From Parafrankia discariae (GTDB lineage: Bacteria; Actinomycetota; Actinomycetes; Frankiales; Frankiaceae), in NCBI RefSeq assembly GCF_000373365.1, contig NZ_KB891235.1:1-42196 (forward strand): DNA of 42,196 bases, written 5' to 3'. The notes under the pieces were generated by a model. The model did no database searches, was not told where the DNA came from, and saw nothing but the letters and a program-made list of their open reading frames with translations. Positions 1-42,196 of the stretch are shown piece after piece. The position numbers and the translations under genes were made by a program. Numbering within the stretch: position 1 is the first letter of the stretch; each line of letters starts with the position of its first letter.

Positions 1-372
1 TTCTCGGGTGTGGTGACGGTGCTGTCTGAAACGGTCTGTGGTGTTGTCGGGTGGGCAGGTGGATCCCGGGGCGGCGGGTCTGGGGCCGTGCCCGGGTGTG
101 GCGGTCGGCCGGATGGACCCCGAGGGCCGGGGTGGGAGGTGCTGGTCGGCCAGCATGGTCTTCCAACGGCGCCGCCGGTACGGCCCCCAAGGGACCGGCA
201 GGCCCCCCGAGCTGGGGTTCTGTCACTCTCGCTGGGCGTGGAAAGGCCCGGCCCGGGGGCGGTGGGGCGGGTGGTGTCTCATCGGGGCCCCGCCGGGGAA
301 GGCTTGCGGAACGCAGCTCAGGCTGATCCGTCAAGGGTCCGGCGGGAACGGACACGCACGGCCCTTTAGTCG

Positions 373-438
373 CGCGAACGGAACACCCCACCCCGTGGCG
401 AGAAACCGGACACGGCGTCAGATCACCCGACACCGACC
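373..438 (+). repeat. Dispersed repeat, copy A (inverted partner at 35886-35951)
   Basis: These 66 bases match the reverse complement of 35886-35951 at 59 positions, without gaps (about 89%). Both contain the core GGCGAGAAACCGGACA followed by TCAGATCACCCGA. The two copies bracket the 35-kb block between them in inverted orientation. Neither sits in a recognisable gene. It may be the end of a degraded insertion sequence or a dispersed intergenic repeat; identity unknown. Confidence 0.8.
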
Positions 439-511
439 GGCGGGAACCACGCCACCGCACGCGCGCCACGGCAACCAGATCACCCGACGCCGACCACCAG
501 AACCACGCCAC
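419..511 (+). repeat. Direct repeat pair, 57-base spacing
   Basis: The segment 419-455 recurs at 476-511 with a few substitutions and a one-base length difference. Both start CAGATCACCCGAC and end AACCACGCCAC. The first copy overlaps the right part of the dispersed repeat at 373-438. Function unknown. Confidence 0.65.
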
Positions 512-518
512 GATCAAC

Positions 519-557
519 GCTTCGGTGAGATCGGCCAGCCGCCGACCTCACCGAAGC
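519..557 (-). terminator. Strong hairpin after the CoA-transferase gene
   Basis: An 11-base arm (519-529) pairs perfectly with 547-557; after one mismatch a further 5 bp pair (531-535 with 541-545) around a 5-base loop. It lies 21 bases past the CoA-transferase stop and before the repeat region. No clear U tract follows, which is common for actinobacterial terminators. Confidence 0.65.
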
Positions 558-577
558 GGAACAGGCGCGCCCCCCGG

Positions 578-3007
578 TCAGGTGAGTCTGCGCAGCTCGG
601 GCAGTCCGTCCGGCAGGCAGAGGACGTTCGCCTCGGCCAGCTCCTTCATCTCCGGCTCGGTCAGCCCGAGGCCGGCGAGGATCTCGACGGCCTGGGAGCC
701 GATCGGCCCGGGGTTCGTGCCCACCACCGGCGGGGTCTCCGACAGCCAGCGGCCGATGCCCGGCCTGGGAACGTCGGTTCCGCCCGGGCCGCGCTCGAAG
801 TAGACCACGCCGCGGTGGTGCAGGTAGTCGACCGCCTGGTCGATGGAGACGACCACGTGCGCGGCGACGCCGGCCGACGCCAGCCGCTCGATCCAGGAGG
901 CGGCCTGGCGCCGCGCGAAACGCGCCTCCAGGTCACGGGCCAGCGGGCCGCCCGGGTCCGGCCAGCTCTCGGCGCCGTCCTGGCCGTCGGCACCGGCCAC
1001 GCTTAGGAGAGCCGCCAGTTGCCCCGGCCGGGCGGCCAGGAAGAACCAGCTGTCCCGCGCCTGGTAGAAGCGGTACAGCGCGCTGCTGCCGTACTCGTTG
1101 CGCAGCACGTCCGGCCCGTCCGCGCTCCCCCGTGCCTGCGCGCTTTCCGGTGCCTCCGCGTTACCCGGTGCCTCGGCACTCCCCCATGCCTCCGCTACGA
1201 GGTACGAGGCCTGGTGGAACGTCGACCCCTGGGCGAGCGAGGCGCCCACCTGCTGGCCACCCCCGCCCTTCAGCCGGGCGAAGAGGGCGACGGCCACCGC
1301 GTAGGCACCGAGAATGCCGGTGCCGGCGTCGTTGATCGGTGTCGGCTGGTAGAGCGTCCACCCGAAGCGGTGCCCGTACCGCCAGCTCATGCCCGTGGCC
1401 GCGTTGCACTGGTTCTCGTAGCCGCGGCGGTGCGCCCACGGCCCGCTCAGGCCGTAGGCGGTGATGGAGCAGTGCACCAGCTCGGGGTTCAGCCCGCTGA
1501 CACGCTCGTAGTCGATGCCGTAGCGGGCCTGCGACGTCGGTGTGAAGTTGGTGACCAGCGCGTCCGAGCGCCGGATCAGCTCGGCGGTGAGCCGGGCCCC
1601 CGGCGCGCTGCTGGCGTCGAGGAGCACGGCGCGCTTGCCGCGGTGCAGCTGGCCGACGATGCCGTCGGTCACCGCGGGCACCGGGTTGCCCACCTTGATC
1701 ACATCGGCGCCGAAGTCGGCCAGCAGCCGGGCCGCGGTGGGGCCGGCGACCGCCTGGCTGACGTCGAGCGCGGTGAAGCCGCTGAGCGGAAGATCCACCG
1801 CGGCGGCGGGGGCACCCGCGGCACCGGTCGTACCCGCCGGCACGGCCGGGTGGCCAGCGCCGGCGGGCGCCCCGCGCAGCTCGGCGAGCAGCGCGTCGCG
1901 GTCCTGGTCGGGCAGGTGGCGGGGCCGCGGCGGGGCGGGCGCCCGGGACAGGTCGAAGCTGCGGCCGGGCATCACGGTCGGGCCGGCCAGCGGGTCGTCG
2001 AGCGTCAGGACGGTCCCGGAGCGCACCGCCTGTTCGGTGGCGACCCACTGGGCGGGCGTGCGGACCATCGACACCGGCATCCGTGCCCTGGCCGCCACCT
2101 CGTCCCACCAGGAGGCCGGCCGGCTGCGGACCAGGTCCTCGAACATCGCGATGGCCTGGTCGCGACGCTCCAGCGAGAAGTCGCGGGCCGCGACGTCGAT
2201 GAGGCCCAGGCGCTCCCACTCCTCGGCCACCCCCGCCGCGGCGAGGAGGGGGATGACGAACTTGGAGTACGGCGAGAGGTCGATGATCCCGCCGTCCGCG
2301 CATTCGTAGGTGAGGTCTCGCAGCAGGTGGTTGTCACCCATCAGCGGGTTCTCGTACACCCGCATCCCCAGCATGGTGCTGTAGGCCTCCGCGAACGCCT
2401 CCGCGAGCGGGACCTCCACCCGCTGCCCCCGGCCGGAACGCTCCCGCGCGATCAGGGCCATGACGACCGAGACCGCCCCCATCAGGGCGCCGAAGTTGGA
2501 CGCCGTCGTGATCGGGGTGAACAGCGGCGCCGCCGGGTCCCGTACCTCCGCCCGCCGGCGGCCCGAGGGATCCCAGTGCTCCCGCAGCGGACGGTAACCG
2601 GCCACGGCGGTCTGGACGATGCCCTCCCACGCGGCGAGCGAGGCCCTGGGATCGTCGGCGGCGAACCCCGGCAGCGAGCAGTACACGAGCCGCTCGTTGG
2701 TGGCCCGGACCGACGCGGTCCCGAGACCGAGCCGGTCCATGACACCCGGCCGGAAGTTCTCGATCAGCACGTCCGCGCGCGCCACGAGCTCGAGGGCCGT
2801 GGCCCGGTCGGCGTCGCGGCCGAGGTCCAGGGTGATCCGCCGCTTGCTGCGGTTGACGTAGGCGTCGACCGGATCGACGGCCCGGTCCGAACCGGGCTGG
2901 TCCACGTGCACGACGTCGGCGCCGGCCTCGGCGAGCAACAGCGCGGTCAGCGGACCCGCGAGCTGGTGGCCGAAGTCGACGACGCGGACGCCGGACAGGC
3001 CGGCCAT
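578..3007 (-). CDS. Two-domain class III CoA-transferase (CaiB/BaiF family)
   Basis: Predicted to move CoA between acyl-CoA and a free acid. Two CaiB-like domains are fused: residues about 1-375 and 405-809, joined by an Ala/Gly/Pro-rich linker. The second keeps the family's catalytic aspartate in PINDAGTG (Asp560). The matching place in the first reads PITTASNFG near residue 168, with no acid, so probably only one active site works, as in the two-domain enzyme DddD. At about residues 608-634 there is a low-complexity insert of short imperfect repeats rich in Ala, Glu, Gly and Ser. The start lies one base after the ligase stop (TGACATG), so the two are probably translationally coupled. Substrate unknown; a carboxylic acid that the ligase can also activate is likely. 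Confidence 0.9.
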   Translation of the reverse strand: MAGLSGVRVVDFGHQLAGPLTALLLAEAGADVVHVDQPGSDRAVDPVDAYVNRSKRRITLDLGRDADRATALELVARADVLIENFRPGVMDRLGLGTASVRATNERLVYCSLPGFAADDPRASLAAWEGIVQTAVAGYRPLREHWDPSGRRRAEVRDPAAPLFTPITTASNFGALMGAVSVVMALIARERSGRGQRVEVPLAEAFAEAYSTMLGMRVYENPLMGDNHLLRDLTYECADGGIIDLSPYSKFVIPLLAAAGVAEEWERLGLIDVAARDFSLERRDQAIAMFEDLVRSRPASWWDEVAARARMPVSMVRTPAQWVATEQAVRSGTVLTLDDPLAGPTVMPGRSFDLSRAPAPPRPRHLPDQDRDALLAELRGAPAGAGHPAVPAGTTGAAGAPAAAVDLPLSGFTALDVSQAVAGPTAARLLADFGADVIKVGNPVPAVTDGIVGQLHRGKRAVLLDASSAPGARLTAELIRRSDALVTNFTPTSQARYGIDYERVSGLNPELVHCSITAYGLSGPWAHRRGYENQCNAATGMSWRYGHRFGWTLYQPTPINDAGTGILGAYAVAVALFARLKGGGGQQVGASLAQGSTFHQASYLVAEAWGSAEAPGNAEAPESAQARGSADGPDVLRNEYGSSALYRFYQARDSWFFLAARPGQLAALLSVAGADGQDGAESWPDPGGPLARDLEARFARRQAASWIERLASAGVAAHVVVSIDQAVDYLHHRGVVYFERGPGGTDVPRPGIGRWLSETPPVVGTNPGPIGSQAVEILAGLGLTEPEMKELAEANVLCLPDGLPELRRLT

Positions 3008-3008
3008 G

Positions 3009-4553
3009 TCAGTTGACCTGCCGTTCGTGGTCTTTCCAGTAGGGCGCCCGGAGCTTGAACTTCTGCAGCTTCCCGGTGGCGGTGCGTTCGAGCACGGTGC
3101 GGAGCTCGATGGAGGTCGGACATTTGTAGTGCGCGATACGGTCCCGACAGAAAGTGATGAGTTGCTCCGGCGTCACGGTGGTACCGGGACGGAGCACGAC
3201 GAGGGCTTTGACGGTCTCCCCCCATTTGGCGTCGGGAACACCGATGACGGCCGCCTCGGCGACATCGGGATGCTGGTAGAGGGCGTCCTCGACCTCGATG
3301 GAGGAGACGTTCTCACCGCCGGTGATGATTACGTCCTTCTTGCGGTCGGTGAGAGTCAGCGCCGCGTCGGTGACGACGCCGCCGTCGCCGGTGTGGAACC
3401 AGCCGTCGCGCAGGGCTTCGGCGCTCTGGTCGGGCTGGTCCCAGTAGCCGTCGAAGACGTGGTTGGAACGGATGAGGACCTCGCCGGTGGCGTCGGTGGT
3501 CAACCGGACGCCGAGGGCGGGCGGGCCGGCGGCGGCCAGCCGACGGGCACGTTCCTCGGTGGGCAGGGCCGCCCAGCCGGGTCGGGCCCGGTTGATCGTG
3601 AGCAGCGGCGAGGCCTCGGTCGACCCGTAGATCTGGATGAACTCCCAGCCGAGCTCCTCCTCGACCCGGGCGATCATCGCGCTGGGCGGCGGGGCGCCGG
3701 CGACCACGATCCGGACCGTGTCCCGACCCGGGACGAGTCGGTTCTCGGCGACCCGGCGGGTGGCGGCGTCGAGCACGGAGGCGATGACCGCCGGGGCGGC
3801 GCACAGCAGGGTGACGCCCTCGGCGGCGACTCGGGCCAGGATCTCCTCGCCGTCGATCCTGCGGATGATCACATGGCTGCCCCCCATCCCGGTGACCGCG
3901 TACGGCATGCCCCAGCCGTTGACGTGGAACATCGGCAGGGTGTGCAGCAGCACGTCCCGGTCGCTGACACCGGTGTGCCAGCCGAACGAGGCGGCGTTGA
4001 GCCAGCAGTTGCGGTGCGTCAGCCGCACGCCCTTCGGCCGGGCCGTGGTCCCCGACGTGTAGTTGAGGGTGGCCACCGCGTCCTCGTCCGGCTCCCAGCC
4101 GGCCGGCGCTCCCGGCGGCGCCGCGGCGAACAGCTCGCTGTCGGTGGCGCCGTCCAGGACCAGCCGGTCCGGCACCTTCGCCTCGGCGAGCGGTTCGGCG
4201 TAGTCGGGGTCCACCAGCAGCAGCCGCGCCCCGGAGTGCTCGAGGATGTAGGAGATCTCCTCGGCGCCCAGCCGGTAGTTCACCGGGACCAACACCCGCC
4301 CGGTGCCGGACACCCCGTAGAAACAGGCCAGGAAGCGGGCCGAGTTCGGGGACACGATCGCCACCCGCTCGCCGACCCCCACGCCCAGCCGGTCCAGCCC
4401 GACCGCCACCCCCCGGGCCCGGCCCGCCAGTTCCGCGTAGGACACCCGGCCCCATGCTCCCGGGCCGCCCGGCTCGTCAACCACCCCCAGGCTGTCCGGG
4501 TACACCGTCTCCGCCCGGTCCAAAAAGTCCGACACCGTCAGGGAAACCTTCAT
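3009..4553 (-). CDS. Acyl-CoA ligase (AMP-binding, ANL superfamily)
   Basis: Activates a carboxylic acid to acyl-AMP and then acyl-CoA. Signature blocks are in order: YTSGTTARPKGV (phosphate loop), IYGSTEAS, GWFHTGDGG, DRKKDVIITGGENVSS and, near the C-terminus, TGKLQKFKLR with the catalytic lysine. About 514 residues is usual for fatty- or aryl-acid ligases of the FadD class. I prefer the ATG at 4553 because GGGAGG sits six bases upstream; an in-frame ATG at 4559 lies against the same purine run. First gene of a two-gene operon with the CoA-transferase, divergent from DUF35-thiolase, which points to one catabolic pathway. Substrate cannot be read from the sequence. Confidence 0.95.
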   Translation of the reverse strand: MKVSLTVSDFLDRAETVYPDSLGVVDEPGGPGAWGRVSYAELAGRARGVAVGLDRLGVGVGERVAIVSPNSARFLACFYGVSGTGRVLVPVNYRLGAEEISYILEHSGARLLLVDPDYAEPLAEAKVPDRLVLDGATDSELFAAAPPGAPAGWEPDEDAVATLNYTSGTTARPKGVRLTHRNCWLNAASFGWHTGVSDRDVLLHTLPMFHVNGWGMPYAVTGMGGSHVIIRRIDGEEILARVAAEGVTLLCAAPAVIASVLDAATRRVAENRLVPGRDTVRIVVAGAPPPSAMIARVEEELGWEFIQIYGSTEASPLLTINRARPGWAALPTEERARRLAAAGPPALGVRLTTDATGEVLIRSNHVFDGYWDQPDQSAEALRDGWFHTGDGGVVTDAALTLTDRKKDVIITGGENVSSIEVEDALYQHPDVAEAAVIGVPDAKWGETVKALVVLRPGTTVTPEQLITFCRDRIAHYKCPTSIELRTVLERTATGKLQKFKLRAPYWKDHERQVN

Positions 4554-4579
4554 CCCCATCCTCCCTCCAGCGAACCGGG

Positions 4580-4608
4580 TTGACAGTACATGTACTTCAA
4601 CCTAGTGT
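4580..4608 (+). promoter_or_regulatory. Promoter for the DUF35-thiolase operon
   Basis: TTGACA at 4580-4585, a 17-base spacer and TAGTGT at 4603-4608 fit a primary sigma-factor promoter firing rightward. It shares its sequence with a leftward promoter and spans the palindrome at 4585-4596. It predicts a leader of roughly 100 bases before the DUF35 start. Confidence 0.6.
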
Positions 4609-4611
4609 AAA
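4583..4611 (-). promoter_or_regulatory. Promoter for the ligase/CoA-transferase operon
   Basis: On the minus strand TTTACA (4611-4606), a 17-base spacer and TACTGT (4588-4583) form a second promoter-like pair, overlapping almost completely with the rightward one. The leader to the ligase start would be short, roughly 20-25 bases. Confidence 0.5.
4585..4596. promoter_or_regulatory. 12-bp palindromic operator candidate
   Basis: AGTACATGTACT is a perfect palindrome in the spacer of both divergent promoters. A dimeric repressor bound here would cover both, co-regulating the ligase/transferase and DUF35/thiolase operons. No regulator gene lies beside it, so the protein is unknown. Confidence 0.6.
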
Positions 4612-4719
4612 TATGGACGACGGCGAACCAAGCGGGTAGCCTGGCCGATAAATCCGTCCTGTAGATGTGTCGTGATGCGTGCGTGATTTCCTGGACGCAC
4701 GCTCGGACGTGGGGAGCAT

Positions 4720-5133
4720 GTGGTGGCGGATCGCAATTCACTGGTGGATCGCATCGCACTGGTGGACTATCTCGTGCTGGATGACGAGCCACATCTAGTC
4801 GCGCACGAGTGCGAGCAGTGTTCCGCGCGGTATTTCGACCGCCGTAACGCGTGCGCGGCGTGCGACAACACCACGTTCCGCTCCGTCGACATCCCACGCG
4901 AGGGGACGCTGTACACGTTCTCGATCGTGGCGGTGGCCCCGCCGGGTGTCCCCGTACCGTTCGTCGCCGCGATCGTCGACTGCGGCGGGACCCGCGTGCG
5001 GGGCAATCTGGTGAACATCGATCCGGATCCGGAGCAGGTGAGGCTCGGGATGCGGGTGCGGCTGACGACCGTTCCGCTCGGCGCGGACAGCGCGGGCGTC
5101 GAGGCGGTCGGTTACGGGTTCGAGCCCGCCTGA
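4720..5133 (+). CDS. DUF35 OB-fold/zinc-ribbon protein, thiolase partner
   Basis: About 137 residues. An N-terminal rubredoxin-like zinc ribbon has two Cys pairs (HECEQC and CAACDN), followed by an OB-fold with FVAAIVDCGGTRVRGNLV. In this family the protein pairs with an SCP2/Ltp-type thiolase-like subunit; the steroid side-chain pair ChsH2-Ltp2 is a characterised example acting as an acyl-CoA aldolase. The thiolase gene follows 32 bases downstream, as expected for a partner. Two tandem GTG codons (4720, 4723) could start it; GGGGAG at 4711-4716 fits the second slightly better. Confidence 0.85.
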   Translation: MVADRNSLVDRIALVDYLVLDDEPHLVAHECEQCSARYFDRRNACAACDNTTFRSVDIPREGTLYTFSIVAVAPPGVPVPFVAAIVDCGGTRVRGNLVNIDPDPEQVRLGMRVRLTTVPLGADSAGVEAVGYGFEPA

Positions 5134-5165
5134 GCAGGCTCGTCGCGACTAGGGGAAGGTCCGCG

Positions 5166-6368
5166 ATGGCGGAGGACGTCTGGATCCTCGGGATCTCGAT
5201 GACGAAGTTCGGCAAGCACCCGGGCAGGGACCACGTCGACCTGGCGTCCGAGGCGGCGCTGGCCGCGCTCGCCGACGCCGGGGTCGGCATCAGGGACATC
5301 GGCGTGCTCGCCGCCGGCAGCCTGACCGCCGGGAGCTCCAGTTTCGGTCAGCAGATCCAGAAGCAGATCGGCCAGACCGGCATCCCGGTCTACAACGTCG
5401 CCAACGCCTGCGCCACCGGCGCCACCGCGCTGCGCGTCGCGCTCCTGGAGATCAAGGCCGGCGAGGCGGACCTCGGCCTGGCCGTCGGGGTCGAGATGCT
5501 CTCGGGCGCCGGACTGCTCGGCGCTCCCCCGCGCCAGGACAAGGGCGGAGCCTGGACGCCCACCGGGCGGTTCGGGGCGATCACGCCGCTGGAGGGCAGG
5601 GTCGGCACGGACTCGATGCCGGGCGTGTTCGCCCAGATCGGCCTGGAGTACGGCCACCGCTACGGCGGCGCCGACTTCGAGCTCTTCGCCCGGATCGCGG
5701 AGAAGAACCACGCGCACTCGACACTCAACCCGCTGGCCGCCTACCAGAAGCGGTTCACCGTCGAGCAGATCATGAACGACGTCATGATCGCCTACCCGAA
5801 CACCCGTCCGATGTGCTCGGCGAACTGCGACGGCGCCGCCGCGGTGGTCGTCGTCAGCGACCGCAGGCTGCGGACGCTCTCCCCGGAGCAGCGCCGGCGC
5901 GCGGTGAAGATCAGCGCCTCGGTGCTCACCAGCGACCCCTGGCAGGAGGCCTGCCAGGTCCTGCCGGACGTCAACACCCTCACCCGGCAGGCCGCGGCAC
6001 GGGCCTACGAGCAGGCCGGCATCGGCCCGGAGGAGCTGGACCTCGTCGAGCTGCACGACTGCTTCGCCACCGCCGAACTGGTGCACTACGACAACCTGAT
6101 GCTGTGCGAGCAGGGCGGCGCGGTCGACTTCTTCAATTCCGGCGCGACCTGGCGGGACGGCCGGACACCGGTCAACGTCAGCGGCGGGCTGGAGTCCAAG
6201 GGGCATCCGATCGCCGCGACCGGCATCGCCAACATCTGGGAGATCTGCCAGCACCTGCGCACCGAGGCCGGGGACCGGCAGATCGAGGGCGCGCGTGTCG
6301 GGCTCGCCCACGTCATCGGGCTCGGCAGTGCCTGCGGCGTGCACGTCCTGGAGAAGGCCGCCAGCTGA
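5166..6368 (+). CDS. SCP2-type thiolase / lipid-transfer acyltransferase
   Basis: A 400-residue thiolase-fold protein of the Ltp/SCP-x group. The nucleophile is Cys82 in NVANACATGA; other active-site blocks are HDCF (His297), GHPIAATG (His347) and a C-terminal Cys near residue 390 in GSACGVHVL. It starts at ATG 5166, preceded by AGGGGAAGG. Coupled to the DUF35 gene, it may do thiolytic or retro-aldol cleavage of an acyl-CoA chain in the same pathway as the divergent ligase and CoA-transferase. The retention of both cysteines favours a thiolase-like reaction, but this is only suggestive. Confidence 0.9.
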   Translation: MAEDVWILGISMTKFGKHPGRDHVDLASEAALAALADAGVGIRDIGVLAAGSLTAGSSSFGQQIQKQIGQTGIPVYNVANACATGATALRVALLEIKAGEADLGLAVGVEMLSGAGLLGAPPRQDKGGAWTPTGRFGAITPLEGRVGTDSMPGVFAQIGLEYGHRYGGADFELFARIAEKNHAHSTLNPLAAYQKRFTVEQIMNDVMIAYPNTRPMCSANCDGAAAVVVVSDRRLRTLSPEQRRRAVKISASVLTSDPWQEACQVLPDVNTLTRQAAARAYEQAGIGPEELDLVELHDCFATAELVHYDNLMLCEQGGAVDFFNSGATWRDGRTPVNVSGGLESKGHPIAATGIANIWEICQHLRTEAGDRQIEGARVGLAHVIGLGSACGVHVLEKAAS

Positions 6369-6431
6369 GCGGCCCGATCCCCGGGTGGACGCGGAGCCGC
6401 CGTGGCTGGTCACCGGGCCCTCCGCGACACC

Positions 6432-6469
6432 AGAAGCGCCCGTCCCCGTCACGGGGGACGGGCGCTTCT
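6432..6469. terminator. Bidirectional terminator, 16-bp perfect stem
   Basis: 6432-6447 pairs without mismatch with 6454-6469 around a 6-base loop, and the stem ends in AGAAG/CTTCT so that both strands leave a short T-containing tail. It separates the convergent thiolase and nuclease genes, 63 bases after the thiolase stop. Confidence 0.85.
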
Positions 6470-6487
6470 TCTCATCGCGGGAGGGTG

Positions 6488-8938
6488 CTACGGGACGTCC
6501 ACCACGGGGTTGCCGGGACGGCAGCGCTCCGGCAGCGGATCGGACCCGCATCCGGTCAGAATCCGGAGGATCTGCGGGTCGTGGTCGCTGGCCTGGTCGG
6601 AGAACTCGGCGTTGATGTGCACCACGCCGTACGCGTAGCCCTTGATCGTCGGGCTGAGCAGGATGTGGTCCAGCGCCTGCGAGTTGCCGTCGAACACGTA
6701 GCTGTAACGCTCGTTCACCGGCAGGTCGTTGATCAGCGGCTTCAGCAGCGCGCCGTTGTCGGTCAGCGTCGCCAGGGTCGGGCTGAACTGGTAGTCGTTG
6801 AGGTCACCCAGCACGACCACGCGGGCGGTGTTGCCGCTCTTGGCCGCCAGGTCGGCGACGAAGTTGCGGACCTCGGTCGCCTGGCTGACGCGCTGGGCCT
6901 CGGAGGTCCGGTTCGGCGGCTGCACGGCGGCGCTGAGGGGGTAGTCCCCACCCTTGCTGTTGAAGTGGTTCGCGACGACGAACAGCTGCTTGTCGCCGTC
7001 GTACAGAAACTCGCCGACCAGGGGCTTGCGGCTGGCGTTCCAGGCGGAGCTGGTCGGGTTGATGCGGCCCGGGGAGGCCGACAGCATGACCTGGTTGGTG
7101 GTCGGGCGCACCTTGAGCACGGTCACCGCCGTGGTCGCGGTGCCGCCGGGACGGTCGACGAAGGTCGTCCGGGCCGGGTTGAACAGGAACACCTGGCGGA
7201 TGTTGCCGCCGGGGGCGCCGCCGTCGGCGCCGTCGACCGGGTCGATCGAACGCCAGGCGTAGGTCGGGCCACCGGCCGCCGCGATCGCCGCGATGAACCT
7301 GGCGACGGTCTGGTCGGCGGCGACGACGCCGCCGCCGCCGGTGCCGTTGTTGTCCTGGATCTCCTCCAGGGCGAGGATGTCGGGCTTGCCGAGGTTCACG
7401 ACGACGGCCTGGGCCAGCCGTGCGTACTTGGCGTCGGAGTCGGCGGCGGTGAGGTTCTCGACGTTGTAGGTGGCGATGGACAGGTCGCCGGCCTTCTTCG
7501 GCGGGGTGACCTTCTGCGACCTGAGGCCGCCCTGGGTGATGGCGCCGAGGGCGGTGGTCTGGACGACGTACCCGCCGAACGACTGGTAGTCGACGACGCC
7601 GACCGAGCCGCCCGCGAGGGTGGAGCCGACGTTGGCGGCGGGGGCGCCGTCGAGGGCCTGCAGCAGCAGCCGGCCGCTGTTGGGGTCGTCGTAGGAGACA
7701 TACGCCGAACCGCCACGCGGGGTCGGGTTCTGGGCCGGCTTCAGGGTCACCCAGAGCTCGCCGAACTCGGTGTCGACCGGGCTGACGAGACGGGTGTCCT
7801 GGGCGACGGTGACCCGCATGCCCTCATGGACCTCCAGCCAGTCGAGCACGTAGGAGCCCGGCTCGAGCGGCTGGGCCTCGAGGCTGCCCGTCTTGGTGAA
7901 GGCGTCGGGGAAGCTGACCGGGATCGGCGCGGGCAGCGCGTTGCCGCTGGTCAGCTTGACGGTGTTGATCGAGCCACCGAGCTCGGTCAGCGTCTGCGCC
8001 CCGGCGACGGGCCGGAACTCGGTGACCCGGCCGGTGGCCAGTACCGAGTCGCCGACGGCGACCTCGGGGGTGGTGCTGCCCGTGAAGACGAAGACGCCCT
8101 CGCTGGTCAGCGGGTCGGCGTCGGCCGAGGGGTCCTGCATCCAGTAACCGCGGGAGCTGCCCGTGGCGCGGACGGCGGTCACGATGCCGGGCACGTTGGT
8201 GACGCTCTGGCCGACGATCGGGGAGATCCGGCCGGCGCCCTGGACGTCGTGGATCCGGGTGGTGCCGGGGGTCGGGTCGGTGGGGTCGGTCGGGTCGTCG
8301 GCGGACACGGTGACACCGGCCGAGTTGGTGGCCCTCGGCACGCCCGAGGTGAAGTCGACCGAGTTGTTGTCGGTGTCGACCAGGGCGCCGCCGCGGGCGT
8401 TGGCCGTGCTGTTGGTCAGCCCGGGGGCGGCGAGGGTCTCGACGTTGGCGGTCGCGCCGTAGCCGACGAGGTCCTTGACGTTCGGCGCGGTAGCGCAGCT
8501 GATGCCGCAGCCGACCAGCGGGATGGTGGAGGTGACCAGGGCGACGACGCCGGAGGTGGCCGACATCGGGACGCTGCCCGTGGCGTCGGGCGTCGGCAGG
8601 TCGAGCGTGCCGCCCGCGCCGGCGGCCTGCCGGATCAGGTAACGGCCGTTGGCCGGGATCGAGCCGGACAGCGCCGTCGACTGGAAAACGGCACCGGCCG
8701 CCGAGGCGTACTGGATGGTCCAGCCCGCGACGCTGACCGGGCTGGCGGTGAGGTTCGCCAGCTCGATGAAGTCGTTCTTGATGGTCGCCCCCGAGTTGCC
8801 GCCTCCGCCGTAGACGGCGGAGATGACGACGTCGGTCGACAGTGCGCTCGCGGGAGTCGGAAGGGTCGTCAGGGTGGCCCCGACCACTATCGGCAGACTC
8901 GCCGCCATGATCCAGCGGCGTGCTCTGAGATGTGCCAC
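6488..8938 (-). CDS. Secreted ExeM/NucH-like extracellular nuclease
   Basis: An 816-residue exported nuclease. Residues 1-32 form a signal peptide (RARR n-region, hydrophobic core, cleavage after ASA). A lamin-tail-like beta domain follows (about 33-150, NDFIELANL), then a DPTDPTDPT linker, an OB-fold region (about 230-400) and an endonuclease/exonuclease/phosphatase domain (about 485-800). The last shows ATYNVEN, LALEEIQD (metal-binding Glu), NHFNSKGGD (His), VVLGDLND (Asp/Asn), LDHILLS and SDHDPQ (general-base His). The GTG start at 8938 has AGGAG ten bases upstream; a later ATG would lose the basic n-region. Likely role: use or clearance of extracellular DNA. It is monocistronic. Confidence 0.93.
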   Translation of the reverse strand: MAHLRARRWIMAASLPIVVGATLTTLPTPASALSTDVVISAVYGGGGNSGATIKNDFIELANLTASPVSVAGWTIQYASAAGAVFQSTALSGSIPANGRYLIRQAAGAGGTLDLPTPDATGSVPMSATSGVVALVTSTIPLVGCGISCATAPNVKDLVGYGATANVETLAAPGLTNSTANARGGALVDTDNNSVDFTSGVPRATNSAGVTVSADDPTDPTDPTPGTTRIHDVQGAGRISPIVGQSVTNVPGIVTAVRATGSSRGYWMQDPSADADPLTSEGVFVFTGSTTPEVAVGDSVLATGRVTEFRPVAGAQTLTELGGSINTVKLTSGNALPAPIPVSFPDAFTKTGSLEAQPLEPGSYVLDWLEVHEGMRVTVAQDTRLVSPVDTEFGELWVTLKPAQNPTPRGGSAYVSYDDPNSGRLLLQALDGAPAANVGSTLAGGSVGVVDYQSFGGYVVQTTALGAITQGGLRSQKVTPPKKAGDLSIATYNVENLTAADSDAKYARLAQAVVVNLGKPDILALEEIQDNNGTGGGGVVAADQTVARFIAAIAAAGGPTYAWRSIDPVDGADGGAPGGNIRQVFLFNPARTTFVDRPGGTATTAVTVLKVRPTTNQVMLSASPGRINPTSSAWNASRKPLVGEFLYDGDKQLFVVANHFNSKGGDYPLSAAVQPPNRTSEAQRVSQATEVRNFVADLAAKSGNTARVVVLGDLNDYQFSPTLATLTDNGALLKPLINDLPVNERYSYVFDGNSQALDHILLSPTIKGYAYGVVHINAEFSDQASDHDPQILRILTGCGSDPLPERCRPGNPVVDVP

Positions 8939-9122
8939 AGGTGTTCTGCTCCTAAGGGAAAGAATGTCTCCAGGAGCATGGGGCCTGCCGCGGTCCAGCG
9001 AAAGTACATATTTTCATGAAGTGCCGTGATTGCCCTATTTATTCCTCATTTCTTTGCGCCGTGTTTCACTGCTGGTGGGCAGGGATGGGGACGGCGGAAT
9101 CGAAGGAGCGGGCCGGGCCGCG
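8939..9122. other. Upstream region of the nuclease gene
   Basis: The part at 9005-9060 is the most AT-rich stretch for several kilobases and should hold the nuclease promoter; I could not choose a -35/-10 pair with confidence. A 7-bp inverted repeat (TGCTCCT...AGGAGCA) with an 18-base loop lies in the nuclease leader near 8945-8976 and includes its Shine-Dalgarno. Confidence 0.4.
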
Positions 9123-10328
9123 TCAGGCGGCCGGGGCCGGGGCCGGGGCGTCCAGGTTGCGGCCGGTGTCGGGGTCGAACAGGTGCAGCTGGTGGGCGTC
9201 CAGCCAAAGCTCGGCCCGCTCGCCCTCCCGGATCCGGCTGGCCGCGTCGAGCCGGGCGACCACCTGTTCCGCCTTGCCGGACAGCTCGACCGTGCCCGCG
9301 TCGTGGGCCAGCTCGTCGAGGTCGGCGGTCCGGGCGCGCCCACCCGCCAGGGTGAAGTAGGCATAGCTGTCCGAGCCGAGCCGTTCCAGCACGTCCACCA
9401 TGACCGTGAACCGCAGGCCCGGGCGGTCCTTCGTCGGCTCCAGCGCCGCGTCCTCGAAGTGCTCGGGCCGCACCCCGACGATCAGCGACCGGCGGTCGGC
9501 CGCCGCCCCGGTCCAGCCGTCCAGCAGCCGGCGCTGGCGCTCGTCCGGGACGATCGCCCCGAGGGGGGTGCGCAGCTCGCCCTCCTCCAGGGTCGCGGGC
9601 ACGAAGTTCATCGCGGGTGAGCCGATGAAACCGGCCACGAACACGGTCGCCGGCCGGCCGTAGAGCTCGGTCGGCGTGCCGACCTGCTGGATCCGCCCGG
9701 ACCGCAGCACCGCCACCCGGTCGCCCAGCGTCATCGCCTCGGTCTGGTCGTGGGTGACGTACACCATGGTCGTGCCGAGGCGGTTCTGGATGCGGGACAC
9801 CTCGGTACGCATCTGCACCCGCAGCTTGGCGTCCAGGTTGGACAGCGGCTCGTCCATCAGGAACGCCTTCGGCGAGCGGACGATCGCGCGGCCCATCGCG
9901 ACCCGTTGCCGCTGCCCGCCGGAGAGCTGGGCCGGCCTGCGGTCCAGGTGCTCGGTGAGGTCGAGCACCCGGGCGGCCTCCTCGACCAACCGGTCGATCT
10001 CCTCCTTCGGCCGTTTCGCCAGCGCCAGGGCGAAGCCCATGTTCTTCCGGACCGACATGTGCGGGTACAGGGCGTAGCTCTGGAACACCATGGCGATGTC
10101 GCGGTCCTTGGGCGCCAGGTCGTTGACCACCTTGCCGCCGATCCGCAGCTCGCCGGAGGAGATGTCCTCCAGGCCGGCGATCATGTTCAGGGTGGTCGAC
10201 TTCCCGCACCCGGACGGGCCGACGAGGATGACGAACTCGCCGTCCGCGATGGACAGGCTGGCGTCGTCCACCGCGAGCCGGCCGTCCGGGAACCGCTTGG
10301 TGACGTGGTCGAGAACGATGTCGGCCAT
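9123..10328 (-). CDS. ABC sugar importer ATPase (MsmK/UgpC/SugC type)
   Basis: The 401-residue ATPase energising the importer encoded by the next three genes upstream. Walker A GPSGCGKST, Q-loop VFQSYALYPH, signature LSGGQRQRVAMGRA, Walker B FLMDEPLSNLDAK and switch YVTHDQTEA are all intact. The C-terminal third is the OB-type regulatory domain of carbohydrate ATPases (VGVRPEHFEDA; ending HLFDPDTGRNL). Its ATG at 10328 follows the inner permease stop by 8 bases. In LpqY-SugABC of mycobacteria the same set imports trehalose; the substrate here is an inference from that likeness. Confidence 0.95.
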   Translation of the reverse strand: MADIVLDHVTKRFPDGRLAVDDASLSIADGEFVILVGPSGCGKSTTLNMIAGLEDISSGELRIGGKVVNDLAPKDRDIAMVFQSYALYPHMSVRKNMGFALALAKRPKEEIDRLVEEAARVLDLTEHLDRRPAQLSGGQRQRVAMGRAIVRSPKAFLMDEPLSNLDAKLRVQMRTEVSRIQNRLGTTMVYVTHDQTEAMTLGDRVAVLRSGRIQQVGTPTELYGRPATVFVAGFIGSPAMNFVPATLEEGELRTPLGAIVPDERQRRLLDGWTGAAADRRSLIVGVRPEHFEDAALEPTKDRPGLRFTVMVDVLERLGSDSYAYFTLAGGRARTADLDELAHDAGTVELSGKAEQVVARLDAASRIREGERAELWLDAHQLHLFDPDTGRNLDAPAPAPAA

Positions 10329-10336
10329 GGGCGGGC

Positions 10337-11230
10337 CTATCCCTTCACCGCGCCGGAGGTCAGCCCGGCGACGATCCGACGTTGGAACAGCAGGACGAAG
10401 ATGATGATCGGGATGGTGATGACGACGGCCGCCGCCGCGATCGACCCGATCGGCTGGGCGAACTGCGACGCGCCGGTGAAGAACGCGATGGCGGCCGGGA
10501 CGGTCCGCGACCGCTCCGTCGACGTCAGCGAGATGGCGAACAGGAAGTCGTTCCAGCAGAAGATGAAGACCAGGATCGCGGTGGTCACCATGCCCGGCGC
10601 GGCCAGCGGGGCGATGACCCGCAGGAACGCCTGCCGCGGGGTGGCCCCGTCGACCTGCGCGGCCTTCTCCAGGTCCCAGGGGATCTCCCGGAAGAACGCC
10701 GACAGCGTGTAGATCGCCAGCGGCAGCGAGAACGTCAGGTACGGGATGATCAGCCCGAGCCAGGTGTCGAAGATGCCGATCTGGCGCCACAGGTTGAACA
10801 GCGGGCTGACCAGCGAGATCTGCGGGAACATGGCGATCAGCAGGGCCAGGCCGACGAGCAGCCGCTTGCCGGGGAACTCGAGCCGGGCTATCGCGTAGGC
10901 GGCCATCGAGCCGAGCACCACCGCCAGCGCGGTGGAGATGAGCGCGATCCCCAGGCTGTTCAGCAGTGCCCGGGTGAACAGCGACTCGCCGAAGATCTCC
11001 CGGTAGTTCTCGAAGGTCCACTCGCGCGGGATGAAGCTGCCGTCGGTGATGCTGTCCGGGGTCTTGAACGACAGCGACACCAGCCACAGCAACGGCACCA
11101 GCGACAGCCCGACGATGCCGAGGTTCGCGGCCGACCAGCCGAGCAGCGCGGTACGGTCCCGTACCGGGCGCCGAGCCCGCCCCGCGCCCCGGCCAGTGGC
11201 GGGAACGGGAGCCGAGGTGACAGTGGTCAT
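10337..11230 (-). CDS. ABC sugar permease, MalG/SugB type
   Basis: 297-residue inner-membrane permease with six predicted helices. The conserved EAA loop that docks to the ATPase reads [21 protein letters not shown], and the C-terminus ([14 protein letters not shown]) is typical of MalG-like subunits. The ATG shares a base with the upstream permease stop (TGATG), implying coupled translation and equal stoichiometry. Confidence 0.94.
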
Positions 11231-12126
11231 CAGCGGTGGCCCTCCCCACCGGGCGCGGCGGCGCCGAACCCCTTGACGAAAACGAACGCCACGAGTGCCA
11301 CGACGAGGAAGATGAGCACCGACAGCGAGGAGCCGACGCCCAGGTTCAGCGCCGTGAACAGGTTGTCGTAGCCCAGGATCGACACCGACCGGGTGTCGTA
11401 CGCCCCGGCGGTCAGCACGTAGATGCTGTCGAAGATGCGGAACGCGTCCAGCACCCGGAACAGCAGCGCGACCAGGATCGCCGGTTTCATCAACGGCAGG
11501 ATCACCCGGGTCAGCCGCTGCCAGGCGGTGGCCCCGTCGACCTTCGCCGCCCGCAGCAGGTCCTCCGGCACCAGCGCCAGCCCGGCGAGCAGCAGCAGCG
11601 CCATGAACGGCGTCGTCTTCCACACCTCGGCCAGGATGATCACGGCGATGCCGTGGACCTGCGAGGTCAGCGGGGCGGCGTCACCGAACAGGCCGGACAG
11701 GTAACCGGTGTCAGGTGTCCACGCGTACCGCCAGCCGAACGCGGCGACCACGGTCACGATCCCGTACGGGATGAGGATCACCGTCCGGATCAGGCCGCGG
11801 CCGATGAGCGCCCGGTGCATCGCCAGCGCGAGCGTCAGCCCCAGCACGAACTGGATCGTCACCGAGATGACCGCGATGATCACGGTTACCGCGAGGGCCT
11901 GCCACCACAGCGACGAGGTCAGCACGGTCGCGTAGTTCGCCAGCCCGACGAACTCGGAGTCGGCGGGGAAGCGCAGGTCATAGCGGTGCAGGGACAGATA
12001 GACGGCGTACCCGACCGGATAGCCGGTCACGGCCAGGATGACGATGACCGCCGGCGCGCACAGCGCCCAGCCGAGCCGGCGTTCGGCCCGGGCCCGCGCC
12101 GACAGCTCCGCTCTGTTCGCGGTCAC
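11230..12126 (-). CDS. ABC sugar permease, MalF/SugA type
   Basis: 298-residue permease, partner of the MalG-like subunit. Six helices are evident, from [16 protein letters not shown] to the last one, [15 protein letters not shown]. The EAA loop reads [21 protein letters not shown]. The GTG start at 12126 overlaps the receptor stop by four bases (GTGA). It lacks the long extra N-terminal domain of enteric MalF, as usual in actinobacteria. Confidence 0.93.
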
Positions 12127-13529
12127 GGCACCAGTCCCTTCGACTCGATGGCATCGGCGATCGCCCCGCGCAGCTCCGTCAGCCGGCCGAGACTCGCCGA
12201 GGACGGCGGGGAGAGGGTGTGCGCGATCTGCAGTGACACGCTCTGGTAGGCCGGCGTCCGCGGCCGCACGCCGGCGTTCCGCAACGCCGTGTAGATGGCC
12301 GACGCGAACGGGTAGCCGCCGTCGATGAACTCCTGGTCGGTGTAGAGGTCCTCGATGGTCGGCGGGAGCCCGCCGTCGATCGCGTCGCGGATCTGGTTGT
12401 CCCGGCTGGTCAGGCACTCGATCGCGGTGGCCGCCTCGGCCCGGTGCCGGCTGTGGGCGCCGATCGCGAGGTTGTACCCGCCGATCGTGCTGTGCGACGG
12501 CTGACCGGGCACCAGCGTCGGCCACTGCGCCCAGCCGATCCGCTCGGCCAGCTTCGGGTTGTTCTGCCGGGCCGACGGATAGATGAACGGGTAGTTCAAC
12601 TGGAAGGCGGCCGAACCGGTCTCGAACGCGAGCCTGTTGTCGTCCTCCCGCTGGTTCGACCAGGACGGGTCGGCCGCCGGTGAGTGCGCCAGCGCCCGGA
12701 TCGCCTCGACGGCCTTCCGCGCCGGCGCGCCCAGCACCACCTGGCTGCCGTCCTCGTTGAGGATCTGGCCGCCGGCCGAGGCCACCAGCGAGTTGAACAG
12801 CACGGTGTAGCCCTCGTACTGGGCACCCTGTACCTCGACGTAGTGCGGCTTGCCCTGCTCGGCCAGCCGCCGGGCGTCCGCCAGCATCTCGTCCCAGGTC
12901 CGCGGCGGCCGCGGCACCAGATCCTTGCGGTACCACAGGAGCTGGACGTTGGTGTTCAGCGGCACGGCGTGGAGCTGGTTCTCCCAGGTTCCGGTCCGCA
13001 CCGCGGCCGGCAGCATCCCGTCGGTGAGCCGCCTGGCCTCCGCCGCCGGGAACGGCACCGTCCAGCCGGCTTCGGCGAACTCGGCGGTCCAGGTGACGTC
13101 CAGCGTGAGGATGTCCATCGAGGAGTCCTCGGCGGCGAGCCGCCGCACCAGCTGCTGGCGCTGACCGTCCGAGTCGTTCGGCAGCATGTTGACGCCGATC
13201 GTGTACCGGCCGTTCGACGCGGCCGAGCAGTCCGCGGCCGCCTTCGCGAACGAGCCGGACGACTCGTTGTAGACGTACCAGGTCAGCCGCACCGGGCCGC
13301 GGCCGCCTCCGCCACCGCCGGAACCACCGCAGGCGCCCAGGGCCAGCACCGCCGCCAGTACCAGTGCTCCCACGCCGGCCGCCGTGGACCGGCCGCCCCG
13401 ACCTCCTGGGGTGCCGCGGCTCAGGACGCCGCGGGCGAATCCAGCCGTTCGCGGACCGTGGCAACGACGCCGGCAGGCGCCATCAGGTTCATGAGATTCA
13501 CGAGGTTGACGGGGAGATCCGATTCCCAT
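12123..13529 (-). CDS. Sugar-binding lipoprotein of the importer (LpqY-like)
   Basis: Extracytoplasmic receptor of family 1 solute-binding proteins, anchored as a lipoprotein. The lipobox LALGAC is followed by a Gly-rich spacer, and the mature domain has the LpqY-like stretch DVTWTAEFAEAGW. It heads the importer operon. From ATG 13529 the signal peptide would have an unusually long Arg-rich leader of about 50 residues; a GTG closer to the lipobox would leave no basic residues, so I keep the long start with doubt. Direct repeats at 13583-13617 lie just upstream and may govern the operon. Confidence 0.88.
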   Translation of the reverse strand: MGIGSPRQPRESHEPDGACRRRCHGPRTAGFARGVLSRGTPGGRGGRSTAAGVGALVLAAVLALGACGGSGGGGGGRGPVRLTWYVYNESSGSFAKAAADCSAASNGRYTIGVNMLPNDSDGQRQQLVRRLAAEDSSMDILTLDVTWTAEFAEAGWTVPFPAAEARRLTDGMLPAAVRTGTWENQLHAVPLNTNVQLLWYRKDLVPRPPRTWDEMLADARRLAEQGKPHYVEVQGAQYEGYTVLFNSLVASAGGQILNEDGSQVVLGAPARKAVEAIRALAHSPAADPSWSNQREDDNRLAFETGSAAFQLNYPFIYPSARQNNPKLAERIGWAQWPTLVPGQPSHSTIGGYNLAIGAHSRHRAEAATAIECLTSRDNQIRDAIDGGLPPTIEDLYTDQEFIDGGYPFASAIYTALRNAGVRPRTPAYQSVSLQIAHTLSPPSSASLGRLTELRGAIADAIESKGLVP

Positions 13530-13582
13530 AGGCCGTTCTCACCACCCCACATCGCGCCACCGGAAACGACGCGCCGACAGCG

Positions 13583-13617
13583 GACGTTCAAAGCCGGAGC
13601 AGACGTTCAAAGCCGGA
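13583..13617. repeat. Two 16-bp direct repeats upstream of the sugar importer
   Basis: GACGTTCAAAGCCGGA occurs at 13583-13598 and again at 13602-13617, a 19-base period (nearly two helical turns). It lies 54-88 bases upstream of the importer's receptor start, in the expected promoter region. Such paired sites often bind a regulator side by side; the regulator is unknown. Confidence 0.6.
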
Positions 13618-13796
13618 TGGTGACCGGCTACCGCACCGACGATCGCACCACGTCGTCCCTGGGCCGTGCATCCGCCGGTCGGCCGACCGGCGGTGGCTCC
13701 GCCGTTCCCGGGCTCATGACGACGTAAACGTGTCGTCACAGGAGCGTTCCGGACGGCGCACTTCCCGGTGCGTCGCATATAGCGTGCGGCGCCTGG

Positions 13797-14369
13797 TCAG
13801 TCCTCGTCTTCGGCGGGTCGGCGTGCGGGTCGGCGTGGTGTGGCGCCCAGCCGAACCTCGCCTGCGCTCCATTCGACAAGGGGTGGGCGCACCGACGCGC
13901 AGAGGGGACCTCCCCTGGCGTCGGTGAGTGCCAGGCGAGCGGTGAGAAGGCCGTGTTCCCGGGTGGTGCCGAGAGTGGCGGGATCGACGGCGTCGAGCAT
14001 CAACTTCGCTCGGCGGAACATGGTGAAGGTGCCGGCGCTGTCGACCGCCCCCCAGGACAGGTAGATGAACCGGTCGCCGGGCCGGCCCTGGACGTAGGGA
14101 CCGGTGATGTCCAGACCGGCCGGTGTGGGGGTCATGGCGGCCGGCAGCGTCCAGACGGCCCGCGGCGCGTCGCCGGAGTGCGGGTCGAGCAGGTCCTGGG
14201 GGCGGTTTCGCCGCTGAACCGCGACCTGGAGGTTCCGGTAGCGGTCCGCGTCGCCGCCGGGTCCCCAGTCGCGACCGGGAAGGTCGGTGGCCTCGATCCG
14301 GATCTCGATGCGGCCCAGGTCACCGTCCGCGTCGCGTCGCCCACCCGGGGTCCCGCCGCGTCCGGTCAC
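13797..14369 (-). CDS. DUF5990 family protein
   Basis: 190 residues matching the family's conserved run: RIEATDLPGRDWGPG, VAVQRRNRPQDLL, DITGPYVQGRPGDRF, IYLSWG, TMFRRAKLMLDAV, and near the end RPPLVEW. No signal or membrane segment, so cytoplasmic. Function of the family is unknown. The GTG start at 14369 has no good Shine-Dalgarno; the first 18 residues are low-complexity and translation might start later. It stands alone between the importer and the kinase gene. Confidence 0.8.
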   Translation of the reverse strand: MTGRGGTPGGRRDADGDLGRIEIRIEATDLPGRDWGPGGDADRYRNLQVAVQRRNRPQDLLDPHSGDAPRAVWTLPAAMTPTPAGLDITGPYVQGRPGDRFIYLSWGAVDSAGTFTMFRRAKLMLDAVDPATLGTTREHGLLTARLALTDARGGPLCASVRPPLVEWSAGEVRLGATPRRPARRPAEDED

Positions 14370-14521
14370 AGGCGGAGGATAGCGGCGGCTCCCACGTACT
14401 GCTCATCGGCCGCGTGACCGCCGACGAACTCCGCCTGCTGGTGCACCCGGCGCGGCACGCGAGGGCCGCGAGGGCCGCGGTTGGCTTACCAGGCTTCTGC
14501 GACGGTCCGGAGCCGGCGGCG
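14370..14521. other. Spacer between DUF5990 and kinase genes
   Basis: The only notable feature is a short tandem GCGAGGGCC repeat near 14460-14480. No clear terminator or promoter. Confidence 0.3.
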
Positions 14522-17500
14522 TCACCGCTCCGCAGTCGCCACCTGGTTACGTCCACCGTGTTTCGCCCGGTACAACGCGGTGTCCGCGGCCTTCACGAAG
14601 GCGACCATGCCGGCGCCCGTCGCCGCGCCGTCGGCACCAGCGGGAACTGCCGCGGTGACGCCGATGCTGACGGTGATGATGCGCTCGGCCGTCAGCGGGT
14701 GCGGTGCGGCCAGGTCCTCGACGGCACGGCACAGCTGCCGCGCGACCTGGGCACCGGTGCCCAGGTCGGTGTCGGGCATCACGACGGTGAACTCCTCTCC
14801 CCCGTAGCGGGCGGCGAGCAGGGCGTCACCGATGTTCCCGGCGAGGCAGGCGGCGACCCGCTGTAGGCACCGGTCACCGGCTGCGTGCCCGAAGTGGTCG
14901 TTGTAGAGCTTGAAGTGGTCGATGTCGACCATCGCGAGCGCAATCGGCCCGGCGTGCTTCCTGGCCCGTTCCCATTCGACGGCCAGTACCTCCTCAAGAC
15001 GCCGCCGGTTGGCCAGCCCGGTTAGCGGGTCGGTGATCGAAAGCTGCTCGAGCTGGTGGTTCGCCGCGGCAAGCTGCCTGGTTCGCTCGACGACCTTGCG
15101 TTCCAGCGACGCGTAGATCAGGGCGTTGTCCAGCGAGACCGCGAGCTGCCCCGCGATGATCATTATGCCTTCGAGGCGTTCGGTGGAGAACGCGTCGCGG
15201 ATCATCCGGTTCTCCAGCAGGAGCATCGCCTGCAGGCTGCCCCGGGTCACGACGGGGACGGCGAGCAGCGAGCAGCGGTTGAGTCCGGCGAAGTAGGGGT
15301 CGCGGTGGAAGCGGTCGTCCCGGGTGGCGTTGGCGACGACGACGGGTTCGTGGGTGCGGGTGGTGTAGCGGATGACCGAGAGCGGCAGCAGGCGCCGCCG
15401 GCCGGCCTCCTGGAGCGAGACGGTGCCGCCGGCTCCGGTGGGTACCAGCCATCGGTCCTGCTCTTTCTCTCGTAGCAGGAGGTGGACGCTGGTGGCGCCG
15501 GTCATCTCGGAGAGTATTCCCACCACTTTCGCCTGCAGGCCGTCCACGCTGGTCTCGGAGCTGAGCGCCTGGGAGGCGGCGACCACGGCGAGCAGGTCGA
15601 CAGTGCCGGTCGCCACGGTCGAGCGGCGCCCGGGCTGCTCCGCCTGCGGGAGGACGATCGGCACCGCGGGCGCGGCCGCGACGGTGGTCCGTAGTGCCGG
15701 GTAGGCCCAGTCGAGTTGACCGACCTTCGCCGTCGCGCCCCATTCCAGGTACTGGCCCCGGGCGGCCCGCAGGAACGCGAGGCCGGCCGCCTCCATGCCG
15801 TGTGACAGGTAGAAGCGCGCGGCGCGTTCCAGCGTGAGCGCCCGGTGCCATGGGCGCATCCGGGCCGACGCCTCGCGCACCGCCACGTCGAACATGTACG
15901 CCGCCTCGTGGAAGTCCTCGACGGCCCACGCCCGTTCCGCTTCCACCAGGCGCAGCAGATGCAGGAAGTTGCTCGGCGCGTCCGCCGCGCGCGCGGCCAG
16001 CCATCCGATCAGTTCGTCGAGCTCGTCCAGCACGGCGTCGCGCTGATCCGCTCCCGTGGCCCGCGCCCGTGCCGCCAGCGTCATAGCGAGCAGCACCCGC
16101 GCCACCGCCATGGGATAGTTCGTCTCGATCGCGGCCCCGCAGGGCATCACGGCCGCGGCATGCCGCGCCGCGTCGGCCGGGTGGTCGAGAACCGCCGCGG
16201 CGAGAGCCCGGGCCACATGCCGGTTGGCGAGAGAGAACGGGTCGGCCGCCAGCAGGCTCAGCTCGGCGGTGTCGTCACCGGCCAGCTCGACGGGTTCCCG
16301 CAGCACCCGCACCATCCGCAGGTAGGCCCGGAACGTTCCTTCGGCATGCCCGTTTCCGGTGCGCAGGGCGAAGGCGAGCGCCTCCTCGACCGCCGTGGCG
16401 AAGACGTCGAGCGTCGGCGCGCAGTCCAACAGGTCGCACACCAGTGCGTAGTGGGTCCAGCACGCGTTCTGCAGGTCACCGCCCGTCAGAAGGCCCTCCA
16501 GCGCGCGACGGCCGTCGGGGAGGTTGTCCTCCAGAGGCGTGAACCAGTGGCCACAGGTGATCACGTAGATGAAGAGCGCCTGCCACACGTCAGGCTCATA
16601 ACCGCGAGCCCGCGCCACCGCCAGGATCCGTCGCAGGATGCGTGACCCGGTGTGATAGTCACCTCTGCGCACAATGGTCACGATCGGGATGTGGCTGGCC
16701 GGGCCCACCAGGGCACGATCCGGGCCGTAGCGTTCCCACATCCGCAGAGTTCCGATGGCCAGCCAGGCCATCACCGTGTGGTCGCAGAAGAACGCCGCGA
16801 CCATGATCCGGTTGACGAGCCTGATGGTGCCGAGGCGGGACTGGTCGGTGATCTCCGGCTTGCGCAGGTCATCCGACTCGCCGGTGGTGTCGATCCACCG
16901 GCGAAGTTCGTCAAGCCCGCGGTCGATCTCCTCCTCGAGCGCTTTATCCACCGGAACCGACAGGCCGAGACGCCGCAGCTGGTCGAGGCCGAGCCGCACC
17001 GCCTCGTCAGCGCAGCCCCGGTTGGTGAGACTGATGACCTGGACCATCGTCGCAGACGTGAGCTGGGTCGGCCGGGTGCACAACCGGTCGATGATCCGGT
17101 AGGTGTCGTCCGCGTCGTCCAACCGACCGAGGCAGTACAGAGCGGCATGCCGGTCGGTGTGGACGGCGATCAACGTATCGGTGTCGGTCGGGTCGACAAG
17201 CCCGACCGCTGCGCTCAGCAACCTCTCCACCAACGGATAGCTGCTCAGCACTTTCGCCTCTTCGGCGGCACGCCGGAAGAGCTCGACCATGCCGCGCCGC
17301 TCGCCGATGCTGCGCACCATGTCCACGACCTGCAGGTACTGCTCGGCAGCCACGGCGAAGAACTCCGGCCGGGCGGCCAGCCGCCGCGCCAGCCTCAGCT
17401 GTCGGGCGCGCCGCTCCCCCGCCGAACTGCCGCTCAACACTGCCTCGCGCGTCCGGTCGTGGTTGAACCGGACACCGGGTCGCCCGTCGCACTGCAGCAC

Positions 17501-19468
17501 CAGCAGGCCGTCGTTGCAGGCGGGCGCCAACCGCCGCTCGACCTCGCCCGGCGGCAGGCCTGTCGCGGCCGAGAGAAGATCGAGATCCACCTGGCCCGCC
17601 AGGCACGCCATCACCGCCAGCAGCTCGGCGCTCTCGGACGGCAGCGCGGACATCCGGGCGGCCAGGAGCGCGGTCACCTCCACCCGGTCGAGCCGGCGAC
17701 GCAGCACCTTCTCATCCCATCGCCAACCTCCCGCGCCCGGGGTCAGGACGCCTTCGCGCCGCAGCGAGTTGAGAAGTTCCACGACGTCGTACGGATTGCC
17801 GCCGGTGGACGGGGCGATCACCCGCGCCAGCCGGGTGGCGGGCTCCGGAGCGAGGTGCAGCATGTCGGCGACCATGGCCGCCTGTCCCGCCGCCGGCAGG
17901 CTGCCCAGGTGCAGCTGGTACGGGCCGGCCGCCTGGTCAGACCAGCGGGCCAGCATCGGGGCCAGCGGGTGCGCGGCGTCGATGTCACTGCCGCGGTAGG
18001 CGGCGACCAGCAACAGCCCGGCGATCTGTTCCTCGCCGGTGAGGATCAGATCGACGAAGCCCAGGGGCGTGCGCCCGGCCCACTGCAGATCGTCGACGAA
18101 GAACACCACCGGCCGCTCCGGGGAGACCACGGCGCGCAGCACCTCGACCGGTATGCGCGACAGCCGCGCCTGGGCGGTCATCGGATCGCCCGGCTTCGGC
18201 GGAACCTTCAGCAGCGCCGCCAGCTCCGGCACGGTGGCCGTCAGCAGGCCGGCGTTGGGGCCCAGGGCCTGCAGCATCCGTTCCCGCGCCTCGGCCAGGT
18301 AGTCGTCGGGCTCGGCCAGCAACAGCCGGCCCAACGCCCGCAGCCCCTGCCGGACTCCGTCAAACTCCTGGTCACGGCGATACTGGTCGAACTTGCCCGC
18401 CACGAACCAGCCACCGGCGCCGGCCACGATCGGCCGCAGGGCGTTGACCAGGGATGTCTTGCCCACACCTGGCGCGCCCGCGACGAGGCCCCCGCGGGAT
18501 TTCCCGGTGACGGCCTCGGTGAACGCCGCATGGAGCCGGTCGATGTCCCGGTCCCGCCCGTACAGCCGGGAGGGTGCCAGTGGTCGCGTCGGGAGGTCGT
18601 GCTCGCCGGGGCGCACCGCCATCACGCCCCGGCGCACCAGCGTCAGATCATGCTCCAGCCCCTCGGCGGTCTGGTAGCGGTCGTCAGGCTCCTTCTCCAG
18701 CAGATGCATGATGATCTTTGACAGTGCGGGGGACACGGACGGCTCGACCGCGTCCGGCGGCTCCGGAACCCGAGCGAGATGATCATGAATCATCCTGATC
18801 GGGTCCTCCGTACCGAACGGCGGCGCGCCGGTGGCCAGCTCGTACAGGCTGGCCCCCAGCGCGTACAGGTCGGCCCGCTGGTCGACCTGACGACCGGTCC
18901 GTCCGGTCTGTTCCGGTGCCAGGTACGGCACGGTCCCGACCGCGGCCCCGTGATGGGCGAACTCCGGCTGGACCACCGAGAAGGTCGTGGCGAGCGCGAA
19001 GTCGATCAGATACGGCGCCCCGTTGTTCTCGCTTAGCACGATGTTCGCCGGGCAGAGGTCCCGGTGCATCACCCCCCGGCGGTGCATCTCCGCGACCGCG
19101 TGCGCCAGCGACACGGCCAGATCGATCAGCTCGACCGGCTCCAGCGGAGTCTCCCGCCGGGACAGCGCCGTGCCGCCGACATCGACCAGCAGGATCGATC
19201 TCGCGTCCTGCGCCGCCCCGGCGGCCAGGCGCACGACACCCTCGACTCCCGCCAACCTTTCGAGGATCTCGACCTCATGGCGCACCCGGTGCTGCGCGTC
19301 CGGCCCCAGCGGCTCCTTCCGGATCACCCGACCGCTCGGCAGCACCAGCCGGCTGATCCGGGTCCGATCCGTCGCGTGCAGCACCACCGGTGCGGCCGCT
19401 GCCGTCGGAGGATCCCGGCCTGGGGTCATCCACCTGGCGGCCATGCCCACGCCCCCATGCCACACCAC
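14522..19468 (-). CDS. Giant Ser/Thr kinase-AAA-GAF-diguanylate cyclase protein
   Basis: 1648 residues joining four modules. Kinase (about 35-280): Lys51, HRDLCPANIVL (HRD 135-137), IDFALAT in place of DFG (156-158), APEQTGRTG; the Gly-rich loop is weak. AAA-type ATPase (about 300-600): Walker A GAPGVGKTS (331-339), Walker B VVFFVDDLQWAG. A long helical, TPR-like middle (about 600-1290). GAF domain (about 1310-1460) and a linker helix to a GGDEF domain whose motif is GGEEF (1556-1560), so c-di-GMP synthesis is likely. No RxxD inhibitory site is found at the usual spacing. The first three modules are arranged as in the HstK-type kinase/histidine-kinase family, with the histidine kinase replaced by a cyclase. 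No transmembrane segment, so cytoplasmic. GTG 19468 is preceded by AGGGAAG; tandem GTG 19465 is an alternative. Confidence 0.92.
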   Translation of the reverse strand: MVWHGGVGMAARWMTPGRDPPTAAAAPVVLHATDRTRISRLVLPSGRVIRKEPLGPDAQHRVRHEVEILERLAGVEGVVRLAAGAAQDARSILLVDVGGTALSRRETPLEPVELIDLAVSLAHAVAEMHRRGVMHRDLCPANIVLSENNGAPYLIDFALATTFSVVQPEFAHHGAAVGTVPYLAPEQTGRTGRQVDQRADLYALGASLYELATGAPPFGTEDPIRMIHDHLARVPEPPDAVEPSVSPALSKIIMHLLEKEPDDRYQTAEGLEHDLTLVRRGVMAVRPGEHDLPTRPLAPSRLYGRDRDIDRLHAAFTEAVTGKSRGGLVAGAPGVGKTSLVNALRPIVAGAGGWFVAGKFDQYRRDQEFDGVRQGLRALGRLLLAEPDDYLAEARERMLQALGPNAGLLTATVPELAALLKVPPKPGDPMTAQARLSRIPVEVLRAVVSPERPVVFFVDDLQWAGRTPLGFVDLILTGEEQIAGLLLVAAYRGSDIDAAHPLAPMLARWSDQAAGPYQLHLGSLPAAGQAAMVADMLHLAPEPATRLARVIAPSTGGNPYDVVELLNSLRREGVLTPGAGGWRWDEKVLRRRLDRVEVTALLAARMSALPSESAELLAVMACLAGQVDLDLLSAATGLPPGEVERRLAPACNDGLLVLQCDGRPGVRFNHDRTREAVLSGSSAGERRARQLRLARRLAARPEFFAVAAEQYLQVVDMVRSIGERRGMVELFRRAAEEAKVLSSYPLVERLLSAAVGLVDPTDTDTLIAVHTDRHAALYCLGRLDDADDTYRIIDRLCTRPTQLTSATMVQVISLTNRGCADEAVRLGLDQLRRLGLSVPVDKALEEEIDRGLDELRRWIDTTGESDDLRKPEITDQSRLGTIRLVNRIMVAAFFCDHTVMAWLAIGTLRMWERYGPDRALVGPASHIPIVTIVRRGDYHTGSRILRRILAVARARGYEPDVWQALFIYVITCGHWFTPLEDNLPDGRRALEGLLTGGDLQNACWTHYALVCDLLDCAPTLDVFATAVEEALAFALRTGNGHAEGTFRAYLRMVRVLREPVELAGDDTAELSLLAADPFSLANRHVARALAAAVLDHPADAARHAAAVMPCGAAIETNYPMAVARVLLAMTLAARARATGADQRDAVLDELDELIGWLAARAADAPSNFLHLLRLVEAERAWAVEDFHEAAYMFDVAVREASARMRPWHRALTLERAARFYLSHGMEAAGLAFLRAARGQYLEWGATAKVGQLDWAYPALRTTVAAAPAVPIVLPQAEQPGRRSTVATGTVDLLAVVAASQALSSETSVDGLQAKVVGILSEMTGATSVHLLLREKEQDRWLVPTGAGGTVSLQEAGRRRLLPLSVIRYTTRTHEPVVVANATRDDRFHRDPYFAGLNRCSLLAVPVVTRGSLQAMLLLENRMIRDAFSTERLEGIMIIAGQLAVSLDNALIYASLERKVVERTRQLAAANHQLEQLSITDPLTGLANRRRLEEVLAVEWERARKHAGPIALAMVDIDHFKLYNDHFGHAAGDRCLQRVAACLAGNIGDALLAARYGGEEFTVVMPDTDLGTGAQVARQLCRAVEDLAAPHPLTAERIITVSIGVTAAVPAGADGAATGAGMVAFVKAADTALYRAKHGGRNQVATAER

Positions 19469-19890
19469 GAACAGTTCACTTCCCTAGCTTGCCCGCAATC
19501 ATGGACGAAGCAACGAGCTGCTGGCCGGCGCCAGCCGACCCACGGCCGGCTGGCGCCGGGGGACGCCGGTCCGTCGCCCGGGCGCGCGGGCAGCCGTCCG
19601 CTCCGGCGGATGCCTGACGAGGTCGTAAACCGGTGGCAGGCAGCGGCGCACGACGGCATCGCGTGGGCCGTCTCCCTCTCCTGACACCGTCAGCGACCGC
19701 GGAAGTCGTACCGATAGCCCGCCCGGCCCTCGCCCCGGTCCTCGCCCGGTCCTCTCCCCGGTCCCGATGTCCCTCGTACCGAGTCAGCACGGCGCTCTGG
19801 CCGTCGGCGCCGCGAACACCGCTCAGCTCCTGTACCGGCCCTGCCCAGTGGCCAGCTCGTGTCCCGGCCGGCCGTGCGGCGGCCCGGTGG
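19469..19890. other. Intergenic region upstream of the kinase gene
   Basis: 422 bases between the lipoprotein stop and the kinase start, both leftward. It contains the strong hairpin at 19525-19559 and must hold the kinase promoter, which I cannot pin down. No supported gene on either strand. Confidence 0.4.
19525..19559. terminator. 13-bp perfect hairpin, terminator or leader structure
   Basis: CCGGCGCCAGCCG (19525-19537) pairs exactly with 19547-19559 around a 9-base loop. It lies 57-91 bases upstream of the kinase start, so it might terminate the lipoprotein transcript or sit in the kinase leader. No U tract. Confidence 0.5.
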
Positions 19891-20688
19891 CTACTGGTCG
19901 GTCAACTTGGCGGCGATCTGGTCGATGAGGCCCTGTTCGATGACCGGCGGCGGGACGTCCTGGATGTTGGTGACGTCGAGCTCGACGGCCACCTGGCCGA
20001 CATAGAAATAGATCGTGTCGAAGACGTAACCGTAGGTGCCGTACTCGTCCGTGATGCCCATCGAGGTGCGGACCAGTGCGGTGGCCCCCTGCGGCGGGGG
20101 CGGGGTCTCGACCGCGACGATCTCGTAGGTGAAGCCGTTCTCGTCCTCACCCGCCAGCTGGTCCTCCAACGCCGTGCGGTAGCAGTCACCAAAACCAGAA
20201 CTGGTCACGATCTCGGCGTTCTGGCGGATCTGGCTCTCAGAAAGAATCTTCGCCCGGCTGATCGCCTGGAAATCGGATTCCTCGGTGTTGGTGAAAGTGT
20301 CGCCGGTCGTCTCGTCCGATGGCGGCGATGGATTGTAGTCGGGGACTCCGACGCACGCGGCGACCTGGGCGCGGATCGCGCTGCTGTCGCTGTTCTCGTC
20401 GTCAGCGCCGCCCGAACTCTCGAAGCCCGCGGTCTCCTCACCCGCCGTGAGCACATAGTCCGCCGCGTGCAGGTCTCTCGTCGGCGCGACGGCGACTCGC
20501 GCGGGCGGAGCCGCCGAAGCCGGCAGTGGCACCGAGGTTGCCGAGGCCGCCGGAGCCGGCGGAGCCGCCGCGGGGTCCACCGGGATGACGCCCTCCTGGC
20601 ATCCCGCGACCACGATCGCCAAAGCCGAGGCGGCGAGCCCGCCGCACAATGACCGGCGTACGTTCCGGCCCCGCCACATGCCGCCCAT
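19891..20688 (-). CDS. Putative lipoprotein of unknown function
   Basis: 265 residues. The N-terminus has basic residues, a hydrophobic stretch and the lipobox VVAGC, then an Ala/Pro-rich spacer of about 35 residues. The globular part has conserved-looking blocks (AADYVLTAGEE, TNTEESDFQAISRAKI, FYVGQVAVELDVTNIQDVP) and two cysteines (in AACVGV and GFGDCY) that could form a disulphide. I do not recognise the family; the size and layout recall extracytoplasmic sensor or LpqN-like lipoproteins of actinobacteria. GGAGG six bases before ATG 20688 supports the start. Confidence 0.75.
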   Translation of the reverse strand: MGGMWRGRNVRRSLCGGLAASALAIVVAGCQEGVIPVDPAAAPPAPAASATSVPLPASAAPPARVAVAPTRDLHAADYVLTAGEETAGFESSGGADDENSDSSAIRAQVAACVGVPDYNPSPPSDETTGDTFTNTEESDFQAISRAKILSESQIRQNAEIVTSSGFGDCYRTALEDQLAGEDENGFTYEIVAVETPPPPQGATALVRTSMGITDEYGTYGYVFDTIYFYVGQVAVELDVTNIQDVPPPVIEQGLIDQIAAKLTDQ

Positions 20689-20942
20689 TTTCTACCTCCG
20701 CAGAATTCACCGGACCGTTATACGAACGGCGGTATCCGCCGCCGCCAACAGGTCACACGATGCCGGAGAAAGGCGATTGGGAGCCAATGCTGAAGATGTC
20801 TTTCGCGAGACAGGCCGTCGCGGGGATATTATCCCGCCGGAATTCGACCGGGTAACGCGCGACGGGTGTTCGTGATGCCGCCCTTGACAGCGGGACAGCA
20901 GCCCGCCAGGTCTGCCGCGGGATGAGCGGCAGCCGGCCGACG

Positions 20943-20978
20943 ACCCGCTGACCGGCAGGCCGGCCTGCCGGTCAGCGG
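20943..20978. repeat. 36-bp perfect palindrome
   Basis: The left half CCCGCTGACCGGCAGGCC is followed directly by its exact reverse complement, with no spacer and no mismatch; the next base pair outward breaks the symmetry. It could extrude as a cruciform, form a very stable RNA hairpin or be a protein site. It lies between two divergent genes, so it is not a simple shared terminator. Confidence 0.9.
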
Positions 20979-21036
20979 GCGGGCATCGAGGCCCGACCGG
21001 CTTGCCGGGACAGCAGCGGCCACCGTGAGCCAGAGC

Positions 21037-21068
21037 TGGGGCGTATGGCCACTGGGGCGTATGGCCAC
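21037..21068 (+). repeat. 16-bp tandem duplication upstream of ung
   Basis: TGGGGCGTATGGCCAC occurs twice in direct succession (21037-21052, 21053-21068), 60-90 bases before the ung start, where the promoter is expected. It could be a recent slip duplication or a paired binding site. Confidence 0.75.
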
Positions 21069-21127
21069 ATCGTTCCAGCGGGAGTCCGCCCCGGGCTGTC
21101 ACCGCACCCCCGGTAGGATGATCAGCC

Positions 21128-21805
21128 ATGCCGGCACAACCTCTGCGGGACATCCTCGAGCCGGGCTGGGCGAAGGCCCTCGACCCGCTGGCCGACCGCG
21201 TCACCGCCATGGGTGACTTCCTGCGCGCGGAGATCGCGGCGGGCCGCAGCTACCTTCCGGCGGGCCAGCACGTACTGCGGGCCTTCCAGCAGCCCTTCGA
21301 CGACGTCCGCGTACTGATCGTCGGGCAGGACCCGTACCCGACCCCGGGCATGGCCATCGGGTACAGCTTCGCGGTCGCGCCCGAAGTGCGCCGGCTTCCG
21401 GGCAGCCTGGAGAACATCTTCCAGGAGCTGTGCGCGGATCTCGGTGTACCCAGGCCTACGAACGGCGACCTCACCCCGTGGACCCGGCAGGGGGTGCTCC
21501 TGCTGAACAGGGTGCTGACGACGGCGCCGCGCCAGCCCGGCGCGCACCGGGGCAAGGGCTGGGAGGAGGTCACCGAGCAGGCGATCCGCGCCCTGGCCGC
21601 CCGGGGCACCCCGCTGGTCGCGATCCTCTGGGGCGCCGACGCGCGTAGCCTTCGCCCCTTTCTCGGCGGCACCCCGACGATCGAGTCCGCCCACCCGTCG
21701 CCCCGCTCCGCGGACCGTGGCTTCTTCGGCTCCCGGCCGTTCAGCCGCGCCAACGACCACCTGCTCGCCCAGGGCGCCGAACCCGTCGACTGGCGCCTTC
21801 CCTAG
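21128..21805 (+). CDS. ung: Uracil-DNA glycosylase, family 1
   Basis: Removes uracil from DNA as the first step of base excision repair. 225 residues, the normal family length. The water-activating motif GQDPYPTPG (Asp68) and the HPSP loop (His189 in ESAHPSPRS) are present, with LLLNRVLTT between. ATG 21128 has GGTAGGA about nine bases upstream. The stop overlaps tail to tail with the LysR gene: the two TAG codons share the CTAG palindrome at 21802-21805. Confidence 0.97.
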
Positions 21806-22746
21806 TCCTCCCCCGCCGCCGTCGGTGCCCAGGACGGGAACCAGACCGGCTCCGGCAGCCTCGGCAGGGTCCCGAGGTGGGCGATGACCGCGCGGAGGCC
21901 CGGGTGTGGATTCGTTCCGGAGATGATGAGCGAGAGTGGGTACGCGAGCGTCGGATTCGTGATGGGAATGCGGCGCAGGTCGTGGTTCGTCGGCCAGAGA
22001 TAGCGGTCGCGGGCCCCGACGAGGGTGGCCATGTCCGCGGAGTCCGCGAGGATGTCCAGGAGCACCTCGTCGCCGAAATGCGGACCCGCCGCGTCGATGC
22101 GCAGATCGAAATCGGTGGCGAGCTGGTCGTAGAACTCCGCCCATTCACTTCGGGGCGCGATACCCGGCACCCACAGCCGATGCCCGCGCAGCTGTGCCGG
22201 GGTCAGGGCGCGGGCCGCGGCGAGCGGATGTCCCGGGCCGACGAGAAGTTCCAGCGGGGAGTCGAAGGCGCGGATCATCCGCATGCCACGCGGCAGCGTG
22301 GCCGGGTCGGTGACCGTGCGAAACGAGGCGTCGATCTCTCCGGCCTCGACGGCGGCGACCGCCAGGCGTGGGTCGTCGACCCTGAGGGTCACCACGTCGA
22401 GGTTGGTCTCGGGATGCGACCGCCAGTAGTCGTGCAGAACAACGGCCTGCGCGCTTCGTAGGCCGAGAACGTCGATCCGCAGGGCCCGGGAACCCGGCCG
22501 GACCGCGGCGACGGCGCACTCCGCACCCGTGACGATGCCTCGTGCGTGCGGGAGAAACGCCTGACCGTCGAGCGTCAGCTCAACCCCTCGGGCGTTACGG
22601 GTGAACAGCCGGACTTCCAGCGCGCGCTCCAGGGCGGCGATCCGCTTGGAGATCGCCTGCTGCGTCACGCCCAGCTCGGCGGCCGCCTGTTGCAGCTGCC
22701 CGAGCTCGGCCGCCCGGACGAACGATCGCAATGCCTCGGTGTCCAC
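21802..22746 (-). CDS. LysR-family transcriptional regulator
   Basis: 314 residues. The N-terminal winged helix has [19 protein letters not shown] and the turn [15 protein letters not shown]; the rest is a periplasmic-binding-like effector domain ([27 protein letters not shown]). The GTG start at 22746 fits the usual DTEALRSF beginning. It diverges from the MFS transporter, the typical LysR arrangement for a regulator and its target, and an interrupted palindrome lies between them. Confidence 0.93.
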
Positions 22747-22765
22747 CGACTCATCGTAGGTACGC

Positions 22766-22780
22766 ACAACTATTCGTTGT
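22766..22780. promoter_or_regulatory. Candidate LysR operator
   Basis: ACAAC-TATTC-GTTGT is a 15-base inverted repeat with perfect 5-bp arms, 20 bases from the LysR start and 90 from the MFS start. Size and position fit a LysR recognition site used for self-repression and activation of the divergent transporter. Confidence 0.6.
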
Positions 22781-22869
22781 AGCTCGCGAGAAATCGGTTG
22801 TTTGATCGCCTTCCAGCGTGGCTGATGTGCTTCGGGCATCCAAACCATCAGTTGTCCGTGAGGAGCCCT

Positions 22870-24123
22870 GTGCGCGTGGAACTGGAGTCCGGCTTCGGGT
22901 GGCTGTGGTCGGCCTACGCCGTCAGCGCCTACGGCACCTGGATCGCCTTCGGGGCGTTCCCGCTCATCGCCGTCCGGGTGCTGCACTCGCCGGCCTTCGC
23001 CGTCTCGCTGTTGGGAGCCGCCGGCCTCGCCGTCGCCGCGATCGTCGCGGTCCCGCTCGGGCCTTGGATCGAGCACCGGGCCAAGCGCCCGGTGATGATC
23101 GCGATGGACCTGCTCCGGTTCCTCGCCCTGGCGAGCGTTCCGATCGCGCACCTGTTCGACCTGCTCTCCTACGGCCAGCTGCTGGCCGTCTCGGTCCTCT
23201 CCGCGACGGCGGGCATCGCCTTCACCGCCGCCTCCGGCGCGTACCTGAAACACCTCGTCCACGCGGACCGTCTGCTCGTCGCGAACGGCAGATTCGAGGG
23301 CACGAGCTGGGTGGCGACCGCGGCCGGCCCGCCACTCGGCGGAGCCCTCGTCGGGCTGCTCGGCCCGCTCGTCACCGTCGCCGCCGACGCCGTCAGCTAC
23401 CTGCTCTCCGCGCTCGGGATCCTCCGCATCTCCGGGGGCGACGTCGTGGCGCACCGCGACCCGGGTACCAAGGCGCGCGCCACCGACCTGCTGACCGGCT
23501 GGCGGTTGATCCTCCAGGATCGTGCGCTGCGACGCCTGTTCCTCAACTCCGTGACGGTCAGCGGTCTGATCATGGCCACCAGCCCACTCCTGGCCGTCCT
23601 GCTGTTGGGCGAGTACCACTTCCCCGCCTGGCAGTACGGTCTCGCCTTCGGCCTCCCGGCCCTTGGCGGCCTCGCCGGCGCCCGCCTCTGCGCGCGCCTC
23701 GTCACCCGCCACGGCCGGCACCGCGTCCTGATCGTCTCCGGCTGGCTGCGCTCGATCTTTCCGCTCGGACTCGCCCTGACCCGTCCGGGCCTGCCCGGAC
23801 TCCTCACGGTGATCCTCGTCGAGGCCCTGCTGATCACCTGCATGGGCGTCTTCAACCCCGTCAACGCGACAGAACGCCTCCGGCGCGTTCCCGCCGACCA
23901 CACCGCGCAGGTCCTCAGCGCATGGAGCATCAGCAGCAGACTCGCCCAGGCGACCCTCACGGTGATCGGGGGCGTCCTCGCGACACTCACCAGCCCACTC
24001 ACCGCCATCACCATCTCCGGCGCCCTCCTGCTCCCCACCCCCCTCCTCCTCCCCCAACGGCGGCACCTGCCCGAGCCCGCGGCCAGAACGCCAACCGAAG
24101 CCGTCCGTCCCGGTCGAACCTGA
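22870..24123 (+). CDS. MFS exporter (MFS_3/EntS-like)
   Basis: 417-residue transporter with about 10-12 hydrophobic segments, for example LLGAAGLAVAAIVAVPLGPWI and VTVAADAVSYLLSALGILRI. The cytoplasmic loop IEHRAKRPVMIAMDLLR is typical of the MFS_3 group, which includes enterobactin and macrolide exporters. GTG 22870 has GAGGAG just upstream; longer starts lack a site. The substrate is unknown; divergent LysR control suggests induction by a small molecule. Confidence 0.88.
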   Translation: MRVELESGFGWLWSAYAVSAYGTWIAFGAFPLIAVRVLHSPAFAVSLLGAAGLAVAAIVAVPLGPWIEHRAKRPVMIAMDLLRFLALASVPIAHLFDLLSYGQLLAVSVLSATAGIAFTAASGAYLKHLVHADRLLVANGRFEGTSWVATAAGPPLGGALVGLLGPLVTVAADAVSYLLSALGILRISGGDVVAHRDPGTKARATDLLTGWRLILQDRALRRLFLNSVTVSGLIMATSPLLAVLLLGEYHFPAWQYGLAFGLPALGGLAGARLCARLVTRHGRHRVLIVSGWLRSIFPLGLALTRPGLPGLLTVILVEALLITCMGVFNPVNATERLRRVPADHTAQVLSAWSISSRLAQATLTVIGGVLATLTSPLTAITISGALLLPTPLLLPQRRHLPEPAARTPTEAVRPGRT

Positions 24124-24279
24124 CGCGTCGTCGTAGCAACTCACTTTGCAGTCAACGCGTTGGATGGGTCCGATACGTTGAGACGATGGCCCGAGCCCGC
24201 CCGCGGCCAGGCCAGCTGATCAGAACTCATGCCCCCGTGGTCACCCGGCCGTTGGGCGATCCGAGAAAGGTGGGTCGTC
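24124..24279. other. Spacer before the crotonase gene
   Basis: 156 bases with a locally AT-richer patch at 24135-24180 that may carry the crotonase promoter. No other structure seen. Confidence 0.3.
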
Positions 24280-25074
24280 GTGGAACCATCCGTGCTGCTG
24301 GAGAGGCGGGGCGCGGTGTCGATCGTGACGTTGCACCGGCCGGGCCGCCGCAACGGCGTGACGACGCGGATGTGCGAGGAGCTCCACGAGGTGCTCTCCA
24401 CGGTGCCCGCCAGTGACGCACGCGTCGTTGTGCTGCGTGGCGCTGGCGACGACTTCTCGGTCGGCGCCGACCTCACCGGCGGCCACTCGACGGAACCGGT
24501 GACGCTGGAACGACTCGGCCCCGTCTACCACGCGTCGACGTTGCTGCACACCATGCCGCAGGTGACGATCGCCGCGATCGACGGTGGCTGCGCGGGCGCG
24601 GCGATGGGGTGGGCGTGTGCGTGCGACTTCCGGTTCGCCTCCGACCGCGCCAGGTTCGCGACCGGTTTCCTGAAGGTCGGCGTATCCGGGGACATGGGTC
24701 TCGTCTGGTCGCTCGCGCGGCTCGTCGGCGCGGCCCGCGCTCGCGAGCTGCTGTTCTTCCCGGAGAAGGTGACGGCGCAGGACGCGCTCGCCTTCGGCCT
24801 CGTCACCCGGCTGTTCCCGGCCGACACACTGCACGACGAGGTCCTCGCGCTGGCCGACGAGCTCGCGGGCCACCATCCGTTCCCGCTGCGGATGATGAAG
24901 GCCAACGTGCTGTCCGCGGAGCGGATGGACCTGGCGGAGTACATCGAGGTCGAGTCGGCGCGTCACCTGCACGTCGCCGCGAGCCCGTCGTTGCTGGCAG
25001 GACGATCATCCGGGCCGGCGACGGGAACCCGGCAGGCCCCGGCCCAGCTCGGTGATCGCGCGCCCGGGGCCTGA
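24280..25074 (+). CDS. Crotonase-superfamily protein, isomerase-like, odd C-terminus
   Basis: About 264 residues acting on an acyl-CoA. The oxyanion-hole blocks are present (DDFSVGADLTG; AAIDGGCAGAAMGWACACD). Aligned to enoyl-CoA hydratase, both catalytic glutamates are absent: the first position is Gly in AAMGWACACD and the second lies in TGFLKVG. The Asp in VSGDMGLVWSLARLVG remains, as in PaaG/ECI-type isomerases, so isomerase or another crotonase reaction is more likely than hydration. The normal C-terminal helix seems replaced after about residue 240: the last 20-30 residues are antisense to an SDR gene fragment, suggesting a deletion fused the two genes. GTG 24280 has an AAAGGTGGG site; ATG 24229 is an alternative. 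Confidence 0.75.
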   Translation: MEPSVLLERRGAVSIVTLHRPGRRNGVTTRMCEELHEVLSTVPASDARVVVLRGAGDDFSVGADLTGGHSTEPVTLERLGPVYHASTLLHTMPQVTIAAIDGGCAGAAMGWACACDFRFASDRARFATGFLKVGVSGDMGLVWSLARLVGAARARELLFFPEKVTAQDALAFGLVTRLFPADTLHDEVLALADELAGHHPFPLRMMKANVLSAERMDLAEYIEVESARHLHVAASPSLLAGRSSGPATGTRQAPAQLGDRAPGA

Positions 25075-25116
25075 CGCCCCGCCTGTCACGATCACGGTCG
25101 CCCTCGAAGGGCCCAC
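25006..25116 (-). pseudogene. N-terminal remnant of a short-chain dehydrogenase (SDR)
   Basis: From GTG 25116 leftward the frame reads ATVIVTGGASGPGRAI, the NAD(P)-binding TGxxxGxG start of an SDR, and hits a stop about 20 residues later. Moving one frame at about 25030 gives GAGACRVPVAGPDDRPA, which resembles the next SDR strand (ARVVVAGRD). So this is a frameshifted stub of about 45 codons; the remaining 200 or more are missing. It lies antisense to the crotonase 3' end, marking a rearrangement junction near 24990-25010. Confidence 0.55.
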
Positions 25117-25181
25117 GGGTCCGTCCCTGTGCCCGCGGAGGACGGCTTGACGGCGCCCGAGTGTGGCGTGCATCATACTCT

Positions 25182-25199
25182 TAATCAATCAATTGGTTA
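25182..25199. promoter_or_regulatory. Imperfect palindrome in front of the SnoaL-TetR operon
   Basis: TAATCAATCAATTGGTTA is an AT-rich near-palindrome (TAA.CAAT..ATTG.TTA) in a GC-rich setting, 183 bases before the first SnoaL-like start. It may be the operator of the TetR regulator in the operon. Confidence 0.45.
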
Positions 25200-25381
25200 C
25201 TTTTCCGCGTCAACAGTGCCGACGGGTGTCCGTTGCCGCCCTGACCCAGGTCGGGCGCCCGGCACCTCCGGAGTGTGCGCCAGCACCGCGCGGTAGCCCA
25301 GAGCACGTTCTCCGGATATGTGCCGTGCCTCCGTGTCCCCGCACGTGGAAGATCTCCGACCTCACCACCGGGAGCATCATC
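25200..25381. other. Leader region of the SnoaL-TetR-SnoaL operon
   Basis: The reading frame of the downstream protein is open upstream through this stretch, but it has no recognisable domain, and the NTF2-like fold starts at ATG 25382. I read it as untranslated leader. Confidence 0.35.
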
Positions 25382-25858
25382 ATGGCGCTCGCGCTGCGCG
25401 ACCTCGACGAGGTCATCGGCGACCACACCGGCCTCTCGCGGGTCGTGCTGGAGTACACCCAGCTGATGAAAAAGCTGGTCGACACGGGCAGGGAGCCCGG
25501 ATTCTCGGTCGAGAGCTGGGCACCGGTCGCCGAGCTGGTCGCCGTCGACTCCTTCGAGCGGATCGGCCCGTTCAAGGAGATCATGAACTGGCCGGAGTAC
25601 GCCGCCTTCCTGACCCAGTGGGCGCGGACGTCCACGTGGGAATGCTCGTTCAGGCGGATCACCGAGGCCGGCGACGTGGTGCTGCTCGAGCTGGAGGAAC
25701 GCAGCACGGTCTCCGGGATCAGCACAGCCGTGAACTCCGCGACGGTCTACGACTTCGACCCCGACGGCAGGATCTCCCACCTCGCGGTGTACCTCCAGAT
25801 GCGGCTGCCCGACCCGGAGACGCTCCGAAGCTACGAGGGTGTCCAGATCACGGAGTGA
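25382..25858 (+). CDS. SnoaL/NTF2-like protein
   Basis: 158 residues of a small cone-shaped NTF2-like fold, seen in SnoaL cyclases, ketosteroid isomerases and many uncharacterised proteins. Blocks include FERIGPFKEIMNWPEYAAFLTQWA, split here by residues 49-72, and the paired strands VVLLELEERSTV and SATVYDFDPDGRISHLAVYL, with the typical 'DGRI' turn. No obvious catalytic Asp-His pair. First gene of an operon; its TGA overlaps the TetR GTG (GTGA). It may share a substrate with the second SnoaL-like protein or the LLM oxidoreductase. Confidence 0.8.
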   Translation: MALALRDLDEVIGDHTGLSRVVLEYTQLMKKLVDTGREPGFSVESWAPVAELVAVDSFERIGPFKEIMNWPEYAAFLTQWARTSTWECSFRRITEAGDVVLLELEERSTVSGISTAVNSATVYDFDPDGRISHLAVYLQMRLPDPETLRSYEGVQITE

Positions 25859-26505
25859 CGATCGTGGCCGGCACATCACCGCTGTTGGGCAGGCCGGTCG
25901 GCTCTCGCGGCGATCAGACACGACAGCGCGTTCTTGAGGCGACGCTGCGCTGTGTCGCCGAGGTCGGCTACGCGCGCGCCACGATCCGCGAGATCGCCCG
26001 GGCCGCCGGCATGACCAGCGGCAGCCTCTACCACTACTTCCCGAACAAGGCCGAGCTGGTCAAGGAGACCTTTCACGACATCGCCCAGCAGACAATCCCC
26101 CGTTTCACCCTCGCCGTGGAATCCGTCGACGGCGTCCTCGACAAGCTCATGGCGGTACTCGACGAGGCCGACAGAATGGTCCGCGACCATCCCCACGCCG
26201 TCCCCTTCGACCGGGCGATCCGGGTGGAGAGCGCCGCGGACCTGCACCTCGCCGCGGAAAGCGACACCATCGTCACCTCCATTCACCAGGTCGTCAGCGG
26301 AATCGTGCGCGAGGCCGGCGAACAGGGCATCCTCACGGAGCACGTCGACGTCCAGGCGGCCACGAACGCCATCGACGTACTGCTCATGGGCCTCTACGAA
26401 CACGCGCTGACCGCACCCGCCGCCACGTACCACGCAACCGTGCACGCCCTGAAGCTGTTGATCAGGGGGATGTTCTTCGACCAGGCCCGACCGGCGACGG
26501 TCTGA
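25855..26505 (+). CDS. TetR-family regulator
   Basis: 216 residues. The helix-turn-helix is VLEATLRCVAEVGYARATIREIARAAGMTSGSLYHYFPNK in residues about 25-65, listed here only as a family signature with key YHYFPNK end; the C-terminal ligand domain is unassigned. Translation is coupled to the SnoaL-like gene by a GTGA overlap; GTG 25864 is another start. It likely controls its own operon through the palindrome at 25182-25199. Confidence 0.92.
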   Translation: MTIVAGTSPLLGRPVGSRGDQTRQRVLEATLRCVAEVGYARATIREIARAAGMTSGSLYHYFPNKAELVKETFHDIAQQTIPRFTLAVESVDGVLDKLMAVLDEADRMVRDHPHAVPFDRAIRVESAADLHLAAESDTIVTSIHQVVSGIVREAGEQGILTEHVDVQAATNAIDVLLMGLYEHALTAPAATYHATVHALKLLIRGMFFDQARPATV

Positions 26506-26534
26506 CTGTCAGTTGTCAGCTGAGGGGAGTATCG

Positions 26535-26969
26535 GTGGACCTGCAGGAGCTTGCCGACAAGCTGGAGATCCAGGAGCAGTTGGCGCGTTACGCGCGCGGA
26601 GTGGACACGAACGACTTCGAGCTGTGGAAGTCGGTGTTCACGGCCGAGGCGGTCATCGACTACACGTCGACGTCCAGCAGCCTGCCCGTCGGGAAACGTG
26701 ACGAGATGGCGGGCTGGCTCGAGCAGGGCCTGGGCAGGGCCCCGTGGAAGATTCACTACGTGACCAACGTCGAGATCGATCTCGACGGCGACTGCGCCAA
26801 GGTGATCGCACAGTTCTACAATCCGATGCAGATGCCGGGGATGGCCGAGCCGAGCTACTGCGGCGGTTACTACTTCCATGACTTCGTGCGTACGCCGGAC
26901 GGCTGGAAGAGCGAGAAGCTCACCGAGGAGCTTGTCTGGTTCGTCAACAAGCCGGGCGGCCCGAGCTGA
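26535..26969 (+). CDS. SnoaL_4-like protein
   Basis: 144 residues. The start DLQELADKLEIQEQLARYARG with DTNDFELWKSVFT (Tyr and Asp positions typical of the family's pocket) and the strand IHYVTNVEIDLDGD mark a SnoaL_4/NTF2-like fold, as in dehydratases and isomerases of small hydrophobic substrates. GTG 26535 follows GAGGGGAG. Thirty bases separate it from the TetR gene, so it is the third gene of the operon. Confidence 0.85.
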   Translation: MDLQELADKLEIQEQLARYARGVDTNDFELWKSVFTAEAVIDYTSTSSSLPVGKRDEMAGWLEQGLGRAPWKIHYVTNVEIDLDGDCAKVIAQFYNPMQMPGMAEPSYCGGYYFHDFVRTPDGWKSEKLTEELVWFVNKPGGPS

Positions 26970-26979
26970 TCCACGGGTT

Positions 26980-27000
26980 CTCCGGGCCCGCCGGCCGGAG
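26980..27000. terminator. Short hairpin between convergent genes
   Basis: CTCCGG (26980-26985) pairs with CCGGAG (26995-27000) around 9 bases. It fills the 33-base gap between the convergent SnoaL-like and LLM genes and may serve both. No T tract. Confidence 0.4.
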
Positions 27001-27002
27001 TG

Positions 27003-28043
27003 TCAGGAGGTCCACTCGCGCAGCCGCTCGATCGCGGCCACCCGTGCACGGTGGTCACCGGCAAGCGGGGTGACCTTCAGTGTCGTCACACCGGCCTGCG
27101 CGTAGGCGGCCAGGCGCTCCCGGACATGGCCCGGCGGACCGATGAGCGCCGTCGCCCGCAGCAGATCGACGGGGATCGCGGCCTCGGCCTCCTCCTTCTT
27201 CCCGGCGAGGTAGAGCTCCTGGACGAGCTCCGCCTCGGCGACGTAGCCGTATCGCCGGGCGAGATCGTTGTAGAAGTTCCTGCCCTTGGCCCCCATCCCA
27301 CCGAGGTAAAGCGCGAACATGGGACGCATCAGGTCGAGCAGGCCGTCGGTGTCCTCGCCGATCGCGAGCGGCGTGCCGACGACGACGTCGAGTTCTCCGA
27401 GCTCCGGTGCGCGTTTCGCGCCGCCTTCGGCCAGCGCCCGCCCCCACACTTCGCCGGCTTTCTCCGGATGGTAGAAGAACGGTTCCCAGCCCTCGGCGAT
27501 CTCGGCGGCCAGCGCGACGTTCCTCGGGCCTGTCGCAGCGAGGACGATCGGGATCCGTTCCCGGACCGGACGATTTATGATCTTCAGTGGCTTACCGAGG
27601 CCGGTGCCCTGTCCGGGCGGCAGCGGCAGGGTGTAGTGCCGGCCCGCGTACTCGACCTTCTCGCGCCGCCACACCGCCCGGCAGATCTCGATGATCTCGC
27701 GGGTACGGGCGAGCGGAGCGTCGTACGGCACGCCGTGGAAGCCCTCGATCACCTGCGGCCCGGAAGCACCGAGACCGAGGGTGAACCGCCCGTCGGACAC
27801 GAAGTCGAGCCCGGCCGCCGTCATCGCCGTCAGTGTGGGTGTGCGGGTGTAGATGGGCAGGATGCCCGAGGCGATCTCGATCCGCTCCGTGCGCGCGGCG
27901 AGAAAACCGAGCTGGCTGACCGCGTCGAACGAGTACGCCTCGGGGACGGAGATGATGTCGAGCCCGGCTTTCTCGTAGTCGCCCAGCTCCGCCACCGCCT
28001 CGGTGAACCCGCCGCTGTAGTTCAGCGGCATTCCGATTCGCAT
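27003..28043 (-). CDS. LLM-class F420-dependent oxidoreductase
   Basis: 346 residues of the luciferase-like TIM barrel, F420 group. Signatures: RIGMPLNYSG at the start, GRFTLGLGASGPQVIEGFHG (cofactor and phosphate contacts), PIVLAATGPRNVALAAEIAEGW and a C-terminal LREW. Cytoplasmic hydride transfer, probably on an acyl or polyketide-like substrate that cannot be named. It converges on the SnoaL operon. ATG 28043 is preceded by GGAAGGTGG. Confidence 0.93.
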   Translation of the reverse strand: MRIGMPLNYSGGFTEAVAELGDYEKAGLDIISVPEAYSFDAVSQLGFLAARTERIEIASGILPIYTRTPTLTAMTAAGLDFVSDGRFTLGLGASGPQVIEGFHGVPYDAPLARTREIIEICRAVWRREKVEYAGRHYTLPLPPGQGTGLGKPLKIINRPVRERIPIVLAATGPRNVALAAEIAEGWEPFFYHPEKAGEVWGRALAEGGAKRAPELGELDVVVGTPLAIGEDTDGLLDLMRPMFALYLGGMGAKGRNFYNDLARRYGYVAEAELVQELYLAGKKEEAEAAIPVDLLRATALIGPPGHVRERLAAYAQAGVTTLKVTPLAGDHRARVAAIERLREWTS

Positions 28044-28171
28044 GCCGTTCCACCTTCCGTGCTCGTGGTGGGATGTCCCCGGACATCCGGCGTCCGGTCC
28101 AGCGGATTTCGGGGATGCGTGCCTCGGCCGCCCTCAGTTCGAGGGCGGACGATACCGGGAACGGGCGGGGC

Positions 28172-28832
28172 TCACAGCTGTCCGAAGGTGACCGTCGCGG
28201 GGCCGATCAGACGACCGTCGCGACCGGCGTCGCCGAGTCGGACGACCACGACCGCGGCTCCGGTCGCGGACGGTAGCCGCCGCGCGGACGCCGTCAACGG
28301 GCCGGCCCGAAGGCGGTCGAGGTAGCGGACGTCGAGGTCCGTCACCGCGAGGCCACGTTCGCGCCCGCCCAGCACGTGCTCCGCCGCGAGCTCGGCGACC
28401 AGCGACTGGACACCGCCGTGCAGGGTGCCCACCGGGCCGTTGGCCAGCCTCGGCGACGACTCGAGGACGAGGTGGCTCGTCCCGCACCCGGGCCGTGAGG
28501 AACGCGTCGAAGGAACCGCCCTCGACCGGCACGAGTCGCGACGGGCCCGCGGCGTACCCGACCCCGTGATCGATCGCCGTGAAGGTCGACATGGCGCGGC
28601 CGAACGGCACCGGCGAACCGGCGGAGAAGATCAGCAGGAACAGGTCCTCGGGCCGCACCGGCCGGTCGGGCGGCAGCGCCGGCTGCTCGAACAGCGCGGC
28701 CCGCCGGGAGGCATCCTCGACCGGCTGGCCATAGCCCCACCGCTGGTCCCCGAGCAGCAGCGCCGTCCTGTCGTCGCCGGCGCCGGCGCAGCGTCTCCGC
28801 GGCCGTCGTCGACATTCGCACGCGCGGACCAT
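28172..28832 (-). pseudogene. Hotdog-fold (PaaI-like) thioesterase, frameshifted
   Basis: The 3' part encodes NGPVGTLHGGVQSLVAELAAE and LDVRYLDRLRAGPL, the N-x-G-x-LHGG helix of PaaI-like acyl-CoA thioesterases. The 5' part lies one frame away (EDLFLLIFSAGSP, AIDHGVGYAAGPSRLVPVEGGSFDAFL). A single extra base near 28485 explains the shift: removing it gives a continuous FLTARVGTSHLVLESSPRLANG. The 5' end is also unclear; from 28832 the first 20 residues are just Arg-rich. It is either a recent pseudogene or a sequencing error. It would have been transcribed from the region holding the ATGTCGA-type motifs at 28805-28860. Confidence 0.65.
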
Positions 28833-28860
28833 AGCCCGTTCGCAATGTCGATGTCAATTT
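28805..28860. promoter_or_regulatory. Inverted pair of AATGTCGA-type motifs
   Basis: On the minus strand AATGTCGACGAC (28816-28805) faces AATGTCGATGTC (28844-28855) on the plus strand. The pair lies at the 5' end of the thioesterase relic. The same core recurs at 28999, 29953 and 31801. Confidence 0.45.
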
Positions 28861-28870
28861 CGAGTTTCAT

Positions 28871-29147
28871 CCGTGGCGGTCGTCACCCGGAACCGCCAAC
28901 AGGTGTTCGACCCGGTCGCCGCGACCCCACCGATGCGGTATCACCCCTGGTGGGCGCGCCGCACAGCACGATCTCAACGTGGCAGGCGCCACATTCACGA
29001 TGTCGACGTCGAGCTAGATGTTGCGGCACCATGACACCGGCATCATGGAAGGCGGCGGCGAGCAGTGGCGCCCCCGGGCTCGTCAATGGTCGCCAGGTTC
29101 CGGCACGAGGCACCCGAGCCGGTTGACACCCGCCGAGAGGACCCACC
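28871..29147. other. Region between thioesterase relic and TetR gene
   Basis: 277 bases. It contains the motif at 28992-29022 and should hold the TetR promoter. No gene supported. Confidence 0.35.
28992..29022. promoter_or_regulatory. Operator candidate, ATGTCGACGTCGA motif
   Basis: The core GATGTCGACGTCGA (28999-29012) is flanked by ACATT (from 28991) and ATGTT (29018-29022), giving an ACAT...ATGT outer symmetry. It lies about 130-155 bases upstream of the TetR start at 29148. Confidence 0.5.
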
Positions 29148-29834
29148 GTGCCGGAACGCACCCAGAACGGGACCGCCCGACCCAACGCCCCCCGCGCGCG
29201 GCGCGACGCCGTCGAAACAGGTAAGCGTCGCGGCACCGGGCGCACCCGCAGGGGCCGCGAGAGCCGCGGTCAGCTCGTCGACGCCGCCCGCGCCGTGTTC
29301 GAACGCGACGGTTTCCTCCATGCCCGGGTGGCCGACATCTGCGATCTGGCGGGATTCTCCCACGGTTCGTTCTACACGTACTTCGTCTCCAAGGAGGAAA
29401 TCTTCCGGGAGGTGGTCGACTCGGTCGAGCTCGATCTCCTCACTCCCGACCCGACCGGTTCCGAGAAGGATCCGGTCGAACGCATCCGCGCGGCCAACCG
29501 TCATTATCTGGAGACGTACGCCGCCAATGCCAAGATAATGCAGGTGATCCAGCAGGTCGCGACTTTCGACAACGAGGTCCTCACGATTCGCCTGCAACGC
29601 CACGAGGTCTTCGCCCACGCCATCGAGCGGCGGATCCGGATACTCCAGGAAACCGATCTCGCCGACCGGAACGTCGACCCCGCGTACGCCGCGCAGGCCC
29701 TCGGCGGGATGGTCGCCTACTTCGCGGACCTTCTGTTCAACACCGAGAACGGCTCCCCCTTCGAGCTCGAGACCGCGGTGAGCCAGCTCACCATCCTCTG
29801 GACGAACGCGCTGGGAATTCGCCCGCAGCTCTGA
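29148..29834 (+). CDS. TetR-family regulator, candidate owner of the ATGTCGA sites
   Basis: 228 residues with an Arg-rich N-terminal tail of about 40 residues, then the helix-turn-helix LVDAARAVFERDGF...VADICDLAGFSHGSFYTYFVSKEEIF. The ligand domain ends near WTNALGIRP; it resembles the mycobacterial TetR group with a C-terminal dimerisation helix. GTG 29148 follows GAGAGGA. Motif copies lie upstream, downstream, and in front of the thioesterase relic and the solute receptor, so it may control them; the link is by proximity only. Confidence 0.92.
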   Translation: MPERTQNGTARPNAPRARRDAVETGKRRGTGRTRRGRESRGQLVDAARAVFERDGFLHARVADICDLAGFSHGSFYTYFVSKEEIFREVVDSVELDLLTPDPTGSEKDPVERIRAANRHYLETYAANAKIMQVIQQVATFDNEVLTIRLQRHEVFAHAIERRIRILQETDLADRNVDPAYAAQALGGMVAYFADLLFNTENGSPFELETAVSQLTILWTNALGIRPQL

Positions 29835-30119
29835 TTGACCGGTCGGAACGGGTGGCCATCAGCGCCGGAGCGCACCGCCGCCGGCCCACTTCCAGCGGCC
29901 CACTTCCAGCGGCCCGCTCCGGTGCTTGACGGTGGGTCGGCCACCGGCCCAGAATGTTGAAGTCGACGTCGAACATGAGGTTCCGGATCTCCCGACACAG
30001 GAGCTGATGCGTTCTGATCACCGCCGACGCCGCCGGATCCCGGAACCCGTAGAACGTGGCAGCGAACAGCCCGCCCCCCGTGCCCCACGGCGTCGGCCAG
30101 CCGCCCGAGCAGGAGCGCT
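29835..30119. other. Region between two TetR sequences
   Basis: 285 bases with the motif at 29953-29977 and a short duplicated GGCCCACTTCCAGC phrase near 29883-29910. The minus strand has a protein-like reading frame through part of it that I could not assign (see rejected items). Confidence 0.35.
29953..29977. promoter_or_regulatory. Operator candidate with AATGTT...AACATG arms
   Basis: Centred near GTCGACGTC, with outer arms ATGTT (29954-29958) and AACAT (29972-29976). It is related to the other ATGTCGA sites. It lies between the intact TetR gene and the TetR remnant. Confidence 0.45.
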
Positions 30120-30602
30120 CTCGCCGCCGAGCTGGAGCACCTGCGCATCCCCGAGGGCAGCTGGCAGGAGGCCGTCCGCGGCTACGCACGCGGGGTGCGC
30201 CGGGTGTTGCTGCGCGAGGCCTCACTGTCGCTCCTGATCGACCGACTTCCCGGAGCAGGTGTGCTGGTCCCGGCGGACGCACTGCTCGCCAGGCTGCTCG
30301 GCGCCGGCTTCGACGAGACCGGCGCCGGCCACGCCCTCTCCCTTGTCACCCGAGTGGTGTTCACCAACGCGAAGGACATTCTTTTCGCCGCTCGTTTCGC
30401 CCGGCACCCGACGGTCACCGAGGTGCAGCGGATCCTCGCCGAGCTGCCCCATGACCAGCTGCCCCACCTCAGACGGATATCCGCCAGGCAGCAGGCCCCG
30501 GCTGACAGCCGGGAGTCGCTTTTCGAGCTTGAGCTCGAGTTCATGGTGGTTGGGCTGGAACGTCTACTCGCCGGCGGTCAGCCCCGCGAGCGGGGGCGGT
30601 GA
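30120..30602 (+). pseudogene. Headless TetR-family regulator remnant
   Basis: From 30120 the frame reads LAAELEHLRIPEGSWQ, then YARGVRRVLLREASLS and LLARLLGAGFDETGAGHALS, which is the C-terminal ligand domain of a TetR regulator (compare the common pattern LAAELAxLxxPxGDWR). No helix-turn-helix precedes it in any frame; the sequence just upstream (Pro/Ser/Ala-rich) does not fit. So the DNA-binding half is lost. A GTG at 30195 could start a 135-residue product, but this would not bind DNA. It ends beside the ABC ATPase relic. Confidence 0.6.
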
Positions 30603-31498
30603 CAGGTCGGACGGTCGCCGGGCCGGGGCCACGACCGCTGGCTGGCGGCCCGGCTCCAGGCCCGCGGGATCGCCCCGTCCCGTGACAGCCGCGGCCGACC
30701 GGCCGGGCACGGTGCCGGCGTGGTCGGATCCATGCCGGGCATGGCTGGAAACGGCCACCGCGGGCACCCGGGCCGCGAGACGGTGGCCCTGGCACCGTCG
30801 ATCCGCGCCACGACCTCCCCGTGCTCCAGCACCGCCATCCGGTGCGACCCGCGCTGCGCCACCGCACGGCCGCGGGTGATGAACACATAGGCGACATCAG
30901 TGCTGCGCTGGAACTTCACGAACAGGTCGATGACCGCCGACCGGCCGGGAGGATCGAGGGCCGAGACCGGGTCATCACAGATGACCAGCTCGGGAGAGAG
31001 CGCCATCGCCCGGGCGACGGCGAGGCGCTGGCGCTGAGCGCCGGAGAACTCCCGGGGCGGTCGTCGGCCCGCGCTGGCCGGGAGATCGACCCGATCCAGC
31101 AGCCGCCGGACCCGGCGGGCAGCCGCGGCGGCCGGGACCCGCTGAGCGCGCAGTGGTTCGGCGAGAGGCGTCTCGATCGTCAGTGACGGATCGAGCGAAC
31201 TGTGGGGTCACGCGGAACGGTCTGGATCTTGTCGGCGAGGCGCCGCCGCCGCCCGCCTCGGGACAGACGGACGATGTCCTGGCCCTTGAGGCGGATGGAG
31301 CCCGAAGCAACCGGCGCGAGCCCCAGCACCCGCCCGGCCGAGCGCGGTCTTGCCGGATCCGGGCCCGCCCATCAGGCCTGAGCACTCGCCAGGACGGACG
31401 TCGATCGACACGCCCCGCGACGCTCGGACGGGGCTCCGGCGAAAACCCCTGACCGGGTAGTCGACCACGGGATCCTCGACATCGAGAGGCGTGCTCAC
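30578..31498 (-). pseudogene. Oligopeptide-type ABC ATPase (OppF/DppF-like), two frameshifts
   Basis: Three frames together spell one ATPase. Frame 1 from ATG 31498: VVDYPVRGFRRSP, then Walker A GGPGSGKTALGRA. Frame 2 after about 31340: LGLAPVASGSIRLKGQDIV, running to a stop near 31190. Frame 3 from about 31195: SLDPSLTIETPLAEPLRA, signature FSGAQRQRLAVARA (normally SGGQ), Walker B LVICDDPVSALD, then AYVFITRGRAVAQ with the switch His replaced by Arg. The C-terminal proline-rich tail is missing after IDGARA. Frameshifts plus changed signature and switch residues show that this is a decayed gene. No permease or receptor of the peptide type is near. Confidence 0.75.
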
Positions 31499-31802
31499 GT
31501 CTCGGCCCTTCGACTACGTGGATCTCGCGGTACGGCGGCCACAGTTACTCCCTGGCGGGAGAAATTAGGCGACGCGCAGCCGTAGGTCAGGGGGCGCCTC
31601 GACACCCACGGAGACCGCGCCGAAGGCCGGACCGGCGAACGCGCCGGTGCCCCTGGCATCACTGGGCAGCGCGGGGTGCCGGTGGAGTGAGCGGCGTCCA
31701 GGCCACCGCCACCGCCGGCACCCGCGCCGCGCCAACCACGTTCCGCTGCCGATCTGCTGCCGATCTGTTGCCAACGTCCACCGGCCGCCACTAGGGTCAG
31801 AA

Positions 31803-31822
31803 TGTCGATGTCGACGTCGACA
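31803..31822. promoter_or_regulatory. 20-bp near-perfect palindromic operator candidate
   Basis: TGTCGATGTCGACGTCGACA differs from its reverse complement at only one symmetric pair. It is the most symmetric member of the ATGTCGA motif group and abuts the tandem repeat array. Confidence 0.65.
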
Positions 31823-31905
31823 CAGATCTTTAGCCGACACAGATCTTTAGCCGAAACAGATCTTTAGCCAGCACAGGTCTTCGGTCAGCACAGGTCTTCG
31901 GTCCG
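31821..31905 (+). repeat. Five tandem 17-bp repeats
   Basis: Units at 31821, 31838, 31855, 31872 and 31889, each 17 bp. The first two are identical (CACAGATCTTTAGCCGA); the third has one or two changes; the last two form a subtype (CACAGGTCTTCGGTC..). The two subtypes share CACAG.TCTT. The array starts where the 20-bp palindrome ends. It could be an iteron-type binding array, or a product of slippage. Confidence 0.9.
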
Positions 31906-32119
31906 CCCCAGACCCGAACGTCTGCCCACGCGATCCGTCCGATGACCCCGCAGCTCTTCGTTACGCCCGCTCGCCGGTCGCGAGCGGTCGAATTACCTGA
32001 AAGCCCTGGTAGTACCACTGGAATTGCGTTCTGCGCCGGCCCGCCGAGCGGACCAGCCGCCGAAAGAAGCCCTTCAATAAACCACCGATCACGAAAAATA
32101 ACTACGGAACGGAGAACAA

Positions 32120-33409
32120 ATGCAGCACACTGCCAACCCACGTGGTCGGGCCACCCCGAGGCGGCGCTCGCGACGCTCCGCCAGCACACTGTTAGTCTTG
32201 CCGGTCGCCCTGCTCACCTTCACCGCCGCCTGCGGCTCGGACTCCGACAGCACCACGCCGAACCCGCCCGCGAACACAGACGCGCTCGGCCCCGTCAACA
32301 AGGCGGCGGGCACGCCGGTCAAGATCGGCATCATCTCCGACGGCCAGTCCGTCGCACTGGACAACTCGATCCAGTTCGACGTCGCCGACGCCGCCGTCAA
32401 GTGGCTCAACGAGCATCGCGGCGGGATCGCCGGCCGGCCCATCCAGCTGGTCACCTGCGAGACGCAGGGCGATCCGGGCAAAGGCACGGACTGCGGCAAC
32501 CAGATGATCGAGCAGGACGTCGTCGCGGTCGCGATCGGCGAGTCGGGAGTCGGCGACGCGGTGGCCAAGCCCCTGACCGACGCGGACGTACCGGCGATGT
32601 TCTACGGCCTGACCAGCCCGGCGCTCCTGAGCGACCCGACGACCTTCACGGTCAGCGACCCGAACTTCGCCATCCAGCAGCTGCCCATCGCCATCGCGAA
32701 GCGGGAACACCTCAAGAAGGTCACGTCCGTCGTCATCGACGTGCCCGCGGTGCTGCCCAGCGTCCAGGAGACCGCGCCGAAGCTCATGAAGGCCGCCGGC
32801 CTCGAGTACAGCCTGATCCGCGTCCCCCCGGGAACAGCCGACATGACCGCACAGCTGCAGCGCGTCACGAGTGGCACGCCCGGAGTCGTGTTCGTCGTCG
32901 GCAACGACTCGTTCTGCATCAGCGCCTTCAACGGCCTGCGGGCGGTCGGCTACGACGGCAGCATCAGCGCCGTCTCCCAGTGCGTCACCGACGCCACCCG
33001 CAAGGCCGTACCGAGCGACGTCCTGAAGGGGATGACCATCGCCGCGTCCATGCCGAGCGGCGGCGACGACCCGTCCACCGTCCTCTACAACGCAGTGCTC
33101 GAGGCGTACGGGAAGGGGATCGACCCCAGCTCGTCGGTCGGCCGGGGCATGTTCGTCACCTTCGCCGGCCTCGTGACAGCGCTCGAGGGCGTCAAGGGTG
33201 ACATCACCCCGGCATCCGCCACCGCCGCCATCAAGGCCATGCCCGAGAAGGAGCTGCCCGGCGGCGGCGGCCTCACGTTCCGCTGCAACGGCAAGGCCTC
33301 CCCGGAGACCCCGGCGGTGTGCATCCGCGGCGGACTGACAACAACCCTCGACGGCGACGGCCAGCCCACGGCCTTCAAGGTTCTCGGGAACTCCCCCATC
33401 CCCGACTGA
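32120..33409 (+). CDS. Branched-chain amino acid type solute-binding lipoprotein
   Basis: 429 residues. Arg-rich n-region, hydrophobic stretch and lipobox FTAAC, then a type I periplasmic binding fold (Leu/Ile/Val receptor family): VKIGIISDGQSVALDN, GRPIQLVTCETQGDPGKGTDC, PGVVFVVGNDSFCISAFNGLRAVGYDG. In this family the ligand can be amino acids, amides, urea or aromatic acids. No LivHMGF genes are adjacent, so it must work with a transporter elsewhere or as a sensor-type receptor. ATG 32120 is preceded by CGGAG. Probable control by the palindrome and repeats upstream. Confidence 0.92.
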   Translation: MQHTANPRGRATPRRRSRRSASTLLVLPVALLTFTAACGSDSDSTTPNPPANTDALGPVNKAAGTPVKIGIISDGQSVALDNSIQFDVADAAVKWLNEHRGGIAGRPIQLVTCETQGDPGKGTDCGNQMIEQDVVAVAIGESGVGDAVAKPLTDADVPAMFYGLTSPALLSDPTTFTVSDPNFAIQQLPIAIAKREHLKKVTSVVIDVPAVLPSVQETAPKLMKAAGLEYSLIRVPPGTADMTAQLQRVTSGTPGVVFVVGNDSFCISAFNGLRAVGYDGSISAVSQCVTDATRKAVPSDVLKGMTIAASMPSGGDDPSTVLYNAVLEAYGKGIDPSSSVGRGMFVTFAGLVTALEGVKGDITPASATAAIKAMPEKELPGGGGLTFRCNGKASPETPAVCIRGGLTTTLDGDGQPTAFKVLGNSPIPD

Positions 33410-33417
33410 CGGTGCGC

Positions 33418-33445
33418 GCCCGCCGCCGTGGTTCAGGCGGCGGGC
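33418..33445. terminator. Hairpin after the solute receptor
   Basis: GCCCGCCGCC (33418-33427) pairs exactly with 33436-33445 around 8 bases, nine bases past the receptor stop and before the converging GDSL relic. Confidence 0.65.
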
Positions 33446-33460
33446 CGGCAACGCGGTGCG

Positions 33461-34030
33461 CTATCCCTTGCGGATCAGGCCGTTGTCCGTCCAGGCGGTC
33501 ACCGCGCCGGCGGCGTCGACGACGACGAGATAGTCGTCGCGGCCGTCGCCGTCGTAGTCGACCAGGTTGAGCTGGTTACGGACCGCGCCGACGCCGCTGG
33601 CGATCTCGCCCTGGGCGGCCCGGGCCGAGCCGCCGGATCCGCGCCGGTTCAGCCAGGCCCAGATCCGCCCGTTGCTGTTGGCGATGAGGTAGTCGTCCCG
33701 GTGGTCACCGTCGAGGTCGGCGAACCGCACCTCGTCGCGGGTCGCCCCACCCCGGAGACGATCTTCCCCTCGTAGTTCCAGCCCTCCACCGAGCCGGCGG
33801 TCGGGTTGGTCGTGCCGCCCGCGCCACCCGTCGCGGAACCACCGGCGTCCGCGAAACCGGCCTGGGCGACCCGGAACGCGTCGTACCTCAGCACGTCGCT
33901 GATCGTCCGGTAGAAGGCGTCGCCCATCTTCTGGTAGCCGGTGTCGTTGGGATGCAGCGAGTCGTTCATGTCGGCGGTGCCGACGGCGCTCATGTCGACC
34001 AGGTGCACGGCCCGGCCCGCGGTCGACCCA
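33461..34030 (-). pseudogene. C-terminal remnant of a GDSL/SGNH esterase with FG-GAP repeats
   Basis: The 5' part of the relic has AVHLVDMSAV and MNDSLHPNDTGYQKMGDAF, the C-terminal Asp-His block of SGNH hydrolases. A Gly/Ala/Thr linker follows, then FG-GAP/VCBS repeats (FADLDGDHRDDYLIA and LVDYDGDGRDDYLVV), which bind calcium in related proteins. The frame changes near 33752: correcting one base yields SGVGATRDEVRFADLDG. The first half of the enzyme, with the GDS serine motif, is missing upstream of about 34030, where short tandem repeats start. So it is truncated and frameshifted. Confidence 0.7.
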
Positions 34031-34057
34031 GGCCTGGGCCCTGGTCCGCCCGAAGCC

Positions 34058-34085
34058 AGCGGGCAGCGGGCAGCGGGCAGCGGGC
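34058..34085. repeat. Four tandem 7-bp repeats at a truncation point
   Basis: AGCGGGC is repeated four times (34058, 34065, 34072, 34079), plus a partial fifth. It lies just where homology to the GDSL enzyme ends, so slippage or recombination here may have caused the truncation. Confidence 0.8.
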
Positions 34086-34166
34086 AGCCGGATCGACCTC
34101 GCGGCCCGGCCCGGCCCGCCCGCGGCGCCGACAGGCAGGCGTCCGCTCGGGCAGGCACCGGTCTCG

Positions 34167-34886
34167 TCAGACGGTGACGACCTCGAGGAGCGCGTCGGCG
34201 ACCGCCCGCGGCTCTGTGATCATGAGATCGTGGCCGGTGTCGACGGCCCAGAGACGGCCGGCTGCGCGCGCCTTCTCCATGAGCTCCGCGTCGCGGGTGG
34301 CGAGGGTGGAGGTACAGACGATGTGGTACTGCGGGATCGCCCAGAGCGCCGCCTCGTTGGTGAGCGTCAGCGACTGCTCGAAGCACCGCCACGGGTGGCC
34401 GGTCAGGCGACCGTCCATCCAGGCTAGGTCGGCCGGGTCGGTCACGCCGTAGAAGGCCCCCGCACCCGGGGCCGGCAGGAGGACCAGCTCGACACCGTCG
34501 ACAACCTGGCCGTGCGGCCGGGTCACCGTGATGATCGGCCCGGCGACATCGACGAGCGACTGGCCGTTCATCGGGTTCGCCGCGTCGAGGTAGACGATGC
34601 GGCCCACCCGGTCGGCGGCCCGGTCCGCGACACCGGTGATGACCATGCCGCCGTAGCTGTGCCCGACCAGGATCACGTCACGCAGGTCCTCGTAGTGCAG
34701 CACCGCGACGATGTCCTGGATGTGTAAGTCGAGGTCGACCTTCGAGCTGGCCAGGTGCGCGCGCTCCCCCACTCCGGTGAGTGTGGGCGCGTAGACCTCG
34801 TGGCCGGCGGCCCGCAGCAGACGGGCCACCAGCTGGTAGCACCAGCCGCCGTGCCCGCCACCAGGCACCAGGACGTACGTCGCCAT
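34167..34886 (-). CDS. Alpha/beta-hydrolase, EstC/methylesterase-like
   Basis: 239 residues. Oxyanion region VPGGGHGGWCY, nucleophile GHSYGG (Ser77) and catalytic His219 in TGHDLMI; GVGERAHL is typical of the group that includes plant methylesterases and bacterial EstC. Likely a soluble carboxylesterase; substrate unknown. ATG 34886 has GGAGG six bases upstream; a longer start (34904) would precede this site. It diverges from a TetR gene, with repeated GGATATC sites between. Confidence 0.9.
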   Translation of the reverse strand: MATYVLVPGGGHGGWCYQLVARLLRAAGHEVYAPTLTGVGERAHLASSKVDLDLHIQDIVAVLHYEDLRDVILVGHSYGGMVITGVADRAADRVGRIVYLDAANPMNGQSLVDVAGPIITVTRPHGQVVDGVELVLLPAPGAGAFYGVTDPADLAWMDGRLTGHPWRCFEQSLTLTNEAALWAIPQYHIVCTSTLATRDAELMEKARAAGRLWAVDTGHDLMITEPRAVADALLEVVTV

Positions 34887-34966
34887 GTGATCCTCCTTCG
34901 CCACGACGGCTCCCCCGCCGACCCGCGGGGCGGGTCGGCGAGCCGTCTCCGATCGGTAGCCCGTCC

Positions 34967-34999
34967 GGATATCACGGATATCTGGATAACCAGGATATC
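34967..34999. promoter_or_regulatory. GGATATC iterons, candidate TetR operator
   Basis: GGATATC occurs at 34967, 34976 and 34993, and the variant GGATAAC at 34984, a spacing of 8-9 bases. Each GATATC is itself palindromic, and CTGG-ATAA-CCAG sits in the middle. It lies between the divergent hydrolase and TetR genes, the usual place for a shared operator. Confidence 0.65.
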
Positions 35000-35086
35000 G
35001 TAGGTGATGTCCTGAACAAGGCCTGTGAGCCTGGGCCCGGGAGCCCGGGATCTGCCGGCCCGTAGACGAACGAGGGGAGAAACCGG

Positions 35087-35746
35087 GTGTCCGGATCCCG
35101 GCCGGGCGACGCGGTCCTCCGGGTGGTGCTTGAGCTGCTCGAGTCCGGCGGCCACGACGCCGTCCAGATCCGCGAGGTGGTCCGCCGCGCGCACGTCTCG
35201 CCGCTGACGATCTACAAGCTGTTCCCCAGTCGGGACGAGCTCGTCGTGGCCGCGCTGCAGCAGTGGCTGACGGTCAACAGCTGCGCGCCGGTGGCGCCGC
35301 CGACCCCCGGCGAATCCCTCTACGACGGCCTGATGCGGGTGTTCCGGCACGTCTTCGAACCGTGGGAACGCAGCCCGCGCATCCTCGAGGCCTACCACCG
35401 GGCCCGCAACGGGCCGGGCGGGCGAAAGCTCGACCAGCAGGCCATGGGCGCCATCGAACCCGTCGCGCGCGCCATCCTGGTCGGCGGCGACCCCGACTAC
35501 ATCGACGACGTCGGGCTCATCCTCACGAACATGGCCTACGCCGTGGTCGGCCAGTTCGCGAACGGCGAGCTCGACATCACCGCCATTCTCCCGACCCTCG
35601 AACGGGCCGTCTTCCGCCTCACCACGAACAACGAGCCCGCCGCGACCGCGACACAGACGCGACGGACGCAGCCCGGCGGGTACCCCACATCGCCCGTACC
35701 CCGCGACCGACAGGACGCGGCCGGTCCGGGCGAGTCACAGCGCTGA
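35087..35746 (+). CDS. TetR-family regulator next to the hydrolase
   Basis: 219 residues. The helix-turn-helix covers AVQIREVVRRAHVSPLTIYK with the LFPSRDELV turn. The rest is a helical ligand domain, followed by a disordered tail of about 30 residues rich in Thr, Pro and Arg. GTG 35087 follows GAGGGGAG. Expected to repress the divergent alpha/beta-hydrolase and itself through the GGATATC repeats. Confidence 0.9.
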   Translation: MSGSRPGDAVLRVVLELLESGGHDAVQIREVVRRAHVSPLTIYKLFPSRDELVVAALQQWLTVNSCAPVAPPTPGESLYDGLMRVFRHVFEPWERSPRILEAYHRARNGPGGRKLDQQAMGAIEPVARAILVGGDPDYIDDVGLILTNMAYAVVGQFANGELDITAILPTLERAVFRLTTNNEPAATATQTRRTQPGGYPTSPVPRDRQDAAGPGESQR

Positions 35747-35860
35747 CGATCCTTGGAACGACGGCATACCGGCCACCGGCCGATGAACGCCGTTGGGTAT
35801 GAATCCTTCTCAGCGAGATCAGCGGCTGGACGATCTAGTCGGCAGCGCTGATCGCGATCC

Positions 35861-35892
35861 GTTTCCCGTGGTCGGTGTTTCCCGTGGTCGGC
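35861..35892. repeat. 16-bp tandem duplication
   Basis: GTTTCCCGTGGTCGGT (35861-35876) is followed at once by the same 16-mer with a final C (35877-35892). It merges into the end of the dispersed repeat copy. Confidence 0.7.
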
Positions 35893-35951
35893 ATCGGGTG
35901 ATCTGAAACCATGTCCGGTTTCTCGCCACGAGGTGGAGTGTTCCGTTCGCG
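35886..35951 (-). repeat. Dispersed repeat, copy B (inverted partner at 373-438)
   Basis: Reverse complement of 373-438 with 7 substitutions in 66 bases and no gaps. Confidence 0.8.
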
Positions 35952-36090
35952 TGCCTGCGGCGACCGAGATTAGAGCCGTACGGACAGGCAGGAATCGGTC
36001 GCCGGCTGGCGATCAAGCCAATACCCCACCTACCATGGCGACGATTTCGACAGCCCCTGTCCTGGCCAGCCAAAGGGGAGTCGCCGAGAA

Positions 36091-36681
36091 ATGTACACCA
36101 CGATTCTGACGTACGGCCGTCACGGGGTGCTTCCGGTATTTCTGGTCGCCGCGTCCGTCGTAGTAACCGCCTCCTGTGGGGGCGGGGCGGCCCTGTCCTC
36201 GTCCGAGAGCCTGGCCTCGGCCCTGCCCACAGAGCCGACCAGTCTCCCACTACAGCCGAATGCCCCGGACGTCGGCGGTGACGTCCAGGCTCCGCTGCAG
36301 GACGTGGCGCGGCTGCAACTGACCGAGGCGCAGGTGATGGAAATGACCGACGCGTGCCGTGAAACAAGCGAGATCGTGGCCGGTAGCGAATGCACGACGG
36401 CAATACAGGTTAATACCAGGAACGCCTCGCCGTGCGCGGCGAAGGATCTCTGCGCCACCGTGGCGGAATGGCTGGAATCAGGAACGGAGAGGGCTCCTGG
36501 ATGGACTCTCCCGTCCTCCCGCTGGCCGACGGGACAATCGGCCGGTTCTGGCCGGTTCCACCGCGCGCTCCTGCTGATCCCGGGTGCGGCGCCCCCGCGG
36601 ACGACGGTCGGCTGTACGTCGGCCGCGCGACACGCTCTCCCCATTTCGCCGCCTCCGCACTACCATGATGATCATGGGTAG
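36091..36681 (+). CDS. Putative small lipoprotein
   Basis: Up to 196 residues. Residues 1-30 look like a lipoprotein signal with VVVTASC as lipobox, then a Ser/Pro-rich spacer. Residues about 65-130 have four cysteines (DACRETSEI, SECTTAI, SPCAAKDLC), suggesting two disulphides. After about residue 135 the sequence turns into Pro/Arg/Ser-rich, shadow-like composition and overlaps the next gene's start by 17 bases, so the true C-terminus may have been shifted by a frame change. Function unknown. Confidence 0.55.
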   Translation: MYTTILTYGRHGVLPVFLVAASVVVTASCGGGAALSSSESLASALPTEPTSLPLQPNAPDVGGDVQAPLQDVARLQLTEAQVMEMTDACRETSEIVAGSECTTAIQVNTRNASPCAAKDLCATVAEWLESGTERAPGWTLPSSRWPTGQSAGSGRFHRALLLIPGAAPPRTTVGCTSAARHALPISPPPHYHDDHG

Positions 36682-37270
36682 GGTCTCCCCGGTCGTGTTC
36701 GTGAGCTGTGCGGAGGAACTCGAGCTGTCGCCCCGGCCGCGATCGTTCGCCGCCGCCGCATACGCCGCGGTGCGCGATTCGGGTTGCCGAGTGGCCGCTC
36801 CTTCGGGCTCGACCGGGCACAAAGACCCTCCGGCCGAGGAGCGCCGCCGGCAGGTCGGCACGTGCGACGTATACCTGGGGCTCATCGGCCGTGAGTACGG
36901 CTCCCAGGTCGTCGACCTGCCGTCCCGGTCCTACCTCGAGCTGGAGTACGCCGCCGCGCAGAAGGCCGGCCTCCACCGGATCGTGTTCGTCAGAACCCTC
37001 GAGACCGAGTCGATCGACGGTCGTCAACAGGCGTTCCGTGAACGAGCACGGCAGGACGGGCTGTGCGGCTGGTTCGTCGACGACGAGGAACTGCATCGGC
37101 TGGCGCGGATCGCGCTGGAGGGCTGGCGGTCCCGCTCGCCGAAACGCGCCGCGAGGAAGCGCGCCCGGCAGGACCCTCCGGGCATCGGCCCGGCGTGTGA
37201 CGCGAATGGTCTGAAGGATTGGGCTCCGGAGATCGCGTCAGGCATTTCTGACGCCATAGGCTGGCCGTAG
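36674..37270 (+). CDS. Stand-alone DUF4062 protein
   Basis: 198 residues from ATG 36674 (ATG 36665 and 36668 are alternatives). The start PVVFVSCAEEL, then CDVYLGLIGREYGSQV, RSYLELEYAAAQKAG and HRIVFVRTL match DUF4062, a Rossmann-like fold related to TIR and nucleoside deoxyribosyltransferase domains. In actinobacteria it usually forms the N-terminus of large NTPase/TPR or WD40 proteins with suspected signalling or defence roles; here nothing follows but a basic tail (RAARKRARQ). A TPR remnant of a different gene lies 3.4 kb away on the other strand. Confidence 0.75.
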   Translation: MGRVSPVVFVSCAEELELSPRPRSFAAAAYAAVRDSGCRVAAPSGSTGHKDPPAEERRRQVGTCDVYLGLIGREYGSQVVDLPSRSYLELEYAAAQKAGLHRIVFVRTLETESIDGRQQAFRERARQDGLCGWFVDDEELHRLARIALEGWRSRSPKRAARKRARQDPPGIGPACDANGLKDWAPEIASGISDAIGWP

Positions 37271-37508
37271 AGTGAGGACGTTCGACGGCGCCAATCTTGC
37301 AGGATAGACCGTCACTACCCGGGGGCGATTTACCCCGGGATCATCGCCGCGTTTCTAATCTATCTACCTATCGCAGTGGAGTCCATGGACGTGGTGCACG
37401 AAGAGCAACGATCTAGCGACTCGCCGGAGTGGCGGTCCGTGACGTAGAGCGACCACCGCGTGATCCTCACGAGAAATCTGCGAAAGCGACTCGAGGAGGA
37501 GATACGCG
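37271..37508. other. Spacer leading into the IS256 relic
   Basis: Holds the hairpin at 37318-37339 and the presumed left IS256 inverted repeat at 37384-37409. No gene. Confidence 0.4.
37318..37339 (+). terminator. Hairpin after the DUF4062 gene
   Basis: CCCGGGG (37318-37324) pairs with CCCCGGG (37333-37339) around GCGATTTA. Confidence 0.5.
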
Positions 37509-37587
37509 ATGGCCGTGCGCCCGACTGTGACCGATGCCGACTCGTTCGGCAAAGAGCTGATGGCAGCGAGTCCGGACCTGCTGGGAT
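37509..37587 (+). pseudogene. IS256-family transposase, N-terminal fragment
   Basis: ATG 37509 with AGGAGGAG ideally placed upstream begins MAVRPTVTDADSFGKELM, then AASPDLL, up to the insertion point at 37587. It continues after the insert at 39868. Read alone the frame runs 60 codons into the foreign DNA. Confidence 0.7.
37578..37587 (+). repeat. Target-site duplication, left copy
   Basis: CTGCTGGGAT directly precedes the CAGGGAC end of the inserted element and recurs exactly at 39858-39867 after its other end. Confidence 0.88.
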
Positions 37588-37621
37588 CAGGGACACGGCA
37601 AAGTCGTAAATTCCGGAGCAG

Positions 37622-38083
37622 TTACGTCGCCGATGCGGGCGATTCGGTCAGTGAGGCGATGCACGCAGCGAGCAGGCGCCGCATCTGATCTTGCTCGCCG
37701 GTATCCAGATTGGCCAGCATGTCTTGCTCGACGCGGCGAACCGCGGCGCTGGCCACCTTGAGCTGGCGGCGCCCGCGGGCGGTCAGCTCGGTCGGCAGGG
37801 CCCTGCCTACGGGTGCCTGTGCCGGGCGGACGACGAGTCCCTGGCGTTCGAGGGCCTGCAGGAGCACGTTCATCGACTGCCGGGTGACGAAGGCGCCGCG
37901 GGCGAGCTCGGAGTTCGACAGGCCCGGCCGCTGGGCGAGCAGCTCCAGGCAGGCGTAGTGGGTGATCGTCATGCCGAGCGGCCTCAGCACGGCCTCCAGG
38001 GCAGAGTGCAGAGCGCTCGCGGCCGCCTTCAGCATGTACCCCAGCGATGTGTCCAGCTCGATTCCGGGCTCGCCTTGACTCAT
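37622..38083 (-). CDS. MarR-family regulator (mobile passenger)
   Basis: 153 residues from ATG 38083. The winged helix reads THYACLELLAQRPGLSNSELA, then VTRQSMNVLLQALERQGLV and the wing RALPTELTARGRRQL. MarR proteins often sense phenolics, antibiotics or electrophiles and repress a divergent detoxification gene. Here the divergent gene encodes a VOC protein, and the gap holds two inverted repeats, one over the MarR start codon. The predicted upstream start (38158) would run through the operator, so I prefer 38083. Confidence 0.92.
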   Translation of the reverse strand: MSQGEPGIELDTSLGYMLKAAASALHSALEAVLRPLGMTITHYACLELLAQRPGLSNSELARGAFVTRQSMNVLLQALERQGLVVRPAQAPVGRALPTELTARGRRQLKVASAAVRRVEQDMLANLDTGEQDQMRRLLAACIASLTESPASAT

Positions 38084-38125
38084 GTCAGCAGTCTGACATA
38101 GATTGCGGCGCGTCAGAAGACTGAC
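38082..38125. promoter_or_regulatory. Twin MarR operators
   Basis: ATGTCAG-CAGT-CTGACAT (38082-38099, perfect 7-bp arms) and GTCAG-AAGA-CTGAC (38112-38125, perfect 5-bp arms) are 28 bases apart centre to centre. They share TCAG-N4-CTGA(C). The first covers the MarR start codon; the second lies 22 bases before the VOC start. Bound dimers would block both genes. Confidence 0.75.
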
Positions 38126-38147
38126 ATCCAATGGGAAGGCAAGGATC

Positions 38148-38516
38148 ATGGCCGTCACGGGACCCGACTTCGTTTCACTGCAGGTGCGCGACCTGGAGCG
38201 TTCCGCCGCTTTCTACGAGCGGTACCTGGGGCTGAAGCGCTCCGACGCGGGCCCGTCGCACGCAGTCGTGTTCGACACCAAGCCGATCGCGTTCGCCGTC
38301 CGCGACGTCGCCGCGGGCACCGACCTGGACGCGATCGCGCAGCCGGGCCAGGGAATGGCGCTGTGGCTGCACGCCCCCGACGCGCAGGACATCCACGACG
38401 CCCTAGCCGCCGCCGGCGCGACGATCGTGTCAGCGCCCGTCGACGGGCCGTTCGGCCGCACTTTCACGTTCGCCGACCCGGACGGCTACCAGGTGACCCT
38501 CCACGACCGCGGCTGA
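38148..38516 (+). CDS. VOC-superfamily protein (glyoxalase/dioxygenase-like)
   Basis: 122 residues: FVSLQVRDLERSAAFYERYLGL, then a second beta-alpha unit PDAQDIHDALAAAGATIV and the end FGRTFTFADPDGYQVTLHD with its Glu/Asp-type metal region unclear. VOC proteins include glyoxalase I, fosfomycin and bleomycin resistance proteins and dioxygenases. The first metal ligand (often His after the first strand start) is not evident. Its pairing with MarR suggests inducible detoxification, and its place inside a transposable unit suggests a selected cargo. Confidence 0.88.
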   Translation: MAVTGPDFVSLQVRDLERSAAFYERYLGLKRSDAGPSHAVVFDTKPIAFAVRDVAAGTDLDAIAQPGQGMALWLHAPDAQDIHDALAAAGATIVSAPVDGPFGRTFTFADPDGYQVTLHDRG

Positions 38517-38572
38517 GCCGGGCGTCCCGGTCTTCACCCTGAGCGGGCTTCTTACAGCGGAAGGCCAGCCGC

Positions 38573-39857
38573 CAGGGACACGGCAAAGCCGCTCATGCAG
38601 TTTGAAGCAGTTTTAGCGTCCGCTGCGGGTCGCGGGCGTGGTGGCGGTTAGCGGCGGCGATGTTGGCCTGGCCGTCCAAGCGCAGCAGGCTGATGGCCAG
38701 GCTGCGCAGCGAGGCCATCACACGGGGCGCGTTTCCTGTCCTGACCAGCGATCTATCCTCCTGATAAGTCACGTCGCGGACCCAGCGAAGCCGGTTTTCC
38801 ATCTCCCAGTGGCCGCGGACCCAGGCCGCCAGGGTGGCGGGATCGGCGCCGCGGTCGCTGGTAATGAGGTACACGACCTCGACGGTCTTCTTTCCTTTCC
38901 TCGTGACCGTGCGGTGGACCTGCGCGACCTGGGCGGCGCCGGCGAACTCGATCCAGGCCGGCACCAGCACGACCTTGATCTTTCGACGGGCCCGGCGGCC
39001 GTGGCCCGTGCTCACGGCCGAGGTCGCGGGGATCCCGGTCCAGGGCAGCTTCTTCAGCTGCTTGTACAGGGTCGGCATGTTGGCCTTGACGGTCATCACG
39101 TAGTCGGCGTGCCGGCCGGTGATGGCCTGCGCCGTGTCGCTCTGCGTGTGCAGGGCGTCGACCGTGATGACCGCCCCGGCCAGGTCAGTGAACGCTTTCA
39201 GCAGTTCCCGGACGGCAGGAATCTCATTGGACTTCGCGTCCACGGCGACCTGGCCGAGGACCCCGCGCCGATACCGTGCGCTAGGGCCGCGACCAGGTGC
39301 GGGGCCTTCTCTTCCCTGTTCCGGGCGCCGCGGACGGCCATGCCGTCGACCGCGATTACCAGCCGGCCGCCGGCCTGCATCGCCCCGGTGTGAAGCCAGG
39401 CGCCAATGACCTGGTCGAGCACGTCCGCGCTGATCAGGGCGAACGCGCGCCGGAACGTGGACTCCTCCGCCGGCCCGCGGACCGCTCCGAGCCCGGCCAG
39501 CACGTCGGCCCCGGCATCGGCGGCCCACTGGCCGATCGCGGCGAACGACCTTGAGCCCGCGGTCACCGCCGCGACGCCGACGGCAAGCAGCCCGGCCAGC
39601 GAGTGCCGCCGCCCGCGTCTCTTCCGCGGGTCCGGGAGCTGAGCAAGCAGATCAAGAAGGTACTGGCTGCGGGCAGCAGCCGTCAGGGAGGGAGATGGCA
39701 TAAGCGGGCGGGCGTCCCTCGTGGCAGACGACGGTGAGTGTGAGAGCTTCCATCGTTCCGCCGGGCCCCGCCCGCCACCCTCAGACACGCCAAACACATC
39801 ACGGCGGTTATGACACCGCAGGTCACGGCCTAACTTCATGACTTTGCCGGGTCCCTG
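38573..39857 (-). mobile_element. ISAs1-like insertion sequence (inner unit)
   Basis: The plain IS: 1285 bp, with the inner left end CAGGGACACGGCAAAGCC (38573-38590) and the right end at 39857. The two agree at 16 of 18 positions and then diverge. Size and one long DDE gene fit the family. No target duplication flanks the inner end (the 10 bases before 38573 are not CTGCTGGGAT), so this inner end was not the one used in the last transposition. Confidence 0.75.
38593..39701 (-). pseudogene. ISAs1-family transposase with a frameshift
   Basis: From ATG 39701: MPSPSLTAAARSQYLLDLL, DPRKRRGRRHSLAGLLAVG and, with the first catalytic Asp, LVIAVDGMAVRGA. The frame changes near 39261-39265, then VLGQVAVDAKSNEIPAVREL continues, with AVITVDALHTQ (second Asp) and GHWEMENRLRWVRDVT plus YQED (Glu), ending near KLLQTA. 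Correcting GCG-GGG-TCC by one base joins HGIGA to VLGQ, which is the family consensus. So all three catalytic residues exist, but in two frames. The shift is at a run of four G. It is probably a late loss, although the element must have moved before. Confidence 0.85.
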
Positions 39858-39867
39858 CTGCTGGGAT
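39858..39867 (+). repeat. Target-site duplication, right copy
   Basis: CTGCTGGGAT, identical to 37578-37587. Confidence 0.88.
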
Positions 39868-40643
39868 CGATGGTGAAGGCGTTCGCGGAGGCGTTGATGG
39901 GCGCCGAGGCGGACGGGATCCGTGACGCCGAATATGGCGAGATATCCCGGATCGGGTTAACCGTCGGAATGGCCACCGGACGCGGGAATGGGACACGCGG
40001 GCTGGGACGATCAAGCTGGCGGTGCCGAAGCTGCGGCAGGGCTCGTACTTCCCGGAATGGCTGCTGACTCGCCGGCACCGCGCCGAACAGGCACTGATCT
40101 CGGTCGTGGCCACCTCCTGTCTGCTCGGAGTATCGACGAGAAGAGTCGACAGGCTCGTCGAGCAGCTCGGGGTCGCGAACATCTCGAAATCCCAGGTGTC
40201 CGAGCTCGCGAAGCACCTCGACGTTCAGGTCGAGGCGTTCCGGTCCCGGCCGCTGGACGCCGGCCCGTACCGGTTCGTGCAGGCGGACGCGCTGACGATG
40301 AAGGTCCGCGAGGACGGGGCCGGCTGGCCGGCGTTCTTCCGCGGCCTGGTCGCCCGGGGCCTGTCCGGGGTCCGCCTGGTGACCTCGGACGCCCACCGCG
40401 GCCTGGTCAACGCGATCGGGTCGACCCTGCCCGGCGCGTCCTGGCAGAGATGACGTCGCCGGTATCTTCCCCAGCCGTGACGCCATCATCCGGCTCGTCG
40501 GCGCCGTCCTCGCCGAACAACACGACGAGTGGATCGAAACCCACCGCTACATCGGCCTGAAAATCCTCGCCAGAACCGACCCCGCGCAGAAAACCGCCGA
40601 CACACCCGAGATCAGCGTGACACCCGAAGCCCTCCCCGCATAA
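39868..40643 (+). pseudogene. IS256-family transposase, main fragment
   Basis: Continues from the N-terminal fragment: MVKAFAEALMGAEADGIRDA, EYGEIS, then a one-base deletion near 39950 (expected SPDRVNRRNG). In the new frame: PKLRQGSYFPEWLLTRRHRA, LGVSTRRVDRLVEQLG, FVQADALTMKVRE (first catalytic Asp), then an internal deletion of roughly 35-40 codons to DGAGWPAFFRGLVARGL and VRLVTSDAHRGL (second Asp). A second deletion at 40452 removes the Glu-bearing region, joining GASWQR to DVAGIFPSRDAIIRLVGAV, AEQHDEWIETHRYIGL and the stop TAA. Thus this element cannot move by itself. Confidence 0.85.
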
Positions 40644-40655
40644 CCTGAACCAGGA

Positions 40656-41042
40656 TCACGCGAAGTCACTCTCCGTACACCACCACCGTGGACGTGGCAT
40701 GGGCCGCAGCGTCCTGGCGGACAGGATGACAAGAGCCCGGTGACGAGAGATCGTCACGCCGGGATCTGTGGTAACCCGGGGGTGAGATCCCCCCCGGGCT
40801 ACCCGACCGCTGGCGACACAGTCCCGCCACGCCCGCACCGCGCCGGCCGCCGCGACCGTGTTCGGGTGTTGTTGGCCGAACAGCCGCGCGAAGTCGGCGG
40901 CCACCCCCTTCTCGATGTTGATTGCGTCAGTGGTCCGCCCCGCCTGCCAGTACGAGTGGGCGAGGTTGTGGCGGGCGGTGAGGGTGTCTGGGTGTTTCTG
41001 GCCCAGCAGCCGCGCGGAGTCGGTCGGGCGTCTACGAGCCAC
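40656..41042 (-). pseudogene. TPR-protein fragment, cut by the IS256 relic
   Basis: SARLLGQKHPDTLTARHNLAH, shown in part, and ARLFGQQHPNTVAAAGAVRAW are consecutive tetratricopeptide repeats of the type found in long NB-ARC/TPR proteins of Frankia and Streptomyces. The frame starts abruptly near 41030 without a usual start and ends inside the right end of the IS256 element, so both ends of the original gene are gone. It is a two-repeat stub. Confidence 0.65.
40741..40803. repeat. Two adjacent hairpins
   Basis: TGACGA-GAGA-TCGTCA (40741-40756) has a perfect 6-bp stem. Next, 40770-40782 pairs with 40791-40803 over 13 bp with a single mismatch around 8 bases. They lie between the IS256 right end and the TPR repeats; they may be terminators or scars. 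Confidence 0.6.
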
Positions 41043-41098
41043 GGGCCGTTCTCGGTGAACAGGCCCTCCGCATCGACCCGGCCCGGCGCGGAGGGCGC

Positions 41099-41530
41099 TC
41101 AGCCTGGCTTTTCCATGTCGACGAACTCCACGGCCCCGTAACCGTCGAACGTCTCGGCATGCCGGCCGGTCTCGGTGAAACCGAGGCGCTGGTACAGGCG
41201 GATGGCGCGTTCGTTGAAGGCGGCGACGTAGAGCACGACCCGGCGCTGCCCGTAGAAGGGGCGGGCGAACTCCAACCCGGCCAGCACGAACTGCTCGCCG
41301 AGCCCTCGGCCGGTGAGATCGGGCCGCAGGCCGAACCCGTAGAACAGCGCGTCGCCGTGCAACTCGAAGAAGTAGAAACCCATCAGCGCACCGTCGTCGT
41401 CGCGCACAGCGAAGAAAAGCTCGGGGTTCTTCACGGGTAGGCCGTCGTCGTCGTAGAAGTCGTAGGGCGGGTCGTACCGCCAGGCGGCGCGCTCGCCGAA
41501 CATGGCATCGTCCGCCGGTTCGATCCTCAC
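41099..41530 (-). CDS. GNAT-family N-acetyltransferase
   Basis: 143 residues. The acetyl-CoA loop motif is LRPDLTGRGLGEQFVLAGLEFA, split in meaning as Q/RxxGxG with Gly-Leu-Gly; NERAIRLYQRLGFTETGRH is the C-terminal GNAT block. The central PELFFAVRDDDGALMGFYFF strand pair is usual. Target unknown. GTG 41530 has GGCGGAG very close upstream. It converges on nothing and stands between the TPR relic and the IS3 fragment. Confidence 0.9.
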   Translation of the reverse strand: MRIEPADDAMFGERAAWRYDPPYDFYDDDGLPVKNPELFFAVRDDDGALMGFYFFELHGDALFYGFGLRPDLTGRGLGEQFVLAGLEFARPFYGQRRVVLYVAAFNERAIRLYQRLGFTETGRHAETFDGYGAVEFVDMEKPG

Positions 41531-41924
41531 TGCTCCGCCCGTCCCGAACGCCGGTCCCGTCCCATCAGCGCAATTATTTCACTGCGCGGGGGGCTGGGGA
41601 CACCTCCATCGAAATGCTGGCTTCGCCACGTCCGCTGAGCGCGAGGGGCAGACCGTCCAGCGACAACCCTCGTCCTCAACCTGGACCCGAACTGCGGTCA
41701 CGTTCAGTAGTTGACAGTGGGGCTCCACTCCCGTCAGTACGAGCAGTCCGTGGGTCGCGCCGGACGCTGTCGGTCGGGAGAGGGAGTGTCCGTTCAACGG
41801 CTCTGTTCCACATTCGCTAGTGACTGTGTGTTAGCCGAGCAGGAGGTGCCGCCGTTGTGGTGGGGCAGGGTGAGGGCGGCGTCGACAGGCCGGCGGGTCG
41901 GAGCCTGTCAATCCCGATGAGACA
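41531..41924. other. Gene-free region left of the IS3 fragment
   Basis: 394 bases with no supported gene. The part right of about 41830 (GC-rich, ending in CCTGTCAATCCCGATGAGACA near 41904-41924) probably belongs to the IS3 element, whose end may be TGTCA...; the boundary could not be fixed. Confidence 0.35.
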
Positions 41925-42196
41925 TCAGGCTGCTTGGTTCGTGGGTAGCGCCTCCTCGGTCTCGATGATCGTTGGTGGCTGGTTGATCCACGCCCTGGTC
42001 GGCAGCGCGGGCGGGGCCGGTCGGCGGCGGAACCGCTCAGGGTGGGCCGCGTAGGCGGCGTCGAGGACCTGGGAGCGACGGGCCTGGATCTCATGGGCGG
42101 TGCCGTCATGGACGCTGGCCGGGGTGTGCAGAGCGATACCCGAATGCCTGTGCTCGTTGTTGTAGTAGCGGAAGAAGACGTCGCAGAAGACGCGGG
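41925..42196 (-). mobile_element. IS3-family transposase, C-terminal part (runs off the window)
   Basis: The minus strand from the window edge encodes about 90 residues: FFRYYNNEHRHSGIALHTP, then ASVHDGTAHEIQARRSQVLD, AAYAAHPERF and a stop at 41927-41925. The YYNxxRxHSGI block with the following TPxxVHxG is the C-terminal end of the integrase core of IS3-family OrfB, just after its catalytic Glu. The start lies beyond the window, so no start codon is seen here. Confidence 0.88.

Follow-up and report, generated by a model that had tools for sequence, protein, structure and literature searches.

The window analyzed here, a stretch of 42,196 nucleotides from a Parafrankia discariae contig, contains at positions 37588–39857 an insertion sequence (IS) of the ISAs1 family with three ends, namely two left-type ends, an outer one at 37588 and an inner one at 38573, and a right end at 39857. 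The full unit measures 2270 bp and its core, 38573–39857, measures 1285 bp. A divergent gene pair encoding a MarR-family regulator and a VOC/glyoxalase-superfamily protein lies between the two left-type ends. The features of the region are as follows.

37509–40453 (37509–37587 plus 39868 onward), forward strand: IS256/Mutator-type transposase gene, the target, split by the unit (Transposase_mut; joined-flank alignments)
37578–37587, no strand: target duplication, left copy, 10 bp, CTGCTGGGAT, identical at 10/10 positions to 39858–39867
37588–37609, forward strand: outer left end (tip), CAGGGACACGGCAAAGTCGTAA, matching the left ends of the relatives L016–L018 at 18/18 positions and the unit's own right end at 21/25
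37622–38083, reverse strand: MarR-family regulator gene, putatively captured (Pfam MarR_2 6e-11 and MarR 3e-8, over 37622–38158)
38083–38125, no strand: region between the divergent MarR and VOC genes, with two inverted repeats read from the sequence
38148–38516, forward strand: VOC/glyoxalase-superfamily protein gene, putatively captured, 122 aa (Pfam Glyoxalase 3e-14, over 38103–38516)
38517–38572, no strand: putatively captured DNA 3' of the VOC gene, up to the IS landing point (homologous in G457, G726, and the IS-free locus G822)
38573–38590, forward strand: bypassed inner left end, originally that of the IS (position 17 is C; spacing to the transposase stop like that in L016–L019)
38593–39528, reverse strand: ISAs1 transposase, C-terminal open frame, 311 aa (NCBIfam NF033564, 167.5 bits, cut-off 70; DDE_Tnp_1)
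39198–39839, reverse strand: ISAs1 transposase, N-terminal open frame, 213 aa (DDE_Tnp_1_assoc; NF033564, 37.7 bits, alone under the cut-off)
39840–39857, reverse strand: right end of the IS and of the unit, inverted partner of 37588
39858–39867, no strand: target duplication, right copy, CTGCTGGGAT

The preliminary description had placed the inner end, CAGGGACACGGCAAAGCC at 38573–38590 on the forward strand, in the same orientation as the outer end, CAGGGACACGGCAAAGTC at 37588, with the right end inverted and ending at 39857. Recomputation reproduced both this arrangement and the quality of the matches, the outer end agreeing with the right end at 21/25 positions and the inner end at 16/18 (17/25). 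The outer and inner left ends agree with each other at 17/18. The chance rate was estimated by a first-order Markov simulation of DNA of similar composition (19.66 million positions, one strand), in which a match of at least 16/18 arose once and a match of at least 17/18 never. Compared with this rate, three ends of 17–18/18 inside 2.3 kb cannot be ascribed to chance.

The two transposase frames are mutually out of frame, meaning that the gene is broken in the window copy; a second full unit, in genome G457, has a single open frame of 410 aa. The C-terminal frame scores above the cut-off of the ISAs1 model, and the outer pair of ends has the CAGGG-type inverted sequences and the duplication of about 10 bp that mark the family. 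According to a table in PMC7371123, ISAs1 members range from 1.2 to 1.5 kb; the 1285-bp core falls within this range, whereas the 2270-bp unit, with its two cargo genes, departs from the pattern of a short element carrying a transposase only. End pairs were scanned in 62 sources (the window, L007–L065, L166, and L167). Fourteen of 29 pairs, the outer pair of the window included, had a 10/10 duplication and one had 9/10, while the L018 pair could not be tested; the 14 perfect pairs come from six genomes, with a Nocardiopsis and an Acidipropionibacterium record set contributing five pairs apiece, and are therefore not independent. In the near relatives L016–L019, the left end lies 23–25 bp beyond the last matched transposase base, and the inner end of the window lies 20 bp from the end of the transposase frame. 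Because it is placed as in these relatives, the inner end is the ordinary end of the IS itself. Among these four relatives, only L019 has a 10/10 duplication (L016, 4/10; L017, 6/10). The window's own genome holds one copy (40 candidates scored), its five other matches being short and partial. One further scanned copy, at 3417–6012 of L044 (Nocardiopsis metallicus), was considered as a capture and set aside, since on a reading of its frames it is a simple ISAs1 copy split by a two-frame IS3-like element, with the outer duplication intact.

The MarR frame is open back to 38158, and the ATG at 38083 is, on a reading of the frame, the likelier start. The repeats between the divergent genes (TGTCAG-N4-CTGACA at 38083–38098 and GTCAG-N4-CTGAC at 38112–38125) form a possible MarR operator. 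For the VOC protein, Fos-like NCBIfam models match only far under their cut-offs, and no NCBIfam model reached its cut-off for either cargo protein; hence we name no substrate. At the loci examined, the outer-type end was found only with the MarR–VOC pair, yet it is recurrent.

Scoring of the duplications at the insertion site gave 10/10 for the outer pair of ends (37588/39857) and 2/10 for the inner pair (38573/39857). When the flanks were joined with one copy of the repeat, they aligned without gaps across the junction to uninterrupted IS256-type genes at all 11 loci tested (a genus search for IS256-type copies gave 12 other places starting at base 1, one of them without a locus). The perfect outer duplication and the junction matches together indicate, therefore, that the 2270-bp unit moved whole and that the inner end was skipped. 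Judged from the sequence, insertion at this site involved the outer end. The IS256-type target copy (39868–40640) is itself damaged, other copies being about 90 bp longer between two matching parts, and a gene for a DUF4062-domain protein (36584–37270) adjoins the insertion region.

Other copies were sought in a class sample (393 genomes, E up to 1e-20), in the genus of genome G264, inferred to be Streptomyces (392 genomes, E up to 1e-60), and in the family of G264 (394 genomes, E up to 1e-165); two candidates only were scored per genome in each search, so copies may have been missed. The genus search yielded at least one full unit, that of G457, which is 94% identical to the window unit, matches it at 33/37 positions of the spacer, and has an identical inner end. 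With a right end of 15/18 and a flanking repeat that agrees at no more than 7/9 positions (4/10 over the full length), G457 taken alone does not prove transposition. The class sample contained no further full unit among the two candidates scored per genome; in it, G340 and G092 carry unit bases 1–948. At least nine genomes in the family search had a match, including G1045 (bases 1–945) and G851 (bases 3–937). G726, from the genus search, has unit bases 25–1048, with an inner end and an IS remnant and without the outer tip.

A GTDB contig scan led to L020 in S. violaceoruber NRRL S-981, where a right end, transposase pieces, about 310 bp of foreign DNA (presumably IS701-like), a MarR-side piece, and an outer end follow one another. 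This locus retains the last 121–122 bases of the MarR side (a 3' piece of the MarR gene) and is flanked by a 10/10 duplication, ACCTGTGCCC, at another site than that of the window; no full unit was found in this genome. The first 22 bases of the outer tip are identical in G457 and L020, at unrelated sites, and 21/22 are identical in L097. Two Streptomyces plasmids with identical context carry the tip and 259 bp in all of the cassette side, and no place on plasmids spans 80% of the unit. Left flanks of up to 1 kb from ten loci are unrelated at E 1e-3, except for the pair G340/G092. Over the first 34 bases, the mobile copies (window, G457, and L020) are identical, and G340 and G092 differ from the window at 4 and 7 positions, respectively. 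Between the window and G457, the cassette differs at 71/985 aligned bases and the IS at 59/1283; this greater divergence of the cassette hints at recombination.

None of the IS-free remnants has a convincing duplication, which counts against a simple history, as do the greater divergence of the cassette and the missing tip of G726: G092 and G1045 have none, G340 has one 9/10 match 7 kb away, and G851 has GC-rich repeats only. Phage records gave no match, and no viral contig yielded a confirmed relative of the VOC protein. Distant MarR–VOC loci lack a recognizable tip, the best match being 13/18 in 29 rows (27 distinct places, G340 and G092 excluded). In other genomes of the window's family, a search for the empty site of the cassette found only a block of about 680 bp in common. 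This block (L095, 6398–7081; L135, 6010–6693; L136, 6001–6683) has sharp edges and differing contexts and is present in four genomes of the family (G340 and G092 in one context, G104, and G193), as if mobile; we take its gene to be DinB/DUF664-like.

The point at which the IS joined the cassette is indicated by the IS-free locus G822, where homology detected by BLAST runs from unit base 36 to base 985 and ends exactly at the start of the inner end. A tblastn search over 14 kb of this locus gave no transposase match, and the remaining DNA similarity is limited to short stretches (38 bp at E 0.002 and 27 bp at E 0.008). This edge, as the alignment places it, marks the landing site of the IS. In G457 and G726, the DNA 3' of the VOC gene extends through a matching spacer as far as the inner end. 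The window lacks a 12-base stretch of G457 just ahead of the spacer, which helps explain why homology with G340 and G092 stops early.

Position 17 of the inner end is C in the window, G457, and G726, and it is T in all 28 ends belonging to pairs with perfect duplications; C17 may thus be what locks the cargo in. In a tree of the cassettes, the window unit groups with the two Pseudofrankia-like loci G340 and G092 (support 100/98), and the G457 unit groups with G1045 at 81/83, which falls short of what the tool counts as firm support; the tree gives no resolution at its deeper forks. Because the window and G457 share both the landing point and the changed inner end, remnants that lost the IS are the best reading of the IS-free loci that nest among them. 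For G1045, loss of the IS is a tentative suggestion. G340 and G092 had also been considered as the donor before capture; with a larger cassette tree, and with a break in the flank at the tip, remnants became the likelier reading.

In a mobile insertion cassette (MIC), cargo lies between IS ends. The IS-free cassettes that keep a single tip look like broken MICs, but the unit described here includes its transposase, and the regions scanned contained no IS-free cassette bounded by two ends. Composite transposons have two flanking IS copies; the MarR side here has only the tip of about 22 bp. Simple ISAs1 elements share with the unit the transposase family (NF033564 above its cut-off), the CAGGG...AAAGTC ends, and 10-bp duplications. 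ISArsp11, an ISAs1-family member of 1,306 bp with ends CAGGGCT..GCAAAGTCG and a 10-bp direct repeat, is given with 0 passenger genes in PMC6305408, in contrast to the 2270 bp, three ends, and two cargo genes found here. The term transporter IS (tIS) appears in PMC9330008, and ISArsp12, as described in PMC6305408, is a tIS of the IS481 family with an ArsR regulator and a permease. There, as here, IS ends enclose a transposase, a regulator, and a partner gene that are moved as a unit; the IS family differs, and our unit keeps a visible old internal end, from which the origin of the carrier can be followed. Joint movement of cargo between IS ends is seen in the window duplication, in the complete unit of G457, and in the deleted unit of L020 with its duplication. 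The ISEcp1 and ISPme1 modules belong to the IS1380 family and, according to PMC9330008 and PMC12589106, have variable and imperfect distal ends. As in those modules, the nearer end was bypassed, a distal end was used, adjacent genes were taken, and target duplications were made, whereas the copies seen here have one common distal end, perfect in the mobile ones, with a single end point in the window, G457, L020, and L097. No ISAs1 element with cargo was recognized in the literature searched, most subscription journals being outside its reach.

The source of the outer end itself was considered in three ways. It may be the working tip, of about 22 bp, of a second IS of the same subfamily that lay in the same orientation on the MarR side, in a composite arrangement, and decayed, an origin to which we give about an even chance. 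The tip matches the left ends of L016 and L017 at 21/22 positions, far above chance, and its perfect 18/18 identity to IS ends favors a real IS end, for instance that of a lost second copy. Tip differences among the first 18 bases, at position 6 in G340 and at positions 8 and 13 in G092, would by parsimony point to an ancestor with 18/18. Yet no transposase DNA of a second copy stands beside the tip in the copies seen, and MarR-side DNA begins within about 23 bp. An IS joined to part of another copy is seen at 3404–5325 of L037, an Acidipropionibacterium MAG. Directly behind the complete ISAs1 copy there, 599 bp remain of a second one (its 3' part, 90%), and the 10/10 duplication encloses the whole and lies at the outer end; insertion into an old copy with recombination explains this locus equally well, however, and we do not count it as proof of a second three-ended case.

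Somewhat short of an even chance is an origin in which a chance look-alike of an IS end, 3' of the MarR gene, was misread by the transposase, as with ISEcp1, and later improved to a perfect end. Such a mechanism is on record for ISEcp1 and ISPme1 in PMC9330008 and PMC12589106, and chance matches of at least 13/18 and at least 14/18 are not rare (1110 and 102 in the 19.66 million simulated positions). Among 13 cassette loci tested against 20000 random segments, drawn from DNA that contains some true ends, the tip was clear in G340, G092, and G1045 (0, 4, and 16 segments as high) and weak in G851 and G638 (281 each), and eight loci had none, namely G726, with its IS remnant, and seven IS-free loci. 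The weak, gapped tip of IS-free G638, which by eye is spacer-like near the landing point, would suit a look-alike; the absence of a tip from 7 of the 12 IS-free loci, the perfect tips of the mobile copies, and the tree, in which the tips of IS-free G340 and G092 look unit-derived, speak against it. That the outer end is part of an unrelated neighboring element, and the duplication a coincidence, is highly improbable. The single copy in the window's own genome and the purely inner-type ends of cargo-free near relatives would agree with such an element, but the 10/10 duplication of the window recurs as another in L020 elsewhere, and the whole unit itself recurs in the complete second unit of G457.

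Overall, this is very probably gene capture via a distal end, stabilized as a transporter IS. The preliminary description had proposed that an IS gained a distal end and thereby a route to gene capture, and this proposal is supported: the near relatives have ends of the 38573 type, and ends of the 37588 type, seen only with MarR–VOC cargo, occur at a number of sites that are unrelated to one another, with perfect 10-bp duplications at two of these. Its alternative, a second IS that decayed and left only its end, is the first of the two likely origins weighed above. It had also reasoned that, if all copies were inner-type and none outer-type, a separate element would explain the outer end better; outer-type copies do exist.

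Positions 37588–39857 are very probably a transporter IS of the ISAs1 family, a joint reading of the build seen in the DNA and a reconstructed history. Speaking against it are the single copy in the window's own genome with its broken transposase frame, the imperfect duplication of G457, the lack of convincing duplications at the remnants, the C17 inner end of G726 without an outer tip, and the 10/10 duplication in only one of L016–L019. In terms of build, an ordinary IS of about 1.3 kb (38573–39857) lies directly 3' of the MarR–VOC pair, with a second left-type end beyond the pair, and the segment from the outer to the right end inserted here in one piece, with a 10-bp target duplication and the inner end skipped. 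In terms of history, the IS would have landed beside a chromosomal MarR–VOC gene pair, and ordinary two-ended transposition would from then on have paired the right end with the outer end instead of the inner one. The change to C17 would have lowered use of the inner end and so fixed the cargo, and the chromosomal MarR–VOC cassettes with a tip and without the IS would be remnants of unit insertions. The unit probably arose as ISEcp1-type modules do, and did so within the ISAs1 family. Only tentatively do we extend this to the whole course of events, in which an ISAs1 element captured a regulator–enzyme pair via a distal end, C17 at an otherwise invariant base disabled the inner end and made carriage obligatory, and the unit seeded the pair into chromosomes across several genera of actinomycetes, the IS part decaying there while the genes were retained.

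For annotation, the locus is a warning that taking the nearest end as the boundary of an IS may give a wrong result. Several actinomycetes carry the enlarged element, as copies or remnants, at sites unrelated to one another. As a rule, how an IS turns into a carrier has to be deduced from the end result. At this locus and its relatives, the place of landing, the old end that was bypassed, the newly used end, copies that moved, and what are probably immobilized remnants can be compared directly. Because these stages are visible together, the individual steps can be tested, namely which end is used, what effect C17 has, and whether the gene pair spread by this route.
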